Positions 1 to 64,000 of a stretch of DNA of 64,000 bases are shown here, piece after piece. Location: the NCBI RefSeq assembly GCF_036227405.1, contig NZ_CP109473.1:1612001-1676000 (forward strand), given 5' to 3'. Below the pieces are notes generated by a model. The model had not been told where the DNA came from. It did no database searches and saw only the letters and a list, made by a program, of their open reading frames with translations. Position 1 is the stretch's first letter. Every line of letters begins with the position of its first letter. This stretch comes from Streptomyces sp. NBC_01460. Lineage in GTDB: Bacteria > Actinomycetota > Actinomycetes > Streptomycetales > Streptomycetaceae. The position numbers and the translations under genes were made by a program.

Positions 1-691
1 AGTGCACCTGCTTGGCGATGCGGTCGGTGTACTCGCGCGATCCGCCGGTGACGGTCCGCCAGACCGGGGAGTCGCCGATGGAGAGCATCCCGTGGTGCTC
101 CAGGAACCTGAAGAGGTAGCGGGCCGGGTAGCGCAGCGCGGTCACCGGATCGCAGGACCAGACCGCGGAGACCATGGGCGTCAGGAAGTGGGCCGAGAAG
201 TACGGGGAGAACCGCCCGCGCGCCGCGAAGTCGCCCAGCGTCATCGGCCCCGCGCCCTCCGGAAGGGCGAGCAGGGCCCGGGCCGCGCGGTGGAAGCGGG
301 GTACCTCGGTCAGCATCCTCAGGTAGGGGCCCCGGACCACGGACCCCGGCCGGGCGAACAGTCCGGCGGCGCCCCGGGCTCCCGCGTACTCGAGTCCGCA
401 GCCCTCGCAGCGCACGGACATGCTCATCTCGGACTCCTGCGTGGCCACCCGGAGTTCGTCGAAGAGCCGGAGGAGGTTCGGATACGTCCGCCGGTTGTGC
501 ACGATGAACCCCGAGTCGACGCGGTGCGTCCGGCCGTCCGACGAGGTCAGGTCGTGGGTGTGCGCGTGCCCCCCGACGCGTTCGTCCGCCTCGACGAGCG
601 TCACGTCGTGCGCCTTCCCCAGGACGTGTGCGGCGGTGAGTCCCGCCACCCCGCTGCCCACTACGGCTGTGCGCCGCCGCTCCCCAGTCAT
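1..691 (-). CDS. FAD-dependent amine-oxidase-like oxidoreductase (N-terminal part, runs off left edge)
   Basis: Only the first 230 codons are inside the window; the gene continues past base 1. Translation from ATG at 691-689 gives a dinucleotide-binding start with VVGSGVAGL (GxGxxG), followed about 20 residues later by an acidic VEADERVGGHAHTH stretch, the usual ADP-ribose Glu and second glycine motif of NAD(P)-binding Rossmann/amine oxidase proteins (COG2907 type). Near the edge a WRTVTGGSREYTDRIA stretch also fits this family. In many actinobacteria such genes precede DUF1365 and cyclopropane fatty-acid synthase genes, so a role in lipid modification is possible but is inferred from context outside the window. 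It is divergent from the molybdopterin oxidoreductase at 850, sharing a 158-base spacer. The substrate cannot be told from the sequence. Confidence 0.85.
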   Translation of the reverse strand, partial: MTGERRRTAVVGSGVAGLTAAHVLGKAHDVTLVEADERVGGHAHTHDLTSSDGRTHRVDSGFIVHNRRTYPNLLRLFDELRVATQESEMSMSVRCEGCGLEYAGARGAAGLFARPGSVVRGPYLRMLTEVPRFHRAARALLALPEGAGPMTLGDFAARGRFSPYFSAHFLTPMVSAVWSCDPVTALRYPARYLFRFLEHHGMLSIGDSPVWRTVTGGSREYTDRIAKQVH

Positions 692-815
692 TCGGGTTCC
701 TTCCGGTGTTGCATGCCTGGCCGGGGCTCCACTGGAGTGCCCCTCAGAGGTCATTCGAGGCAGCGGGCTCCACGGATTGGCCGATGATCGGACTTCCTTC
801 GATCGAGTGAACGAC

Positions 816-842
816 CAATCCGCCGACCGGTCGGCGCCGAAC
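816..842 (+). promoter_or_regulatory. Candidate extracytoplasmic-sigma (SigK-like) promoter
   Basis: CAATCC at 816-821 and CCGAAC at 837-842 are separated by 15 bases and sit just before the GTG at 850. They resemble the mycobacterial SigK elements as I remember them (CCATCC and CCGAAT, slightly longer spacer). The predicted start of transcription would fall on or next to the GTG, giving a leaderless mRNA. No sigma factor or anti-sigma gene is visible here, so this rests on sequence likeness and gene content only. Confidence 0.3.
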
Positions 843-849
843 TCCCGGT

Positions 850-2481
850 GTGACAGCAGACCGATACGTTTCGCAGAAGCAAGGGGCCTCAGGGGCCCGG
901 CGCTCCCGCTGGGCGCGTGCCGCATCCGCCGCGCTCAGCGGTCTGATCGCCGGGTTCACCGCCCTGTGCGTCGCCGAACTGGTCGCCGCTGCCGTGCGTC
1001 CCGAGGCGGGTCCGGTCACGGCCGTGGGCGGGGCGGTCATCGACCGCACTCCCCCGGCCGTCAAGGACTTCGCCGTACGGAACTTCGGCACCGACGACAA
1101 GCTGGTGCTGCAGCTCGGGATCCTCGTCCTCCTGGCGCTCTTCGCCATGGCGGTAGGGGTTCTGGCGCTGCGGCACCGGCGGACCGGCGCTGCGGCCGTA
1201 CTGGTCTTCGGTGTGGTCGGGGCGGTCGCGGCGACCGGGCGGCCGGAAGGCCGTCCGGTCGACGCACTGCCCTCGGTCGTGGGCGCGCTGGTGGCCGCAG
1301 GAGTGCTGTATCTCCTGACCGGACGGCTGGCCCCGGTCCCCGTCCCGTCTCCCGCGGCTGGGGAGACGGGAGGCGGCGGGGTACAGGGCGCCTTCGACCG
1401 CCGCGGATTCGTCATCGCGGCGACCACGGCGGCGGCGGCCTCGGCCGGCGCGGGACTCGTGGGGCGACGGCTCCAGGCGTCCCAGCTGGCCGGGGTCTCC
1501 GCCGCGCGCGGTGACATCGTGCTCCCGTCCCCGGCCTCGGGCGCCCCCGCGATACCGGGCGGTGCGGATCTGGGCATCCGGGGTCTGAGCTCCTTCACCA
1601 CCCCGAACAAGGACTTCTACCGGGTGGACACCGCTCTGGTGGTTCCGCGCGTCGACGCCGACCGGTGGCGGCTGCGGATCCACGGCACGGGGGTGGCGCG
1701 ACCCGTCACCCTCGGCTTCCAGGACCTCCTGGGGCGCGAGCTCGTGGAGCGCGACATCACGTTGACCTGCGTGTCCAACCAGGTGGGCGGCCCTTATGTG
1801 GGCACGGCCCGGTGGATCGGCGTGCGGCTGGCCGATCTGCTGCGCGAAGCCGGTGTGAAGCCCCCGTCGAAGGGCGGGCGCGCGGACCAGATCGTGTCGC
1901 GTTCCGTGGACGGCATGACGATCGGGACGCCGGTCGAGGACGTCATGGACGGCCGGGACGCCCTGCTCGCGGTCGGCATGAACGGCGAACCGCTGCCGTT
2001 CGACCACGGTTTCCCCGTCCGGATGGTCGTCCCCGGGCTGTACGGCTACGTCTCGGCGTGCAAGTGGATCCAGGACATCGAGCTCACGACGTTCGACGCG
2101 TACGACGCCTACTGGGTCGAGCGCGACTGGTCCCGCGAGGCCCCGGTCAAGACCCAGTCACGGATCGACACTCCGCGCCCCTTCGCCGCCCCGCGCGCCG
2201 GGACCGTGCCGGTCGCCGGTGTCGCGTGGGCCCAGCACCGGGGCATCGCCCGGGTGGAGGTCCGGGTCGACGGCGGGGAGTGGCACACCGCCCGGCTGGC
2301 CGCCGAGGCGGGCCGTGACACCTGGCGCCAGTGGGTGTGGGAGTGGCCCGCCACGACCGGCCACCACACCCTCGAGGTCCGCGCGACGGACCGCACCGGC
2401 GCCACACAGACCGACGAGCGGGTCGGCACCGTCCCCGACGGTGCGACCGGCTGGCACTCGGTGGTGGTCGACGTGACCTGA
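850..2481 (+). CDS. Membrane-anchored molybdopterin-dependent oxidoreductase (sulfite oxidase fold)
   Basis: A 543-residue protein with GTG start. The first ~200 residues carry about five hydrophobic segments (near 17-45, 84-107, 113-130, 139-157 and 180-205). The last follows an FDRRGFVIAA stretch resembling a twin-arginine signal, so the catalytic part is probably outside the membrane. Residues ~230-440 are an oxidoreductase molybdopterin-binding domain: TLTCVSNQVGG contains Cys307, the expected molybdenum ligand, followed by the TARWIGVRLADLL segment typical of the family. The last ~100 residues look like the Mo-co dimerisation/Ig-like domain (VEVRVDGGEW). The physiological substrate is unknown. 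It lies 69 bases upstream of a FAS1 lipoprotein and is likely co-transcribed with it. The family call is secure; substrate and partner are not. Confidence 0.9.
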   Translation: MTADRYVSQKQGASGARRSRWARAASAALSGLIAGFTALCVAELVAAAVRPEAGPVTAVGGAVIDRTPPAVKDFAVRNFGTDDKLVLQLGILVLLALFAMAVGVLALRHRRTGAAAVLVFGVVGAVAATGRPEGRPVDALPSVVGALVAAGVLYLLTGRLAPVPVPSPAAGETGGGGVQGAFDRRGFVIAATTAAAASAGAGLVGRRLQASQLAGVSAARGDIVLPSPASGAPAIPGGADLGIRGLSSFTTPNKDFYRVDTALVVPRVDADRWRLRIHGTGVARPVTLGFQDLLGRELVERDITLTCVSNQVGGPYVGTARWIGVRLADLLREAGVKPPSKGGRADQIVSRSVDGMTIGTPVEDVMDGRDALLAVGMNGEPLPFDHGFPVRMVVPGLYGYVSACKWIQDIELTTFDAYDAYWVERDWSREAPVKTQSRIDTPRPFAAPRAGTVPVAGVAWAQHRGIARVEVRVDGGEWHTARLAAEAGRDTWRQWVWEWPATTGHHTLEVRATDRTGATQTDERVGTVPDGATGWHSVVVDVT

Positions 2482-2550
2482 CCCCCGCCCCGCCACCGGA
2501 CTACTTCTTTCCTTCCCTCTGTCGAACAACGATCCCTTCAGGAGAACACC

Positions 2551-3198
2551 ATGAACAACCGTCACCTTCGCCGCATCGCCGTCACCGTCTCCGCCGCGGC
2601 CCTGCTGCCGCTCGCGCTGACCGCCTGCTCCGGCGACTCCGACACCTCCTCGTCCGACTCCGGTGCGGACAAGGCCGCGTCGAGCGCGCCGGCCAAGGAG
2701 ACCGAGTCGGCAGCGGCGATGGACAAGCCGTTCGGCCCGGGCTGTGCGTCGGTCCCGAAGGACGGCGCGGGCTCCTTCGACGGCATGGCGCAGGACCCGG
2801 TCGCCACGGCCGCGTCGAACAACCCGGCGCTCTCCACGCTGGTCGCGGCGGTCAAGCAGGCCGGTCTTGTCGACACCCTGAACAGCGCCGAGAACATCAC
2901 GGTGTTCGCGCCCACCAACGACGCCTTCGCGAAGATCCCGAAGGCCGACCTGGACAAGCTGCTCGCGAACAAGGCCGAGCTCACCAAGGTGCTCACCGCA
3001 CACGTGGTCGGTCAGAAGCTGACGCCGCAGCAGCTGGAGAAGGGCTCGTTCGACACCCTGGCCAAGACCAAGCTGACGACGGCCGGTTCGGGCGAGGACT
3101 ACACCGTGAACGACTCCTCCAAGGTCGTCTGCGGCAACGTCCCGACCGCCAACGCCACGGTCTACATCGTCGACACCGTCCTGATGCCCGCCGCCTGA
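2551..3198 (+). CDS. Fasciclin (FAS1) domain lipoprotein
   Basis: A 215-residue exported lipoprotein. A basic N-terminus and hydrophobic stretch end in the lipobox LTAC with Cys26, followed by a Ser/Asp/Ala-rich linker (about 27-65). Residues ~75-213 form one FAS1 domain, seen in the TVFAPTNDAFAKI and VLTAHVVGQKL motifs and the ending NATVYIVDTVLMP. It resembles the mycobacterial secreted antigens MPT70/MPT83. FAS1 domains usually mediate adhesion or surface interactions; the ligand here is unknown. A good Shine-Dalgarno (AGGAGA) sits 7 bases before the ATG. Its position after a molybdopterin oxidoreductase, and near an FAD oxidoreductase, recalls the SigK regulon neighbourhood of mycobacteria. 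Confidence 0.9.
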   Translation: MNNRHLRRIAVTVSAAALLPLALTACSGDSDTSSSDSGADKAASSAPAKETESAAAMDKPFGPGCASVPKDGAGSFDGMAQDPVATAASNNPALSTLVAAVKQAGLVDTLNSAENITVFAPTNDAFAKIPKADLDKLLANKAELTKVLTAHVVGQKLTPQQLEKGSFDTLAKTKLTTAGSGEDYTVNDSSKVVCGNVPTANATVYIVDTVLMPAA

Positions 3199-3226
3199 GC
3201 CCTCGGCCCGTCGGTACGCTGACGGC

Positions 3227-4236
3227 ATGACCCCGACGAGCCCCGAGGACCACGCCCTCCGACCCCACGGCCGGAGCGGCGCGGACCGCGGGGCTCGTGC
3301 CATGGGCGCGGTCGTCGGGTCCGCGGTGGGTGACGCGCTGGGCGCCCCCTTCGAGTTCGGGCTGCCCGGCGTCTACAGCGCCAGGTTCCCGGACGGTGCC
3401 GGCACGATGTGCGGGGGCGGCGGCTGGGATCCGGGCGAGGCGACGGACGACACGCAGATGGCCGTCCTCGTCGGGGAGTCGCTGCTGGAGCGGGGCGGCC
3501 TGGACCTCCCGGACATGTTCGGCCGGTTCCGCCGGTGGGCGGCGGGCGAGCCGAAGGACATCGGCCTGCAGACCGAGGACGTGCTCACGAGCGGCGACCC
3601 CTGGGACCTGGCCGCCGCACTCCACTTCCAGGTCAACGCCCGCGCGGCGGGCAACGGTTCACTGATGCGGGCCACCACGTCGGCGGTGTACTTCGCCCGG
3701 GCGGGGCGGGCCGGCACGATGGACGCCGCCCGCCGCATCGCGGCACTGACTCACGGCGACCGCGCCGCGTGGGAAGGCACCGCGGTCTTTCACGAACTGG
3801 TGCGTGTGGCCCTGGAGGGCGGCGATCCGCTCGCGGCCCTGGACGGCACCCTGGCCGAAGTAGACGCCGCCCATCGTGAGCGCTGGGCCTCCGCACTCAC
3901 CCCGGACTGGCAGCCGGACGACGCCACCGAGTTCAACGGCGCGGTGTGGCCGTGCCTCGCCACCGCCGTGTGGGCGCTGCGCACCACGGACGGTTTCGAG
4001 GCCGCGCTGTCGGCGGCGGTGGACGTGGGCGGGGACACCGACACCGTGGCCGCGGTCACGGGCGGCCTGGCCGGCGCGGTGTACGGGATCGGCGCCGTGC
4101 CGGAACGCTGGACGCGCCCCCTCCACGTACCGCTGCCGGGATACGGGGCCGCGTGCTGCGGGCCGGGGACCTGGAGGAACTGGCCCGCCGGCTCGACGGA
4201 ACCGCAGGATCCGACCACCAGAGAAACTACACATAA
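3227..4236 (+). pseudogene. ADP-ribosylglycohydrolase family protein, apparent 1-base deletion near the 3' end
   Basis: The family removes ADP-ribose from proteins or small molecules using a binuclear Mg site. Metal-binding motifs are present: TDDTQMAVLVGESL (about residue 74) and VGGDTDTVAAVTGG (about residue 268). The reading frame from ATG 3227 is normal to about base 4147. After PLPGYG, homologous-looking sequence (GRVLRAGDLEELARRLDG) continues in the -1 frame and stops at TAA 4234-4236, while the original frame runs into unrelated residues and through the next gene to 4840. A single G missing from the GGGG run at 4145-4148 explains this, and the repaired protein would be 336 residues. 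The catalytic domain is complete before the shift, so the product might still work. The cause could be a sequencing error, a real mutation or, less likely, -1 slippage. TACGCT lies 6 bases before the ATG, suggesting a leaderless message. Confidence 0.8.
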
Positions 4237-4325
4237 GGGACATATAAGAGCACACTGGTCTCAAGAGCTGATGACCGTACTTCTTCACCGCGGTCGCTCC
4301 AGCAAGTCCGAAGGAGACCATCCTC

Positions 4326-4832
4326 ATGAGCAACCTCTCGCACACCGGAAGGGACGTTTCCGGGAACACCCGAGACGTCTCCGGACACACCGGGAAAGAC
4401 ATCTCCGGGCACCCCGACGCCGAGGAGATGCGGGCGCGCCACGACCGCGTGATCAGTGGCGGCGGGGGCCGTACGACGGCCATGGCGGACGCTCCGGTGT
4501 TCCTGCTGGGACTGTTCTGCGCCGTCTCGCCGTGGGTGCTGCACTTCACCGCGAGCCAGCCCTCCCTGGTGACGCACAACCTCGTCATCGGCATCGCGAT
4601 AGCCGTGCTGGCACTCTGCTTCACGGCGATGCCCGAGCGGATGACCGGGATGAGCATGGCCATCGTCGCCCTGGGCGCGTGGCTCATCGTGTCGACCTGG
4701 GTCGTGGGCCAGAGCCCCGACATGGGCGTCATCCTCAACAACGTGATCATCGGCGGTCTGGCGATCGTGCTGGGCGCAGCCTGCGCGGGACTTTCGATGA
4801 AGAACAGGAAGACGAACAGGAACACGACCTGA
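4326..4832 (+). CDS. SPW-repeat membrane protein
   Basis: A 168-residue integral membrane protein. The soluble N-terminus (1-55) carries a threefold repeat of the form D-V/I-S-G-N/H, seen in GRDVSGNTRDVSGHTGKDIS. Then come four hydrophobic helices arranged as two related pairs, each with the SPW signature or its relative (VSPWVLHF near residue 66; STWVVG near residue 122). SPW-family proteins are small bacterial membrane proteins of unknown function. A clear Shine-Dalgarno (AAGGAG) precedes the ATG by 9 bases. The frame-shifted extension of the upstream gene overlaps all of it in another frame, but codon bias, ribosome site and family match support this frame. A strong hairpin follows the stop. 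Confidence 0.85.
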   Translation: MSNLSHTGRDVSGNTRDVSGHTGKDISGHPDAEEMRARHDRVISGGGGRTTAMADAPVFLLGLFCAVSPWVLHFTASQPSLVTHNLVIGIAIAVLALCFTAMPERMTGMSMAIVALGAWLIVSTWVVGQSPDMGVILNNVIIGGLAIVLGAACAGLSMKNRKTNRNTT

Positions 4833-4841
4833 CGGGATAAC

Positions 4842-4892
4842 GCGGAGAAGTGGCCACAGGCGCCCATCGGCCGCCTGTGGCCACTTCTCCGC
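4842..4892. terminator. Bidirectional hairpin terminator, 21-bp perfect stem
   Basis: Bases 4842-4862 are the exact reverse complement of 4872-4892, with a 9-base loop. It lies between the convergent SPW-repeat gene and helY and could end transcription from both sides. There is no U-tract, as is usual in Streptomyces. Confidence 0.85.
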
Positions 4893-4976
4893 TCACACCG
4901 CCGTCCCGGGCGCCGCGCTCACGAAGCCGCCCGGGAGAGGAGCCCCGGGAAAGAGACGCCGTCCGACTGGGCCGGT

Positions 4977-7805
4977 TCAGCCCACCGAGCTGTACGCCAC
5001 CACGCCCCGCAGCACCGCGTCGACCGCCTTGTGGGCGTTCTTCGCGACCGAACTCCCGTCCCTGGGCGCGGCGGCGGCGATCTGGCCGAGCACGTCGATG
5101 ACCTGCTTGCACCACCGCACGAAGTCCCCGGCCGGCATCTCGGCCTCGCGGAGCACCTCGTCCAGCGTCCGCCCGGAGGCCCACATGTAGACCGCCCAGG
5201 CGAAGCCGAGGTCGGGCTCCCGCTGGCCGACCCCTTCCGTCTGGCTGATCTTGAAGTCCTCCTCCAGGGCGTCGAGCCTGCCCCAGATGCGGACCATCTC
5301 GCCCATCGCGGCCTTCGCCGGCCCGGACGGCAGCTTCGGCGCGACGGCGTCGTCCGCCTGGCGCGCCTCGTAGACCAGCGCCGAGACGCAGGCGGCGAGC
5401 TCGGCGGGGTTGAGCCCCTCCCAGACGCCCTCCCGCAGGCACTCGCTGGCCAGCAGGTCGAGCTCGCCGTAGAGCCGCGCCAGCCGCCGCCCGTTGTCGG
5501 TGACCTCGCTGCCCCGCAGGTAGTCGAGCTCGGTCAGGAGCGCGACGATGCGGTCGAAGGTCCGGGCGATGGTGTTCGTCCGCCCCTCGATGCGGTGCTC
5601 CAGCTGCCGGGTGTCACGCTGCAGCCGGTGGTAGCGCTCCGCCCAGCGGGCGTGGTCCTCACGCTCGTCGCACCCGTGGCAGGGGTGGGCCCGCAGCTCC
5701 GTGCGGAGGCGGGCGATCTCCCCGTCGTCGGCCGCCGCGGACCGCTGCTTGCGGTGCCGTCCCGGGTCGATGTGCCCCGCCTTGCTCCGGAGGGCGGAGG
5801 CCAGGTCGCGGCGGGACTGGGGTGAGCGCGGGTTGAAGGACTTGGGCACCCGCATCCGCTCCAGCGCCTCGACCGGGACCGGGAAGTCGATGCCGGCCAG
5901 CCGCTTGACCTGCCGCTCCGCGGTGAGCACCAGGGGGCGCGGTCCGTCGTGGTACTCCAGCCCGCGGTGGCCGTTGGTCCGGCCGGCGGGCAGTCCCGGG
6001 TCGAGGACCAGGGCGAGCCCGGCGAACTTGCCGGTGGGCACGTGGATGACGTCACCGGGCTTCAGCTTCTCCAGGGAGGAGGCCGCGGCGGCGCGCCGCT
6101 GGGCCGCGCCCTGCTTGGCCAGGTCCGTCTCGCGGTCCTTGAGGTCGCGGCGCAGCCGCGCGTACTCCTCGAAGTCCCCGAGGTGACAGGTCATGCCCTC
6201 CTTGTAGCCCTCGAGTCCCTCCTCGTTGCGCTGGACCTGACGGGAGATCCCGACGACGGACCGGTCGGCCTGGAACTGCGCGAAGGAGGTCTCGAGCAGC
6301 TCGCGCGAGCGGTGCCGCCCGAACTGCTGCACCAGGTTCACGGCCATGTTGTACGAGGGCCGGAAGCTGGAACGCAGCGGATACGTACGGGTGCCGGCGA
6401 GCCCGGCGAGCGCCCCGGGGTCCATGCCCCGCTGCCACAGGACGACCGCGTGGCCCTCGACGTCGATCCCCCGGCGCCCGGCCCGCCCGGTGAGCTGTGT
6501 GTACTCGCCCGGCGTGATGTCGGCGTGCTGCTCGCCGTTCCACTTGACGAGCTTCTCGAGCACCACGGAGCGCGCCGGCATGTTGATGCCGAGCGCCAGC
6601 GTCTCGGTCGCGAAGACGGCCTTGACCAGGCCGCGGACGAACAGCTCCTCCACGACCTCCTTGAACGTCGGCAGCATCCCCGCGTGGTGCGCGGCGATGC
6701 CCCGCTCCAGCCCTTCGAGCCACTCGTAGTAGCCGAGGACGTGCAGGTCCTCGCCGGGGATGGACGCGGTCCGCTCCTCGACGATCTCCCGCACCAGCCG
6801 GCGCTTCTCCTCGTCGTTCAGCCGCAGTCCGGCCTGAAGGCACTGCTGCACGGCGGCCTGGCAGCCCGCCCGGCTGAAGATGAACGTGATCGCGGGCAGG
6901 AGCCCTTCGGCGTCGAGCCGGTCGATGACCTCGGGCCTGGACGGGGTCCAGATGCGGCTGCGCTGGCGGCGCTCGCGCTCACGGTCGGCCTCGCGCACCA
7001 TCTTCCCGCGCCGGCGCTCGCGCGGGTTGTATCCGCGCTGGTTCTCCATCCGGGCGAGCCGGACGAGATCGGTGTTGACCTCGCGCCGGCCGGTGCCGCG
7101 ACCGCCGTGGTCCGTCTCCTCCTCGAAGAGGTCGTACATCCGCCGCCCGGCCATGACGTGCTGCCAGAGCGGCACGGGGCGGTGCTCGGAGACGATCACC
7201 TCGGTGTCACCGCGCACCGTGTCCAGCCAGTCACCGAACTCCTCGGCGTTGGACACGGTCGCCGAGAGCGAGACGAGGGTCACGGACTCCGGCAGGTGGA
7301 TGATCACTTCCTCCCACACGGCGCCCCGGAAGCGGTCGGAGAGGTAGTGCACCTCGTCCATGACCACGTAACCGAGGCCGGTGAGGGACTGGGAGCCCGC
7401 GTACAGCATGTTGCGCAGGACCTCGGTGGTCATGACGACCACCGGCGCGTCCGCGTTGACGCTGTTGTCACCGGTCAGCAGACCGACCTTGTCCGCGCCG
7501 TAGCGCCGGGCGAGATCGGTGAACTTCTGGTTGGACAGGGCCTTGATCGGCGTGGTGTAGAAGCACTTGCGGCCCTGCAGCAGGGCGAGGTGCACCGCGA
7601 ACTCGCCGACGATCGTCTTGCCCGACCCGGTCGGGGCCGCGACCAGCACCCCCTTGCCGGCCTCCAGGGCCTGGCAGGCCTCGATCTGGAACGGGTCCAG
7701 CCCGAACTCGTACATCTCGCGGAAGGGCCCGAGAGCCGTGGCCGCCTCGGCCGCACGGACCCGGGACGCCTGGTATCGCTCAGCTGGTGAGAGGTCCTCT
7801 GTCAT
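4977..7805 (-). CDS. helY: Ski2-like DEAD/DEAH-box RNA helicase HelY
   Basis: A 942-residue ATP-dependent helicase of the Ski2/Mtr4-like superfamily-2 group found in actinobacteria, thought to act in RNA processing or turnover. Walker A is APTGSGKT (57-64). Motif II is DEVH (about 150) with SLSATVSN as motif III shortly after. The helicase C domain carries AHHAGMLPTFKE and the motif VI stretch QLTGRAGRRGIDVEG. The C-terminal ~170 residues match a DSHCT domain (LARLYGELDLLASECLREG, then the region around KISQTEGV). The start at 7805 is preceded by an adequate ribosome site and matches the family's N-terminus. It is the last gene of a minus-strand run from tatA and ends at the strong terminator at 4842. 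Confidence 0.93.
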   Translation of the reverse strand: MTEDLSPAERYQASRVRAAEAATALGPFREMYEFGLDPFQIEACQALEAGKGVLVAAPTGSGKTIVGEFAVHLALLQGRKCFYTTPIKALSNQKFTDLARRYGADKVGLLTGDNSVNADAPVVVMTTEVLRNMLYAGSQSLTGLGYVVMDEVHYLSDRFRGAVWEEVIIHLPESVTLVSLSATVSNAEEFGDWLDTVRGDTEVIVSEHRPVPLWQHVMAGRRMYDLFEEETDHGGRGTGRREVNTDLVRLARMENQRGYNPRERRRGKMVREADRERERRQRSRIWTPSRPEVIDRLDAEGLLPAITFIFSRAGCQAAVQQCLQAGLRLNDEEKRRLVREIVEERTASIPGEDLHVLGYYEWLEGLERGIAAHHAGMLPTFKEVVEELFVRGLVKAVFATETLALGINMPARSVVLEKLVKWNGEQHADITPGEYTQLTGRAGRRGIDVEGHAVVLWQRGMDPGALAGLAGTRTYPLRSSFRPSYNMAVNLVQQFGRHRSRELLETSFAQFQADRSVVGISRQVQRNEEGLEGYKEGMTCHLGDFEEYARLRRDLKDRETDLAKQGAAQRRAAAASSLEKLKPGDVIHVPTGKFAGLALVLDPGLPAGRTNGHRGLEYHDGPRPLVLTAERQVKRLAGIDFPVPVEALERMRVPKSFNPRSPQSRRDLASALRSKAGHIDPGRHRKQRSAAADDGEIARLRTELRAHPCHGCDEREDHARWAERYHRLQRDTRQLEHRIEGRTNTIARTFDRIVALLTELDYLRGSEVTDNGRRLARLYGELDLLASECLREGVWEGLNPAELAACVSALVYEARQADDAVAPKLPSGPAKAAMGEMVRIWGRLDALEEDFKISQTEGVGQREPDLGFAWAVYMWASGRTLDEVLREAEMPAGDFVRWCKQVIDVLGQIAAAAPRDGSSVAKNAHKAVDAVLRGVVAYSSVG

Positions 7806-7854
7806 CTTGATACGAGCCTACCCGCCTCGTATGACAGTCAGCCCGATCTTTGTT

Positions 7855-8745
7855 TCACGGTGCCAGGACCCGCACCGCGGCAGGCACACAGGTGGCGGTG
7901 AGCGGCAGTGCGCCCAGCGGCTCACCGTCCGCGTACGCCGTGACACCGGCGGAGGCCAGCTCGATGGACGAGACCCGGTGCACCGTGACGACGGGGTGCC
8001 CGAGGTGCGTTCCCCTGTAGACCTTCGGGAACACCTTGAGCAGGGTGGTCCGGCTGCAGTCGCCGACGACGGTCACGTCGAAGAGCCCGTCGTCCATCAC
8101 CGCGTCCGCGCAGATCCGCATGCCGCCGCCGTACGAGGTCCCGTTGCCCACCGCGATCAGGGTCGCCTCGATCTCGGTGACCGGACCGTCGTCCAGCCGG
8201 ACGCGGTACGGGATCGGCCGGAAGGCGGCCAGCTCGGCGAGGATCGCCAGGTCGTACTTGAAGCGTCCGCCGACCCAGCGCATGCGGTTGCCACGGTCGT
8301 TGACCCGCGAGTCGAAGCCGGAGGCCAGCACGGAGCCGAACCACCGTTCCCCGACCCGGCCGAGGTCGATCGTGCGCGCCGTCCCGGCCTTGAGCGCCTC
8401 GGCGGCCAGCCGTCCGGCGGCGACCGGATCGCGGACCGGCAGCCCGAGGGCACGGGCGAAGTCGTTGCCGGTACCGACGGCCACGGCACCGAGCGGTGTC
8501 GACGTGCCCGCCACGGCCTGCAGGGCGAGGGACATCATGCCGTCCCCGCCCACGGCTATGAGCGCGCCGGTACCGCCCGCCACGGCCTCGCGGGCCCGCC
8601 GCAGGGCGTCGTCGGCGTCCTCGCCGAGCACGGTGCGTACGGAGAATCCGGCGTCCCGCAGAGCGGAAGCGGCCGGCTGCGCGGCACGCGCGCCCCGGCC
8701 GCTTCCCGCGGTGGGATTGACGAAGAGGGTGATCTCGCTGGTCAC
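7855..8745 (-). CDS. Diacylglycerol kinase-family lipid kinase
   Basis: A 296-residue protein of the DagK/YegS/BmrU lipid kinase family, which phosphorylates diacylglycerol or related lipids at the membrane using ATP. N-terminal FVNPTAGSGRG is the family's first motif, AVGGDGM (about 64-70) is the nucleotide-binding GGDG motif, and VAVGTGNDFAR (about 92) is the GTGNDFA signature. The C-terminal half is the beta-sandwich domain ending in ACVPAAVRVL. It lies between tatC (18 bases away) and helY, in the same direction, and is probably in the same transcript. The exact lipid substrate is not visible. Confidence 0.92.
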   Translation of the reverse strand: MTSEITLFVNPTAGSGRGARAAQPAASALRDAGFSVRTVLGEDADDALRRAREAVAGGTGALIAVGGDGMMSLALQAVAGTSTPLGAVAVGTGNDFARALGLPVRDPVAAGRLAAEALKAGTARTIDLGRVGERWFGSVLASGFDSRVNDRGNRMRWVGGRFKYDLAILAELAAFRPIPYRVRLDDGPVTEIEATLIAVGNGTSYGGGMRICADAVMDDGLFDVTVVGDCSRTTLLKVFPKVYRGTHLGHPVVTVHRVSSIELASAGVTAYADGEPLGALPLTATCVPAAVRVLAP

Positions 8746-8763
8746 CCGCGGGACCTTACAAGG

Positions 8764-9729
8764 TCAGGTGATGTCGTCGTAACCGTTGAGCCGGTGGGAC
8801 CGGCCGCCGCCGTCCGCGTCGCCGGAGGCCTGTTCGGGCAGGGCGGCCCGGGAGGACACCGGATCGATCGCGCCGACGGGCTCGGGGGTGAGGTCCAGCT
8901 CGGACGCCTCGTCGTCGTCGAGCCCGGCGTCGGGGTTGTTGCGGCGCCTGCGCTTGTCGTTGAGGAGCGAGAAACCGACGGCGAGGAAGTACAGCACCGC
9001 CAGCGGGCCCGCCAGCAGGAGCATCGACAGGGGGTCACCGCCCGGGGTGGCGATGGCTCCGAAGCCGGTGAGGCCGATGATCATCCCGCGCCACCAGGCA
9101 AGCATGCGCTTACCGCTGAGGACCCCGGTGATGTTCAGCAGGATGAGCAGCAACGGCAGCTCGAAGGCCAGGCCGAAGACGAGCACCATGCGGGTGATCA
9201 GGTCGAGGAAGTCGTCGAGCGGCAGCAGGTTCTTCACGTTGTCGGGCGTGAAGCCCAGCATGATCTCGGCGGTCTGCGGCAGGATCCAGTAGGCGATCCA
9301 GGCGCCCGCGACGAAGAGCGGCACGCCCGCCGCCGCGAAGGCGAAGGAGTAGCGCTTCTCCTGCTTGTGCAGGCCCGGGGCGACGAACGCCCACAGCTGG
9401 TAGAGCCACACCGGGGTGGCCACCAGCACGCCCGTCATCAGGGCGACCTTCAGAGCGATGGTGAACGGCGACAGCAGACCGTTGGTGGTCATCTCCGCGC
9501 ACGGACGACCGTTGATCATGGTCACGGCGCCGTTCCTGCAGCCGACCGAGTCCAGGATCGGCTTCATCAGGAACTCGAAGATCTCCTTCTGGAAGAAGGC
9601 CGCCACGACCACGGCGACCAGGATCGCCAGGACCGACTTCAGCAGACGGTTGCGCAGCTCACGCAGGTGATCGAGGAGGGGCATGCGCCCCTCGTCGTCC
9701 TTCTCCTGCTTGCGGGCAGACTTGAGCAA
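8764..9729 (-). CDS. tatC: Sec-independent protein translocase TatC
   Basis: A 321-residue polytopic membrane protein that recognises twin-arginine signal peptides. The cytoplasmic N-terminus contains MPLLDHLRELRNRL, the conserved TatC opening with the HLxELR motif. Six membrane segments follow, with the periplasmic first loop and the FELPLLLILLNI region typical of TatC. The C-terminal ~60 residues are a long hydrophilic tail rich in Asp, Glu and Arg, common in actinobacterial TatC. It is 49 bases downstream of tatA in the same direction. Together they export folded cofactor-bearing proteins, possibly including the molybdopterin protein at 850 (inference). Confidence 0.96.
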   Translation of the reverse strand: MLKSARKQEKDDEGRMPLLDHLRELRNRLLKSVLAILVAVVVAAFFQKEIFEFLMKPILDSVGCRNGAVTMINGRPCAEMTTNGLLSPFTIALKVALMTGVLVATPVWLYQLWAFVAPGLHKQEKRYSFAFAAAGVPLFVAGAWIAYWILPQTAEIMLGFTPDNVKNLLPLDDFLDLITRMVLVFGLAFELPLLLILLNITGVLSGKRMLAWWRGMIIGLTGFGAIATPGGDPLSMLLLAGPLAVLYFLAVGFSLLNDKRRRRNNPDAGLDDDEASELDLTPEPVGAIDPVSSRAALPEQASGDADGGGRSHRLNGYDDIT

Positions 9730-9778
9730 CCCACTTCCCTCGTCTCGTGCGGCAGCTTCCGGTGGTACGGATCAGCTG

Positions 9779-10075
9779 TCAGCTCTGGGTGGTGGGCTTG
9801 GCGTCGCTGACCGGGCGGGCGCTGGTGACGTCTCCCGGAGCGGCCTGGATCGTCTTGGCGGGGGTCGGCTGCGGGGGGGCGTCCGCGGCGGTCTCCGTGG
9901 TGGGCGCCGCGGGCTCCGCGCCGTCCTTCTTCATGGCCTTGGCCTCGCTCTTGAGGATGCGGGCCGACTTGCCGAGCGAACGCGCCATGTCGGGAAGCTT
10001 CTTGGCACCGAAGAGCAGCAGGATGACAGCGATGATCAGGATGATCTCGAGGGGCTTCAGATTGCCGAGCGGCAT
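9779..10075 (-). CDS. tatA: Sec-independent protein translocase TatA
   Basis: A 98-residue pore-forming subunit of the Tat translocase. It has one N-terminal membrane helix ([19 protein letters not shown]), the FGAKKLP hinge, an amphipathic helix ([18 protein letters not shown]) and a Pro/Ala-rich acidic tail. I placed the start at the internal ATG 10075, because GAAGGAAG lies upstream at proper spacing and TatA proteins begin near [10 protein letters not shown]; an in-frame upstream start at 10093 would remove this ribosome site. It precedes tatC by 49 bases. The 5' leader holds a 14-bp palindrome at 10131-10144. Confidence 0.95.
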
Positions 10076-10130
10076 GTGCGACTTCCTTCTCACTGAGGCG
10101 ACCGGAGGGTGGACTCACTACCCGTTCGAC

Positions 10131-10144
10131 CGGACGTACGTCCG
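10131..10144. promoter_or_regulatory. 14-bp perfect palindrome in the tatA leader
   Basis: CGGACGTACGTCCG reads the same on both strands and lies 56 bases upstream of the tatA ATG. Its size and position suit a protein-binding site for a dimeric regulator, but I cannot name one. Confidence 0.35.
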
Positions 10145-10291
10145 ACCTGCACGCTGGCAGCGATCGTAACCCGCAGGGGTAAACGCGAGGCAATGCCCGT
10201 GCGTACTCCCGCTTGCGGCCCGCACCTCCCTAGCCTGGGCCGACTCCAGCAGCGTACCCCCCGAACCGGTGAATCCGGAGGCCGCGCCCTG

Positions 10292-10489
10292 CTAGCGCAG
10301 TGCCTCGCCGGTATCGGCGAGCGTGGTGGCCGCTCGTTCGAGATCCTCGGCCGCTCGGTTGATCCGCCGCGTGGTCGCGGCGACCTGTCCGGCGAGCCGC
10401 TGTGCCTCGACGAAGACCTTGACGGCCAGCACGCCGAGCACGGCGAGGCCGGCGAATCCCAGGGCGATGGCGAGCATGGGCCAGAACAT
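10292..10489 (-). CDS. Small membrane protein with coiled-coil tail
   Basis: A 65-residue protein. Residues 4-26 form one hydrophobic helix (LAIALGFAGLAVLGVLAVKV), and the rest is an amphipathic, Ala/Arg/Glu-rich stretch (EAQRLAGQVAATTRRINRAAEDLE) likely to coil. The layout resembles DUF948-like bacterial membrane proteins, but it is too short for a firm call. It ends 216 bases before the tatA start on the same strand and begins 24 bases after the zinc-ribbon gene ends, so it may belong to the pafBC-downstream transcript. Function unknown. Confidence 0.7.
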   Translation of the reverse strand: MFWPMLAIALGFAGLAVLGVLAVKVFVEAQRLAGQVAATTRRINRAAEDLERAATTLADTGEALR

Positions 10490-10513
10490 GGACGGATCCT
10501 CGATCGTGTCTCG

Positions 10514-10789
10514 TCACCGCAGGGCGGTGTGCAGGCGCAGCGTCCGCACCCCGCCGCCGCTGAGGAGCTCCACTATGCGCTCCCCGGCGGGCTTGCGGAC
10601 CGCGGTGCCGCACGCGGGGCAGGTGAAGGAGTAGAAGGTCGTACGGCGGCTGGCTCCTATCGCCAGCCGCAGCGCCCCCGCCCCCAGCTCGAACCGCTCA
10701 CGGCAGTCCGGACAGGCGGCCCGGAAGCGCACGGTGTCGGGCACCGGGACCGGAGCCGGTCCGGTCTGCGTGCTCGATATCGCGGTCAT
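10514..10789 (-). CDS. Small zinc-ribbon protein of unknown function
   Basis: A protein of about 91 residues. Two CxxC knuckles, CPDC and CPAC, are spaced ~35 residues apart and flanked by a Ser/Arg-rich beta-type region, indicating a single zinc ribbon. I chose ATG 10789 because an AGAGG ribosome site lies just upstream; a GTG start at 10813 would add eight residues. It is on the same strand as pafC, 36 bases downstream, and probably belongs to that operon. Nothing in it shows an enzymatic role; it could bind nucleic acid or protein. Confidence 0.7.
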   Translation of the reverse strand: MTAISSTQTGPAPVPVPDTVRFRAACPDCRERFELGAGALRLAIGASRRTTFYSFTCPACGTAVRKPAGERIVELLSGGGVRTLRLHTALR

Positions 10790-10825
10790 GTGACCTCTGT
10801 CCCCTCGGTGCACGGTGGCCGCCCT

Positions 10826-11782
10826 TCAGAGTGCGCCGTCGTAGGCGGCCAGTGCCTCACGCGCCGCGGCCCTGGCACTCTCGGCGAGCTCCGGGGGCGA
10901 GGTGATGCGCCCTTCGCCGCCCAGCCGCAGGGCGAGCCTGCGCAGGGAGGCCGGGTCCGGGGTACGGAGCGTGATCCGCAGACCGCCGTCGGGCAGCTCC
11001 TCCGCGCTGTCGTGCGGGTAGTACTCGGCGACCCACCGGCCGCCGGGGCCGACCTCGATCACGACCTCCGGATCCTCGGCCGCGGGCTGCACCAGTCCCT
11101 CGGAGAGATCACGCAGCTCCAGCTCCGGCGGAGCGGACGGGGCGTCGAGGAGCCTGATCTCGGCGACCCGGTCCAGCCGGAACGTACGCCGCGCCTCGGT
11201 GAGCCGGCACCAGCCCTCCATATAGGTGTGGCCGACGGCGAACAGCCGGATCGGGTCCACCTCGCGCTCGGTCAGCTCGTCGCGGGCGGGCGAGTAGTAG
11301 CGCAGCCAGAGCCGGCGCCGTTCGGAGATCGCCCGGTCCACGTCGGCGAAGACGCCGCCCTCGGACTCGAAGGTGACCGAGAGCCGCGAGCTCGCGGCCC
11401 CCACCTCGCCGGCCGCCGTCTCCAGCTTCGCGGTCGCGCGCACCAGCGCCTGCCGGTCGCTCTCGCGCAGGCCGGGGAGCGTCGCGACGGCACGGGCCGC
11501 GACGAGCAGGGCGGTCGCCTCGTCGGCGGCGAGCCGCAGCGGCTCGGCGACGTCGTCCGGGTTGTGCCACCAGATCCGGTCACCGTCGGTGTCGATGTCC
11601 AGCAGGTCCCCGCCCCGGAAGCTGGTCCCGCACATGGGGAGCACGTCGAGGTCGGAGATCAGCTCGTCCTCGGTGATCCCGAAGGCCCGGGCCACGTCCT
11701 GGACGTGCGCGCCGGGGCGCTCACGCAGGTACGTGACGAGGGAGAGCATCCGCCGGGTCTGGTCGATCGCGTTCGTGGCCAC
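10826..11782 (-). CDS. pafC: WYL-domain transcriptional regulator PafC
   Basis: A 318-residue regulator with an N-terminal winged helix-turn-helix (TRRMLSLVTYLRERPGAHVQDVARAFGI, shown only by its ends TRRMLSL and VARAFGI) and a WYL domain (about 140-230) containing the WLRYYSPARDELTEREVDP region, then a WYL C-terminal extension. In mycobacteria PafB and PafC act together to switch on DNA-damage genes independently of LexA. The name reflects their co-transcription with pafA. Here the pair lies downstream of two FKBP genes and pafA on the same strand. PafB and PafC are separated by only 14 bases. Confidence 0.9.
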   Translation of the reverse strand: MATNAIDQTRRMLSLVTYLRERPGAHVQDVARAFGITEDELISDLDVLPMCGTSFRGGDLLDIDTDGDRIWWHNPDDVAEPLRLAADEATALLVAARAVATLPGLRESDRQALVRATAKLETAAGEVGAASSRLSVTFESEGGVFADVDRAISERRRLWLRYYSPARDELTEREVDPIRLFAVGHTYMEGWCRLTEARRTFRLDRVAEIRLLDAPSAPPELELRDLSEGLVQPAAEDPEVVIEVGPGGRWVAEYYPHDSAEELPDGGLRITLRTPDPASLRRLALRLGGEGRITSPPELAESARAAAREALAAYDGAL

Positions 11783-11796
11783 GAGTAGCGGTCCCC

Positions 11797-12750
11797 TCAG
11801 TCCTTGGCCACGGCGCGCAGCCGGTCCATCACGTCGGCCCGCAGGTCGGCGGGCTCGCTCACGGTCACGTCGGGCCCGAACTCCACGAGCCAGGCGTCCA
11901 GGCCGTGTCCGTACGGGATCTCCAGCTCGTCCCAGCCGTCACCGAGGTCCCGTACCGATATCGCGCGGGAGCGCAGCGGGTAGCCGGACCCGGCGCGCAG
12001 CCTGATGCGGGCGGTCCTGGTGGCGGTCTCCCCCGCCCAGCTCTCGACGGTCTCGCGGACGGTGACGGCGTCGGGGACGGGGGCCGTGAAGGCCCCGGCG
12101 CGGGAGCGGACCCGGCCCGAGATCCGGGACAGCCGGAAGACCCGCTCGGCACCCCGGCCGCGGTCCCAGCCGGCCAGGTACCAGTGGCCACGCCAGCACT
12201 CGAGCGTCCAGGGCTCGACCTGACGCTGCTCCGGGCGGGCCGCGTTGCCCTTGCGGTAGTCGAAGGTGACCGGGCGGCGGTCACGGCAGGCGAGCATCAG
12301 GGGCTCGAAGGCGGCCTCGTGGACCGGGATACGGGGTTCGAGGGCGCTGTGCACCTCGTAGGCGTCCTCGGCCTCCGGCATGCCCGCGGCGCGCAGCTTC
12401 TGCAGGGCGCCGCTCGCGGCCCCGGCGAGCCGGGCCTGCTGCCAGACCTTGGCGGCGAGCCCGAGCGCCGCGGCCTCCTCGGCGTCCAGGGTGATGGGGG
12501 GCAGGCGGTTGCTGTCACGGCGCGCGAGGTACCCGGTGTCGCCGTCCAGGTTCTCCACGGTCTCGATGACCAGGCCGAGTTCGCGCAGATCGTCCTTGTC
12601 GCGCTCGAACATCCGGTTGAAGGACTCGTCGGAGCCCGCCTCCAGGTAGGCCTCGATGGACCCTCGGAGCTCACGCTTGCTGAGCGGGCGCCGGGTACCC
12701 AGCAGACACAGCGCCAGGTTCATCAGCCGTTCGGCCTTGGCAATCGCCAT
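11797..12750 (-). CDS. pafB: WYL-domain transcriptional regulator PafB
   Basis: A 317-residue paralogue of PafC: N-terminal winged helix (MAIAKAERLMNLALCLL, then RPLSKRELRGSIEAY), then a WYL domain with the RPVTFDYRKGN and EPWTLECWRGHWYLAGWD motifs. It is the proposed partner of PafC in the DNA-damage response. I used the ATG at 12750, which matches the family's N-terminus and has an AAGGGCG ribosome site; the open frame extends upstream to 12813 without support. In this window pafBC and pafA are interrupted by two FKBP genes, unlike the compact mycobacterial order. Confidence 0.9.
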   Translation of the reverse strand: MAIAKAERLMNLALCLLGTRRPLSKRELRGSIEAYLEAGSDESFNRMFERDKDDLRELGLVIETVENLDGDTGYLARRDSNRLPPITLDAEEAAALGLAAKVWQQARLAGAASGALQKLRAAGMPEAEDAYEVHSALEPRIPVHEAAFEPLMLACRDRRPVTFDYRKGNAARPEQRQVEPWTLECWRGHWYLAGWDRGRGAERVFRLSRISGRVRSRAGAFTAPVPDAVTVRETVESWAGETATRTARIRLRAGSGYPLRSRAISVRDLGDGWDELEIPYGHGLDAWLVEFGPDVTVSEPADLRADVMDRLRAVAKD

Positions 12751-12865
12751 CGACGCCCTTTCTCGACGTGCTCTCCGACCGTCGACCGTACCGCCCCGGG
12801 GTGTCCGGACCAAAGCGAGGGCCCGTGCCTTGCGGCACGGGCCCTGACTGCGGTAGACGGCCGGA

Positions 12866-13237
12866 TCAGACGCCGACGAGGTCGCAGACGAAGATCAGCG
12901 TCTCGCCCGGGGCGATGGCGCCGCCCGCACCGCGGTCGCCGTAGGCGAGGCGCGCGGGGATGGTCAGCTGGCGACGGCCGCCGACCTTCATGCCCTGGAC
13001 GCCCTGGTCCCAGCCGGCGATGACCTGACCGGCACCGAGCTGGAAGCGCAGCGGGGTGCCACGGTTCCAGGAGGCGTCGAACTCCTCGCCGGTGGAGAAG
13101 GCCACACCGACGTAGTGCACGGAGACGGTCTGACCCGCCTGGGCCACCGGTCCGTCGCCCTCCCAGATTTCCTTGATCTCCAGGTCGGCCGGCGGCTCGC
13201 CACCCGGGAAGTCGATCTCGGGCTTCTCGATGCTCAC
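12866..13237 (-). CDS. FKBP-type peptidyl-prolyl cis-trans isomerase, cytoplasmic
   Basis: A 123-residue single FKBP domain that catalyses proline isomerisation during folding. The core is intact: VSVHYVGVAFSTGEEFDASW, the VIAGWDQGVQGMKVGGRRQL stretch (described by its ends VIAGWDQG and GGRRQLTIP), LAYGDRG and TLIFVCDLVGV. No signal peptide is present, so it acts in the cytoplasm. The start is GTG 13237, with GAGGAGC upstream; the longer ATG-initiated frame would run into the preceding gene. It sits 43 bases downstream of a secreted two-domain FKBP lipoprotein, both between pafA and pafBC. Confidence 0.93.
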   Translation of the reverse strand: MSIEKPEIDFPGGEPPADLEIKEIWEGDGPVAQAGQTVSVHYVGVAFSTGEEFDASWNRGTPLRFQLGAGQVIAGWDQGVQGMKVGGRRQLTIPARLAYGDRGAGGAIAPGETLIFVCDLVGV

Positions 13238-13280
13238 TGAACTGCTCCTCTTGACTGTGAACGGGGCAACCGGGACAGTC

Positions 13281-14213
13281 TTACATCTTCGCCAGGAGGT
13301 CCACCGCGAAGACGAGCGTGGACTTGGCGGGGATGGACTGCTGAGCCTTGTCACCGAAGGCCTGGTCCGGCGGGATGACGAGCAGCACGCGGCTGCCGAC
13401 CTTCTTGCCGACCAGACCGGTCTTGAGACCCTTGAGGGTGACCTGGGCCAGCGGGAAGGTCTGCGTCTTGCCCGTCTGGTAGGTGCTGTCGAAGGGCTTG
13501 CTGCCCTTCCAGAGCAGACCCACGTAGTTCACGACGACGCTGTCGGTCTCCTTGATGACCGCACCGTCGGACTCCAGGACGTAGTTGGAGACCAGCTTCT
13601 TCGGCGGATCGCTCTTGGGGATCGTGACGGACGGCGCCTTGCCGTCGGTCTTGGTACCGACCTTCGGCAGGTCGATGTCGTCCTGCGCGACCGGCGTGCC
13701 CTTGGCGGACGTGGGGATCTGGGTCGCCTTCACGACGTCGACGACGAAGACGAGGGTGGCGTTGGGCTTGATGTCGCCCTGCCCCTGCTCGCCGTAGCCG
13801 AGCTCCGGCGGGATGACCAGCTGGACGCGGCTGCCGACCTTCTGGCCGACCAGACCCTTGTCCCAGCCCTGGATGACCATGCCCGCCCCGAGCGTCAGAT
13901 CGAAGGGCTGCTTGCGGTCGAAGCTGTTGTCGAACGGCTTGGTGGAGTCCCACGCCTGTCCGAGGTAGTTGACCTGGATCGCGTCGCCGTTCTTGAGCTT
14001 CGCGCCGTCACCCTCGCTGATGACATCGGTCTTCAGTTCCTTGGGGGGATCACCCTCCCCCTTGGCCAGGGTGGGCTTCTCACCGAATTTCGCTCCCGCG
14101 GTGATGGCGGGGTCGCCCTTGGGTGAAGCGGAGTCAGAGGCCTTGTCGTCGCCGCATGCCGCCGTGGACAGCAGCAGAAGGGGGACGACGAGAAGGCCGG
14201 CAAGTCGGCGCAC
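13281..14213 (-). CDS. Lipoprotein with two FKBP-type prolyl isomerase domains
   Basis: A 310-residue exported foldase. The GTG-started signal sequence ends in a lipobox STAAC (Cys20), so the protein should be lipid-anchored outside the membrane. Two tandem FKBP domains follow: the first (about 65-160) with QVNYLGQAWDSTKPFDNSF and VIQGWDKGLVGQKVGSRVQL (split here as VIQGWDKG and GSRVQLVIPPELGYG); the second (about 205-308) with VVNYVGLLWKGSKPFDSTY and VIPPDQAFGD. The second lacks the canonical GWD and has LKGLKTGLVG instead, so it may be less active or serve in substrate binding. It lies downstream of pafA beyond a terminator, implying its own promoter. Confidence 0.92.
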   Translation of the reverse strand: MRRLAGLLVVPLLLLSTAACGDDKASDSASPKGDPAITAGAKFGEKPTLAKGEGDPPKELKTDVISEGDGAKLKNGDAIQVNYLGQAWDSTKPFDNSFDRKQPFDLTLGAGMVIQGWDKGLVGQKVGSRVQLVIPPELGYGEQGQGDIKPNATLVFVVDVVKATQIPTSAKGTPVAQDDIDLPKVGTKTDGKAPSVTIPKSDPPKKLVSNYVLESDGAVIKETDSVVVNYVGLLWKGSKPFDSTYQTGKTQTFPLAQVTLKGLKTGLVGKKVGSRVLLVIPPDQAFGDKAQQSIPAKSTLVFAVDLLAKM

Positions 14214-14272
14214 GGGTTCCTCAGATCTCAGACGGCACGTGAATGGTCCCCCGACACTCTAGGCGGAGCGAA

Positions 14273-14301
14273 GGGCCCCGTACGAGGAACGTACGGGGCC
14301 C
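14273..14301. terminator. Hairpin terminator after pafA
   Basis: A perfect 12-bp inverted repeat (14273-14284 and 14290-14301) with a 5-base loop lies between pafA and the FKBP lipoprotein gene. It should limit read-through from pafA into the FKBP-pafBC unit. Confidence 0.8.
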
Positions 14302-14335
14302 GGTCGCATACGGGGTGGGACGTCTCCGTCCCGGA

Positions 14336-15697
14336 TCACATGCCCGCGATCAGCTTCTCCACCCGCTCGTCGACGGAACGGAAGGGGTCCTTGCACAGCA
14401 CGGTGCGCTGCGCCTGGTCGTTGAGCTTGAGGTGGACCCAGTCGACGGTGAAGTCCCGTCGCTGCTCCTGGGCGCGGCGGATGAAATCGCCGCGCAGGCG
14501 CGCCCTGGTCGTCTGCGGGGGCACCGACTTGCCCTCGAAGATCTTCAGGTCGTTGCAGATGCGGGCGACCTGGCCCTTGCGTTCCAGGAGGTAGTAGAGC
14601 CCGCGCCGCCGGTGGATGTCGTGGTAGGCGAGGTCTATCTGAGCGACCCTCGGATTCGACATGGTCATGTTGTGCTTGGCCCGGTACCGCTCGATGAGCT
14701 TGTACTTCATGACCCAGTCGATCTCGGTGCCGATCCGGTCGAGGTCCTCGGCCTCGATGGCGTCCAGCGTGCGGCCCCACAGCTCGAGGACCTGGTCGAC
14801 GGTGCCGGTGCGGATGCCGCGGCGCTCGACGAAGTCGACGGCCTTCTCGTAGTACTCGCGCTGGACCTCGATGGCCGAAGCCTCGCGGCCGCTGGCCAGG
14901 CGCACCTTCCGCTGGCCCGTGATGTCGTGGCTGACCTCGCGGATGGCCCGGATCGGGTTCTCCAGGGTCAGGTCGCGCATCACCGTGCCCGCCTCGATCA
15001 TGCGCAGCACGAGGTCGGTGGCACCGACCTTGAGGAGCATGGTCGTCTCGGACATGTTGGAGTCACCGACGATGACGTGGAGGCGGCGGTACCGCTCCGC
15101 GTCGGCGTGCGGCTCGTCACGGGTGTTGATGATCGGACGGGAGCGCGTCGTCGCGGAACTGACGCCCTCCCAGATGTGCTCGGCCCGCTGGCTCACGCAG
15201 TAGACGGCTCCGCGGGGCGTCTGCAGCACCTTGCCGGCACCGCAGATGAGCTGACGGGTCACGAGGAACGGAATGAGGATGTCCGCGAGCCGGGAGAATT
15301 CCCCGTGCCGGGCCACGAGGTAGTTCTCGTGGCACCCGTAGGAGTTTCCGGCCGAGTCGGTGTTGTTCTTGAAGAGATAGACGTCGCCCGCGATTCCCTC
15401 CTCGTGCAGGCGGCGTTCGGCGTCGACGAGCAGGCCTTCGAGAATGCGCTCGCCCGCCTTGTCGTGCGTGACCAGCTCGGTCACGTTGTCGCATTCGGGT
15501 GTCGCGTATTCCGGATGCGATCCCACGTCGAGGTAGAGGCGGGCGCCGTTCCGCAGGAAGACATTGCTGCTGCGGCCCCATGACACAACACGGCGGAAGA
15601 GGTAGCGCGCCACTTCGTCAGGTGACAGTCGGCGCTGTCCCCTGAACGTGCACGTGACGCCGTACTCGTTCTCCAGCCCGAAAATGCGGCGGTCCAT
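14336..15697 (-). CDS. pafA: Pup--protein ligase PafA
   Basis: A 453-residue ATP-dependent ligase of the glutamine-synthetase-like superfamily that joins the C-terminal glutamate of Pup to substrate lysines. Catalytic features are in the expected places: [13 protein letters not shown] with Glu9 in the metal site, and [11 protein letters not shown] with Asp57, the base in the mycobacterial enzyme. Also present are [28 protein letters not shown] and the C-terminal [14 protein letters not shown] domain. It starts 9 bases after the MFS gene stop. There is no convincing Shine-Dalgarno, but TAATGT lies 6 bases before the ATG, so a leaderless promoter inside the MFS stop region is possible besides translational coupling. 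Confidence 0.97.
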
Positions 15698-15706
15698 GAC
15701 TGAACA

Positions 15707-16966
15707 TTACGCCTTATGGCCTGAGCTGAAACCGGGTTCGGCGGCACCGTTTCGATCATTTTCCGAACCGGCCACGACCGCGGGCGTACGCCCGGGAGCT
15801 GCGAGGACCCTTCCGGTGGCCAGCAGGACCAGCAGGGCCGCCACTCCACCGGCCCCCGCGACGGCGAAACTCCACGCCGTGCCGCCGAGCTCGACGGCCG
15901 GGCCGGCCACCGCCGTTCCGGCCGCCGCGCCCACCCCGAAGGTCGTCACGAGCCAGGAGAACGCCTCGGTCACCGTGCCCCGCGGCGCGTGCCGGTCCAC
16001 GACGATGAACGAGCACGCGATCGCCGGGGCCAGGAAGACCCCGGCGAGGGCCGCCAGCGCGGTCATGGCGGGCACACCGGGCGTCAGCATCAGCGGCAGA
16101 TAGCCCAGCGCCAGCAGCGCGACGATGACCCGCAGCCTGCGCTCGGGCGCACCCGCCCACTGCCGCGCCCCGTACACCGCTCCGCCGATCAGCGCGCCGA
16201 GGCCGAGCGCGGCCATCAGCCAGCCGTACACGGACTCCCGTCCGTGGTCGTCGGCGTAGGCGACGCCGGCCACCGTGATCGAGCCGAGGGCGAGCCCGAC
16301 GAAGAAGAAGGCACCCAGCAGGGCGAGCAGACCCCGGGAGCGCAGGGCGCCGAGCCAGTGGGCCTCGCGCGGCGCCGAGCGCCAGGTCCTGGAGGGCTCG
16401 GACAGGACGACGGACAGCGCCCCCAGCACCCCGATGGCGTTGATGACCAGGAGGGCGGCGGCGGGCGATCGGAGCGACACCAGGACCGTCACGAGGAGCG
16501 GTCCCACGGTGAACATGACCTCCTGGGCCACCGCGTCCATGGCGTACGCCCGGTGCACCCGGTCCTCCCTGCCGAGGACCGTCGGCCACAGGGCGCGCAG
16601 CCCGCCCTCCAGCGGGGGCGTGAACAGGCCGGCCACGACGACCGCCGCGTAGGCCGCGGGGAGCGGGCCGAGGCCCACCAGGGCCAGCGCGGCCATGCCG
16701 AGGGCGGAGACGACCGCCGCGGGGAGCTGGACGCGCGGCTGGCCGTACAGGTCCACGGCCCGGCCGAGCAGGGGCTGCCCCACCGCCGTGGCGAGGCCGT
16801 AGGCCGCCGCGAGAGCGCCGGCCAGGGTGTAGCTGCCGCCCTCGGCCCGGGTGAACAGCACGATCGCGATGTGGGCGGTGCCGTTCGGCAGCCGCCCCAC
16901 GAGCGTCCCCGCCAGCAGCCGGGCGGCATGCCGCGTCCTGAGGATGTCCAGATATCCCGCGGCCAT
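15707..16966 (-). CDS. Major facilitator superfamily transporter
   Basis: A 419-residue membrane transporter with about 12 helices. The first half has the PLLGRAVDLYGQPRVQ loop, a form of the MFS motif A after helix 2. The ATG at 16966 has a GGAGAGGGG ribosome site; the frame runs open far upstream, but that part has no family resemblance. The overall pattern fits drug or sugar efflux permeases, and the substrate is unknown. It is divergent from a LacI regulator with an inverted-repeat operator between them, and it is followed after 9 bases by pafA. The regulator may therefore influence pafA expression too (inference). Confidence 0.88.
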   Translation of the reverse strand: MAAGYLDILRTRHAARLLAGTLVGRLPNGTAHIAIVLFTRAEGGSYTLAGALAAAYGLATAVGQPLLGRAVDLYGQPRVQLPAAVVSALGMAALALVGLGPLPAAYAAVVVAGLFTPPLEGGLRALWPTVLGREDRVHRAYAMDAVAQEVMFTVGPLLVTVLVSLRSPAAALLVINAIGVLGALSVVLSEPSRTWRSAPREAHWLGALRSRGLLALLGAFFFVGLALGSITVAGVAYADDHGRESVYGWLMAALGLGALIGGAVYGARQWAGAPERRLRVIVALLALGYLPLMLTPGVPAMTALAALAGVFLAPAIACSFIVVDRHAPRGTVTEAFSWLVTTFGVGAAAGTAVAGPAVELGGTAWSFAVAGAGGVAALLVLLATGRVLAAPGRTPAVVAGSENDRNGAAEPGFSSGHKA

Positions 16967-17007
16967 GTCCGCCCCTCTCCCCCGCCGGTGTCGCAGCCTC
17001 GGGGTTT

Positions 17008-17034
17008 TACGTATAACGTCGCTGGTCATACGTA
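17008..17034. promoter_or_regulatory. Putative operator between MFS gene and LacI regulator
   Basis: TACGTAT at 17008-17014 and ATACGTA at 17028-17034 form a perfect 7-bp inverted repeat with a 13-base spacer in the 129-base divergent region. The position suits the binding site of the adjacent LacI-type regulator, allowing control of both genes. Confidence 0.55.
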
Positions 17035-17095
17035 CCATGTGGGCAGGCCGGGAGTCCATCCCGCCGCATCCGACCGGCCCAGCACGGAGGCACGA

Positions 17096-18124
17096 GTGAG
17101 CAGCGCGCGGCAGCCCGCCCCACCCCGGCCCACCAGCCGTGACGTGGCACGGGCCGCGGACGTCTCGCAGGCCACGGTCTCGCTCGTGCTCGGCGGGAAA
17201 TGGCAGGGCCGCGTGTCCGCCACGACCGCCGAACGGGTCCGCGACAGCGCCCGGGACCTCGACTACCGGCCGAATCTCGCCGCTCGCAGCCTCCGCATGG
17301 GCCGCACCCGCACGGCGCTCCTCGTCGTCCCCGCCCTCACCAACGAGTTCTTCGCACGGGTGTACACGGGCGCGGCGGCCGTCGCCGCGGAGCACGACTT
17401 CGGCGTGGTCCTCTACCCGTCCCCCGACGGCACCGGCCCCGCCAGGGACCCCTTCGCCTCGGCCCGTGCGGCGCTCGACGGGGTGATCGCCTCGTCCATG
17501 GCGGCGGACGCCCTGGGAGCCCTGAGGGGCGCGGAACTGCCACTGGTGATGCTGGACAGCGACCCCGGGGACCGCGGCGCCGCGGCGCGCGTCAATCTCG
17601 ACATCGCGGACGGCATGCGCCAGGTGACGGACCATCTGCTGGGGCTGGGCCACCGCCGGATCGTGCACCTCGCGTCCGCCGTGGACACCTGGACCTTCGC
17701 GGTGCGCGCCAGGGCGCTGCGGGAAGCCGTGGGAGAGGTCCCCGGCACGGTCCTGCGCACCGTGACCGCCCCGCTGGACGTACGGTCGGGGCGCGAGGCG
17801 GCCGAGGCGGTCCTGGCCGCTCCCGGCCCCCTGCCTACGGCGATCGTCTGCGACGACGACATCCTGGCCGCCGGCGCCTGCAAGGCGGTGCGCCGACGGG
17901 GGCTGCGGGTGCCCGACGACATCTCGGTGACCGGCTTCGACGACCTGGCGCTCGCCACGGCCGTGGAACCCGAGCTCACCACGGTGCGCCTCCCGGCCGA
18001 ACAGGTGGGCGAGCGGGGCATGACGGCGCTGCTCGACGTCCTGGAAGGCCGCCCGGCGGCCCACCACGACCTTCCGGTCACCCTGGTGGCACGCGGTTCC
18101 ACCGCTCCCCCGCCCACCACGTGA
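17096..18124 (+). CDS. LacI-family transcriptional regulator
   Basis: A 342-residue regulator. The N-terminal LacI helix-turn-helix is clear (TSRDVARAADVSQATVSLVL), with the hinge helix NLAARSLRMGRT, followed by a periplasmic-binding-protein-like sensor domain (about 70-335). That domain ends in the standard VPDDISVTGFDDLALATAVEPELTTV region (quoted as DDISVTGFDDLA and PELTTVRLP). The GTG at 17096 follows a GGAGG ribosome site; the frame is open upstream for over a kilobase but only in the shadow of the MFS gene. The effector is probably a small sugar or nucleoside, not identifiable here. It is convergent with prcA across a strong terminator. Confidence 0.92.
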   Translation: MSSARQPAPPRPTSRDVARAADVSQATVSLVLGGKWQGRVSATTAERVRDSARDLDYRPNLAARSLRMGRTRTALLVVPALTNEFFARVYTGAAAVAAEHDFGVVLYPSPDGTGPARDPFASARAALDGVIASSMAADALGALRGAELPLVMLDSDPGDRGAAARVNLDIADGMRQVTDHLLGLGHRRIVHLASAVDTWTFAVRARALREAVGEVPGTVLRTVTAPLDVRSGREAAEAVLAAPGPLPTAIVCDDDILAAGACKAVRRRGLRVPDDISVTGFDDLALATAVEPELTTVRLPAEQVGERGMTALLDVLEGRPAAHHDLPVTLVARGSTAPPPTT

Positions 18125-18167
18125 CGGAGCCTCCGGCCGCCGCGCGAGGCGGCCGGAGGCTCCGTCA
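18122..18167. terminator. Bidirectional hairpin terminator between lacI-type gene and prcA
   Basis: A perfect 20-bp stem (18122-18141 with 18148-18167) and 6-base loop. The left arm includes the stop codon of the LacI gene. It lies between converging genes and can serve both. Confidence 0.85.
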
Positions 18168-18183
18168 TGAGCTCTGCCCGGGG

Positions 18184-19023
18184 CTATTCCTTAGTGGTCT
18201 CGCCCGAAGCGCCGGAAGGACCGTCCGAGTCCTTCCCCGGGGTGTCGGTACCGGCGGCCGGGGTGCTGCCGCCCTCGGGCTCCTCGGTGTCGGACGGGGC
18301 GTCCGTCGGGGTGGCCCCCGCGCCGTCCGCGTCCAGCAGCCTGGTCAACTGCCGGCCGACGATCCGCTTGAACTTGCGCTGCTGCGGCCTCGTGCGGTCC
18401 AGGACCGCGACCTCGAGCCGCTCCGCGGGGATCTCCCGCTCGTTCCCGTTGGCCTCACGGGACAGCGCCTGCACGGCCAGCTTCAGTGCCTCCGCGAGCG
18501 ACATCCCGTCACGGTGGCGCTGGTCGAGGAAGGTGCTGATCTGCTCGGCGTTCCCGCCGACCGCGACCGAGCCGTGCTCGTCCACGATGGACCCGTCGTG
18601 CGGCAGCCGGTAGATCTGGTCGCCCTCGGGTCCGGCCCCGACCTCGGCGACCACGAGCTCCACCTCGTACGGCTTCTCGGCCGCGCTGGAGAAGATGGTG
18701 CCGAGCGTCTGCGCGTAGACGTTGGCCAGGCCACGGGCCGTCACGTCGTCACGGTCGTAGGTGTACCCCCGCAGGTCGGCGTAGCGGACCCCGCCGATCC
18801 GGAGGTTCTCGTACTCGTTGTACTTGCCGGCGGCGGCGAAGCCGATCCGGTCGTAGATCTCGCTGAACTTGTGCAGCGCGCGGGACGGGTTCTCGCCGAC
18901 GAACACAATGCCGTCGGCGAACTGCAGCACAACCAGGCTGCGACCACGGGCGATGCCCTTCCGGGCGTATTCCGCCCGGTCGGCCATGGCCTGCTGGGGT
19001 GAGACATAGAACGGCGTCGACAC
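18184..19023 (-). CDS. prcA: 20S proteasome alpha subunit PrcA
   Basis: A 279-residue alpha subunit that forms the outer gated rings of the bacterial 20S proteasome. The N-terminal [20 protein letters not shown] includes the gating segment and the start of helix H0, and [16 protein letters not shown] opens the Ntn fold. There is no catalytic Thr. The C-terminal ~45 residues are an acidic, Pro/Gly/Ser-rich tail ([20 protein letters not shown] and onward), typical of Streptomyces and probably disordered. GTG start. It lies 55 bases downstream of prcB in the same direction and ends at the terminator at 18122. Confidence 0.97.
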
Positions 19024-19078
19024 CGGCTATCCGTCCCTTTCTGTCAGTGACGAGTGCATCGGAGAGGCATCGGACCGG

Positions 19079-19924
19079 TCAGAGCAGCGCGGCACGGGGG
19101 CCGTCGGGCTGCTCGAGCCGGCGCTCCAGGATCGCGCGCGCGATCTCCGAGGATTCCGCGTCGTCCAGCCTGCGGAAGCCCTCGTCGGTGATGACGGTGA
19201 CGATCGGGTAGATCCGGCGGGCCACGTCCGGGCCACCGGTCGCCGAGTCGTCGTCGGCGGCGTCGTAGAGCGCCTGCACGACCAGGGTGAGCGTCTGCTC
19301 CTCCGTCAGGTCGTCGCGGAACAGCTTCTTCATCGACCCGCGTGCGAAGACCGAGCCGGAGCCGGTGGCCGCGTAGCCGCGCTCCTCGGAACGGCCACCG
19401 GTGACGTCGTACGAGAAGATCCGGCCCTTCTCGCGGTCGACGTCGTACCCGGCGAACAGCGGGACGACCGCCAGACCCTGCATGGCCATCGCCAAATTGC
19501 TGCGGATCATCGTGGAGAGGCGGTTGGCCTTGCCCTCGAGGGAGAGCGTGGCCCCCTCGACCTTCTCGAAGTGCTCCAGTTCCAGCTGGAACAGCTTGAC
19601 CATCTCCACGGCGAGCCCCGCCGTGCCGGCGATGCCCACCGCCGAGTACTCGTCGGCCGGGAACACCTTCTCGATGTCGCGCTGCGCGATCATGTTCCCC
19701 ATGGTCGCCCGCCGGTCACCGGCGAGCACCACTCCACCGGGGAACGAGGCCGCGACGATGGTCGTGCCGTGCGGCGCCTCGATGGCGCCCTGCAGCGGCG
19801 GCAGGCTGCGGTTGCCGGGAAGGATCTCGGGTGAGTGGTCGGACAGGAAGTCCATGAACGACGACGAACCCGGCGTCAGGAAGGCAGCTGGTAGACGCCC
19901 GGTGCTACGAGTGTTGGCTTCCAC
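19079..19924 (-). CDS. prcB: 20S proteasome beta subunit PrcB
   Basis: A 281-residue catalytic subunit made as a precursor. A 53-residue propeptide ends in IEAPHG, and autocleavage exposes Thr54 ([11 protein letters not shown]) as the nucleophile. [14 protein letters not shown] supplies the active-site Asp and Arg/Lys region. The body is a standard Ntn-hydrolase fold, ending with [14 protein letters not shown]. The GTG at 19924 is preceded by GGAGGG. Its first 49 bases overlap, in a different frame, the 3' end of a decayed endonuclease VII gene. The ARC ATPase encoded upstream unfolds pupylated proteins into this chamber. Confidence 0.97.
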
Positions 19925-20064
19925 GCGTTTCCCTCCAGGTATGCGATGGCCCTGCGCAAGGAGTCAGGATCATCCCCCAACTTGCCGATGGCCGAATTGC
20001 AGTTGAAGCAGTACGCCACGGACCCTACCCGCCCTGTGACGGTGATCAACATGATCCCGGGACC
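19876..20064 (-). pseudogene. Remnant of an HNH endonuclease VII-like gene overlapping prcB
   Basis: Two fragments in different frames read as one damaged gene. One frame gives HVDHRHRAGRVRGVL (20053 down to about 20009), matching the HVDHDHVTGRVRGVL core of endonuclease VII-like HNH proteins as I remember them. Then, after an apparent 2-base loss, another frame gives CFNCNSAIGKLGDD, followed by [20 protein letters not shown] and VYQLPS to the stop at 19876. Nothing upstream of HVDH matches the family: the N-terminal zinc-binding half is gone and a terminator hairpin (20073-20113) lies there. In related genomes I recall a full-length gene of this kind between pup and prcB. The 3' end may be preserved only because it overlaps the first 49 bases of prcB. 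Confidence 0.65.
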
Positions 20065-20072
20065 AGAAGCGT

Positions 20073-20113
20073 TTCCGTGGGATGCCCCGGTGTGGCCGGG
20101 GCATCCCACGGAA
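20073..20113. terminator. Hairpin terminator after pup
   Basis: A perfect 18-bp stem (20073-20090 with 20096-20113) and 5-base loop, 58 bases after the pup stop. It separates pup transcription from prcBA, so prcB needs a promoter of its own or relies on read-through. Confidence 0.8.
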
Positions 20114-20171
20114 GGCGCCGGCCGACTGAGCCGACTCGTCGGCGAGCGGTCCGGACCGGATCTCCGGGCTG

Positions 20172-20390
20172 TTACTCGCCGCCCTTTTGAACAAATGATC
20201 GAACGAAGTCCTCGGCATTGGACTCGAGTACGTCGTCGATCTCGTCGAGGACGTCGTCCACGTCGTCGCTGAGCTTCTCCTGCCGCTCCGCGAGGTCCTC
20301 GGACGCCTGCGCCTCCTGCGCCTGCTCCTCGGTCTCCTCGGTGGAACGCGTCGCCTTCTGCTGTCCGCCGCCGGTGTCCTTGGTCGCCAT
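20172..20390 (-). CDS. pup: Prokaryotic ubiquitin-like protein Pup
   Basis: A 72-residue, highly acidic, intrinsically disordered tag. The N-terminus (MATKDTGGGQQKATRS) threads into the ATPase. The middle (about 30-58) is the ARC-binding amphipathic helix, and the end is SFVQKGGE. The C-terminal residue is Glu, not Gln, so the protein should be ready for ligation by PafA without deamidation. I chose ATG 20390, with GGGGTGAG upstream, over the GTG nine bases earlier. It is flanked by dop (upstream) and the terminator at 20073 (downstream). Confidence 0.97.
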   Translation of the reverse strand: MATKDTGGGQQKATRSTEETEEQAQEAQASEDLAERQEKLSDDVDDVLDEIDDVLESNAEDFVRSFVQKGGE

Positions 20391-20510
20391 ATAGCTCACC
20401 CCGCTCGGTTCGAAGCACTTGATCAGACCCTACCTACGGGGTCCGACATTGGCCCGGTACTTTCCTCAACGTCCGGAGGTCATCTGATTGATTCCCAGCC
20501 GGAGCGCCTT

Positions 20511-22022
20511 TCAGCCCCCCGTGAGCGTCCGGACCAGCTCTTCCGCTGTGCGGCAGCGGTCCAGGAGCCCCTCGACGTGAGCACGTGTACCGCGCAACGG
20601 TTCCATCGTGGGCACCCGCTGCAGCGAGTCACGGTCGGGCAGGTCGAAGATGACCGAGTCCCAGGAGGCCGCGGCCACGTCGTCCGCGTACTGCTCCAGG
20701 CAGCGGCCCCGGAAATAGGCCCTGGTGTCCTCGGGCGGCTTCGTACGGGCCCGCTCGACGTCGCTCTCGTCGAGCAGCCGCTTGATCTTCCCGCGGGCCG
20801 CCAGACGGTTGTACAGGCCCTTGTCGGCCCGCACGTCGGCGTACTGGAGGTCCACGAGGTGCAGGCGCGGGGCGTCCCAGTCCAGGCCGTCACGGCGCCT
20901 GTAGCCCTCCATGAGCTCCCGCTTGGCGATCCAGTCCAGCTCGCCCGACAGGCTCATCGGATCGTTCTCCAGGCGGTTCAGGGTGTCCTCCCAGCGCGCC
21001 AGGACGTCCTTGGTCTGCTCGTCGGCGTCCGCCCCGTACCGCTCCTCGACGTATTTGCGGCCCAGCTCGAAGTACTCCATCTGGAGCTGCACCGCGGTGA
21101 GTGTCCGGCCGCTACGGAGCGTGACCAGCTGCTTGAGCGTCGGGTCGTGGGAGACCTGGTGCAGGGTACGGACGGGCTGGTCGACGGCCAGGTCGACCTT
21201 GATGAAGCCGTCCTCGATCATGGCCAGGACCAGCGAGGTGGTGCCGAGCTTCAGGTAGGTCGAGATCTCGGAGAGGTTCGCGTCGCCGATGATCACGTGC
21301 AGCCTGCGGTACTTCTCGGCGTCGGAGTGCGGTTCGTCGCGGGTGTTGATGATGGGGCGCTTGAGCGTGGTCTCGAGGCCGACCTCGACCTCGAAGTAGT
21401 CGGCGCGCTGGCTGATCTGGAAGCCGTGCTCATGGCCGTCCTGGCCGATGCCGACGCGGCCGGCGCCGGTCACGACCTGGCGGGAGACGAAGAACGGCGT
21501 CAGGTGGCGCACGATGTCCGAGAAGGGGGTCTCCCGCTTCATCAGGTAGTTCTCGTGCGTGCCGTAGGACGCGCCCTTGTTGTCGGTGTTGTTCTTGTAG
21601 AGGTGGATCGGCTGGGCGCCCGGGATCGCGGCGGCCCGTTCCGCCGCTTCCGCCATCACCCGCTCGCCGGCCTTGTCCCAGAGCACCGCGTCCAGCGGGT
21701 TGGTGATCTCCGGTGAGCTGTATTCGGGGTGCGCGTGGTCGACGTACAGCCGCGCACCGTTCGTGAGGATGACATTGGCCAGGCCGATGTCCTCGTCGGT
21801 GAGCTGGCTGGAGTCCGCGGTCTCACGGGCGAGGTCGAAGCCTCGCGCGTCGCGCAGCGGATTCTCCTCCTCGAAATCCCAGCGGGCGCGGCGCGCCCGG
21901 TGCATCGCCGCCGCGTAGGCGTTGACGATCTGGGACGAGGTGAGCATGGCATTGGCGTTGGGTTGACCGGGAACGGAGATCCCGTACTCCGTCTCGATGC
22001 CCATTACTCGCCGTACGGTCAT
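20511..22022 (-). CDS. dop: Depupylase/deamidase Dop
   Basis: A 503-residue PafA paralogue that removes Pup from substrates and, where Pup ends in Gln, deamidates it. [14 protein letters not shown] is the metal-binding start. The family's Dop-loop insertion lies around residues 40-80 ([20 protein letters not shown]), and Asp95 in [15 protein letters not shown] is the catalytic Asp. [18 protein letters not shown] and the C-terminal [20 protein letters not shown] region complete the fold. ATG 22022 has AGGAGGG upstream; the frame extends further but without family sequence. Since Pup here already ends in Glu, removal of Pup is probably its main job. Confidence 0.97.
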
Positions 22023-22208
22023 GCGGCCCTCCTTGCCCGGCGTCGCTCCCGTCCGGGAGCGACGCTCAAGTACCGCTGCTGGTCCGCGGTGCCCGTCCCC
22101 TGCACTGCGCGACTCGGCGGTACGGCAGAGCCTAGAGCGCCTCCGCGCCGGTGGGGAGATCAATTACGTCATTGTTCGGGTGTGTGGCCGGACCTGCCGG
22201 GAAAACGG

Positions 22209-22244
22209 CCGGCTGCGGATACCCTGCCGGGCATCCGCAGCCGG
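22209..22244. terminator. Hairpin terminator after arc
   Basis: A 12-bp perfect stem (22209-22220 with 22233-22244) and 12-base loop, 9 bases after the arc stop codon and before dop. Confidence 0.65.
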
Positions 22245-22252
22245 TCTGCGAT

Positions 22253-24019
22253 TTACAGGTACTGTCCGGTATTCGCCACCGTGTCGATGGAGCGACCGGT
22301 GTCCGCGCCCTGCTTTCCGGTGACGAGCGTGCGGATGAAGACGATCCGCTCACCCTTCTTTCCGGAAATCCTGGCCCAGTCGTCCGGGTTCGTGGTGTTG
22401 GGCAGGTCCTCGTTCTCCTTGAACTCGTCCACGCACGCCTGGAGGAGATGGGAGACGCGCAGGCCCTTCTGGCCCTGCTCGAGGAATGCCTTGATGGCCA
22501 TTTTCTTTGCCCGGTCCACGATGTTCTGAATCATCGCTCCGGAGTTGAAGTCCTTGAAGTACAGGACTTCCTTGTCACCGTTGGCGTAGGTGACCTCGAG
22601 GAAGCGGTTCTCCTCCGATTCGGTGTACATCCGCTCCACGACGGACTGGATCATCGCGTGGGCGGCGGCCTCCCTCGATCCGGTGTGCTCGGCCAGGTCG
22701 TCCGAGTGCAGCGGCAGCGAGGGCGTGAGGTACTTCGCGAAGATGTCCTTCGCCGCCTCCGCGTCCGGACGCTCGATCTTGATCTTCACATCGAGACGGC
22801 CGGGCCGCAGGATCGCGGGGTCGATCATGTCCTCACGGTTGGAGGCACCGATGACGATGACGTTCTCCAGGCCCTCCACACCGTCGATCTCGGCGAGCAG
22901 CTGGGGGACGATGGTGTTCTCCACGTCCGAGCTGACACCGGAACCACGGGTGCGGAAGAGGGATTCCATCTCGTCGAAGAAGACGATGACGGGGGTGCCC
23001 TCGCTCGCCTTCTCCCGGGCACGCTGGAAGACCAGACGGATGTGCCGCTCGGTCTCACCGACGTACTTGTTGAGGAGCTCGGGGCCCTTGATATTGAGGA
23101 AGTAGCTCTTCCCCGCGGGCTGTCCGGTGACCTCGGCGACCTTCTTGGCCAGCGAGTTGGCGACGGCCTTGGCAATCAGGGTCTTGCCGCAGCCCGGAGG
23201 GCCGTAGAGCAGGATGCCCTTCGGCGGACGCAGTTCGTGCTCCTTGAAGAGGTCCGGATGGAGGTACGGGAGCTCGACCGCGTCGCGGATCAGTTCGATC
23301 TGGTCGCCCAGACCGCCGATCTTGTTGTAGTCGATGTCCGGGACCTCTTCGAGAACGAGTTCCTCGACCTCGCTCTTGGGGACCACTTCGTAGACGTAGC
23401 CGGACCTGGGTTCGAGCAGGAGGGCGTCGCCGGGACGGATGGTGATGTCCAGGAGCGGCTCGGCGAGCCTCACCACCCGTTCCTCGTCGGTGTGCCCGAC
23501 GACCAGGGCGCGCTCGCCGTCCTCGAGGATCTCCTTGAGGGTGACGATGTCCCCGGCCCGCTCGAATTCCATGGCCTCGACCACGTTGAGCGCCTCGTTG
23601 AGCATGACTTCCTGGCCTCGCCGGAGGCCTTCGAGCTCGACGCTGGGGCTGACGTTCACCCGGAGCTTGCGGCCCCCGGTGAAGATGTCGCAGGTGTCGT
23701 CCTCGTTGGCCTGCAGGAAGACACCGAAGCCGGCCGGCGGCTGTGCGAGCCGGTCGACCTCCTCCTTGAGGGCCACGATCTGGTCGCGGGCCTCCCGGAG
23801 CGTGTTGGCGAGCCGCTCGTTCTGCGCGGACACGCCTGCCAGGTTGGTCTGCAACTCGACGATCCGCTCTTCGAGAATCCTCGTATGACGCGGAGAGTCG
23901 GCGAGCTTACGTCGCAGGACGGCGATTTCCTGCTCGAGATAGGCAACCTGGCCGGCTGGGTCTTCTGACCCCCGCCCGGGCCGGATGCCGCGGTTGATGT
24001 CGTCGTCGTGGGCTGCCAC
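22253..24019 (-). CDS. arc: Proteasome-associated AAA ATPase ARC (Mpa)
   Basis: A 588-residue hexameric unfoldase that binds pupylated proteins and feeds them to PrcAB. An N-terminal coiled coil (about 18-75) captures Pup. Two OB-type domains follow (about 80-230). The AAA module has Walker A GPPGCGKT, Walker [11 protein letters not shown] and the second-region arginine-rich [16 protein letters not shown]. The protein ends in GQYL, the C-terminal motif that opens the proteasome gate. GTG 24019 was chosen because a strong GGAGGTGAG ribosome site lies just upstream. It is divergent from the ferredoxin gene across a 241-base spacer that must hold promoters for both. Confidence 0.96.
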
Positions 24020-24260
24020 GGTCCTCACCTCCTCCAAGGGGAGCTGGACGCTTCCTGACCCTACCTGGGTGGGTGATGATTGAAACCCCTAGATCACAAA
24101 GACCCGGGAGTGTGTCCGATCTTCACCCTTGCGCTCTCCCTCACGCCAAGGGAATACCCACCCTTCGGCACCGGAAAGCAGCCGGTTGTATCGTCGAAGC
24201 GTTCAACACCCGTCAGGGCTGGCTTCAATTGGTGCAGATACGCAGGGAACGGCAGGACAC

Positions 24261-24572
24261 ATGACCGTGCAGCAGGACGCTCCGGGCGACAGCGACACGC
24301 AGGATCTCGAGGTCTGGATCGACCAGGATCTCTGTACGGGCGACGGCATCTGCGTGCAGTACGCACCTGAGGTGTTCGAGCTGGACATCGACGGTCTCGC
24401 CTATGTGAAGAGCTCCGAGGACGAGCTCCTCCAGGACAAGGGCGCCACCACCCCGGTGCCGTTGCCCCTCCTCCAGGACGTGGTGGATTCGGCCAAGGAA
24501 TGCCCGGGCGACTGCATCCATGTACGTCGCGTTTCGGACAACGTGGAAGTCTTCGGGCCGGACGCGGCGTGA
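24261..24572 (+). CDS. Ferredoxin (single Fe-S cluster)
   Basis: A 103-residue small electron carrier. The cluster ligands are in DQDLCTGDGICVQYAPEVFE (Cys-x5-Cys) and, about 55 residues later, KECPGDCIHV. The spacing is that of the actinomycete Fer4_15-type ferredoxins, which carry one 3Fe-4S or 4Fe-4S cluster and often serve cytochromes P450. It has a longer insertion before the last cysteines than P450-type ferredoxins. The ATG at 24261 follows a modest GGCAGGA site. No P450 is nearby. It has been retained next to arc in this locus, but a link to the proteasome is not shown. Confidence 0.88.
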   Translation: MTVQQDAPGDSDTQDLEVWIDQDLCTGDGICVQYAPEVFELDIDGLAYVKSSEDELLQDKGATTPVPLPLLQDVVDSAKECPGDCIHVRRVSDNVEVFGPDAA

Positions 24573-24597
24573 CGGCCGCGGGTGGGGCCGAAGGTGC

Positions 24598-25194
24598 TCA
24601 GACGCCCTGTGCCGTGCTCCCGGCGGGACCGACGGTCTTGATGAAGGCGTCGCCCTTCCACTGCCAGGCGGCGTTCTCCAGCTCGTCGGGGCAGCAGCGT
24701 GGCACGTCGGCCGAGGAGTAGCCGAGCAGCGTGGCCGAGATCTTTCCGTCCCGGACGGTGAAGTCGGTGACGTTGAGCTGCTGAGCGGGGTCCACCAGGG
24801 TCGCCACGACCCTGGGTGCGGCCCCGCTCTGCTGCGTCACGACGTAGATGCCGCTGGGCGGGGTGCCGGACCCCGCGGCGCAGCGGACGACGGCCACGGT
24901 CTCGGGCCCGCCGTCCCCGTCGAGGTCGCCGTGGGCGCTGTCGGCCACGGTCCGCCCCGCGGCGCCGCAGTCGAGCGGGAAGGTGACTCCGGCCGGATCG
25001 GGGGCCGCCGCCGCGGGCACCCCGCTGTGGGGTGCGGTCACGTGGTGTTCGGACGCCGAGGCCGTGGCGGTGGCCGCTTCGGGCTGGAGCAGCCCCGCGG
25101 CGGCGACGACCGCGGCCATCGCCGTCGCCGTGGCGAGCCAGTGCACCGGCTTGGCGTCGGTGTGCGCGAGGTCCGGGAGCGCGGAGGTCTGCAC
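24598..25194 (-). CDS. Predicted membrane-anchored extracellular protein of unknown function
   Basis: A 198-residue protein not assigned to a known family. It has a short N-terminus, one hydrophobic helix (about 19-37, WLATATAMAAVVAAAGLL), an Ala/Thr/Ser-rich linker and a C-terminal globular part. That part includes HGDLDGDGGPETVAVVRC, an Asp-rich DxDxDG loop as in calcium-binding or FG-GAP-like repeats. Several cysteines (LDCG, VRC, PRCC) might form disulfides outside the cell. GTG 25194 follows AGGAGAC at ideal spacing. It is convergent with the ferredoxin gene and downstream of trmI on the same strand, beyond a terminator hairpin. Confidence 0.75.
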   Translation of the reverse strand: MQTSALPDLAHTDAKPVHWLATATAMAAVVAAAGLLQPEAATATASASEHHVTAPHSGVPAAAAPDPAGVTFPLDCGAAGRTVADSAHGDLDGDGGPETVAVVRCAAGSGTPPSGIYVVTQQSGAAPRVVATLVDPAQQLNVTDFTVRDGKISATLLGYSSADVPRCCPDELENAAWQWKGDAFIKTVGPAGSTAQGV

Positions 25195-25325
25195 GCGGTA
25201 TGTCTCCTGTGGTTCCTGGAGCCTGGATAGGCGGTGCCGAGCGGACGTCGGCGGGCGGGGGGTGGCCAGCATCGTGCCACACCTCACACCCGAGGGGAAC
25301 GCCGGGGTGCGTGCGGGCAGCGGAA

Positions 25326-25377
25326 AGGCGCCGCCGCCGGGCTCCCGGGTCGGTCCGGGAACTCGGCGACGGCGCCT
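25326..25377. terminator. Hairpin terminator after trmI
   Basis: A 14-bp inverted repeat with one mismatch (25326-25339 and 25364-25377), 15 bases past the trmI stop on the minus strand. Confidence 0.6.
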
Positions 25378-25392
25378 GCTCGTTGCGCGACG

Positions 25393-26301
25393 TCAGTCGC
25401 GGGGGGCGGATCCGCTCCGGCTGCCGGGACCGTCGTAGTCGTCGCCGTAGGCGCCCTTGGAGGGGCGGCGGCGGCGCGGCGGCGGCGTGACGCCGTCCGC
25501 GAGACGGCGGGCGGTGACGAGGAAGCCGGTGTGGCCGATCATCCGGTGGTCGGGCCGGACGGCCAGACCCTCGACGTGCCAGTTGCGGATCATCGACTCC
25601 CAGGGCTGCGGCTCGGCGAAGCAGCCGATCTCGCGGATGGACTCGACGGTCCGCGAGAGCTGGGTCGTGGTCGCGACGTACGCACAGAGGATGCCGCCGG
25701 GCACCAGGGCCTTGGACACGGCCTCGAGGCACTCCCACGGGGCGAGCATGTCGAGGACGACGCGGTCGACGTCGGTGTCCGAGAGGTTGTCCTGGAGGTC
25801 GCCGACGGTGAGCTGCCAGGCGGGGTGCGGGGAGCCGAAGTAGCGCTCGACGTTCTGCTGGGCGATCTCGGCGAAGTCCTCGCGGCGCTCGTAGGAGTGC
25901 AGCATGCCCTGCTCGCCGATGGCGCGCAGCAGGAAGGTGCTGAGCGCACCCGAGCCGACGCCGGCTTCGACGACGCGCGCGCCGGGGAAGATGTCACCGA
26001 AGGCGAGGATCTGGCCCGCGTCCTTCGGGTAGACCACGGCGGCACCGCGGGGCATGGACAGGACGTAGTCGGGGAGCAGGGGGCGCAGCGCGAGGTAGGC
26101 GACGTTTCCCGTGGTACGGACAACACTGCCCTCGGGAGCACCGATCAGCTCGTCGTGCGGGAAAGAACCCTTGTGGGTGTGGAAGTTCTTTCCGGCTTCG
26201 AGCGTGAAGGTGTAGTGGCGTCCCTTGGGGTCGGTGAGCTGGACCTGGTCCCCGACTGTGAATGGGCCGCGACGGCGGGCGGCACCGGTCGGTTCGGACA
26301 T
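25393..26301 (-). CDS. trmI: tRNA (adenine(58)-N1)-methyltransferase TrmI
   Basis: A 302-residue SAM-dependent enzyme that makes m1A58 in the T-loop of tRNAs. The N-terminal small beta domain carries GDQVQLTDPKGRHYTF and KGSFPHDELIG. The Rossmann methyltransferase domain starts at VVEAGVGSGALSTFLL (SAM motif I), with YERREDFAEIAQQNVE as motif II and VVLDMLAPWECLE as the motif IV region. The C-terminal basic tail (PPPRRRRPSKGAYGDDYDGP) is Streptomyces-like and disordered. In mycobacteria the orthologue lies near the proteasome and recB-like genes, as here. It lies 42 bases downstream of the site-2 protease gene on the same strand. Confidence 0.95.
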   Translation of the reverse strand: MSEPTGAARRRGPFTVGDQVQLTDPKGRHYTFTLEAGKNFHTHKGSFPHDELIGAPEGSVVRTTGNVAYLALRPLLPDYVLSMPRGAAVVYPKDAGQILAFGDIFPGARVVEAGVGSGALSTFLLRAIGEQGMLHSYERREDFAEIAQQNVERYFGSPHPAWQLTVGDLQDNLSDTDVDRVVLDMLAPWECLEAVSKALVPGGILCAYVATTTQLSRTVESIREIGCFAEPQPWESMIRNWHVEGLAVRPDHRMIGHTGFLVTARRLADGVTPPPRRRRPSKGAYGDDYDGPGSRSGSAPRD

Positions 26302-26343
26302 GTGACCAGCCTACCGGTATTTCGGGGGCCGCTTTCCGGGGTG

Positions 26344-27630
26344 TCAGGCCGACGGGCGGGCCATGGCCTTGACGAAGGCGCGCTCGACGTCGGCGGTGGA
26401 GAGGACGCCGTAGATCTCGCCGGTGTCCTCGACGACCAGGTACTCGGTCGCGGGGGTCGCCTTCAGCCGGTCCAGGAGTGCCTCACCCGCGAGTTCGGCG
26501 GGGACCTTCATACCCTCGGTGAGGTCCTGGGCGAGACCGCTGACGGCCACCCAGGGCCTGCGGTGCTCCGGGACGCCGACGATGGCCGCCTCCCGCACCA
26601 CGCCCTTGGGGCTGCCGTGTCCGTCGACGACGACCAGCGCGCGGGCGCCCGCCTCGTTGGCGCGCCGCAGCGCCTCGGAGAGCGGGGTGGCGGACTCGAC
26701 GGGCACGGCGCGCCGGGTGAGGGTGCGGGCCCGCAGGTCGGGGAGGTGTTCGCGGAGGCGCGCCATCCGCAGACTGTTGCCGGCGCCGGTCCAGATGATC
26801 CCGGCGAGGATCGCGGCGAGCAGGGCGTCGGTGACGGTCTCCACGCCGCTGATCTCGGTGGTGGCGTTGCCGAGGGCGCCGGTGTGGGTGAGGAGGGGCA
26901 GCCCGATGAGGACGGTGACGGCCAGGCCGCGGCCGACCCATGCGGCCGCGACGGTGCCGCTCATGGGCTTGCCCGTGATCTTCCAGACGACGGCGCGGAG
27001 CATGCGTCCGCCGTCCAGCGGCAGGCCGGGCAGGAGGTTGAAGGCCGCGACGATGAGGTTGGAGATCATCAGTCCGGCGAGGAGCACGCCGGGGACGGTG
27101 CCCGCCTCGACGAACTGGAGCGGGACGTAGAAGAGGCCGCCGAGCACGAGGGAGAGCAGGGGTCCGACGAAGGCGAGGACGAACTCGCGGCCGGGGGTCT
27201 CGGACTCCTTCTCGATCTCGGAGACGCCGCCGAAGAACTGGAGCTGGATGCGGCGCACCGGCAGCTTGTAGCGCAGGGCGGCGACGGTGTGGGCCAGCTC
27301 GTGGACCAGTACGGAGGCGTAGAAGGCGATCGCGAAGAAGAGCGCGACCAGGTAGCGGACGCCTCCGAGCTCCGGCAGGACGCGGTCGAGCTGACCGCCG
27401 AAGACCCAGGTGATCAGAGCCGCGACGACGAACCAGCTGGGTGCCACGTACACCGGCACACCGAAGGGACGGCCCATGAGGAGGCCGCCGCCGGGCTCCG
27501 CCGGGCGTCGCGGTTTGCCCTTCTTCGGTCCGGTGCCGGGGTCCGTGCCCCCTGCGCCGGGCTGCGGGCGCCCGCTGTCGCCGCTCTCGTCCACGGGGTC
27601 CCTCCGGTCGGTGGCTTCTGCCACGATCAT
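26344..27630 (-). CDS. Site-2 protease-family membrane metalloprotease with CBS domains
   Basis: A protein of about 428 residues. After a charged N-terminal linker, several membrane helices carry the intramembrane zinc site: VHELAHTV (HExxH) and NLLPGLPLDGGRML (the third ligand in LDGG). Two CBS domains fill the C-terminal ~130 residues (LSEALRRANEAGARALVVVD and EYLVVEDTGEIYGVLSTADV), which usually bind adenosyl nucleotides and regulate activity. Such SpoIVFB-like proteases cut membrane-bound regulators. The start is uncertain: ATG 27630 or GTG 27624, neither with a strong ribosome site. It is divergent from the RecB-like gene with a 68-base gap. Confidence 0.9.
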   Translation of the reverse strand: MIVAEATDRRDPVDESGDSGRPQPGAGGTDPGTGPKKGKPRRPAEPGGGLLMGRPFGVPVYVAPSWFVVAALITWVFGGQLDRVLPELGGVRYLVALFFAIAFYASVLVHELAHTVAALRYKLPVRRIQLQFFGGVSEIEKESETPGREFVLAFVGPLLSLVLGGLFYVPLQFVEAGTVPGVLLAGLMISNLIVAAFNLLPGLPLDGGRMLRAVVWKITGKPMSGTVAAAWVGRGLAVTVLIGLPLLTHTGALGNATTEISGVETVTDALLAAILAGIIWTGAGNSLRMARLREHLPDLRARTLTRRAVPVESATPLSEALRRANEAGARALVVVDGHGSPKGVVREAAIVGVPEHRRPWVAVSGLAQDLTEGMKVPAELAGEALLDRLKATPATEYLVVEDTGEIYGVLSTADVERAFVKAMARPSA

Positions 27631-27698
27631 GCTGTGTGCGAGCTCTGTCGTCGATGGTATGCCGCTGGGTGTCGGTGGCGGGCCGTAGGGTCTTCGGC

Positions 27699-28610
27699 AT
27701 GACGTCCGTACCGCGCCCGCCTCAGCCACCCTCGTCCCTGTCGCCCTCGCGCGCGAACGATTTCATGCAGTGCCCTCTGTTGTACCGCTTCCGGGTGATC
27801 GACAGGCTGCCCGAGAAGCCCAGTGAGGCTGCTACCCGGGGCACGCTGGTGCATGCGGTGCTGGAGCGGCTGTTCGACGCCCCCGCGGCGGACCGTACGG
27901 CGCCCAGGGCGAAGGCCCTGATCCCCGGTCAGTGGGACCGGCTGCTCGAGTCGAAGCCCGAGCTCACGGAGCTGTTCGAGGGGGATCCCGAGGGGGAGCG
28001 GCTCGCGGGGTGGCTGGGCGAGGCGGAGCGGCTCGTGGAGCGGTGGTTCTCGCTGGAGGACCCGACCCGCCTGGAGCCGGCCGAGCGGGAGCTGTTCGTC
28101 GAGACGGAGCTGGATTCGGGGCTGCGGCTGCGCGGGGTGATCGACCGCGTCGACGTGGCGCCGACGGGCGAGGTCCGCATCGTGGACTACAAGACGGGCA
28201 AGGCCCCGCGCCCGGAGTACGCCGAGGGCGCCCTGTTCCAGATGAAGTTCTACGCCTTGGTGGTGTGGCGCCTGAGGAACGTGGTGCCGCGCCGGCTCCA
28301 GCTGGTCTATCTCGGCAGCGGGGACGTGCTGACGTACGACCCCGTTCCCGCCGACCTCGAGCGGGTGGAGCGCAAGCTGCTCGCGCTGTGGGAGGCGATC
28401 CGGCTCGCCACCGAGACGGGCGAGTGGCGGCCCCGGCCGACGAAGCTGTGCGGCTGGTGCGACCACCGGGCGGTCTGTCCGGAGTTCGGCGGGACTCCCC
28501 CGGTCTATCCGCTGTCCGTGCGCCCGGCCGAACCGGTGGAGGCTGTGCAGGGCAGAATGGAGCCGGCCCGGTCCGAGGCCGGCCTACCGGTGGCCCTCGA
28601 GGGCCCTTAA
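27699..28610 (+). CDS. RecB-like PD-(D/E)XK nuclease with Fe-S cluster motif
   Basis: A 303-residue protein of the RecB C-terminal nuclease family. The nuclease core shows RGVIDRVDVAPTGEVRIVDYK with the GVIDR Asp and the VDYKTGK motif. A first cysteine (FMQCPLLYRFRV, about residue 28) and a C-terminal triplet (CGWCDHRAVCPEF) would bind a 4Fe-4S cluster as in AddB or Cas4-type nucleases. It probably acts in DNA end processing or repair. The ATG at 27699 is preceded by TAGGGT ending 7 bases before it, which suggests a leaderless transcript. A response regulator gene follows after 9 bases. The same gene type neighbours trmI in mycobacteria. Confidence 0.92.
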   Translation: MTSVPRPPQPPSSLSPSRANDFMQCPLLYRFRVIDRLPEKPSEAATRGTLVHAVLERLFDAPAADRTAPRAKALIPGQWDRLLESKPELTELFEGDPEGERLAGWLGEAERLVERWFSLEDPTRLEPAERELFVETELDSGLRLRGVIDRVDVAPTGEVRIVDYKTGKAPRPEYAEGALFQMKFYALVVWRLRNVVPRRLQLVYLGSGDVLTYDPVPADLERVERKLLALWEAIRLATETGEWRPRPTKLCGWCDHRAVCPEFGGTPPVYPLSVRPAEPVEAVQGRMEPARSEAGLPVALEGP

Positions 28611-28619
28611 GGAGATCAC

Positions 28620-29291
28620 GTGGCTATCCGCGTCCTGCTCGTCGACGATCAGCCGCTGCTGCGCACCGGCTTCCGGATGATCCTGGAGGCGGAAGGCGAT
28701 CTCGCGGTGGTCGGTGAGGCCGGTGACGGTCTGCAGGCCATCGACCAGGTGCGGGCGCTGCAGCCCGATGTCGTCCTCATGGACATCCGGATGCCCCGGA
28801 TGGACGGGGTCGAGGCGACCCGCCAGATCACGGGCCCCGGCAGGGACGGACCGGCGAAGGTCCTGGTGCTGACGACGTTCGACCTCGACGAGTACGTGGT
28901 GGAGGCGCTGCGCGCCGGTGCCAGCGGCTTCCTCCTGAAGGACGCGCCGGCCGACGAGCTGGTGCAGGCCATCCGGGTGGTGGCCGCGGGCGAGGCCATG
29001 CTGGCGCCGAGCATCACGCGCCGGCTGCTCGACAAGTACGCCGACCACCTGCCGTCGGGCGAGGAGCCCGTTCCGGACGCCCTGCACACCCTCACCGAGC
29101 GTGAGCTGGAGGTGCTGAAGCTGGTGGCGCGCGGTCTGTCGAACGCGGAGATCGCGGCCGATCTGTTCGTGAGCGAGACGACGGTCAAGACGCATGTGGG
29201 GCACGTGCTGACGAAGCTGGGTCTGCGCGACCGTGTGCAGGCGGCCGTCTACGCGTACGAGAGCGGGCTGGTGCGTCCCGGCGCCCAGTGA
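28620..29291 (+). CDS. NarL/FixJ-type response regulator without adjacent kinase
   Basis: A 223-residue two-component regulator. The receiver domain (1-120) has the acidic pair in LLVDDQPLLR, the phospho-acceptor Asp in DVVLMDIRMPRMDG, the Thr/Ser in VLVLTTFDLDEY and Lys in FLLKDAP. The C-terminal LuxR helix-turn-helix (about 155-215) reads LTERELEVLKLVARGLSNAE and VSETTVKTHVGHVLTKLGLR. GTG 28620 follows AAGGAGA. No histidine kinase is near, so it is an orphan; its partner must be elsewhere or it may act unphosphorylated. It is likely co-transcribed with the RecB-like gene and ends at a strong hairpin. Confidence 0.94.
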   Translation: MAIRVLLVDDQPLLRTGFRMILEAEGDLAVVGEAGDGLQAIDQVRALQPDVVLMDIRMPRMDGVEATRQITGPGRDGPAKVLVLTTFDLDEYVVEALRAGASGFLLKDAPADELVQAIRVVAAGEAMLAPSITRRLLDKYADHLPSGEEPVPDALHTLTERELEVLKLVARGLSNAEIAADLFVSETTVKTHVGHVLTKLGLRDRVQAAVYAYESGLVRPGAQ

Positions 29292-29306
29292 GACCGGGCG
29301 AGGGAC

Positions 29307-29362
29307 GAGAACCGGCGCGGGCCGGGGCCGATTCGATTCGGCCCCGGCCCGCGCCGGTTCTC
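29307..29362. terminator. Bidirectional hairpin terminator, 25-bp perfect stem
   Basis: Bases 29307-29331 pair perfectly with 29338-29362 around a 6-base loop. This is the longest hairpin in the window and lies between the converging response-regulator and solute-binding-protein genes. Confidence 0.9.
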
Positions 29363-29375
29363 AGGAGGTTCCGCG

Positions 29376-30968
29376 TCAGGAATCGCCGCGGCCCAGCTCC
29401 CAGAGCTGGAGGTCGGCCGAGGAGTTGACGGACCACTCCACGCCGCTCAGCCCCTCGAGCGAGGCGACGTACTGCTTGCCCTGCCAGACGGGGAGCACGG
29501 GGACGTCGGTGGCAACGATGTCCTGGAGCTTCTCGAAGGTCGGGGTCGCCGCGCTGCGGTCGGCCTCGCGGCGGGACTCCGGGATGAGCGTCCCTGTGGC
29601 GAGGGTCGACCGGTAGGGCGAGTTGAGGAAGTTGTCGTCGTCGAGGAACGGCGCGGTGTAGGTCTCCGCGTCCGGGAAGTCGGGGAACCAGCCCATGCCG
29701 TAGACCGCGTACTCACCCTTCTTCTGGGCGGGGCGGAACTTGTCCCACGGCGTGCCCTGGATGTCCACCTGGAAGAGCTTCGAGTCGTTGAGCTGCTTCG
29801 CCAGCATCTCGAACTCCGCCTTGGTGGCGGGGCCGTAGTGGTCCGTCGTGTAGTGCAGCGTGAACTTCACCGGAGTGCTGATGCCGGCCTTGTCCAGGGT
29901 CTGCGCGGCCGCGGAGACACTGGGCTCACCGTACTTGTTGAAGAACGAGTTGGTGTGGCTGGTGATACCGGACGGGATCAGCGAGTACAGCGGCTCGGCC
30001 GTGCTGCCGTACACCTTGCTCGCGATGGGGCCGCGGTCGATGACCTGCGCGATCGCCTGGCGTACGGCCTTGTCCTTGACCGTGGGGTCCTCGGTGTTGA
30101 AGCCGAGGTAGCTGATGGCGAGGCCGGGCATCTCGGTGAGCTTGACGCCGTCCTTCGGCTCCTCCAGCATCTGCTGCGCCTGCTCGGGCGACATGGTGCG
30201 CGTCATCATGTCGATCTTCTTGTCGTCGAGGGCCTTGCCCATCGCCGCGGCGTCGGGGAAGAGGTCGAGCTCGACCTTCTCGTTCTTGATCTTCAGGTCG
30301 CCCTTGTACTTCGGGTTCCTGGTGAAGACCACCTTGACGACCTGGCCGCCCTCGACCTCGGGCTCCATGGTGTAGGGGCCCGAGCCGTCGACCTGGAAGC
30401 CCTCGCGCGCGGACTTCGCCGGGTACTTGTCCTTCTGGACGATGCCGGCGGGCGGCGTGGCCAGCTTGTAGGGGAAGGTCGCGTCCGGGGTGCGCAGGTG
30501 GAAGACGACCTCGTTCTCGCCCTTGGTCTCGATCGTGTCGATGTTGGAGAGCAGGCCGACCGGGCCGCTCTCGTCCTTGATGTCGATGACCCGCTGGATG
30601 GAGTACTTCACGTCCTCCGGGGTGACCGCGGTGCCGTCGGCGAAGGTGAGTCCGCTGCGCAGCGTGCAGCGGTAGCTCTCGTTCTCCGTGTCGGTGAAGG
30701 CGCAGCTCTCGGCCGCCTCGGGCACCGGCTCGCTGCCGCCCTTCGGTATGTGGGTCAGGGTCTGCACGGTCTGGCGCAGCACGTTCCACACGCCCGCCTC
30801 GTAGCCGATGGCCGGGTCGAGCGGTGCCGGGTTGTCCTTCGAGGCGATGAACTGGTCCGTCGTCCCCACCACGATGGCATCGCCCCCGTCGTCCGACCCG
30901 CCACAGGCGGCGAGCACGGGCGCGAGCAGGCCCACTACGGCCGGCAGCACCAGCGTCTTGCGGTTCAT
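29376..30968 (-). CDS. ABC transporter family 5 solute-binding lipoprotein
   Basis: A 530-residue extracellular substrate-binding lipoprotein of the DppA/OppA type (peptides, nickel or other small molecules). The signal ends in lipobox VLAAC (Cys22) followed by a Gly/Ser/Asp linker. The family signature region is seen in SYRCTLRSGLTFADGTAVTP and EDVKYSIQRVID, and the fold continues to ELGRGDS. ATG 30968 has GAGGGAGAA upstream; the frame extends to 31061 without support. No permease or ATPase genes adjoin it, so it is an orphan binding protein that must share a transporter or serve in sensing. The ligand is not evident. Confidence 0.92.
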   Translation of the reverse strand: MNRKTLVLPAVVGLLAPVLAACGGSDDGGDAIVVGTTDQFIASKDNPAPLDPAIGYEAGVWNVLRQTVQTLTHIPKGGSEPVPEAAESCAFTDTENESYRCTLRSGLTFADGTAVTPEDVKYSIQRVIDIKDESGPVGLLSNIDTIETKGENEVVFHLRTPDATFPYKLATPPAGIVQKDKYPAKSAREGFQVDGSGPYTMEPEVEGGQVVKVVFTRNPKYKGDLKIKNEKVELDLFPDAAAMGKALDDKKIDMMTRTMSPEQAQQMLEEPKDGVKLTEMPGLAISYLGFNTEDPTVKDKAVRQAIAQVIDRGPIASKVYGSTAEPLYSLIPSGITSHTNSFFNKYGEPSVSAAAQTLDKAGISTPVKFTLHYTTDHYGPATKAEFEMLAKQLNDSKLFQVDIQGTPWDKFRPAQKKGEYAVYGMGWFPDFPDAETYTAPFLDDDNFLNSPYRSTLATGTLIPESRREADRSAATPTFEKLQDIVATDVPVLPVWQGKQYVASLEGLSGVEWSVNSSADLQLWELGRGDS

Positions 30969-31276
30969 CTGGACGTTCTCCCTCAGTCCGGCATGTGAGA
31001 AAACTGAGATTAGTAGGCGTCGCAGGGGGGCTTGACCGGTGCCGTCCGGCCGCGTATCCACTCGGTGATCACTGATGACGGGTTGTCCATGTAGGGCTCA
31101 AGAATGTTTCGTGCACGACCTCATGAAACCGGACGTATGGGGTTGACGAAACGGGCATGCGCGTCCACCCCGGGCGCGCCCGAACAGCGCGTTCAGTGAG
31201 GGAAGTCACACGCCCGGGGTGCCGATCGCATTGACATGGACCTGATTCATGAGAAACACCCTCAGTGCATCAGCGG
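30969..31276. other. 308-base intergenic region between solute-binding lipoprotein and HAD gene
   Basis: I see no gene here. It should hold the promoter of the lipoprotein gene on the minus strand. An 11-bp inverted repeat, CACCCCGGGCG at 31166-31176 and CGCCCGGGGTG at 31211-31221, encloses 34 bases and may be a terminator for the HAD gene or a regulator site. TTGACA at 31231-31236 faces the plus strand, but no plausible -10 element or gene follows. Confidence 0.5.
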
Positions 31277-31975
31277 TCACTCAGCCGTGATCAGGCCCCG
31301 CAGGAAGGCCAGGTCCACCTGCTCCAGCGAGGGCACGACCACTCTTCCCGGCGCGGGGGCGATCGTCGCCACGGACGGGACGGCGACGACGCGGCACCCC
31401 GCGGCCTCCGCGGCGGCGACCCCCGTCGCCGTGTCCTCGATGACCGCACAGCGCCAGGGGTCCGCACCGAAGCCCGCCGCGGCCGCGAGGTAGGGCTCGG
31501 GGTGGGGCTTGGTGCGCGTCACCTCGTCCCCGGCGACGGTGAGCGCGAAGTGGTGGCGTCCCACGGAGTCCAGGACGCGGTCGATGATGCGTCGGTGCGA
31601 GGCGGAGACGAGGGCGGTGGGCACCTCGTGCGCGGCGAGCTCGGCGAGCAGCCGGGCGGCGCCCGGCATCAGCGGGACACCTCGCCCGATGCGCTTCTCG
31701 AAGCGGTCGTTGAGCAGCACCGTGAGCTCCTCGATGCCGATGCCGGCGCCCGTGACCTCGATGAGGTACCCGGCGCTCCGGGTCATCGGGCCGCCGACGA
31801 CCACGTCGCGCCATGCCTCGTCGAGCCGGTGACCGAGGTCGGCGAAGACCTCGACCTCCACGTCCCACCAGAAGCCTTCGGTGTCGACCAGTGTGCCGTC
31901 CATGTCGAGAAGGACCGCTTGCAGCGCCGACCCTTCGGCCGTGCGGGTCAGGGACGCGGGGACCGTACTGGTCAT
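31277..31975 (-). CDS. HAD-superfamily phosphatase (beta-phosphoglucomutase/phosphoglycolate type)
   Basis: A 232-residue haloacid-dehalogenase hydrolase. Motif I is VLLDMDGTLVDTEG with the nucleophile Asp and the second Asp; motif II is TALVSASHRR; motif III Lys is in RTKPHPEPY; motif IV is CAVIEDTATGVAAAEAAG. The helical cap between motifs I and II (about 35-95) is of the C1 type, as in phosphoglycolate phosphatase and sugar-phosphate phosphatases. ATG 31975 is preceded by GGAGGTG. It is downstream of metH on the same strand but separated by a hairpin terminator. The substrate cannot be specified. Confidence 0.9.
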   Translation of the reverse strand: MTSTVPASLTRTAEGSALQAVLLDMDGTLVDTEGFWWDVEVEVFADLGHRLDEAWRDVVVGGPMTRSAGYLIEVTGAGIGIEELTVLLNDRFEKRIGRGVPLMPGAARLLAELAAHEVPTALVSASHRRIIDRVLDSVGRHHFALTVAGDEVTRTKPHPEPYLAAAAGFGADPWRCAVIEDTATGVAAAEAAGCRVVAVPSVATIAPAPGRVVVPSLEQVDLAFLRGLITAE

Positions 31976-32001
31976 CCGGCACACCTCCATGAGGGACGAG
32001 A

Positions 32002-32039
32002 AGGCCGGCCGCCGTCCCGGTGGGAACGGCGACCGGCCT
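32002..32039. terminator. Hairpin terminator after metH
   Basis: An imperfect inverted repeat of about 17 bp spans 32002-32039, roughly 80 bases after the metH stop and 26 bases before the HAD start on the minus strand. Confidence 0.6.
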
Positions 32040-32115
32040 GCACTGGACCGACCAGTCTACGACTCGTGCCCGCACGGCGCGCGGAGTGGAGGATTACCGC
32101 GCGTTGAACGGATCC

Positions 32116-35100
32116 CTACCGTGCGTTGAAGTACTTCGCCTCGGGGTGGTGGATGACGATCGCGTCCGTGGACTGCTCGGGGTGCAGCTGGAACTCCTCG
32201 GAGAGCTTCACCCCGATCCGCTCGGGCTCCAGCAGCTCGGCGATCTTCGCCCGGTCCTCCAGGTCGGGGCAGGCCCCGTACCCCAGGGAGAAGCGGGCCC
32301 CTCGGTACTTCAGCGCGAACATGTCCTCGACGTCGGACGGGTCCTCGCCGGCGAAGCCGAGCTCGCTGCGGACCCGTGCGTGCCAGTACTCGGCGAGCGC
32401 CTCGGCCAGCTGCACGGACAGCCCGTGCAGCTCCAGGTAGTCGCGGTAGGAGTTCGACTCGAAGAGCTCGGCGGTGGCCCCGCCGATCTTCGAACCGACC
32501 GTGACGACCTGGAGTCCGATGACGTCCGTCTCCCCCGACTCCTCGGGACGGAAGAAGTCCGCGAGGCAGAGGCGGCGGCCGCGGCGCTGGCGGGGGAAGG
32601 TGAAGCGGGTGCGCTCCGAGCCGTCCTCGTGCAGGAGGATCAGGTCGTCGCCCTTGGAGACGCAGGGGAAGTAGCCGTAGACGACGGCGGCCTCCAGCAG
32701 GTTCTCCGTGTGGAGCTTGTCGAGCCAGCCGCGCAGGTGGGGCCGGCCCTCCTGCTCGACGAGCTCCTCGTACGTCGGTCCGTCACCGGCGCGGGTCTGC
32801 TTGAGGCCCCACTGGCCCTTGAAGAGGGCGCCCTCGTCCAGCCAGGAGGCGTACTCCTTGAGCTGGATGCCCTTGACGACCCGGGTGCCCCAGAACGGCG
32901 GCTCGGGAACCGGGTTGGTGACGGAGACGTCGGAACGCACGCCCTCCTCGGGCTCCACGACCTCCGCCGCGGGGGCGTCCCGCTTGGGCACCCTGCGCTG
33001 CTTCAGCTCGGGCAGGCTGGCCCCGGGGACCCCGCGCTTGACGGCGATGAGGGCGTCCATGAGCCGCAGGCCCTCGAAGGCGTCGCGGGCGTAGCGGACC
33101 TCGCCCTCGTAGATCTCGTGGAGGTCCTGTTCGACGTAGGCCCGGGTCAGGGCGGCGCCGCCGAGGATGACCGGGTAGTCGGCCGCCATCTTGCGCTGGT
33201 TGAGCTCCTGCAGGTTCTCCTTCATGATCACGGTGGACTTCACCAGGAGGCCGGACATGCCGATGACGTCGGCACGGTGCTCCTCGGCGGCTTCCAGGAT
33301 CGCGGAGACGGGCTGCTTGATGCCCAGGTTGACCACGTTGAAGCCGTTGTTGGACAGGATGATGTCGACCAGGTTCTTGCCGATGTCATGGACGTCACCG
33401 CGGACCGTGGCCAGCACGATGGTGCCCTTGCCGTCGTCGTCGGTCTTCTCCATGTGCGGTTCGAGGTAGGCCACCGCGCTCTTCATGACCTCGGCGGACT
33501 GCAGCACGAAGGGCAGCTGCATCTGGCCCGAGCCGAAGAGCTCGCCCACGACCTTCATGCCCTCCAGGAGGGTGTCGTTGACGATGTCGAGCGCGGGCCT
33601 GGTCTGCAGCGCCTCGTCGAGGTCGGTCTCCAGGCCGTTCTTCTCGCCGTCGATGATGCGGCGCTGGAGCCGCTCGTCCAGCGGCAGGGCCAAGAGCTCC
33701 TCGGCCTTGCCCTGCTTCATCGACTTCATGTTGACGCCCTCGAAGAGCTCCATGAGCTTCTGCAGGGGGTCGTAGCCCTCCTCGCGGCGGTCGTACACGA
33801 GGTCGAGGGCGACCTTGACCTGCTCCTCCTCCAGCCGGGCGATCGGAAGGATCTTGGAGGCGTGCACGATGGCGGAGTCCAGCCCCGCCTTCACGCACTC
33901 GTCCAGGAAGACGGAGTTCAGGACGACGCGGGCGGCCGGGTTCAGGCCGAAGGAGATGTTGGACAGGCCCAGCGTGGTCTGGACGTCGGGGTGGCGGCGC
34001 TTCAGCTCGCGGATGGCGCCGATCGTCGCGATCCCGTCCTTGCGGGACTCCTCCTGCCCCGTACAGATGGTGAAGGTCAGGCAGTCGATGAGGATGTCCG
34101 CCTCGTGGATGCCCCAGTTGGTGGTGAGGTCCTCGATCAGCCGCTCGGCGATGGCGACCTTGTGCTCGACGGTGCGGGCCTGGCCCTCCTCGTCGATGGT
34201 CAGCGCGATCAGCGCGGCGCCGTGCTCGGAGGCCAGCCCGGCGACCTTCGCGAAGCGTGACTCGGGACCGTCGCCGTCCTCGTAGTTGACGGAGTTGAGC
34301 ACCGCTCGGCCGCCGAGCTTCTCCAGGCCGGCGCGCAGGACGGGCAGCTCGGTGGAGTCGAGGACGATCGGCAGGGTCGAGGCGGTGGCGAAACGGCCGG
34401 CCAGCTCCTCCATGTCGGCGACCCCGTCGCGCCCCACGTAGTCGACGCAGAGGTCGAGCATGTGCGCGCCCTCGCGGATCTGGTCACGGGCCATCTCCAC
34501 GCAGTCGTCCCAGCGGGCGTCGAGCATGGCCTCGCGGAACTTCTTGGACCCGTTGGCGTTCGTACGCTCGCCGATCGCGAGGTACGAGGTGTCCTGGCGG
34601 AACGGGATGGTCTGGTAGAGCGAGGCGGCGCCCGGCTCGGGGCGCGGATCGCGGGGGGTGAGCTCGGAGCCGCGTACCCGCTCGACGAGCCGGCGCAGGT
34701 GCTCCGGTGTCGTACCGCAGCAGCCTCCGACGAGGGAGAGGCCGTACTCCTGGACGAAGGTCTCCTGGGCGTCGGCCAGGCCCTCGGCGTCGAGCGGGAA
34801 GTGCGCCCCGTCCTTGGTGAGGACGGGCAGCCCGGCGTTCGGCATGCAGAGCAGCGGGATCCGGGAGTGGCGCGTGAGGTAGCGCAGGTGCTCGCTCATC
34901 TCCGCGGGGCCGGTCGAGCAGTTCAGGCCGATCATGTCGACACCGAGCGGTTCGAGGGCGGTCAGCGCGGCGCCGATCTCGGAGCCGAGCAGCATGGTGC
35001 CCGTCGTCTCGAAGGCGAGGGAGCACAGCACCAGGAGGTCGCTGCCCATCGCCTCCAGGGCGCGCCGCGCACCCAGCACGGCGGCCTTGGTCTGCAGGAG

Positions 35101-35628
35101 GTCCTGCGTGGTCTCGATGATCAGCGCGTCGGCGCCGCCGGCGATCAGACCCTCGGCGTTCTGCTGGAAGCCGTCGCGCAGGACGGTGTACGGGGCGTGG
35201 CCCAGCGTCGGCAGCTTGGTGCCGGGTCCGATGGAGCCGAGCACCCAGCGCTGCTGTCCGGTGGACTCGGTGAAGCCGTCGGCGACCTCGCGGGCGATCC
35301 TCGCGCCGGCTTCCGAGAGCTCGTGGATCCTGCCGGGGATGTCGTACTCACCCAGGGCGGAGGCGTTGGCCCCGAACGTGTTGGTCTCGACGCAGTCCAC
35401 GCCGACCGCGAAGTACTCCTCGTGCACCGAGCGGACGATGTCGGGGCGCGTGACGTTCAGGATCTCGTTGCAGCCTTCGAGGTTCTCGAAGTCCTCGAGG
35501 GTGGGGTCCTGGGCCTGGAGCATGGTGCCCATCGCACCGTCGGCCACCACCACCCGGGTGGCGAGCGCCTCACGGAGCGCTCGGGCTCGGTTCCGGCTGT
35601 CAGCTGAGGGGGTCGGCGACGAGGCCAT
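32116..35628 (-). CDS. metH: Cobalamin-dependent methionine synthase MetH
   Basis: A 1170-residue enzyme that moves a methyl group from 5-methyltetrahydrofolate via cobalamin to homocysteine. The four modules are in the usual order. The homocysteine domain has zinc ligands GLNCSTG (about 236) and GGCCGTTPEH (about 302). The pterin domain starts near GERTNANGSKKF (about 360). The cobalamin domain has DVHDIGKN (about 743) with the His that ligates cobalt. The SAM-dependent reactivation domain fills the C-terminal ~270 residues and includes RRLCLADFFRPEE and RFSLGYGACPDL. I chose ATG 35628 (AGGGAGAA upstream). I saw no cobalamin riboswitch B12 box in the leader. Confidence 0.97.
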   Translation of the reverse strand: MASSPTPSADSRNRARALREALATRVVVADGAMGTMLQAQDPTLEDFENLEGCNEILNVTRPDIVRSVHEEYFAVGVDCVETNTFGANASALGEYDIPGRIHELSEAGARIAREVADGFTESTGQQRWVLGSIGPGTKLPTLGHAPYTVLRDGFQQNAEGLIAGGADALIIETTQDLLQTKAAVLGARRALEAMGSDLLVLCSLAFETTGTMLLGSEIGAALTALEPLGVDMIGLNCSTGPAEMSEHLRYLTRHSRIPLLCMPNAGLPVLTKDGAHFPLDAEGLADAQETFVQEYGLSLVGGCCGTTPEHLRRLVERVRGSELTPRDPRPEPGAASLYQTIPFRQDTSYLAIGERTNANGSKKFREAMLDARWDDCVEMARDQIREGAHMLDLCVDYVGRDGVADMEELAGRFATASTLPIVLDSTELPVLRAGLEKLGGRAVLNSVNYEDGDGPESRFAKVAGLASEHGAALIALTIDEEGQARTVEHKVAIAERLIEDLTTNWGIHEADILIDCLTFTICTGQEESRKDGIATIGAIRELKRRHPDVQTTLGLSNISFGLNPAARVVLNSVFLDECVKAGLDSAIVHASKILPIARLEEEQVKVALDLVYDRREEGYDPLQKLMELFEGVNMKSMKQGKAEELLALPLDERLQRRIIDGEKNGLETDLDEALQTRPALDIVNDTLLEGMKVVGELFGSGQMQLPFVLQSAEVMKSAVAYLEPHMEKTDDDGKGTIVLATVRGDVHDIGKNLVDIILSNNGFNVVNLGIKQPVSAILEAAEEHRADVIGMSGLLVKSTVIMKENLQELNQRKMAADYPVILGGAALTRAYVEQDLHEIYEGEVRYARDAFEGLRLMDALIAVKRGVPGASLPELKQRRVPKRDAPAAEVVEPEEGVRSDVSVTNPVPEPPFWGTRVVKGIQLKEYASWLDEGALFKGQWGLKQTRAGDGPTYEELVEQEGRPHLRGWLDKLHTENLLEAAVVYGYFPCVSKGDDLILLHEDGSERTRFTFPRQRRGRRLCLADFFRPEESGETDVIGLQVVTVGSKIGGATAELFESNSYRDYLELHGLSVQLAEALAEYWHARVRSELGFAGEDPSDVEDMFALKYRGARFSLGYGACPDLEDRAKIAELLEPERIGVKLSEEFQLHPEQSTDAIVIHHPEAKYFNAR

Positions 35629-35831
35629 GGATGTTCTCCCTGGGATGCGACGGCTGTCGGCTTTGCGCCCTTCTGCGGAGAGGGGCACGCGGCCAGCGTA
35701 GCCGGGAGGCGCCCGGGCCGGTCATCGCGTCCCACGGGACGGACTGCATGCTGTGCGGGGAACAGGCCCGCTCGCGCCGTGACGCATAATTTTCGCGCCA
35801 CCGGACAGAGGTCGGCATCGACCGATAGTGT

Positions 35832-35844
35832 TCAGCATTGTCGA
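35832..35844. promoter_or_regulatory. Candidate GylR operator upstream of gylR
   Basis: TCAGCATTGTCGA lies 25 bases before the gylR ATG and differs at two positions from TCGGCATTGCCGA in front of glpF (36724-36736). The shared core GCATTGYCGA suggests autoregulation by GylR. Confidence 0.5.
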
Positions 35845-35868
35845 ACCGAGGTGGAGGAGTACGGCGCG

Positions 35869-36633
35869 ATGGCGAAGAACATCCAGTCGCTCGAGCGGGC
35901 AGCCGCGATGCTGCGTCTGCTGGCGGGCGGCGAGCGTCGGCTCGGCCTGTCCGACATCTCGTCGTCGCTGGGTCTGGCCAAAGGTACCGCGCACGGCATT
36001 CTGCGGACCCTCCAGCACGAGGGCTTCGTCGAGCAGGACGCCGCGTCCGGCCGCTACCAGCTCGGCGCCGAGCTGCTGCGCCTGGGCAACAGCTATCTCG
36101 ACGTGCACGAACTGCGGGCCCGCGCACTGGTGTGGACGGACGACCTGGCCCGCTCCAGCGGCGAGAGCGTCCACCTGGGCGTGCTCCACCAGCACGGCGT
36201 CCTGATCGTCCACCACGTCTTCCGCCCGGACGACAGCCGCCAGGTGCTCGAGGTCGGCGCCATGCAGCCGCTGCACTCCACGGCCCTCGGCAAGGTGATC
36301 GCCGCCTACGACCCGGTCGCGCACAGCGAGGCCACCGAGGTGGAGCGACGCTCCTTCACCCCGCGCACCGTGACGGGCGAGGAGGAGTTCGAGTCGCTGC
36401 TCGACCTGATCCGGGCGCAGGGCTGGGCGGCCGATGTCGAGGAGACCTGGGAGGGCGTGGCGGCGGTGGCCGCCCCCATCCACGACCGGCGCAGGATGCC
36501 GGTCGGCGCCGTGGCCGTGACGGGTGCCGTGGAGCGTGTCTGCGCGGGCGGCGAACTGCGGCCCGAGCTCGTCGCCGCGGTGCGGGACTGCGCCCGCGCC
36601 GTCTCCCGGGATCTGGGCGCCGGGCGCTTCTGA
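35869..36633 (+). CDS. gylR: IclR-family glycerol operon regulator GylR
   Basis: A 254-residue IclR-type regulator. The N-terminal winged helix (NIQSLERAAAMLRLLAGGER and LGLSDISSSLGLAKGTAHGI) binds DNA. The C-terminal GAF-like effector domain (about 80-245) includes LHSTALGKVIAAY and EETWEGVAAVAAPIHDRR. Its position directly before glpF-glpK-glpD identifies it as the glycerol operon repressor known in Streptomyces, which responds to glycerol-3-phosphate. ATG 35869 has GGAGG upstream. Similar palindromes lie before this gene and before glpF, which suggests it controls both. It is divergent from metH. Confidence 0.94.
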   Translation: MAKNIQSLERAAAMLRLLAGGERRLGLSDISSSLGLAKGTAHGILRTLQHEGFVEQDAASGRYQLGAELLRLGNSYLDVHELRARALVWTDDLARSSGESVHLGVLHQHGVLIVHHVFRPDDSRQVLEVGAMQPLHSTALGKVIAAYDPVAHSEATEVERRSFTPRTVTGEEEFESLLDLIRAQGWAADVEETWEGVAAVAAPIHDRRRMPVGAVAVTGAVERVCAGGELRPELVAAVRDCARAVSRDLGAGRF

Positions 36634-36708
36634 GCCCGCCCCCGCGACGTCGTAACGATCGAGTCGCGCGTCACACACCCCTTGACGCACCCCCCTTCAG
36701 GGAGAAAC

Positions 36709-36751
36709 ATTGCCGCTCACCGGTCGGCATTGCCGAACACCTAACGGCAAT
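36709..36751. promoter_or_regulatory. Candidate GylR operator cluster upstream of glpF
   Basis: Three ATTGCCG units occur: direct copies at 36709-36715 and 36729-36735 (20-base period) and an inverted copy, CGGCAAT, at 36745-36751. The middle copy sits in the odd-centred palindrome TCGGCATTGCCGA (36724-36736). The arrangement on one helix face suits cooperative binding by an IclR-type protein. Confidence 0.6.
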
Positions 36752-36897
36752 ACGCGTTAGGGTGTGACAGTGCCGAGGGCCGGTCAAGCCCTACACAGGT
36801 GATGTGCCCCGCTTCTCACGGGTACCCACCTAGGGCGCGATCCACCGGAGGGACCCGGTGTTTCGCCTTCCCCTGGACGAAGGACAAAGGAGTCGCG

Positions 36898-37689
36898 GTG
36901 TCCAGCTCCGACATCTTCATCGGCGAGACCATCGGTACCGCCATACTCATCCTGCTCGGCGGCGGTGTCTGTGCCGCCGTCACGCTCAAGCGCTCAAAGG
37001 CGCAGAACGCCGGCTGGCTGGCCATCACCTTCGGGTGGGGCTTCGCCGTGCTGACGGGCGCCTACATCGCCTCCGGCGTGTCCGGAGCTCACCTCAACCC
37101 CGCGGTCACGATCGGCCTCGCGATCCAGGGCGGCACCGCGTGGAGCGATGTCCCCCTGTACCTCGCCTCCGAGCTGCTCGGCGCGATCATCGGTGCCGTG
37201 CTCGTCTGGGCCGTCTACTACGGACAGTTCCACGCGCACCTCACCGATCCCGAGATCGTGAAGGACCAGCCGGCCGAGGAAGGCATGGTCGACCAGGCGT
37301 CGGCGCCGAAGGCCGGCCCCGTGCTCGGCGTCTTCACCACCGGGCCGGAGATCCGGAACGCGGTGCAGAACGTCGTCACGGAGGTCATCGCCACGTTCGT
37401 CCTGGTCCTGGCGATCCTCACCCAGGGCCTCAACGACGAGGGCAACGGCCTCGGCGCCCTGGGCGCCCTGATCACCGCGCTGGTGGTCGTGGGGATCGGT
37501 CTGTCGCTCGGCGGCCCGACCGGCTACGCGATCAACCCGGTGCGCGACCTCGGCCCGAGGATCGTGCACGCGCTTCTGCCTCTGCCGAACAAGGGCGGGT
37601 CGGACTGGGGCTACGCCTGGGTACCGGTGGTAGGACCGCTCATCGGGGCCGCACTGGCCGGCGGGCTCTACAACCTCGCCTTCGCCTGA
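36898..37689 (+). CDS. glpF: Glycerol uptake facilitator GlpF
   Basis: A 263-residue aquaglyceroporin with six membrane helices and two half-helices. The first pore motif is the usual NPA in [12 protein letters not shown]. The second is NPV in [12 protein letters not shown], not the NPA normally seen before the RD pair; the selectivity-filter Arg is kept. GTG 36898 follows AAAGGAG. It is the first structural gene after gylR, 264 bases downstream, with operator candidates between. The glpK gene begins 41 bases after its stop. It admits glycerol by facilitated diffusion, and GlpK traps it by phosphorylation. Confidence 0.94.
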
Positions 37690-37730
37690 GCCACACCCTC
37701 CACACCACACAGACCCTCCGGGAGCCAACC

Positions 37731-39260
37731 GTGACCGACGCACACACCACCGGACCGTTCATCGCGGCCATCGACCAGGGCACCACCTCCAGCCGCTGCA
37801 TCGTCTTCGACAAGGACGGCCGGATCGTCTCGGTCGACCAGAAGGAGCACGAGCAGATCTTCCCCAAGCCGGGCTGGGTCGAGCACGACGCCAAGGAGAT
37901 CTGGGAGAACGTCCAGGAGGTCGTGGCCGGGGCGATCGTCAAGGCCGGCATCACCGCCGCCGACGTCAAGGCGATCGGCATCACCAACCAGCGTGAGACC
38001 ACCCTCCTGTGGGACAAGAACACCGGTGAGCCGGTGTACAACGCCCTCGTCTGGCAGGACACCCGCACCGACGCCCTCTGCAAGGAGCTCGGCCGTAACG
38101 TCGGCCAGGACCGCTTCCGCCGCGAGACCGGGCTGCCCCTCGCCTCGTACTTCGCCGGCCCGAAGGTCCGCTGGCTCCTCGACAACGTGGAGGGCCTGCG
38201 CGAGCGCGCCGAGCGGGGCGAGATCCTCTTCGGCACCATGGACTCCTGGGTCATCTGGAACCTGACCGGCGGCACCGAAGGCGGCGTCCACGTCACCGAC
38301 GTCACCAACGCCTCGCGCACCCTCCTGATGAACCTGCACACGATGCAGTGGGACCAGAAGATCCTCAGTTCGATCAACATCCCGTCCGCACTGCTGCCGG
38401 AGATCCGGTCCTCCGCCGAGGTCTACGGCACCGCCAAGGGCGGCGTGCTCGACGGCGTCCCGGTGGCCTCCGCGCTGGGCGACCAGCAGGCCGCGCTGTT
38501 CGGCCAGACGTGCTTCGCCGAGGGCGAGGCCAAGTCCACGTACGGCACCGGCACCTTCATGCTGATCAACACGGGTGAGACCCCCGTCAACTCCTACAAC
38601 GGGCTGCTGACGACGGTCGGCTACCGGATCGGCGACCAGAAGGCGGTGTACGCGCTGGAGGGGTCCATCGCGGTCACCGGCTCGCTCGTCCAGTGGATGC
38701 GCGACCAGATGGGCCTGATCAAGTCCGCGGCCGAGATCGAGACACTCGCCTCCTCCGTCGAGGACAACGGCGGCGCCTACTTCGTGCCCGCGTTCTCCGG
38801 TCTGTTCGCCCCGTACTGGCGTCCGGACGCCCGGGGTGTCATCGCCGGCCTCACCCGGTACGTGACCAAGGCGCACATCGCCCGTGCCGTGCTCGAGGCG
38901 ACCGCGTGGCAGACCCGTGAGATCAGCGACGCCATGACCAAGGACTCCGGCGTCGAGCTGACCGCGCTCAAGGTCGACGGCGGAATGACCTCCAACAACC
39001 TGCTGATGCAGACGCTCTCCGACTTCCTGGACGCACCCGTGGTGCGCCCGATGGTCGCCGAGACGACCTGCCTCGGCGCGGCCTACGCCGCCGGCCTCGC
39101 CGTCGGCTTCTGGCCGGACACCGACGCGCTGCGCGCCAACTGGCGCCGCGCCGCCGAGTGGACCCCCCGTATGGACGCGGCCACCCGTGACCGCGAGTAC
39201 AAGAGCTGGCTCAAGGCCGTCGAACGGACCATGGGCTGGATCGACGACGACGAGAGCTGA
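37731..39260 (+). CDS. glpK: Glycerol kinase GlpK
   Basis: A 509-residue FGGY-family sugar kinase that makes sn-glycerol-3-phosphate. The N-terminal [19 protein letters not shown] carries the phosphate-binding loop. [12 protein letters not shown] and [11 protein letters not shown] line the substrate site. [15 protein letters not shown] and [14 protein letters not shown] are the C-terminal ATP-domain motifs. The length is normal for the family. GTG 37731 was chosen at the family N-terminus; the frame is open back through glpF, which is coincidental. It is followed after 12 bases by glpD. Confidence 0.97.
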
Positions 39261-39272
39261 GGAGCAATCGAC

Positions 39273-40883
39273 ATGACCACCCTGCAGAGCGTCCCCGCCC
39301 TCGGGACGCATCCGGCCTCCGGCTCCCTCCCGAGCCGTGCCGAGACCCGGGAGCAGCTTTCCAAGGCGACGTACGACCTCCTGGTGATCGGCGGCGGCAT
39401 CCTGGGCATCTCCACCGCCTGGCATGCCGCGCAGTCCGGGCTGCGGGTGGCCCTGGTGGACGCCGGCGACTTCGCCGGCGCCACCTCCTCCGCCTCCTCC
39501 AAGCTGCTCCACGGCGGTCTGCGCTATCTCCAGACCGGCGCGGTGAAGCTGGTCGCGGAGAACCACTTCGAGCGCCGCGCGGTCTCCCGTCAGGTCGCCC
39601 CGCACCTGGCCAGCCCGCTCACCTTCTACCTGCCCGTCTACAAGGGCGGCCCGCACGGCGCCGCCAAGCTCGGCGCGGGCGTCTTCGCCTACTCGGCGCT
39701 GTCCGCGTTCGGTGACGGCGTCGGCCATGTGATCAGCCCCGCCCGGGCGCAGCGCGACGTGCCCGAGCTCCGTACCGACAACCTGAAGGCTGTCGCGGTC
39801 TACGGCGACGACCAGATGAACGACGCCCGGATGGCGCTGATGACGGTCCGCGCGGCCGTCGACGCCGGAGCCGTCGTCCTCAACCACGCCGCGGTGACCG
39901 GTCTGCGGTTCACCCGGGGCCGGGTCACCGGCGCCGAGCTGGAGGACCGTCAGGACGGTACGGAGTTCGGCGTCGACGCCCGCCTCGTGCTGAACGCCAC
40001 CGGTCCGTGGGTCGACCACCTGCGCAAGCTGGAGGACCCGAACGCGGCGCCTTCCATACGCCTGTCCAAGGGCGCGCACCTGGTCCTCAGGCGGACCCGC
40101 CCGTGGAAGGCGGCACTGGCGACCCCGATCGACAAGTACCGGATCACGTTCGCCCTGCCGTGGGAGGACATGCTGCTGCTCGGGACGACCGACGAGGAGT
40201 ACGAGGGCGACCCGGCCGATGTCGCGGTCACCGAGAAGGACACGGCCCAGATCCTCGACGAGGCCGCCTTCTCCGTGCGGGACCAGCAGCTGTCCCGGGA
40301 CCTGATCACGTACTCCTTCGCAGGACTGCGGGTGCTGCCCGGCGGCCCGGGTGACACGTCCAAGGCCAAGCGCGAGACGGTCGTGACCGAGGGGCGCGGC
40401 GGGATGCTGTCCGTCGCGGGCGGCAAGTGGACGACGTTCCGCCACATCGGCCGTACGGTGATGAACAAGCTGGCCGAACTGCCCGGCCACCCCCTCGCCG
40501 AGGACATGGAGCCGATGGCCCGGCTGCCCAGGAAGATGCCGCTCCCCGGTATCGCCAACCCGAACGCGGTGGCACACCGGCTGCTGGTCGACGGCGGTAC
40601 GCCGGGACCGCGGATGTCCGCCGACACGGCCCGGCACCTCGCCACCCATTACGGCTCGCTCTCCTTCGACATCGCACGGCTGGCGAACGAGAACCCGGCG
40701 CTGGCCGAGCGCGTCCACCCCGACGCCCCGGAGATCTGGGCGCAGGTGGCGTACGCGCGCGACCGCGAGTGGGCCGAGACGGCGGACGACGTGCTGCGCC
40801 GCCGGACGACCCTGACGATCCGGGGCCTGGCCACGGACGACATCCGGGGCCGGGTCGAGGCCATGCTGGCCGACGGGCGCTGA
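39273..40883 (+). CDS. glpD: Glycerol-3-phosphate dehydrogenase GlpD (FAD)
   Basis: A 536-residue respiratory-type dehydrogenase that oxidises glycerol-3-phosphate to dihydroxyacetone phosphate. The FAD-binding start is LLVIGGGILGISTAWHAA. SSASSKLLHGGLRYL is the family signature. LSKGAHLVLRR and SVAGGKWTTFRHIGR mark the substrate and FAD regions. The C-terminal ~120 residues are the helical GlpO/GlpD cap domain (YARDREWAETADDVLRRRTT). ATG 39273 has a GAGGAG ribosome site. It completes the conversion of glycerol to a glycolytic intermediate and is followed by a hairpin terminator. Confidence 0.96.
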   Translation: MTTLQSVPALGTHPASGSLPSRAETREQLSKATYDLLVIGGGILGISTAWHAAQSGLRVALVDAGDFAGATSSASSKLLHGGLRYLQTGAVKLVAENHFERRAVSRQVAPHLASPLTFYLPVYKGGPHGAAKLGAGVFAYSALSAFGDGVGHVISPARAQRDVPELRTDNLKAVAVYGDDQMNDARMALMTVRAAVDAGAVVLNHAAVTGLRFTRGRVTGAELEDRQDGTEFGVDARLVLNATGPWVDHLRKLEDPNAAPSIRLSKGAHLVLRRTRPWKAALATPIDKYRITFALPWEDMLLLGTTDEEYEGDPADVAVTEKDTAQILDEAAFSVRDQQLSRDLITYSFAGLRVLPGGPGDTSKAKRETVVTEGRGGMLSVAGGKWTTFRHIGRTVMNKLAELPGHPLAEDMEPMARLPRKMPLPGIANPNAVAHRLLVDGGTPGPRMSADTARHLATHYGSLSFDIARLANENPALAERVHPDAPEIWAQVAYARDREWAETADDVLRRRTTLTIRGLATDDIRGRVEAMLADGR

Positions 40884-40906
40884 CCGCGGGCCGTACGCAC
40901 GCGCAG

Positions 40907-40936
40907 GGGCGGTCTCCCGGTCACGGGAGGCCGCCC
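40907..40936. terminator. Hairpin terminator after glpD
   Basis: A 13-bp stem (40907-40919 with 40924-40936) with one G-T wobble and a 4-base loop, 24 bases after the glpD stop. Confidence 0.75.
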
Positions 40937-41036
40937 TCCCGCCATGAGCCCGGCGGACGGGCGCGGCGGCCCGGATCCGGTGGACGTGCCATGCCGCCGC
41001 CATACGGGCGCAATGTGACGCGGGGACAGTGGAGGG

Positions 41037-42002
41037 ATGTCCGAACCAGAGGGATTCCATCTGTCGGCGGCGCTGAACGGCGCCGGTTCACATCCGGGCG
41101 CGCCCGCCAGGCCCTTCACATCCGAGGAGTACGTCCGGCTCGTGCGCGGTGCCGAGGCCGGGCTGCTCGACTTCGTCACGGTCGAGGACGGCCCCGGGCG
41201 GCTCGACTCCGGGCTGCTCCTCGCCCTGGCCGCACAGGTCACCGACCGGATCGGGCTCGTCCCGCTGGGGCCGACGACGGGTGACCCCGGCGCCTGGGCG
41301 ACACGGATCGCCACGCTCGACCACCTGAGCGCGGGACGGGCCGGGGTGCGGCCCCGGGCCACGACGAGCAACCCCGAGCACGCCCGGCTGCTGAAGATCC
41401 TCGGCACCCCCGAGGGGGACGCGAAGGTCGCCGAACTCTTCGCCCGGGCGGACGAGTTCCTCACCGAGGTCACCGGGGCGTGGGCCACCGCCGCGCCCTC
41501 ACCGCAGGGCAGGCCGCCGCTGGCGCTGCTCGCGCACGCCACGGTCCCCTACCGGCTCGCGGCCACGCACGGCGACGTCGTCCTCGTGACCCCGGCCGAC
41601 ACCGCGGACCTGGTCACCATCCGCAAGGAGGTCGAGTCGCTGCGGGAGGCGGCGGGAAGGCCCGCCGGAGCGCTGCGCCTCCTCGCCGACGTCAACGTCG
41701 TCCTGGCTGACAGCCAGGAGGCGGCCGACGCGCGCACAGCGGCGCTGGAGAAGGCCGCCGGAGCCCCGTTCACCTCGGACGCCGCCATATTCTCCGGCAC
41801 GTCCGAGGGGCTGGCCGACCTTCTTCAGGAGTGGTTCCGCGAGGGCGGCGCCGACGGCTTCCGGCTGCGGCCCGCGGTCCTCCCCGACGACCTGGACGCG
41901 ATCGTCACCGGGCTGGTGCCCGTCCTGCAGCGGCGCGGGCTCTTCCGCACCGCGTACACCGCCCGGACCCTGCGCGGCCACCTCGGCCTCCAGGCCGCCT
42001 GA
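41037..42002 (+). CDS. LLM-class flavin-dependent oxidoreductase
   Basis: A 321-residue luciferase-like monooxygenase fold protein. A (beta/alpha)8 pattern is seen, with IGLVPLGPTTGDPGAWATRI and TLDHLSAGRAGVRPRA as the family's conserved stretches. It is short and divergent compared with the neighbour at 42036. The ATG has GGAGGG upstream. Cofactor choice (FMN or F420) and substrate are unknown. It is followed by a second LLM gene after 33 bases, and the two probably form one transcript; such pairs often act in desulfonation or thiol/xenobiotic oxidation, but nothing here shows that. Confidence 0.85.
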   Translation: MSEPEGFHLSAALNGAGSHPGAPARPFTSEEYVRLVRGAEAGLLDFVTVEDGPGRLDSGLLLALAAQVTDRIGLVPLGPTTGDPGAWATRIATLDHLSAGRAGVRPRATTSNPEHARLLKILGTPEGDAKVAELFARADEFLTEVTGAWATAAPSPQGRPPLALLAHATVPYRLAATHGDVVLVTPADTADLVTIRKEVESLREAAGRPAGALRLLADVNVVLADSQEAADARTAALEKAAGAPFTSDAAIFSGTSEGLADLLQEWFREGGADGFRLRPAVLPDDLDAIVTGLVPVLQRRGLFRTAYTARTLRGHLGLQAA

Positions 42003-42035
42003 CCGCCCTCGCCGCACCACGGAAGGAAGGCCCCT

Positions 42036-43093
42036 GTGAAGTTCTCCGTGCTCTCCCTCATCGGCCATGCCCCGCATCCGCTGACCGGGGCGCTGCCCTC
42101 CGCCGCCGAGCGGTTCCACGAGGTGATCGGGACCGGCGTGGCGGCGGAGCGGCTCGGCTTCGACGGGTACGCGATCGGCGAACGGCACGCCGGGCCGTTC
42201 CTCTCGTCGAGCCCCGGTGTGGTGCTGGGGGCGCTGGCCGCCCGCACCTCCACGATCAGGCTGCTGACCGGGGTGACGGTCGTCGCGATCCTCGATCCGG
42301 TGCGGGTGGCGGAGGAGTTCGCGACACTCGACCAGATCGCGCGGGGCCGGCTCGAGCTCGTCGTGGGGAAGGGCGCGGAGGCCGGTCACTTCAGCCTGTT
42401 CGGGCTGGACGAGGAACGGCAGTGGGATCTGCAGAAGGAGAAGTACGAGCTGCTGCGGCGGCTCTGGACCGAGGAGGGCGTCGACTGGGAGGGGGAGTTC
42501 CGGCCCGCGCTGAAGAACGTGACGACGGTGCCGCGCCCCTACGCCGGCCCGCCGCGCGTCTGGCACGGCTCGGCGACGAGCCTCAACTCCCCCGAGCTGG
42601 CGGCCGAGCACGGCGACCCCCTGTTCACCGCCAACGCGATCCAGCCCCGCGAGGCGTACGCCCGGCTCATCGCCCACTACCGCGAGCGCTTCGAGGCCTA
42701 CGGGCACGACCCGGCGGACGCGCGGGTGGCGGCGGGGTCCGGCGGCCTGCTGATCGCGGACACCCCGCACAAGGCCGTCGCACGCTACAAGGAGCTGTAC
42801 GAGGCCAAGGTCGCCCAGTCCTTCAAGCCGCACCTGGAGGGCAGGGCGGGCTACAACACACCATTCGCACGATCGAGGACGCGATGGCCGGCGGACCTCA
42901 GCTCATCGGCTCCCCGCAGCAGATCATCGACAAGATCCTCGGCTTCCACGCGGCCTACCGGCACGATCTCCAGTCGGTCACCGTCGACGGCTTCGGCCTT
43001 CCGCACGAGGAGCAGCTGGAGACGCTCCAGCGGTTCGCCGAGGAGATCGCCCCGGTCGTGCGGCGCGAGGCGCCCTCCACGCTCTGGGACTGA
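42036..43093 (+). pseudogene. LLM-class flavin-dependent oxidoreductase with apparent 1-base deletion
   Basis: Frame 1 from GTG 42036 gives a normal LLM protein (KFSVLSLIGHAPHPL, LDQIARGRLELVVGKGAEAG) up to GRAGYNT at about base 42860. The rest of the family's C-terminus (IRTIEDAMAGGPQLIGSPQQ, then IIDKILGFHAAYRHDLQSVT, and so on to STLWD) continues in another frame and stops at 43093. Adding one base around 42858-42862 restores a 352-residue protein. The original frame instead runs on as Ser/Arg-rich nonsense to 43214. The loss removes the last ~75 residues, probably including part of the flavin site, so a true mutation would likely inactivate it. A sequencing error is equally possible. Confidence 0.82.
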
Positions 43094-43138
43094 CCCGCGG
43101 GGCTCGCGCCCGGATGTGTGGCCGCATAATGAGGCCAT

Positions 43139-43149
43139 ACATCGGATGT
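43139..43149. promoter_or_regulatory. FadR-type operator before the regulator gene
   Basis: ACATCGGATGT is an 11-bp palindrome (5-bp arms, one central base) 22 bases upstream of the regulator's ATG. A 12-base match, ATACATCGGATG (43137-43148), recurs in reverse complement at 46025-46036 ahead of the dehydratase gene. Confidence 0.75.
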
Positions 43150-43171
43150 CTTGTGCGCGAGGAGGCCCCAC

Positions 43172-43843
43172 ATGGCCGTCACCGACGAAGCGATCGAGAA
43201 GATCAAGGGAATGATCGTCTCGGGTGCGCTGGCCCCGGGCGACCGGCTTCCCAAGGAGAGCGAGCTCGCGGCCGAACTGGGCCTGTCGCGCAACTCGCTG
43301 CGCGAGGCGGTGCGCGCCCTCTCGCTGATCCGGATCCTCGACGTCCGCCAGGGCGACGGCACCTACGTCACCAGCCTGGACCCGCAGCTGCTCCTGGAGG
43401 CGCTCAGCTTCGTGGTGGACTTCCACCGCGACGACACGGTGCTGGAGTTCTTCGCGGTCCGCAGGATCCTGGAGCCCGCGGCCACCGCGATGGCGGCGCT
43501 GCGCATCGAGGAGGAGCAACTGGACGCCTTGGATGCCCAGTTGGACGCACTGGGCCCGGACCCCTCGGTGGAGGCACTCGTCGCCGGCGACCTGGAGTTC
43601 CACCGCGGCATCGTCCGGCACTCCGGCAACTCGGTGCTCTGCTCCCTGCTGGACGGCCTGTCGGGCCCCACCACCCGGGCCAGGGTGTGGCGCGGGCTGA
43701 CGCAGGAGGACGCGGTCGCCCGCACCCTGCGCGAACACCGGGCGATCCTCGCCGCGATGCGGGACCGGGACGCGGAGGCGGCCCGGTCCTGGGCGACGGT
43801 GCACGTGGCGAGCGTGGAGCAGTGGCTGCGCTCGACCCTCTGA
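43172..43843 (+). CDS. GntR/FadR-family transcriptional regulator
   Basis: A 223-residue regulator with an N-terminal winged helix (KIKGMIVSGALAPGDRLPKE and LAAELGLSRNSLREAVRALS) and a C-terminal all-helical FCD domain. The FCD metal ligands are visible in FFAVRRILEPAATA, DLEFHRGIVRHSGN and REHRAILAAMRDRD. FCD regulators usually respond to sugar acids or other carboxylates. ATG 43172 has GGAGG upstream. The palindrome in its own leader and again before the L-fuconate dehydratase gene argues that it represses both. It is convergent with that gene pair. Confidence 0.93.
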   Translation: MAVTDEAIEKIKGMIVSGALAPGDRLPKESELAAELGLSRNSLREAVRALSLIRILDVRQGDGTYVTSLDPQLLLEALSFVVDFHRDDTVLEFFAVRRILEPAATAMAALRIEEEQLDALDAQLDALGPDPSVEALVAGDLEFHRGIVRHSGNSVLCSLLDGLSGPTTRARVWRGLTQEDAVARTLREHRAILAAMRDRDAEAARSWATVHVASVEQWLRSTL

Positions 43844-43883
43844 ACCGCGTCCCGCCCCGCGCCGGACCGGGCAGCGGACGCGG

Positions 43884-44669
43884 TCAGCCCTGCGCCGGGG
43901 CGGGGCGCAGCCGCAGCCCCTGCATCCCCCCGTCGACGGCGAGCGCGGTGCCGGTGACGGAGGCGGCCGCCGGGCTCGCCAGGTAGACGACGGCGGCGGC
44001 GACCTCCTCGGCGGAGACCAGCCGCCCCAGGGGCTGGCGGGCGTCGAGCGCCGCGCGCTCCGCCGCCGGGTCCTCGGCCCGGTCGAGGAGCCGGCCGATC
44101 CAGGGGGTGTCCGCCGTACCGGGGTTGACGCAGTTGACCCTGATCCCCTCCCGGACGTGGTCGGCCGCCATGGCGAGGGTGAGGGAGAGCACGGCGCCCT
44201 TGCTCGCGCTGTAGAGCGCGCGCTGCGGCAGCCCGGCGGTCGCGGCGATGGAGCAGGTCTGGGTGATCGACACGGCCCCCGGGCGTCCGGCGGCGGCCCG
44301 GCGCAGATGCGGCAGGGCGTGGCGGGCGGTGCGGACCATGCCGAGCACATTGACGTCCAGCACCCGGGTCCACTCCGCGTCGGTGTTCTCCTCCACCGTG
44401 CCGACCGAGCCGATCCCGGCGTTGGAGACGAGGGTGTGCAGGCCGCCCAGCTCCTCGGCGGCCCGGTCGACGGCGCTCCGTACGGCGTCGTCGTCCGTCA
44501 CGTCGGCCCCCAGTGCGAGGGCCCCTTCGGGAGCGCCCTCCGGATCGAGGTCGAGCACCGCGACGCGGGCCCCTCGGGCGAGCAGGAGGCTCGCCACGGC
44601 GGCGCCGATGCCGGACGCGCCGCCCGTCACCAGGGCGGACAGTCCGTCGAAATCCTGCGTACCGGTCAT
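43884..44669 (-). CDS. Short-chain dehydrogenase/reductase, probably of sugar-acid catabolism
   Basis: A 261-residue SDR. The NAD(P) site is [22 protein letters not shown] with an Asp that favours NAD, and SNAGIGS. The catalytic residues are Ser in [13 protein letters not shown] and the YSASK Tyr/Lys pair. The C-terminal [12 protein letters not shown] is typical. The ATG at 44669 overlaps the TGA of the dehydratase gene by four bases (ATGA), so the two are translationally coupled. Next to an L-fuconate dehydratase, it is best read as a 2-keto-3-deoxy-L-fuconate (or related) dehydrogenase; this substrate is inferred from context. Confidence 0.9.
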
Positions 44670-45985
44670 CGGGCGGTCTCCTCGGGGGTGCGGCGGGCCT
44701 GCCAGACGGGGCCCTGCGGATAGCGGTGCCCGGCGATCGAGGCCGGAAGCATGCGGGCCGAGAAGCCCGGCGTGCGCGGGGTGACGTAGCGGCCGTGCTC
44801 GATGACGGCCGGGTCGGCGAAGTGCTCGTGGAGGTGGTCGACGTACTCGATGACACGGTCCTTCCAGCTGCCGGATACCGCGACGTAGTCGAACATCGAG
44901 AGGTGCTGGACCAGTTCGCACAGTCCGACGCCTCCCGCGTGCGGGCAGACCGGGACGCCGTACTTCGCGGCGAGCAGCAGGACCGCGAGGTTCTCGTTGA
45001 CGCCGGCCACGCGGGCGGCGTCGATCTGCACGAAGTCGACGGCGTCCGCCTGGAGCAGCTGCTTGAACACGACCCGGTTGGCGACGTGTTCACCGGTGGC
45101 GACCTTGACGGGCTGTCCGGCGCGCACCGCGGCGTGGCCGAGCACGTCGTCGGGGCTGGTCGGCTCCTCGATCCAGTACGGGTCGTACGGGGCGAGCGCG
45201 GTCATCCACTCCACCGCTCCTGCGACGTCCCAGCGCTGGTTGGCGTCGACGGCGATGCGGATGCCGGGACCGACGGCCCCGCGCGCGAGCGAGAGCCTGC
45301 GGACGTCGTCGTCCAGATCGGCCCCGACCTTCAGCTTGATCTGGGTGAAGCCGTCGGCGACGGCCTCCTTGCACAGGCGCACGAGCTTGTCGTCGTCGTA
45401 CCCCAGCCAGCCGGGCGACGTCGTGTACGCCGGATACCCCTCGGCGAGGAGCCGCGCGGTGCGCTCGGCGCGGCCCGGCTCCGCGGCACGCAGGATGCCG
45501 AGCGCCTCCTCCGGGGTGAGGGCGTCCGTGAGGTAGCGGAAGTCGACGAGGGAGACGAGCTCCTCCGGGGTCATCTCCGCCAGGAACTGCCAGACGGGCC
45601 TGCCCGCCAGTCCCGCCGCGAGGTCCCAGGCCGCGTTGACGACGGCGCCGGCCGCCATGTGCATCACGCCCTTCTCGGGGCCGAGCCAGCGCAGCTGCGA
45701 GTCGTGGGTGAGCGTGTGGTGGAGGGCGGCCAGGTCAGCGGCGGTGCGCGGGGCCGGGCGGCCGACGGCATGGGACCGGAGCGTGCCGATGGCGGCGGCC
45801 ATGACATCGTTGCCACGGCCGATGGTGAAGCAGAAGCCGTGCCCCTCCTCCCCGCCGTCCGTGCGCAGGACGACATACGCGGCGGAGTAGTCGGGGTCGG
45901 GGTTCATGGCGTCCGAGCCGTCCAGCTCCTCCGAGGTGGGAAAGCGGATGTCCTCGACCTCGAGATCCGTGACGGTCAGAGTCAT
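44666..45985 (-). CDS. L-fuconate dehydratase-like enzyme (enolase superfamily)
   Basis: A 439-residue mandelate-racemase-group enzyme. [17 protein letters not shown] holds the KxK base motif. Metal ligands follow in [21 protein letters not shown] and [10 protein letters not shown]. The catalytic His is in [34 protein letters not shown] matches the L-fuconate dehydratase subgroup as I recall it; closely related acids such as L-galactonate cannot be excluded. ATG 45985 gives the family N-terminus ([16 protein letters not shown]). It is first in a two-gene operon with the SDR and has two operator-like sites 20-50 bases upstream. No transporter or fucose dehydrogenase is nearby, so the pathway is incomplete in this window. 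Confidence 0.88.
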
Positions 45986-46004
45986 GTGCGCCCCCAGGGG
46001 AATA

Positions 46005-46034
46005 ACATCGGATCTCTCAATGGTCATCCGATGT
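46005..46034. promoter_or_regulatory. Two FadR-type operator sites before the dehydratase gene
   Basis: ACATCGGATCT at 46005-46015 and TCATCCGATGT at 46024-46034 (reverse complement ACATCGGATGA) are near copies of the palindrome at 43139-43149. Their centres are 19 bases apart, close to two DNA turns. They lie 20-49 bases upstream of the dehydratase start on the minus strand. Confidence 0.75.
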
Positions 46035-46215
46035 ATAGCCTCCCGCAGCCCTCACAGTCCAGGGTCCAGACGAAAATTGATCATTTTCGACCGGTACAGC
46101 TCGGATGAATCATGAGGTGGCACGCTTCACCTCCGCGCGCAAACGGGCTGCGGCGGAACAGGGTGGAAGCCGTAAGGTTGGTCCGTACACAAGGGAACTT
46201 CGGAAGGAGGCCTGG

Positions 46216-47250
46216 GTGATCGAGCTCGAGGGGGTACCCGAGCTGATCGACCCGGTCATGGTGGCCGCGTTCGAGGGCTGGAACGACGCCGGTGACGCCG
46301 CCTCCACAGCGGTCGCGCATCTTGACCGGGAGTGGAAGGGCGAGGTCTTCGCGGCGCTCGACGCCGAGGACTACTACGACTTCCAGGTCAATCGGCCCAC
46401 GGTGTGGCTGGACGGCGGGACACGCAAGATCACCTGGCCCACCACGCGGCTCTCCGTGGTCCGGGTCGGCGGCGAGAAACCACGTGACCTGGTGCTGATC
46501 CGTGGCATCGAACCCTCCATGCGCTGGCGTTCGTACTGCAACGAGATCCTGGGCTTCGCCCATGAGCTGGGTGTCGAGATGGTCGTCATCCTGGGGGCGC
46601 TGCTCGGCGACACCCCGCACACCAGGCCGGTGCCCGTCAGCGGCGTCACCTCGGATCCCGACCTGGCCAGGACGATGGACCTGGAGGAGACCCGGTACGA
46701 GGGCCCGACCGGCATCGTCGGCATCCTCCAGGAGGCCTGCACGCACGCGGGGGTGCCCGCGGTGAGCCTGTGGGCGGCGGTGCCGCACTACGTGTCGCAG
46801 CCGCCGAACCCGAAGGCGACGCTGGCGCTGCTGAACCGTCTCGAGGACCTGCTCGGCATGCGGATCCCGCTGGGCGAGCTGCCCGAGGACGCCCGCGCCT
46901 GGCAGCTCGGGGTCGACCAGCTGGCCGCGGAGGACAGCGAGGTCGCGGAGTACGTGCAGACGCTGGAGGAGGCGCGGGACACCGCGGAGCTTCCCGAGGC
47001 GTCAGGCGAGGCGATCGCGCGCGAGTTCGAGCGTTATCTGCGGCGCAGGGACGTCAACGGCCCCGGTCAGGCACCGGGCGGTCATGCCACCGAGAGCGGC
47101 GACGTGCCGTATCTGCGGGACACCTCCGGCGGCCGCACGAGACCGCCGAAGCCGCAGCGCCCGGAGAAGGGGCGGCCGAAGGACGGCGACGGGAGCACGG
47201 CGCCCGAGGACCCGCCGACGGGCCCTGACGAGGACTCCTCGGACGGCTGA
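46216..47250 (+). CDS. PAC2-family protein
   Basis: A 344-residue protein of the PAC2 (proteasome assembly chaperone 2-like) family found across actinobacteria. Core motifs are MVAAFEGWNDAGDAASTAV near the N-terminus and EMVVILGALLGDTPHTRPVP in the middle. The C-terminal ~60 residues are charged and Pro-rich, probably disordered. GTG 46216 follows a strong GGAAGGAGG site; the upstream in-frame ATG 46105 lacks support. Despite the family name, a chaperone role for the bacterial 20S proteasome encoded 26 kb away is not established. It is convergent with mshC across a strong terminator. Confidence 0.9.
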   Translation: MIELEGVPELIDPVMVAAFEGWNDAGDAASTAVAHLDREWKGEVFAALDAEDYYDFQVNRPTVWLDGGTRKITWPTTRLSVVRVGGEKPRDLVLIRGIEPSMRWRSYCNEILGFAHELGVEMVVILGALLGDTPHTRPVPVSGVTSDPDLARTMDLEETRYEGPTGIVGILQEACTHAGVPAVSLWAAVPHYVSQPPNPKATLALLNRLEDLLGMRIPLGELPEDARAWQLGVDQLAAEDSEVAEYVQTLEEARDTAELPEASGEAIAREFERYLRRRDVNGPGQAPGGHATESGDVPYLRDTSGGRTRPPKPQRPEKGRPKDGDGSTAPEDPPTGPDEDSSDG

Positions 47251-47273
47251 CCCGGCCCCCGGCCTTACGTGCG

Positions 47274-47315
47274 ACGGCCCCGGACCCCGCGATCCCTCGC
47301 GTGGTCCGGGGCCGT
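47274..47315. terminator. Bidirectional hairpin terminator between PAC2 gene and mshC
   Basis: A perfect 13-bp stem (47274-47286 with 47303-47315), extended by an inner CGCGA/TCGCG stem. It sits between converging genes. Confidence 0.85.
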
Positions 47316-47335
47316 CCGGCGTTCCCGGCTACGGG

Positions 47336-48565
47336 CTAGAGAGCGACGCCCAGCAGGGCGTCGACGGTGCGCGAGACGAGGCCGGGCGCGCCCTCGTCCG
47401 TGCCGCCGCCCGCGCTCTGCCGCTCGGCCCAGCGGTCCACGGCGGCGAGTGCGGCCGGGGCGTCCAGGTCGTCGGCCAGGGCCTCCCGGACCTCCTCGAC
47501 CAGGGCATCGGCGGAGATCCCGTCGGGCCGGGAGACGGCCGCACGCCAGCGGGCGAGACGCTCGACGGCGTCGGCGAGGACCTGGTCGGTCCACTCCCAG
47601 TCGGCCCGGTAGTGGTGCGCGAGCAGGGCGAGCCTGATCGCGGCGGGGTCCACGTCGTCCCGGCGGAGCGCCGACACGAAGACGAGGTTGCCCTTGGATT
47701 TGGACATCTTCTCGCCGTTGAGGGCGACCATGCCCGCGTGCACGTAGGCGCGGGCGAACGGGTGCTCGCCGGTCAGCACCTGGGCGTGCGAGGCGCCCAT
47801 CTCGTGGTGCGGGAAGGCGAGGTCGGAGCCGCCCCCCTGGACGTCGAAGGTCATGCCCAGGTGGTCCAGCGCGATGGCGACGCACTCGATGTGCCAGCCG
47901 GGGCGGCCACGGCCGAGCGTTCCGCCGTCCCAGCTCGGCTCGCCCTGACGGGCGGCCATCCAGAGCATCGGGTCGAGGGGGTTCTTCTTGCCGGGGCGCT
48001 CCGGGTCCCCGCCGCGCTCGGCGGAGAGCACGCGCATGGCCTCGGCGTCGAGGCCCGAGACCTCTCCGAAGTGCGGGTCGCACTCCACGGAGAAGTACAC
48101 GTCGCCGTCGAGTTCGTAGGCGGCACCCGCGTCGCGGAGGCGCTCCACCAGCGGGACGATGCCGGGTATCGCCTCCACCGCCCCGATGTAGTGCTTCGGG
48201 GGAAGCATGCGCAGGGCGGTCATGTCCTCCCTGAAGAGTGCCGTCTCGCGCTCCGCGAGCTCGGTCCAGTCCTCGCCGTCGCGCACGGCCCGCTCCAGCA
48301 GCGGATCATCCACGTCGGTCACGTTCTGGACGTAGTGAACCTGCCGCTTGGTGTCGAGCCACACGCGCTGAACGAGGTCGAACGCGTTGTAGGTCGCCGC
48401 ATGACCCATGTGGGTCGCGTCGTACGGCGTGATGCCGCAGACGTAGATGCGGGCGACGGGACCGGGGTCAAGGGTGATCCGTCCGCCGGTCGCGGTGTCG
48501 TGGATCCGAAGGTCGCGGCCCTTGCCAGGAAGGGCGGGGACCTCAGAAGCGGGCCAGGCATGCAT
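47336..48565 (-). CDS. mshC: Mycothiol cysteine ligase MshC
   Basis: A 409-residue class I aminoacyl-tRNA-synthetase-like ligase that joins cysteine to GlcN-Ins in mycothiol biosynthesis, the main thiol buffer of actinobacteria. [18 protein letters not shown] holds the zinc Cys and the HIGH-like HMGH motif. [10 protein letters not shown] and [12 protein letters not shown] supply further zinc ligands. [15 protein letters not shown] is the KMSKS motif. It lacks the tRNA-binding C-terminal part of CysRS and its length fits MshC. Several in-frame ATGs lie at the start; 48565 is the likely one. It ends 20 bases from the terminator at 47274. Confidence 0.95.
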
Positions 48566-48787
48566 GTCATGAGCGTAACCGGACGATGCTTCCGGATACG
48601 AACCGGATGGCAGATCGTGGCCGAAGAGGCGGTCTTGCGCGCGGCCCGGTTCTCCTCTAACAGGCTGGGGGCGGAGGACATCCCGGGCCGACGCGTCGTC
48701 GGGCGCCCGACGGGCTCAACGCGCGCCCGGGCCGGGTGCTCGGGGGCGGTAGGGCGGCTTCCGGCGCGGGTGGCGGAGCCGTGACCG

Positions 48788-49636
48788 TCACACGGGAGGC
48801 CACGGGATCGGCGGCCAGTCGCCGCTCGGCTGCGGGTGCCTGCCGGCCTTGCGCAGGCTCTCCACGCGGCCCCGCAGGGCATCGAGCTCCGCAGCGGTGA
48901 TCAGTTCCCCCAACCGGGTGGCGAGCACCGCCCCCGGTTCCAGAACGGCGGACAGCCGGTCCAGCACCTCGGTGGCCTCCGCGGTCAGCGGCTCGCCCGC
49001 CCACCCCCAGAACAGCGTCCGCAGCTTGTCGTCCGCGTTGAGGGTGACGCCGTGGTCGATCCCGTACAGCCGCCCGCCCGGGGCGGACAGAAGGTGCCCG
49101 CCCTTGCGGTCACCGTTGTTGATCACCGCGTCGAGGACCGCGAGCCTGCGCAGCCGGGGGTCGTCGGCATGGACCAGCAGCGCCGTCCTCCCCTCCCCCA
49201 CCTCGGCGAGGCCGACGGCCTTCCAGCCGTCCCCCGGTTCCTCGGTGTCGACGAGCGCGAGCAGGGGCGGCAGCCCGTCGGACGGGGCGGCCTCCGCGTC
49301 CGCCTCGATCCACAGCTGGCACATTCCCTCGCCGTAGGGGCCTTCCCGCAGGACCGTGGGCGGCACGAGGCCCCAGCCGGTGGCCTCGGAGATCTCGTAC
49401 GCCGCGACCTCACGCTGGGCGAGCGTGCCGTCGGGGAAGTCCCACAGCGGCTGCTCGCCGGCGACCGGCTTGTAGACACACGGGCGCTCCTCGCCCTCGT
49501 GGGCGACCGTGCAGTACAGGACCGCGTTCGACGCGCCCCTGACCCGGCCGAGGACCGTGAGCTCCCCCTCGGCGAGCAGGGTGCGCAGCCCGGCCTCCGT
49601 CAGGCCCCGCGACGGTATCCGTTCTGGCGCGGGCAT
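48788..49636 (-). CDS. SCO1664-family conserved protein (PI3/4-kinase-like fold)
   Basis: A 282-residue actinobacterial protein. Conserved blocks are VRGASNAVLYCTV, RPCVYKPVAGEQPLWDFPDG, VLDAVINNGDRKGGHLLSA and LYGIDHGVTLN. The NNGDRKGGH and IDHG motifs resemble the catalytic and metal loops of phosphatidylinositol-kinase-like proteins, so kinase-like chemistry is possible but untested here. I chose ATG 49636 with GGAAGGA upstream. Its first 37 bases overlap the end of the DUF3090 gene, so the two are coupled. Together with the histidine phosphatase gene these form a set that recurs in actinobacteria near mshC. Confidence 0.85.
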   Translation of the reverse strand: MPAPERIPSRGLTEAGLRTLLAEGELTVLGRVRGASNAVLYCTVAHEGEERPCVYKPVAGEQPLWDFPDGTLAQREVAAYEISEATGWGLVPPTVLREGPYGEGMCQLWIEADAEAAPSDGLPPLLALVDTEEPGDGWKAVGLAEVGEGRTALLVHADDPRLRRLAVLDAVINNGDRKGGHLLSAPGGRLYGIDHGVTLNADDKLRTLFWGWAGEPLTAEATEVLDRLSAVLEPGAVLATRLGELITAAELDALRGRVESLRKAGRHPQPSGDWPPIPWPPV

Positions 49637-50190
49637 ACGTGTCCTTCCGGATCGAGGGGGAGGCTGCACAGCGGGCACGGCGGGCGGCCGGCGTTCACGA
49701 CGTCCAGGGCGCGCTTGGCGAACGCACGCGCCTGGGCACCGCTCAGCCGGACGCGCAGCATCGGCGGGCCGTTCTCCTCGTCCTGCAGAAGCCTTTCCTC
49801 GGCCTCCGCGAGATCGTCGTCGGAGTCGGCGTCCAGCTCGACGAGAGCCTGCGCCTCGACGATCATGCGCTGCTCCTCGCCGTCCCAGGCGAGGGCCATC
49901 GTGCCGACCCTGAACTCCTCCTCGACGGGGGCGTCGAGCGGCGCGGTGTCGGTGACGTCCATGGGAGCCACCGCGGGCACCGGTGAGTTGCCGCCGGTCC
50001 GCCGGACGACCTCGTCGAGGAGTTCGTCGATCCGTTCGGCCAACGCGGAGACCTGGGTCTTCTCCAGGGCCACGCTCGTGACCCGTCCTCGCGAGGATGC
50101 CTGCAGGAAAAACGTACGGCGGCCAGGCAGCCCGACCGTACCGGCCACGAAACGGTCCGGCGGGTCGTAGAGGAACACCTGACGGGACAC
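49600..50190 (-). CDS. DUF3090 family protein with C-terminal zinc knuckle
   Basis: A 196-residue protein of unknown function conserved in actinobacteria. It starts with the family sequence MSRQVFLYDPPDRFVAGTVG. The centre is an acidic beta-rich region (MIVEAQALVELDADSDDD). It ends with CPLCSLPLDPEGHVCPR, a likely zinc-binding CxxC...HxC knuckle. GTG start. Its 3' end overlaps the SCO1664-type gene by 37 bases, and the histidine phosphatase gene lies 105 bases upstream. Conserved coupling suggests the three act together, perhaps on a phosphorylated small molecule or protein, but no function is known to me. Confidence 0.88.
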   Translation of the reverse strand: MSRQVFLYDPPDRFVAGTVGLPGRRTFFLQASSRGRVTSVALEKTQVSALAERIDELLDEVVRRTGGNSPVPAVAPMDVTDTAPLDAPVEEEFRVGTMALAWDGEEQRMIVEAQALVELDADSDDDLAEAEERLLQDEENGPPMLRVRLSGAQARAFAKRALDVVNAGRPPCPLCSLPLDPEGHVCPRQNGYRRGA

Positions 50191-50295
50191 GTCCTGTCTC
50201 CCTTGAGAATGAGATGGCGGATGGGGGCGGCCCCGGGGCCCTGCGGGAGGTCCCGCACGGCCTCTACGGCGCGTCCACCCTACTGCGCGGAGCGA

Positions 50296-51006
50296 TCACG
50301 GCGCCCCAGCGCCGCCCCCGACGGCCGCGTCCGCCCCCGTGTCCCCCGCCGCGTCGGCCCCGATGGCCTGCTCACGCGGTGCCAGGGACGCGAAGTCGCC
50401 GGTGTCGCCGAGGCGGAGGAGGAACGGTCGCAGCCGGGTGTAGCGGATCGCGGTGACGGAGCAGGGCTCGGCCTGGACGCGCTGGAAGAGGTCGAGGTGC
50501 ATGCCGAGTGCGTCGGCGACCAGTGCCTTGATGATGTCGCCGTGCGAACACATCACATAGGTGGCGTCCTCGCCGTGTTCCGCCTCGATACGGGCGTTCC
50601 AGTCCCGCACGGCGTCGACCGCCCGGGCCTGCATGGTGCGCATGGACTCGCCGCCGGGGAACACGGCGGCCGAGGGGTGCTGCTGGACGACCTTCATCAG
50701 TGGTTCGTCGGAGAGTTCGGCGAGCTTGCGCCCCGACCAGTCCCCGTAGTCGCACTCACTGATCCGGCCCTCGGTGTGCAGCGGGAGCTCCGGGCGGGCG
50801 TCGAGCAGCGGCTGGAGCGTCTCCCGGCAGCGCTGCAACGGGCTGCTGACCGCCGCGACGAGCGTGAGGGCGGAGAGCCGGCCGGGCAGCGCGGCGGCCT
50901 GTGCGGCGCCGCGTCCGTCGAGGGAGACCCCCGGGGTCCGGCCCGCGAGCACTCCGGAGGTGTTGGCGGTCGAGCGTCCGTGACGTACAAGGATGAGCGT
51001 GGGCAT
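50296..51006 (-). CDS. Histidine phosphatase family protein (MSMEG_4193-type)
   Basis: A 236-residue member of the phosphoglycerate-mutase-like superfamily. The catalytic His is in ILVRHGRSTANTSG (RHG motif). SSPLQRCRETLQ and ISECDYGDWSGRKL carry further phosphate-pocket residues. The second His is in VMCSHGDIIKALVADALG. The C-terminal ~30 residues are Ala/Gly-rich and variable. It is probably a phosphatase, as the mutase-specific features are not obvious. It heads the three-gene minus-strand set with DUF3090 and the SCO1664-type gene and is divergent from corA with a 52-base gap. Confidence 0.9.
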   Translation of the reverse strand: MPTLILVRHGRSTANTSGVLAGRTPGVSLDGRGAAQAAALPGRLSALTLVAAVSSPLQRCRETLQPLLDARPELPLHTEGRISECDYGDWSGRKLAELSDEPLMKVVQQHPSAAVFPGGESMRTMQARAVDAVRDWNARIEAEHGEDATYVMCSHGDIIKALVADALGMHLDLFQRVQAEPCSVTAIRYTRLRPFLLRLGDTGDFASLAPREQAIGADAAGDTGADAAVGGGAGAP

Positions 51007-51058
51007 ACCTGCCAGCGTAGAGGTGCGTGAACCCTTGGCGGCAGGGAAGAATGCGCGG

Positions 51059-52045
51059 GTGATCGTCGACTGTGGAATTTACCGGGACGGACGCCGGACC
51101 GAGGGCCCCTCCGACTTCTCCGATGCCCTGGACGAGGCACGGGCCGCCGGGGACGCCTTCGTCTGGATCGGCCTCCACGAGCCGACGGCGAAGGAATTCG
51201 AGCTGGTGACGAGCGAGTTCTCGCTGCACCCCCTGGCCGTGGAGGACGCCCTGCGCGCCCATCAGCGGCCCAAGCTGGAGATCTACGACGACTCCCTGTT
51301 CGTCGTGATCAAGCCGGTGGTCTACGAGCCGAAGAGCGACACCGTGAGCGCCGGCGAGCTGATGCTCTTCATAGGCGACTCGTTCGTGGTGACGGTGCGG
51401 CACGGCGAGGGCGCCCCCCTCGCCGCCGTGCGGAGCCGGCTGGAGGCCGAGCCCGAGGTCCTCAGGCACGGGCCGACGTCGGTGCTCTACGCGGTGAGCG
51501 ACGCGGTGGTGGACCACTACATCGAGGTCGCCGCGGAGCTCCAGGTCGACCTGGAGGAGCTGGAGGCGCAGGTCTTCGCCCCGACCGGATCCAGGGACAC
51601 CACCAACACCGCCGCGAGCATCTACACCTTCAAGCGGCAGGTGCTCGAATTCCGCCGGGCCACCAATCCGCTGGGCGCCCCCATGGCGCGGCTGTCGAGC
51701 GCGGGGGTCCCGTTCGTCGACACCGATTCGCAGCCCTTCTTCAGGGACGTCAACGACCACCTGACGCGTGCCGTCGAGCACGTGGAGGGGCTCGACCGGC
51801 TGCTCTCGGACATCCTGTCGGCGCACCTGGCGCAGGTGGGGGTGCGACAGAACGACGACATGCGGAAGATCTCGGCGTGGGCCGCGATGGCCGCCGTACC
51901 GACGATGGTGGCCGGCGTCTACGGCATGAACTTCACGCACATGCCGGAGCTCGACCTGGTGTGGACCTACCCGGCGGTGATCGTGCTGATGGGCGTCGCG
52001 GTCGCCGGGCTGTACCGCCTGTTCAAGCGCCGCGGCTGGATGTAG
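51059..52045 (+). CDS. corA: CorA-family magnesium/divalent cation transporter
   Basis: A protein of about 328 residues. A long cytoplasmic N-terminal alpha/beta domain (about 1-220) leads through the extended stalk helix to two C-terminal membrane helices. The signature YGMNF (about residue 287, end of TM1) is present, and the end KRRGWM is basic as expected. I chose GTG 51059, which has AGGGAAG upstream and matches the family start VIVDCGIYRDGRR; in-frame starts at 50993 or 51023 would crowd the divergent phosphatase promoter. It probably forms a pentameric Mg2+ channel in the cell membrane. Confidence 0.93.
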   Translation: MIVDCGIYRDGRRTEGPSDFSDALDEARAAGDAFVWIGLHEPTAKEFELVTSEFSLHPLAVEDALRAHQRPKLEIYDDSLFVVIKPVVYEPKSDTVSAGELMLFIGDSFVVTVRHGEGAPLAAVRSRLEAEPEVLRHGPTSVLYAVSDAVVDHYIEVAAELQVDLEELEAQVFAPTGSRDTTNTAASIYTFKRQVLEFRRATNPLGAPMARLSSAGVPFVDTDSQPFFRDVNDHLTRAVEHVEGLDRLLSDILSAHLAQVGVRQNDDMRKISAWAAMAAVPTMVAGVYGMNFTHMPELDLVWTYPAVIVLMGVAVAGLYRLFKRRGWM

Positions 52046-52072
52046 CCGGGCTCCGCACGGCCTGCGCCCGCC

Positions 52073-52861
52073 TCAGGCGTACTCGGTCTCGGGCACGGCC
52101 CGGCCGCCCAGCGCGTCGCGCAGGACGGGCTGTTCGAGGCTCACCATGCGTCGCCAGCCCAGCAGCCGCTCGTAGCCGTACATCGCGTGGATGCCCGCGG
52201 CCAGCACGGCGGACTTGGCGCGGGGCCAGCGCAGCACGGTGCCCATGTGGCTCATCACGGCAAGGCTCACGTCGCGGTACACCCGGATCTCGGCCTCGGC
52301 ACACTCCCGCAGTACGGACTGGATCGTCCTGCCGTGACCGGCGCGGGCGAAGCGGAGGAGTTCCTCGTGGCAGTACGCGAGGTGGCTGTCCTCGTCCCGG
52401 GAGATCATCCTCACGGCGCGGCCCAGGAGGGGGTGGTCGGCGAAGTGCTTCAGCAGGAGACGCATCTGCTCGGAGGCCCGCTGCTCGGTGACCCTGCTGT
52501 GGGCGAGGTAGACGATGACGTCCCGCTCGGTGAGCGGCTCCTCACGGCTGAGCCGGTCGTGGGCGAGGCCGATGCCGTGGCGCTCCAGCAGGAGGGTGTA
52601 GTCGGTCTCGTACGGCACCGCCACGGGCTGGAGCCCGCGCTGCTTCAGGAGGGCGTTGAAGATCCGGCCGTGCTTGTCCTCGTCGGCGCCGTGCCGGGCG
52701 ACCTTGGGGGCGAGCTCGCGCAGTCCCGCGGGGACGAGTGCGGCGATGCGCCCGTTCTCCCAGCCGCCCTGCGACTCGCCGCCGGCAGCGATCGAGCAGA
52801 ACAGCCGGAACGACTCGTCGTTGTCGAGGATCTCCTGGAACAGACTCTTTGCCGAGAGCAT
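52073..52861 (-). CDS. Ferritin-like di-iron protein
   Basis: A 262-residue, all-helical protein. Putative metal ligands are spaced as in the ferritin-like superfamily: VARHGADEDKHGRIF (ExxH), HSRVTEQRASEQMRLL and ISRDEDSHLAYCHEELL (second ExxH-type motif). This suggests an oxidase or hydroxylase-like role instead of iron storage, but the substrate is unknown. ATG 52861 has AAAGGTGG upstream and gives MLSAKSLFQEILDNDESF. It is convergent with corA (27-base gap). About 250 bases lie upstream, with no other gene, which must hold its promoter. Confidence 0.82.
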   Translation of the reverse strand: MLSAKSLFQEILDNDESFRLFCSIAAGGESQGGWENGRIAALVPAGLRELAPKVARHGADEDKHGRIFNALLKQRGLQPVAVPYETDYTLLLERHGIGLAHDRLSREEPLTERDVIVYLAHSRVTEQRASEQMRLLLKHFADHPLLGRAVRMISRDEDSHLAYCHEELLRFARAGHGRTIQSVLRECAEAEIRVYRDVSLAVMSHMGTVLRWPRAKSAVLAAGIHAMYGYERLLGWRRMVSLEQPVLRDALGGRAVPETEYA

Positions 52862-53042
52862 CACTGCCACCTTTCGCACCGGTGTCCGCAGAGGCACAGT
52901 CAAATTCGGTACGCGTCGGTAGGCAACACGGAGAGGACCCGGCAGGGCCGAACGGGCTCCGCGCGGGGGACGGACCTGCCCGGGTCTCCCGGGAGGAGTA
53001 CGGGGCGTAACCCGGGGGCGGCCCGGCGCGTTGTTCCGTACG

Positions 53043-53085
53043 ACGGCCGTGGCGGGGAGGACCCCCGAGCCCCCACCACGGCCGT
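53043..53085. terminator. Hairpin terminator after the F420-type LLM gene
   Basis: A 10-bp outer stem (53043-53052 with 53076-53085) extended inward by GGGG/CCCC pairing, 30 bases past the stop of the minus-strand LLM gene. Confidence 0.65.
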
Positions 53086-53114
53086 AGTGCTGCGCCGGCG
53101 CCGCCCCTGGAGGC

Positions 53115-54167
53115 TCAGGCCGCGAGGCCGGAGCGCTCCAGGGCGTCCGTCCCGGCGCGCAGCGCCGCGAGCCGCTCGTCGAGCGTGAAGCCGGCCGGGG
53201 CCAGCGTCAGGGTCGTGACGCCCGCCGCCGCGTAGGCCTGCATCCGGTCGGCGATCCGGTCCACGGAGCCCAGCAGGGTGGTCTGGTCGATGAGCTGGTG
53301 CGGCACGGCGGCCGCCGCGCCCGCCTTGTCGCCGGACAGGTACTTGTCCTGGATCTCGGCGGCTTCCTTCTCGTATCCCATGCGCCCGGCGAGCTGGTTG
53401 TAGAAGTTCTGCTTGCGGCTGCCCATGCCGCCGACGTAGAGCGCGGTGTACGGGCGGAACATGTCGGCGAGGCCCTTGACGTCGTCGCCGATCGCCAGGG
53501 GCAGGGTCGGGCAGACGTCGAAGCCGTCCATGGTCTTCCCCGCCTTCTCGCGCCCGGCCCGCAGGTGCTTCACCGCGGTCTCCTCGAGGTGCTCGGCGGA
53601 CGGGAAGATCAGCAGGGCGCCGTCGGCGATCTCACCGGTCTGCTCGAGGTTCTTGGGGCCGATCGCCGCGATGTAGAGCGGGATGTGCTCGCGCTGCGGG
53701 TGGACGGTCAGCTTGATGGGCTTGCCCGGCCCGTCGGGCAGCGGCAGCGTCCAGTGCTCGCCGTCGTAGGACAGCCGCTCCCTGGACATCGCCCTGCGCA
53801 CGATCTCGACGTACTCGCGGGTGCGGGCCAGCGGCTTGTCGAACTTGACGCCGTACCAGCCCTCGGAGACCTGCGGGCCCGAGACGCCGAGGCCGAGGCG
53901 GAAGCGGCCCCCGGAGAGCGAGTCGAGCGTGGCCGCGGTCATCGCCGTCATGGCGGGCTGGCGGGCGGGGATCTGCATGATGGCGGAGCCCACGTCGATG
54001 GACTCGGTCCGGGCCGCGACCCAGGCCAGCACCGTCGGCACGTCGGAGCCGTACGCCTCGGCCGCCCAGCAGACGTCGTAGCCGAGCCGGTCGGCTTCCT
54101 GGGCGACGGCGAGGTTGTCGCCGTCCATCCCCGCACCCCAGTAACCGAGATTGATGCCGAGCCGCAT
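53115..54167 (-). CDS. LLM-class F420-dependent oxidoreductase
   Basis: A 350-residue luciferase-like protein. MRLGINLGYWGAG opens the barrel, followed by the EADRLGYDVCWAAEAYGSD stretch. TLDSLSGGRFRLGLGVSGPQ, VSEGWYGVKF and PLYIAAIGPKNLEQTGEIAD are typical of the F420-dependent branch (compare mycobacterial Rv3520c/FGD-like proteins). The substrate is unknown. ATG 54167 was chosen because GAGGAGC is 7 bases upstream; the nearby GTG 54173 is too close to it. It is divergent from the aldo/keto reductase with 142 bases between. Confidence 0.9.
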   Translation of the reverse strand: MRLGINLGYWGAGMDGDNLAVAQEADRLGYDVCWAAEAYGSDVPTVLAWVAARTESIDVGSAIMQIPARQPAMTAMTAATLDSLSGGRFRLGLGVSGPQVSEGWYGVKFDKPLARTREYVEIVRRAMSRERLSYDGEHWTLPLPDGPGKPIKLTVHPQREHIPLYIAAIGPKNLEQTGEIADGALLIFPSAEHLEETAVKHLRAGREKAGKTMDGFDVCPTLPLAIGDDVKGLADMFRPYTALYVGGMGSRKQNFYNQLAGRMGYEKEAAEIQDKYLSGDKAGAAAAVPHQLIDQTTLLGSVDRIADRMQAYAAAGVTTLTLAPAGFTLDERLAALRAGTDALERSGLAA

Positions 54168-54309
54168 ACCCACGCTCCTCTACTGATCAGTAACGTTCCT
54201 GTGCCCGGGACTCTAGCGCGGGGCGGCGGAATCCGGCAGGCTCGCCCGGGCGGACCGGTTGTCCACAGGCTTCCACCTGGTCGGGCCCCGGCCAGTAATC
54301 TCAGCGCCC

Positions 54310-55293
54310 ATGGAGCAGAGGCATCTCGGCCGTACCGGCCTTCGTGTGTCCCGGATCGGGCTGGGCACCCTCACCTGGGGCCGGGACACGGACGAGCACG
54401 ACGCCGCCGACCAGCTCAAAGTCTTCTGGGACGCGGGCGGCACCCTCGTCGACACCGCCGACGTCTACGGCGGCGGCGAGGCCGAACACCTGCTGGGGCG
54501 CCTCCTGGACAGCCTGGTCCCGCGACAGGATCTGGTCATCGCGACCAAGGCGGGCAGCGTCCCGGATCCGTACCGCCGCTCCGACGGATCGCGCGGGCAC
54601 CTGCTCGCGGCGCTCGACGCCTCCCTGCGACGGCTCGGGACGGACTACGTCGATCTGTGGCAGATCCACGCGTTCGACCCCGTGACACCGCTGGACGAGA
54701 CCCTGCAGGCGCTCGACCTGGCCGTGTCCTCGGGGCGCGTGCGGTATGCCGGGGTGTCCAACTTCAGCGGCTGGCAGCTGGCCAAGGCGGCCACCTGGCA
54801 GCTCGCCGCGCCCGGGCAGCGCACCCGCCTCGCCTGCACGCAGATGGAGTACTCGCTGCTGCAGCGCGGCGTCGAGCGGGAGGTGCTGCCGGCGGCGCGG
54901 GACCTGGGAGTGGGACTGCTGCCCTCGTCCCCGCTGGGCAGAGGCGTGCTGACCGGGAAGTACCGGACCGGCACCCCCTCGGGCTCGCGTGGCGCCTCCG
55001 AGCAGCTGGCCCCCTTCGTCGAGCCGTACCTCGACGACGCGGCGAGCAGGATCGTGGACGCGGTGGCCACCGCTGCCGACGGCCTCGCCACGACCCCCCT
55101 CCAGGTCGCGCTCGCCTGGGTGCGGGACCGGCCCGGAGTGGTGGCCCCGGTCGTCGGCGCGCGCAACGCGCGGCAGCTGACCGAGGCGTTGTCGGTGGAG
55201 GCGCTTAGTCTTCCTGACGAGATCTGCCAGGCGCTCGACGACGTGTCGGCGCCCGTGCACCGCTATCCCGACCAGGACTGGAGCACGCTGTGA
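54310..55293 (+). CDS. Aldo/keto reductase
   Basis: A 327-residue NADPH-dependent (alpha/beta)8 barrel reductase. Catalytic tetrad positions are visible: Asp in VDTADVYGGGEAE with the Tyr four residues on, Lys in LVIATKAGS and His in DLWQIHAFDP. VVAPVVGARNARQL is the cofactor phosphate loop. The ATG lacks a ribosome site, and TAATCT ends 8 bases before it, so the message is probably leaderless. Its stop overlaps the GTG of the RecD-like gene by four bases (GTGA), coupling the two. The substrate is unknown; the pairing with a DNA-helicase-like protein is unexplained. Confidence 0.92.
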   Translation: MEQRHLGRTGLRVSRIGLGTLTWGRDTDEHDAADQLKVFWDAGGTLVDTADVYGGGEAEHLLGRLLDSLVPRQDLVIATKAGSVPDPYRRSDGSRGHLLAALDASLRRLGTDYVDLWQIHAFDPVTPLDETLQALDLAVSSGRVRYAGVSNFSGWQLAKAATWQLAAPGQRTRLACTQMEYSLLQRGVEREVLPAARDLGVGLLPSSPLGRGVLTGKYRTGTPSGSRGASEQLAPFVEPYLDDAASRIVDAVATAADGLATTPLQVALAWVRDRPGVVAPVVGARNARQLTEALSVEALSLPDEICQALDDVSAPVHRYPDQDWSTL

Positions 55294-57545
55294 CTGCGCA
55301 TCCCCGGGGGGAGACCCCGGACCCCGCCGCCGAGGACCACGAGGCCGGCGAGGACGCCGGTGTCCAGGCCGCCGACCCGCCCGCCACTCCCGACGAGGGC
55401 GGCGCGGAGGGAGCGGACGACGGTGGGGAGAGCGAAGAGGGCGCGGAGAACGCCGAGAGCCCGGAGAGCCCGGAGAGCGCCGAGAGCGCACAGGGAGCGG
55501 AGGAGGCACCCGCGGCGCCCGCGCTGTCGGAGGCCGAGGCGGAGCTGGCCGCTCAGCGCGAGCTGCGCCTGCGGATCGAGCAGCGCAAGGCCGAGAAGGC
55601 CGGCCCCATCGCCGCCGGCACGAAGCTGAGCGGTCCGGCCGCGGATCTGCTCGCGGCCGTGCGCGCGGTCGAGAGCGGTGAGACGCCGGGCACCGACTTC
55701 TTCGACTCACCGGCGTCGGCGCCCGCGCCGCGCCGCACGGCACCCGCCCCGCCCGCCCGTCCTTCCCCCGCCGCCGGCACGCCGGCCGCGCGGGCCGCGT
55801 CCCCCGAGGCCGCGGCCTCGGTCGCGGCGGTGCTCGCCGAGGGCGGGGCTCCCGAGGCCCTGGCGCGCCCGGCGACGGCGACGCTGGGCGAGGGGGCCGC
55901 CGGTCTCCTGCGCGAGGACCCGTGGCAGTTGCTGTCCCTGCCCGGTGTCCGGCCGGAGCAGGCGGACGGCTTCGCGCGGGCGCTGCTGGGCGCCGAGTGC
56001 GGACCCGACGACGAACGGCGCGCGGCCGCACTGGTGGGCTGGCTGCTGGAGCGGGCCGCGCTGCGGGGGCACACCGCGCTCGACGCCGACGAGACGCGGA
56101 AGGCGCTGGAGGGATTCGCGGTCACCGATCCCGAGGAGGCCGTCCAGCACGCGGTCGCCGAGGGCGTCGTCCTGGTCTTCCAGGACGGTGTGGACGCCAC
56201 GGGGGCCCAGGAGCCGGACGAGGCCGGCGAGGACACCGGTGAGGACGGGACGCCGGCCGACGAGGAGCCTGTACGGGTCCTGCTCGGCCTCGACCGGTAC
56301 GCCCTCGCGGAGGAGAGCCTCGCCGACGGCCTGGGCCGGCTGGTCAACTCGTGCGACAAGGGCGCCGACTGGTCGGAGTCCGCTGCCGCCGCCCCGTCCC
56401 CCTCGGCGGGCGAGTTGATCCGCGCCGCGGCCACCGCGGGCCTGGTCGCCCACAGCGGGGGCGAGAGCGCCCGCGCGGAGCCCGCCGCCCTGATCGCCGC
56501 CGCGCACGGCCTCGGCCTGCGGGCCATGGGCACCACGCACAGCACCGACGGACAGCGCAGGCTCGCCGAAGCGGTCGGTGACGCCCGGTCGGCCGTCACG
56601 CTCTCCGCCCTGCTCTCCGGCGAGGACGGTCCCGGCCGGGACGCGGACGGCGCGTTCGCCCTCGACCTGCTGGTCGTGCTGGACGCCCCGCAGCTCGATG
56701 TGGAGACGGCCGCGATGCTGGTGGAGTCGCTCGCCGACGGGACGCGGCTGGTCCTGAGCGGCGATCCGGGGGTCCTCGGGTCCGCCGGTGCGGGCCGGGT
56801 GTTCGCCGACGTGATCGCGGCGCGTGCCTGCCCGCACGTCGTCTCGCGCACGCCCGACCCCGGGCCGATCGGCGAGCTGGTCTCCGGTATCGGCATCGGC
56901 GAGCTCGCCCAGGTCGAGGCGCCCGGCAAGGAGGTCGTGATCGTGCCCGTCCGCGACGCGGGCGAGGCCGTCCACCGCACGGTGCAGCTGGTGGCCGACT
57001 CGGTGCCGCGCGCCATCGGCGTACCCTCCTCCGACACCCAGGTGATCACCGTCGGACACGGCGGATCGGCGGGCACCACCGCGCTGAACGCGGCGCTCAA
57101 GCAGCGGCTCAATCCGGGGCCGGGCCGTTTCGGCGGGTTCGACCCGGGCGACCGGGTGGTCCACATCCCCGCACCCGGCAGGGCCGTACCCGGTTCGGTC
57201 GTCTCGGCGGACGCCGAGGGTCTGCACCTGGACTGCTCCGGCACTCCCGTCGTCGTGGCGCCGGACCAGGTGGAGGCCTCCGTGCGCCACAGCTGGGCGC
57301 TCAGCGCCCACCAGGCGGCCGGGATGCGCTGGCCCGCCGTCGTGGTCGTCCTGCCGGGAGACGCCGCTCAGGGGCTCAGCAGGCCCTGGGTCTACACGGC
57401 GTTCAGCCGCGGGGAGCGGCATCTGTCCGTGGTGCACGGGGTGGACCAGGCTCTGCCCCGCGCGGTGGCCGAGGTCCCGGCGCAGGAGCGGACCACCCGG
57501 CTGCGCCCCCTGCTGGAGGCGCTTCCCGGACCGGACGCCTCGTAG
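55290..57545 (+). CDS. RecD-like helix-hairpin-helix protein with degenerate ATPase motifs
   Basis: A 751-residue protein. Residues 1-95 are acidic and low-complexity (GAENAESPESPESAESAQGA). A helix-hairpin-helix-like segment lies near 205-240 (LREDPWQLLSLPGVRPEQAD), as in RecD2. The rest follows the RecD2 layout but with key residues lost. Where Walker A should be (about 365-385) there is PSPSAGELIRAAATAGLVAH with no GKT. Walker B reads LLVVLDAPQLD in place of the usual DEAS. The downstream TRLVLSGDPGVLGSAGAG and the C-terminal VYTAFSRGERHLSVVHG still resemble RecD motifs III and VI. It is therefore probably a non-hydrolysing DNA-binding relative. GTG 55290 overlaps the preceding stop. A strong hairpin follows. 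Confidence 0.75.
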   Translation: MTAHPRGETPDPAAEDHEAGEDAGVQAADPPATPDEGGAEGADDGGESEEGAENAESPESPESAESAQGAEEAPAAPALSEAEAELAAQRELRLRIEQRKAEKAGPIAAGTKLSGPAADLLAAVRAVESGETPGTDFFDSPASAPAPRRTAPAPPARPSPAAGTPAARAASPEAAASVAAVLAEGGAPEALARPATATLGEGAAGLLREDPWQLLSLPGVRPEQADGFARALLGAECGPDDERRAAALVGWLLERAALRGHTALDADETRKALEGFAVTDPEEAVQHAVAEGVVLVFQDGVDATGAQEPDEAGEDTGEDGTPADEEPVRVLLGLDRYALAEESLADGLGRLVNSCDKGADWSESAAAAPSPSAGELIRAAATAGLVAHSGGESARAEPAALIAAAHGLGLRAMGTTHSTDGQRRLAEAVGDARSAVTLSALLSGEDGPGRDADGAFALDLLVVLDAPQLDVETAAMLVESLADGTRLVLSGDPGVLGSAGAGRVFADVIAARACPHVVSRTPDPGPIGELVSGIGIGELAQVEAPGKEVVIVPVRDAGEAVHRTVQLVADSVPRAIGVPSSDTQVITVGHGGSAGTTALNAALKQRLNPGPGRFGGFDPGDRVVHIPAPGRAVPGSVVSADAEGLHLDCSGTPVVVAPDQVEASVRHSWALSAHQAAGMRWPAVVVVLPGDAAQGLSRPWVYTAFSRGERHLSVVHGVDQALPRAVAEVPAQERTTRLRPLLEALPGPDAS

Positions 57546-57566
57546 CCCCCGGTCCGCGGGAACACG

Positions 57567-57603
57567 CGGACGGCCCCGGCGCGCCGCGCGCCGGGGCCGT
57601 CCG
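57567..57603. terminator. Bidirectional hairpin terminator after the RecD-like gene
   Basis: A perfect 17-bp stem (57567-57583 with 57587-57603) and 3-base loop, between converging genes. Confidence 0.85.
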
Positions 57604-57648
57604 TGCTGTCGGAGCCGTCAGGGCCGTCACGGCCGTCAGGCGGAGAGA

Positions 57649-58311
57649 TCAGGGGCGTTCCGGGACGACTGCGGGCGGCTCCCCGTCGAGCTCGTCCTCC
57701 TCGTCGAAGACCGCGCTGACGTCGAAGCGGCAGACCACCAGTGCGGGGTCGGCCTCGTCGAACGGCGCTCCGAGCCACTCCCCCGGCTCGGGAAGCTCGT
57801 CCACGGCGGAGACCCAGAGGGTGGAGTCCCCCTCCTCCAGCCCGAACTCCTTGTGCCGGGAGGCGATCTCGTCCGCCTCGTACTCTCCGAACACCACACC
57901 CAGTGCGGCATGGACGCCCGCGTCGGCGACGGCCGGTACGCCGGCGTCCCGGCCGTCCGGATCCAGCTCGGCGAGCCGCTGCGCCTGGGCGATCAGCCGC
58001 GCGGGCTCCGCCACCGCGTAGTCGCGCCTGATCAGCACGCTGACGGCGTGCGGCTCCTCCGGGCCCGCGTAGGGCGGGAGGGAGTCCTCGGCTCCGGGGA
58101 TCTCGAAAGGGGTGACCTCGTCGTAGCGGTCGTAGAGCAGTTCGTCGTAGACCTCGGCCGCGGCGGCCAGTGCGTTGAACGCGTCGTAGACAGTGGGGTC
58201 GTCGTCCCCGGTACGGCGTTCGACCGCCTGGAGGTGACGGTCGAGCGCGGTTTTGACTGCATCGGCGGCGGCGCGTACCTCGGCAGCGGTGGGCTGCGCA
58301 GCATCAGACAT
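57649..58311 (-). CDS. Conserved hypothetical cytoplasmic protein
   Basis: A 220-residue acidic protein that I cannot assign. The N-terminal third is helical (AEVRAAADAVKTALDRHLQA and NALAAAAEVYDELLYDRYDE). The centre has a beta-type AVSVLIRRDYAVAEPARLIA segment, and the C-terminus is very acidic (FDEEDELDGEPPAVV). There is no signal, membrane segment or catalytic motif. ATG 58311 lacks a ribosome site, and TAGCGT ends 7 bases before it, so translation may be leaderless. It is divergent from the DUF5703 gene with only 47 bases between, and converges on the RecD-like gene terminator. Confidence 0.78.
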   Translation of the reverse strand: MSDAAQPTAAEVRAAADAVKTALDRHLQAVERRTGDDDPTVYDAFNALAAAAEVYDELLYDRYDEVTPFEIPGAEDSLPPYAGPEEPHAVSVLIRRDYAVAEPARLIAQAQRLAELDPDGRDAGVPAVADAGVHAALGVVFGEYEADEIASRHKEFGLEEGDSTLWVSAVDELPEPGEWLGAPFDEADPALVVCRFDVSAVFDEEDELDGEPPAVVPERP

Positions 58312-58358
58312 AGGAGAGACGCTATCCGTACCGGGGGTCTGCCCGCACAATAGATGCG

Positions 58359-58547
58359 ATGCCGGAATACGAATTCATCGACGTGTACGTGCCGCGCGGG
58401 GTGTCCCGCAAGGAGGCGGCCCGACTGCTGACCGACCATGCCGAGTACGGGCACTGGGAGTTGGACCGGCTGACGCTGCGCCGCGACGGCAGCCGCCGGG
58501 TGCGGCTGCGCCGCCGCATCATCCGCCAGCTCCGGCCCACCTGGTAG
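58359..58547 (+). CDS. DUF5703 family small protein
   Basis: A 62-residue basic protein. MPEYEFIDVYVPRGVSRKEA opens a short beta-alpha unit, followed by HAEYGHWELDRLTLRRDGSR and an Arg-rich end (RVRLRRRIIRQLRPTW). The pattern matches the actinobacterial DUF5703 family. Its small size and basic C-terminus suggest nucleic-acid or membrane-surface binding, but no function is known. It is divergent from the hypothetical at 58311 and followed by a hairpin terminator. Confidence 0.85.
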   Translation: MPEYEFIDVYVPRGVSRKEAARLLTDHAEYGHWELDRLTLRRDGSRRVRLRRRIIRQLRPTW

Positions 58548-58551
58548 GACG

Positions 58552-58581
58552 GAGCGGGTTCCGCGCACGCGGAACCCGCTC
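58552..58581. terminator. Bidirectional hairpin terminator between DUF5703 and chaplin genes
   Basis: A 13-bp stem of GAGCGGGTTCCGC and its complement within 58552-58581, with a 4-base loop, directly after the DUF5703 stop and 24 bases from the end of the long chaplin gene. Confidence 0.8.
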
Positions 58582-58604
58582 GTCGTACCGGTGCCGCCGT
58601 GCGT

Positions 58605-59381
58605 CTACGCGGCGCTGCGCGAACGCCGGTACAGGACCGTGCCCGCACCTGCGAGCAGCAGGCCCGCGCTCGCCGGGACGAGCAGGTCGAGCCCGCCCCC
58701 ACCGGTGTGGGCGAGCTGCTCGGTCACGAGCTGGGTCTCGGGAGCCGGGGGCGCGTCCGGGGTGACCGGCCGCTCCGGGGTGTGCGGCGTCTCCGGCACG
58801 ACGGGAGGCGGGGCCGTCTCCGACTCGTTCTCGCAGGAGTTGCCGAAGACCGGGTTGAGCAGGCCGCCGACGGTGACGCTGTTGCCGCAGAGGTTCAGCG
58901 CGATCTCCACCGGCACCTGCACCTGGTTGCCGGAGAGGATGCCGGGGGAACCGGTGGTCTCGGCCTGCGCCGAGGTGCCGGAGGCCCGGTGCCTGCCCGT
59001 CCCCGCCCCGCTGTCGTGCCCGGACGCCTCGCCGTCGCGTGCGCGGTCGTGCCCGCGTCCGTGCCCGGACGCCTCGCTGCCGGAACCGTGACCGGACGAG
59101 GAACCGCCGTCCGGGGCGTACGCGTGACCGGAGTCCGAAGATCCGTTTCCGCAGTCGTTCCCGGCCGCGGGGTTGAGCAGACCGACGACGTCCACGGAGT
59201 TTCCGCACACGTTGACGGGTACGTCGATCGGGACCTGGATCGAGTTCCCCGAGACCACGCCCGGTGAACCCGACGCGGCGCCGGCCGCACCCGCGTCGGC
59301 GTGCGCGTAACCGCCACCGAGCGCCAGCACTCCGCCCGCCGCTGCCATCGTGATCAGGCCTTTACGTGTGACCTGTCGCAT
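58605..59381 (-). CDS. chpC: Long chaplin, sortase-anchored hydrophobic surface protein (ChpC-like)
   Basis: A 258-residue secreted protein of the aerial-hypha coat. A signal peptide (RKGLITMAAAGGVLALGGGY, cleaved near AHA-DA) leads to two chaplin domains. The first has VNVCGNSVDVVGLLNPAAGN and the second LNLCGNSVTVGGLLNPVFGN, each with a Cys pair. Between them is a ~60-residue Ser/Gly/His/Asp-rich linker with repeated SGHGS-type units. A Pro/Thr-rich wall-spanning segment leads to LAHTG, a membrane helix and RRSRSAA, a sortase signal of the LAXTG class. Its pairing with a short chaplin gene matches chpC-chpH of S. coelicolor. ATG 59381 follows AGGAAG. Confidence 0.93.
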   Translation of the reverse strand: MRQVTRKGLITMAAAGGVLALGGGYAHADAGAAGAASGSPGVVSGNSIQVPIDVPVNVCGNSVDVVGLLNPAAGNDCGNGSSDSGHAYAPDGGSSSGHGSGSEASGHGRGHDRARDGEASGHDSGAGTGRHRASGTSAQAETTGSPGILSGNQVQVPVEIALNLCGNSVTVGGLLNPVFGNSCENESETAPPPVVPETPHTPERPVTPDAPPAPETQLVTEQLAHTGGGGLDLLVPASAGLLLAGAGTVLYRRSRSAA

Positions 59382-59450
59382 AGGTTGTCTTCCTGCCTTC
59401 TGCCTACCGAAATGCCCCGGACACAGCAGTGAAGGGGCCGAATGCCCAGT

Positions 59451-59483
59451 GGCCCCGGAGTGCATGGCGCGCACTCCGGGGCC
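59451..59483. terminator. Hairpin terminator between short and long chaplin genes
   Basis: A perfect 13-bp stem (59451-59463 with 59471-59483) and 7-base loop. It should end most chpH transcripts, so the long chaplin gene needs its own promoter in the 70 bases before its start. Confidence 0.8.
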
Positions 59484-59519
59484 GACCGGGCTCACACCCT
59501 TACGGGTTGGTGCTCAACG

Positions 59520-59753
59520 TCAGTCGTTGACGCAGGCGTTGCCGAAGGCGGGGTTCAGCAGCCCGATCACGGAGATCGTGTTGCCGCACACGTTCACCGG
59601 AACGTGGACCGGAACCTGGATGACGTTGCCCGAGAGCACGCCGGGGCTGCCGATGGCGGCACCCTGCGCACCGGCGTCGGCGGACGCCATACCCGCACCC
59701 GCGAGCACGAGACCACCGGTAGCAGCCGCGATTGCGACGACCTTCTTGATCAT
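59520..59753 (-). CDS. chpH: Short chaplin (ChpH-like)
   Basis: A 77-residue secreted amyloid-forming surfactant protein that lets hyphae break the water surface. The signal peptide (IKKVVAIAAATGGLVLAGAG, cleaved near ASA-DA) is followed by a single chaplin domain with GSPGVLSGNVIQVPVHVPVN and VCGNTISVIGLLNPAFGNAC. The two cysteines form the conserved disulfide. Length and sequence fit ChpH. It has a strong AGGAGG ribosome site. A sigma-BldN-like promoter lies at 59803-59830, which would place transcription start about 40 bases before the ATG. Confidence 0.95.
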   Translation of the reverse strand: MIKKVVAIAAATGGLVLAGAGMASADAGAQGAAIGSPGVLSGNVIQVPVHVPVNVCGNTISVIGLLNPAFGNACVND

Positions 59754-59802
59754 TATTCCTCCTGGTTGACAAGTGCGGTCCCAGCCGCGGACCGCATCAC
59801 CT

Positions 59803-59830
59803 GTAACGAGGAGGGAGTGCCGGGGCTACG
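59803..59830 (-). promoter_or_regulatory. Sigma-BldN-like promoter of the short chaplin gene
   Basis: On the minus strand, CGTAGC (59830-59825) and CGTTAC (59808-59803) are exactly 16 bases apart. This agrees with the sigma-BldN pattern as I recall it (CGTAAC, 16 bases, CGTTGA) in nine of twelve positions. Chaplin genes are known members of the BldN regulon. Confidence 0.65.
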
Positions 59831-59917
59831 AGTCCGTGATCCCTTTCACCCTTTCCGGTGAGGTGCGTACAGGCTGTCGATTTTGGTCGCTCGCAGGGCG
59901 GCCGCCAGGTCAGGAGA

Positions 59918-59945
59918 GGTCTCGGTCTCGGTCTCGGTCTCGGTC
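59918..59945 (+). repeat. Tandem hexamer repeat GGTCTC, about 4.7 copies
   Basis: Four full GGTCTC units and a partial fifth lie between the M20 peptidase gene end and the short chaplin promoter. They are flanked by three copies of GGTCAGGAG, the last of which contains the M20 stop codon. No coding function is seen. Confidence 0.85.
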
Positions 59946-59961
59946 AGGAGCGGTCGCCGGG

Positions 59962-61296
59962 TCAGGAGTGGTCGATGAACCGGTCCAGCACCCGCGTGCC
60001 GAACTTCAGGCCGTCGACCGGGACCCGCTCGTCGACACCGTGGAACATGCCCGCGAAGTCCAGCTCCGGCGGCAGCTTCAGCGGGGCGAAGCCGAAGCAG
60101 CGGATGCCGAGGTCGTCGAAGGACTTCGCGTCGGTACCTCCGGAGAGCATGTAGGGCACGGCCCGGGCGATCGGGTCCTCGGCCTTGAGCGCGAGCTGGA
60201 TGGCGTCCACCAGGGAGCCGTCGAAGCTGGTCTCCAGCGCCTTGTCGCCGTGCACGTCCTCACGCTTCACCCGCGGGCCGAGGATGCGGTCGAGGTCGGC
60301 CAGGAACTCGTCCTCGAAGCCCGGCAGGAAACGGCCGTCCACGTGGGCGGTGGCCTGTCCGGGGATCACGTTCACCTTGTAGCCGGCGCCGAGCATGGTG
60401 GGAGCGGCGGAGTTCTGCAGGGTGGCGCCGACCATCTTGGCGATCCCGCCGAGCTTGGCGAGCGTCGCCTCCATGTCCTCCGGGTCGAGCGGCGTGCCCA
60501 GCGCGTCGGACAGCTCGTCGAGGAAGGACCGCACGGTCTTGGTCACCCGGACCGGCCACTTGTGCCGCCCGAGCCGGCCGACGGCCTCGCAGAGCTCGGT
60601 GATCGCGTTGTCGTTGTTGGTCATGGAGCCGTGCCCGGCGGTGCCGTCCACGGTGAGCCGCATCCAGTGCATGCCCTTCTGCGCGGTCTCCACCAGGTAG
60701 AGCCGCAGGTTCTCGTTGACGGTGAACGAGAAGCCGCCGACCTCGCCGATCGCCTCGGTGACACCGTCGAAGAGATCACGGTGGTGGTCGACGAGGTGGC
60801 GCGCACCGTACGTACCGCCCGCCTCCTCGTCCGCGAGGAAGGCCAGCACGATGTCGCGCGGGGGCTTGCGCCCGCTGCGCATCCGGTCGCGTACGACCGC
60901 GAGGGTCATCGCGTCCATGTCCTTCATGTCGACCGCGCCGCGGCCCCAGACGCACCCGTCCGCGATCTCTCCGGAGAACGGGTCATGGGTCCAGTCGGCG
61001 GCGTTGGCCGGCACGACGTCGGTGTGCCCGTGGATCAGCAGCGCCGGCTTCGAGGGGTCCTCGCCCTCGATCCGCGCCACGGTGGACGCGCGCCCCTTGT
61101 GGGACTCGATGATCTGCGGCTCCAGCCCGACCTCGGCGAGCTTCTCCGCGATGTACTCGGCGGCCGCCCGTTCGCCGGGGCCCGAGTGGTCGCCGTAATT
61201 GCTGGTGTCGATCCGGATCAGGTCACGACAGAGGTCGACGACCTCGTTCTCGGCGGACTCACCGATGCCGGTCCGGGCCGTGTTGGTCTCGCTCAC
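59962..61296 (-). CDS. M20-family metallopeptidase/amidohydrolase
   Basis: A 444-residue zinc hydrolase of the M20/M25/M40 group (ArgE/DapE/carboxypeptidase type). Metal ligands are in LLIHGHTDVVPAN (His, Asp), WGRGAVDMKD (bridging Asp) and LADEEAGGTYG (catalytic Glu and ligand Glu). The dimerisation domain (about 190-330) includes TVDGTAGHGSM. The final His ligand is in the DFAGMFHGVDERVP segment. GTG 61296 has GGAAGGAAG upstream. Which N-acyl amino acid or peptide it cuts is not clear. It is transcribed towards the chaplin genes but probably not with them, since the chpH promoter lies between. Confidence 0.93.
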   Translation of the reverse strand: MSETNTARTGIGESAENEVVDLCRDLIRIDTSNYGDHSGPGERAAAEYIAEKLAEVGLEPQIIESHKGRASTVARIEGEDPSKPALLIHGHTDVVPANAADWTHDPFSGEIADGCVWGRGAVDMKDMDAMTLAVVRDRMRSGRKPPRDIVLAFLADEEAGGTYGARHLVDHHRDLFDGVTEAIGEVGGFSFTVNENLRLYLVETAQKGMHWMRLTVDGTAGHGSMTNNDNAITELCEAVGRLGRHKWPVRVTKTVRSFLDELSDALGTPLDPEDMEATLAKLGGIAKMVGATLQNSAAPTMLGAGYKVNVIPGQATAHVDGRFLPGFEDEFLADLDRILGPRVKREDVHGDKALETSFDGSLVDAIQLALKAEDPIARAVPYMLSGGTDAKSFDDLGIRCFGFAPLKLPPELDFAGMFHGVDERVPVDGLKFGTRVLDRFIDHS

Positions 61297-61478
61297 ACTG
61301 CTTCCTTCCACTGTCGCGGTGGTGCTCCCCCTCATCCTCGCGCGGACGGCCCGCACACCCAAGACCGCCCGCCCCCTGTCACGCGCCTTTCACATGCCGT
61401 GGGGGTGATCGAGCACCCTCGAATGTTTGCTATGGTTTTCCACGTCGGAACGGGCACGGCCCGGACGACGGACACCCG

Positions 61479-61563
61479 GTCCGGGTGGCGGAATGGCAGA
61501 CGCGCTAGCTTGAGGTGCTAGTGCCCTTTATCGGGCGTGGGGGTTCAAGTCCCCCCTCGGACA
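61479..61563 (+). tRNA. tRNA-Leu, anticodon GAG
   Basis: An 85-base class II tRNA. The acceptor stem GTCCGGG pairs with CTCGGAC (one G-T), with discriminator A at 61563 and no encoded CCA. The anticodon stem CTAGC/GCTAG encloses loop TTGAGGT, giving anticodon GAG for CUC/CUU leucine codons. A long variable arm (TGCCCTTTATCGGGCG) is typical of leucine tRNA, and the T-loop reads GGTTCAAGTCC. A strong terminator follows 7 bases later. The gene content to its right differs from the conserved core on its left. Confidence 0.95.
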
Positions 61564-61569
61564 CAGTGG

Positions 61570-61597
61570 AAAACCCCCAGGTCACCCTGGGGGTTTT
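61570..61597 (+). terminator. Terminator after tRNA-Leu
   Basis: A perfect 12-bp stem, AAAACCCCCAGG with CCTGGGGGTTTT, and a 4-base loop, followed by a short T-rich run (CGCTTTT). It is the most classical intrinsic terminator in the window. Confidence 0.9.
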
Positions 61598-61612
61598 CGC
61601 TTTTCCCGGCCC

Positions 61613-62000
61613 TTACCCCTTGATGCGCGGGAAGGTCACGGAGTGCGCCGGGAAGGTGTCCTGGCGTCCGCCGCCTGTGCGTTCACGACCTTGACGACGA
61701 GGTCACCCATGGCGTCGTCGCGGGTGACCACCTGCCGGAAGGGTTCGGCGGGCTCGTCGTCGGTGAAGGTGCCCCACCGCTCACCGGCGAGGAAGCGTCG
61801 GCAGTGAAGGAGGAGCGGCCGTCGGTGTGCCGCGTGATGTGCGGGTCGGCGCGCTGCCCGACCACCGGATTGCGGTACGGGGCCGGCGGCACGGGCGGGC
61901 GACGCCGGGGGGCGGCACCGAGGGCCCCTGCGGCCAGGGCCCCCTCAGCACGGTCCTGCGGCTGGGCACTTCGGCTCGGCTCAGGGGTTTCGCCTTTCAC
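61613..62000 (-). pseudogene. Chimeric remnant of GH43 and GH51-type glycoside hydrolase genes
   Basis: From GTG 62000 the minus strand reads as a Pro/Ala linker, then PYRNPVVGQRADPHITRHTD, which resembles the start of a GH43 arabinosidase-type domain. Shortly after, the sense moves to a different frame (about 61803 downward): RRFLAGERWGTF, then RQVVTRDDAMGDLVVKVVNA and QAADART, like the C-terminal beta domain of GH51 arabinofuranosidases. A third frame supplies the end, DTFPAHSVTFPRIKG, with TAA at 61615-61613. Over a kilobase that would normally separate these parts is missing. No signal peptide or complete catalytic domain remains. I take it as a decayed, deletion-joined remnant; family matches are from memory. 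Confidence 0.6.
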
Positions 62001-62063
62001 GGGGGATCTCGGCGTGGGGATGTCGCACGGAAGCCCGATGCCGGGAATCCGCGTGGGCCCGGT

Positions 62064-63116
62064 TCACCGGACGGCGCGTGCCGGGACCAGCTTCTGCGCC
62101 CGCAGTTCGCCGAGGACGAGCGCGGCGTACTCGCCGGCCCCGCGCGCCGAGGTGTGGGTGTTGTCGCGCTTCTCGTCGTAGAGGTAGAGGGCCTTGGACG
62201 CCTCGGGGCCGAGTTCCTCGACCCGCGCCCTGGTCAGGGCGGTGAGGTCGATGAGCGGGGTGTCCTGCTCGGCGGCGAGGGTGCGCACCTCGGCGGGCAG
62301 GTCGACGCCCAGGCCGTTGACGAGCAGTGCCGTGCCGTTGTCGAGGGTGCCGTCGGCATTGAACCAGCGGCGGACGATCGGGGTGACGAGCACGGGGCGC
62401 CCGCCCTCGGCGCGCACCCCCTCGATCATCGCGGTGAGGTTGGCGCGGTAGGTGTCGCGGTCGGTCTGCTTGTCGTTGTGGGCGAGCTGGATGAGGACGA
62501 GGTCCCCGTGGTGGATGCGGGCCCGGAGGGCGGGGAAGAGGGCCGGGTTGTCCCGGAAGGTCTGCGAACTCTCGCCGGAGTCGGCGTAGTTGGCGACGGA
62601 GACCCGGTCGGTCAGATGGCGCGGGAGCTGCTGCCCCCAGCCCGCGTAGGGGTCGCCCGGCTGGTCGCAGACGGTGGAGTCGCCGGCGAGCAGGATCTGG
62701 GGCACCCCGACGCGTTCGACGCGCAGCGAGGCGAGCTGCGGGGCGGCGCCGCCGAAGGTCAGGTCGAGCCCCGGGCTGCCCGTGGGGCCGGTGGGTTCGC
62801 CCTCCGGGTCGCGCACGTCCACGGTGAAGGTGCGGCGGACGGTCCGACCGGGGGCACTGGGAGTCTCCGCGAGCACGGATCTGCGGGACTCGGCGGTGAC
62901 CGCCGTGGAGCCGGCCTCCGCACCACCCCCGAGGACGGCCCGGACACGGTAGGTGCCGGGGGCGACGTCGAAGTGGCAGACGACGGGAGCGGTACCGGTG
63001 CAGTGGTCCCGCCCGGCCGTGACGCGGCCCTCGGCTCCGGCGGGAACGGCCGCCAGGGCGGTCAGGGCGGCAGCGGCGGTGCAGGCGGCCAGCAGTACGG
63101 ATCCAGCTCGGCGCAT
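62064..63116 (-). CDS. Secreted SGNH/GDSL hydrolase, rhamnogalacturonan acetylesterase-like (CE12)
   Basis: A 350-residue secreted esterase. The signal peptide (AGSVLLAACTAAAALTALAA) is followed by a ~100-residue beta-sandwich (CHFDVAPGTYRVRAVLGGGA), then the SGNH domain. Catalytic Ser is in ILLAGDSTVCDQ, the Gly block in YADSGESSQTF, Asn in QLAHNDKQTD, and the Asp/His pair in RDNTHTSARGA. This architecture fits CE12 enzymes that remove acetyl groups from pectin. It is divergent from the GH43 gene at 63295, across a regulatory region with a LacI-type operator core. Together they point to breakdown of pectin side chains. Confidence 0.9.
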   Translation of the reverse strand: MRRAGSVLLAACTAAAALTALAAVPAGAEGRVTAGRDHCTGTAPVVCHFDVAPGTYRVRAVLGGGAEAGSTAVTAESRRSVLAETPSAPGRTVRRTFTVDVRDPEGEPTGPTGSPGLDLTFGGAAPQLASLRVERVGVPQILLAGDSTVCDQPGDPYAGWGQQLPRHLTDRVSVANYADSGESSQTFRDNPALFPALRARIHHGDLVLIQLAHNDKQTDRDTYRANLTAMIEGVRAEGGRPVLVTPIVRRWFNADGTLDNGTALLVNGLGVDLPAEVRTLAAEQDTPLIDLTALTRARVEELGPEASKALYLYDEKRDNTHTSARGAGEYAALVLGELRAQKLVPARAVR

Positions 63117-63172
63117 GGCGGGTCTCCGGGGGTTGAATGGATTCAGCGGGGCCAGACCATACGCGGTCCCGC

Positions 63173-63180
63173 AAGCGCTT
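63173..63180. promoter_or_regulatory. LacI-type operator core AAGCGCTT
   Basis: The palindrome AAGCGCTT in GCAAGCGCTTTC lies 57 bases upstream of the esterase ATG on the minus strand. AGCGCT cores are common in LacI/CebR-family operators of Streptomyces sugar-utilisation genes. Confidence 0.5.
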
Positions 63181-63211
63181 TCTACGGTGCGAACGGCTTT
63201 CTCCGCACCTC

Positions 63212-63240
63212 TTGACGCGAGTCGCCGGCAGCCCTAGCGT
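63212..63240 (+). promoter_or_regulatory. Vegetative promoter for the GH43 gene
   Basis: TTGACG (63212-63217) and TAGCGT (63235-63240) are separated by 17 bases, a good sigma-HrdB-type promoter. Transcription would begin near 63247, about 48 bases before the ATG and inside a pair of direct repeats. Confidence 0.7.
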
Positions 63241-63242
63241 CG

Positions 63243-63277
63243 GTCCGATTTCACGAACGCAGTCCGATATACCGAAC
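63243..63277 (+). repeat. Two 16-base direct repeats at the GH43 transcription start
   Basis: GTCCGAT-N5-GAAC occurs at 63243-63258 and again at 63262-63277, a 19-base period. The repeats lie at the predicted transcription start, where a bound repressor would block RNA polymerase. Confidence 0.6.
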
Positions 63278-63294
63278 AAGCCGTCGGGAGAGTC

Positions 63295-64000
63295 ATGCGT
63301 CCGCACCTCACCGGAAGAGCCTTCGGCTCTCTGCTGCCCCTGCTGTCCCTCGTCGTCGGCCTGCTCGCTTTCCCCGGTGGAACCGCTGAGGCGGGGCCCG
63401 TCCCGCCGGGCGACAGCGCCGCCACCGCGCGTGCCGCCGCCTCCCTCGCGGTCCACGGCCTCGACGACGTGCGCGGCAATCTGACGCTGCCCGCCACCGG
63501 AGCCCACGGCACGTCCGTCGCCTGGAGGTCCCACAAGCCCCGCGTCATCGACGCGACGGGTCTCGTGCACCGCCCGCAGCCCGGCGCGGGGCCGGAGCGG
63601 GTGGAGCTCACCGCCGTCGTCACACGCGGGCGGGCCGTATCGCGACGCACCTTCACCGCCTCGGTGCCCGAACTCCCCCGGAAGCAGGCGTACACCGGCT
63701 ATGCCATGAGCTACTTCACCGGTGAGGGGACCGCGGACGGCGAACAGATCCGCATGGCGCTCAGCCGTGGCGGCGACGCCCTGCACTGGCAGGAGCTGAA
63801 CGGCGGCAAGCCGGTGCTCACCTCGGATCTCGGCACCGAGGGGCTCCGCGACCCGTTCGTCATCCGCTCCCCGGAGGGCGACACGTTCTACCAGATCGCC
63901 ACCGACCTCCGGATGTACGGGGGCGGCGGCGGAAGCTGGGACCAGGTGCAGCGCACCGGCAGCAGGTCGGTCATGGTCTGGGAGTCCACGGACCTGGTGA
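63295..64000 (+). CDS. Secreted GH43-type glycoside hydrolase with N-terminal Ig-like domain (5' part, runs off right edge)
   Basis: The first 235 codons are visible. A signal peptide (GSLLPLLSLVVGLLAFPGGT, cleaved near AEA-GP) is followed by a bacterial Ig-like domain (about 45-125, with VRGNLTLPATGAHGTSVAW and ATGLVHRPQPG). The start of a GH43 five-bladed propeller follows: YTGYAMSYFTGEGTADGEQI, then LRDPFVIRSPEGDTFYQIAT with the DPF Asp expected near the active site. GH43 members of this architecture cut arabinan or related side chains. ATG 63295 has GGGAGAG upstream. The gene is divergent from the CE12-type esterase, and both are secreted. Substrate preference cannot be set from this part. 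Confidence 0.85.
   Translation, partial: MRPHLTGRAFGSLLPLLSLVVGLLAFPGGTAEAGPVPPGDSAATARAAASLAVHGLDDVRGNLTLPATGAHGTSVAWRSHKPRVIDATGLVHRPQPGAGPERVELTAVVTRGRAVSRRTFTASVPELPRKQAYTGYAMSYFTGEGTADGEQIRMALSRGGDALHWQELNGGKPVLTSDLGTEGLRDPFVIRSPEGDTFYQIATDLRMYGGGGGSWDQVQRTGSRSVMVWESTDLV

Follow-up and report, generated by a model that had tools for sequence, protein, structure and literature searches.

The window, by which we mean the whole stretch of 64,000 nucleotides of Streptomyces sp. NBC_01460 that was analysed, contains two overlapping genes on its plus strand. The first (54310..55293) specifies an aldo/keto reductase of 327 residues [PF00248, E 1.1e-66]; its start was set at the ATG at 54310 because orthologues align from that point. 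The second (55290..57545) begins with GTG and encodes a RecD2-like protein of 751 residues without Walker A and Walker B, a putative pseudohelicase. The reductase stop and this GTG share the sequence GTGA, in agreement with the reading frame and the four-base overlap reported in a first-pass annotation of this DNA. The larger protein comprises an acidic, low-complexity N-terminal tail (residues 1–80, 55290..55529), an HHH_RecD2 domain [PF14490] (residues 176–262, 55815..56075) and domain 2A/2B (residues 545–745, 56922..57524), all on the plus strand.

RecD2 was the common answer of Pfam, NCBIfam, a PDB profile search and fold comparison, which bears out the full-length relationship to RecD2 proposed earlier. 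The match to PF14490 (E 1.5e-9) is above its cut-off, and that to TIGR01448 [RecD2 helicase] is below it (112 bits vs. 500), as it is for the three motif-intact relatives tested (396–422 bits). The predicted structure has the RecD2 fold, the HHH and 1A parts being those predicted with confidence; residues 1–75 have a pLDDT below 50, 2A is of low confidence in the full-length model, and 2A/2B folded in isolation reached a mean pLDDT of 46. The same genome also encodes a canonical RecD2 (L124, C1:2993000–2999500; 840 bits) in which all motifs are present. In another genome of the genus (G018) the canonical RecD2 match (L103, C1:3277071–3279258) falls in two pieces, and the pseudohelicase match of that genome is in one.

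Alignment to RecD2 places the P-loop of the window protein at residues 389–395 (56454..56474) and Walker B at residues 464–465 (56679..56684), and both are destroyed. Where active relatives possess GGPGxGKS the protein has SGGESAR; GxxGxGK[ST] was not found at this site, the loop is shortened, and its lysine and serine/threonine are gone. No Walker B DE was found in the protein either, the aligned residues being LD. The loss of both Walker motifs noticed in the first-pass annotation is thereby confirmed, though not at the residues named there: it had put Walker A at PSPSAGELIRAAATAG (residues 369–384, 56394..56441), a segment which precedes the true site, and had read the Walker B change as DE to DA. 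A GKT displaced to another place in the chain was looked for and rejected, since none was found in the window protein, and the claim of loss stands.

The remaining motifs are altered to varying extents. Motif III (GDPGVL, residues 491–496, 56760..56777) keeps the GD of the GDxxQL of active relatives, and its glutamine is replaced by valine. The motif Ia consensus is absent from the Streptomyces protein, and motif V (SWALSAHQAAGMRWPAVV, residues 668–685, 57291..57344) is a degenerate replacement of HRAQGSEW. Motif VI (YTAFSRGERH, residues 702–711, 57393..57422) retains its arginine, R707, and R520 might be the arginine of motif IV, an assignment which varies with the alignment. The protein thus differs from RecD2, an SF1B helicase known from Deinococcus radiodurans [3e1s, 3gp8, 3gpl], in Walker A and B, the motif Ia consensus, the motif III glutamine and motif V. 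With Walker A and B gone and motifs Ia and V replaced, translocation by the Streptomyces protein would have no evident basis.

This decay is shared throughout the genus. The loci compared were the best 80 of 442 relatives, all from Streptomyces save one '[Kitasatospora] papulosa', and a P-loop at the Walker A site is missing from every one of them; the single regular-expression hit (L058) sits in its N-terminal tail. Intact orthologues beside which this copy alone was mutated, a possibility raised with the first-pass annotation, were therefore not encountered among these 80, and their agreement led us to reject sequencing error. The P-loop was also absent from the aligned part of all 30 loci taken from an order-wide sample, loci which include the window copy and partly overlap the 80 (L197 has an isolated GKT close to its N-terminus). 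At E ≤ 1e-30 a relative is present in 112 of the 119 genomes of this sample: 103/104 of the same genus (its own included), 1/1 of f39 and 8/14 of f40, with no match at this threshold in the other 6/14 f40 genomes (here and below, f-codes are the family labels of our samples, f1 including Streptomyces).

Selection was estimated as the median dN/dS (Nei-Gojobori) of the 55 pairs formed among the window copy and ten of those 80 loci, all Streptomyces; because dS may be saturated in this high-GC DNA, only the contrast within the protein was used. The four stretches tested within residues 81–745 gave medians of 0.09–0.23, consistent with purifying selection. Constraint is strongest in 2A/2B (0.092), where it matches that on the reductase (0.107), followed by 1A (0.198) and HHH (0.226), and the tail is near-neutral (0.88). 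As the match extends to residue 733–751 of 751 in all of the best 80 of 442 loci and dN/dS is low, a pseudogene was rejected: the window gene is not one. Decay conserved across Streptomyces under purifying selection supports the earlier suggestion of a pseudo-helicase retained for a non-catalytic role.

Beyond Streptomyces, the window protein is part of a second RecD2 lineage of actinomycetes with a fixed chromosomal place, here named RecD2-B, for which 48 rows were assembled for a tree from a class sample and follow-up fetches. In all 18 rows of f7, f10, f12, f14, f16, f18 and f21 the Walker A KS, DE, motif III glutamine and motif IV arginine are intact, unlike in the window protein; the motif V glutamine and motif VI arginine are present in 16 of them, the other two (L173, L175) ending before motifs V–VI. 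The 30 rows of f1, f2, f6, f8, f17, f20, f28, f31, f38, f39 and f40 have neither DE (0/30) nor a G4xGK[ST] P-loop (0/30). All 23 lost rows outside f1 are without DE or a full P-loop, and four of these, from f40 (L217–L220), have a lysine and threonine that align to Walker A, with the full preceding glycine loop and DE missing; they are possibly intermediates of the decay. Among the 30 lost rows the D of DE persists in 8, the E in 4, the motif III glutamine in 5 and the motif VI arginine in 14. Since the decay is this uneven, calling these members "dead" is an interpretation of their sequences, most secure for Streptomyces. Two rows were left out of the tree, L174 (an f17 genome), a second canonical-type RecD2 of 722 bits whose reductase is only 32% identical, and L300 (f22), which ends before the Walker region. 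Relatives on plasmids were rejected as orthologues; the 22 records are distant RecD-like helicases with at most 42% query coverage.

In a protein tree rooted with canonical RecD2 and with the motif columns removed, the 30 lost rows group in a single clade (100/99) that excludes the intact rows, and motif-intact RecD2-B is the nearest group. A single change of state suffices on this tree, with which a smaller, earlier set of rows was concordant; the f40 rows with lysine and threonine adjoin the Streptomyces branch. In the reductase tree the intact rows fall together, L173 excepted, and two changes of state are needed, one owed to this long-branched row. From the letters that persist, the motifs appear to have been lost stepwise, some letters more than once or after the founding change. 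Because long branches and shared decay could attract lines, and letters went at different times, we claim one clade and not one event per motif.

The reductase possesses D48, Y53, K80 and H120, which we take to be the catalytic tetrad of aldo/keto reductases. These columns are nearly all retained across 35 aligned rows (D 33, Y 35, K 34, H 33), and the product is therefore probably an active enzyme. Its kin in the PDB are DepB [8hwn], Kv-beta and YghZ. Within the best 80 of 442 relatives, all 74 Streptomyces loci holding both genes show the GTGA overlap (73 by script, and by eye L078, where four N interrupt the frame). Among lost rows outside f1 identified through their own similarity, the reductase is at the locus in 17/18, the exception (G037) lying near a contig end. 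It also accompanies intact members in f14 (6/6) and in f12, f7, f10 and f16 (1/1 each), and is absent in f18 (0/7) and f21 (0/1, at a contig end). The genes are separated by 1.1–1.8 kb in f7, f16 and two of the six f14 loci, and by about 3 kb in two f17 loci.

With a threshold of E ≤ 1e-60, the reductase goes unmatched in six of the seven f18 genomes (L163–L169), and the match in the seventh has 44% identity; 103/118 genomes of the class sample have a match, a few only 44–50% identical. Starting from the reductase, we found a RecD2-B match at 6 of 60 fetched loci and none at the other 54, counting the locus only; in at least five of the 54 (L251, L260, L284, L295, L298) no more than 1.4 kb of sequence follows the reductase stop. 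Because the mini or cut members of f2, f6, f20, f22 and f38 came from inspection of the DNA that follows the reductase, they are no evidence for linkage. Constant linkage to the reductase, as the first-pass annotation envisaged it, thus holds for Streptomyces and for most dead relatives outside it, and fails class-wide, in f18 and at most reductase loci. The pairing is older than the motif loss, and the partnership is not obligatory. Being already present in motif-intact members, the linkage does not explain the loss.

Where the contig was long enough, 15 loci displayed a recurring neighbourhood consisting, besides the reductase and RecD2-B, of an LLM oxidoreductase and of what we presume to be an MshC-like cysteine ligase, a histidine phosphatase and an M20 peptidase (names assigned by eye; LLM and reductase by domain scan). 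Motif-intact RecD2-B lies, like the window gene, near the ligase and phosphatase and, outside the reductase-free f18, shares with the window locus the reductase and often the oxidoreductase and peptidase. Since the same neighbours recur across families, the loci look like positional orthologues. Upstream in the window, 47336–48565 specifies a cysteine ligase, presumably MshC-like, and several other families have a comparable ORF in the corresponding region (by eye).

Based upon these data the window gene is very probably a pseudohelicase, the Streptomyces member of RecD2-B with a decayed ATPase site and a non-catalytic role. Key parts for the use of ATP were lost and yet the gene was kept, mostly beside the reductase, which makes a structural job probable rather than DNA unwinding. 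The ATPase site of RecD2-B would have decayed while selection held the protein, most tightly in 2A/2B, and the conserved remainder suggests binding, presumably as a scaffold acting through its winged-helix/HHH and 2A/2B surfaces.

Inactivated helicase domains are used for binding in RecC and AddB. These resemble the window protein in having a helicase-like domain without activity and differ from it in being subunits of RecBCD and AddAB; no gene for such a subunit was recognised by eye beside the pseudohelicase. D. radiodurans PriA is reported to have neither ATPase nor unwinding activity while still binding DNA and contacting DnaB [PMC4504706]. It too is a bacterial helicase which lost its ATPase and kept a role, although it belongs to another helicase family, and its DNA binding and partner were tested at the bench. 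These three precedents show that helicases can take on a different role in this way. Two Streptomyces with RecD but without RecBC have been described, their RecD falling with RecD2 in the tree, and the consulted portion of that report makes no mention of a degenerate RecD copy [PMC1193525]. Among the literature matches listed, no paper concerned the pseudohelicase or its pair with the reductase, as judged by title or start of abstract.

In Streptomyces the partner might be the reductase, which would be co-produced from one message through translational coupling; it is the first candidate, though a tentative one. More speculatively still, this RecD2 paralogue turned scaffold could bind the co-translated reductase and so link a redox or carbonyl state which the enzyme senses to an adaptor that associates with DNA or binds protein; the shrunken forms (a winged helix plus stripped RecA-like cores) would then represent the minimal binding unit.

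One alternative, which we consider possible without favouring it, is that the pseudohelicase retained DNA binding and serves to load another factor during repair or the restart of forks, as is reported for D. radiodurans PriA with its DNA binding and DnaB interaction in the absence of ATPase and unwinding [PMC4504706]. Retention of the HHH_RecD2 domain agrees with this, but in f1 that domain is more acidic (net charge −7.5 per 100 residues) than in the intact families (−4.7 to 0.0), f17 however being at +0.4. Furthermore, the motif Ia consensus APTGRAAKRL is missing in every lost row aligning there (seven rows show no letters, and three f17 rows retain APT), and no repair gene was recognised beside the pseudohelicase, by eye and with three neighbours domain-scanned.

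It is rather improbable that the protein is a slowly decaying remnant heading for loss and held by operon structure or chance. Shrinkage would fit: intact members have about 580–880 residues and some dead members about 310–380, this being the space after the reductase stop in dead forms of f2, f20, f28, f31 and f38 (about 430 in f6). By eye, the short dead forms begin close to the GHT piece ending the HHH region, and the SH3-like 2B seems to be absent from part of f40. The longer branches of dead members, the uneven loss of motif letters, and the reductase loci and f40 genomes without a relative point the same way. Against it are the virtually universal presence in the genus, matches running to the C-terminus in all 80 Streptomyces loci (best 80 of 442), and a dN/dS of 2A/2B as low as that of the reductase. 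An ATPase persisting through non-canonical residues, for which one might cite the motif VI arginine and motif III GD of the window protein and the aligned lysine and threonine of four f40 relatives, is most improbable in a protein with a shortened loop and without the lysine, serine/threonine and DE pair.

For the non-catalytic pseudohelicase, our preferred reading, the lineage would be an SF1 helicase branch whose motor was lost in successive steps, which retained its gene and chromosomal place and which, in some lines, shed half of its length; as a natural deletion series it could show which helicase parts work without ATP. The label "RecD-like helicase" at this Streptomyces locus should not imply helicase activity.

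Two minus-strand genes follow the pair. That at 57649–58311 specifies a small conserved protein (MSDAAQPTAAEVRAAADAVK...) for which neither Pfam nor NCBIfam gave a match at E ≤ 1, and similar ORFs lie beside the pair in L119, L178 and L180 (by eye). The product of 58605–59495 is a secreted protein, presumably Chaplin-like, and similar small secreted proteins are seen by eye beside the pair in L119.
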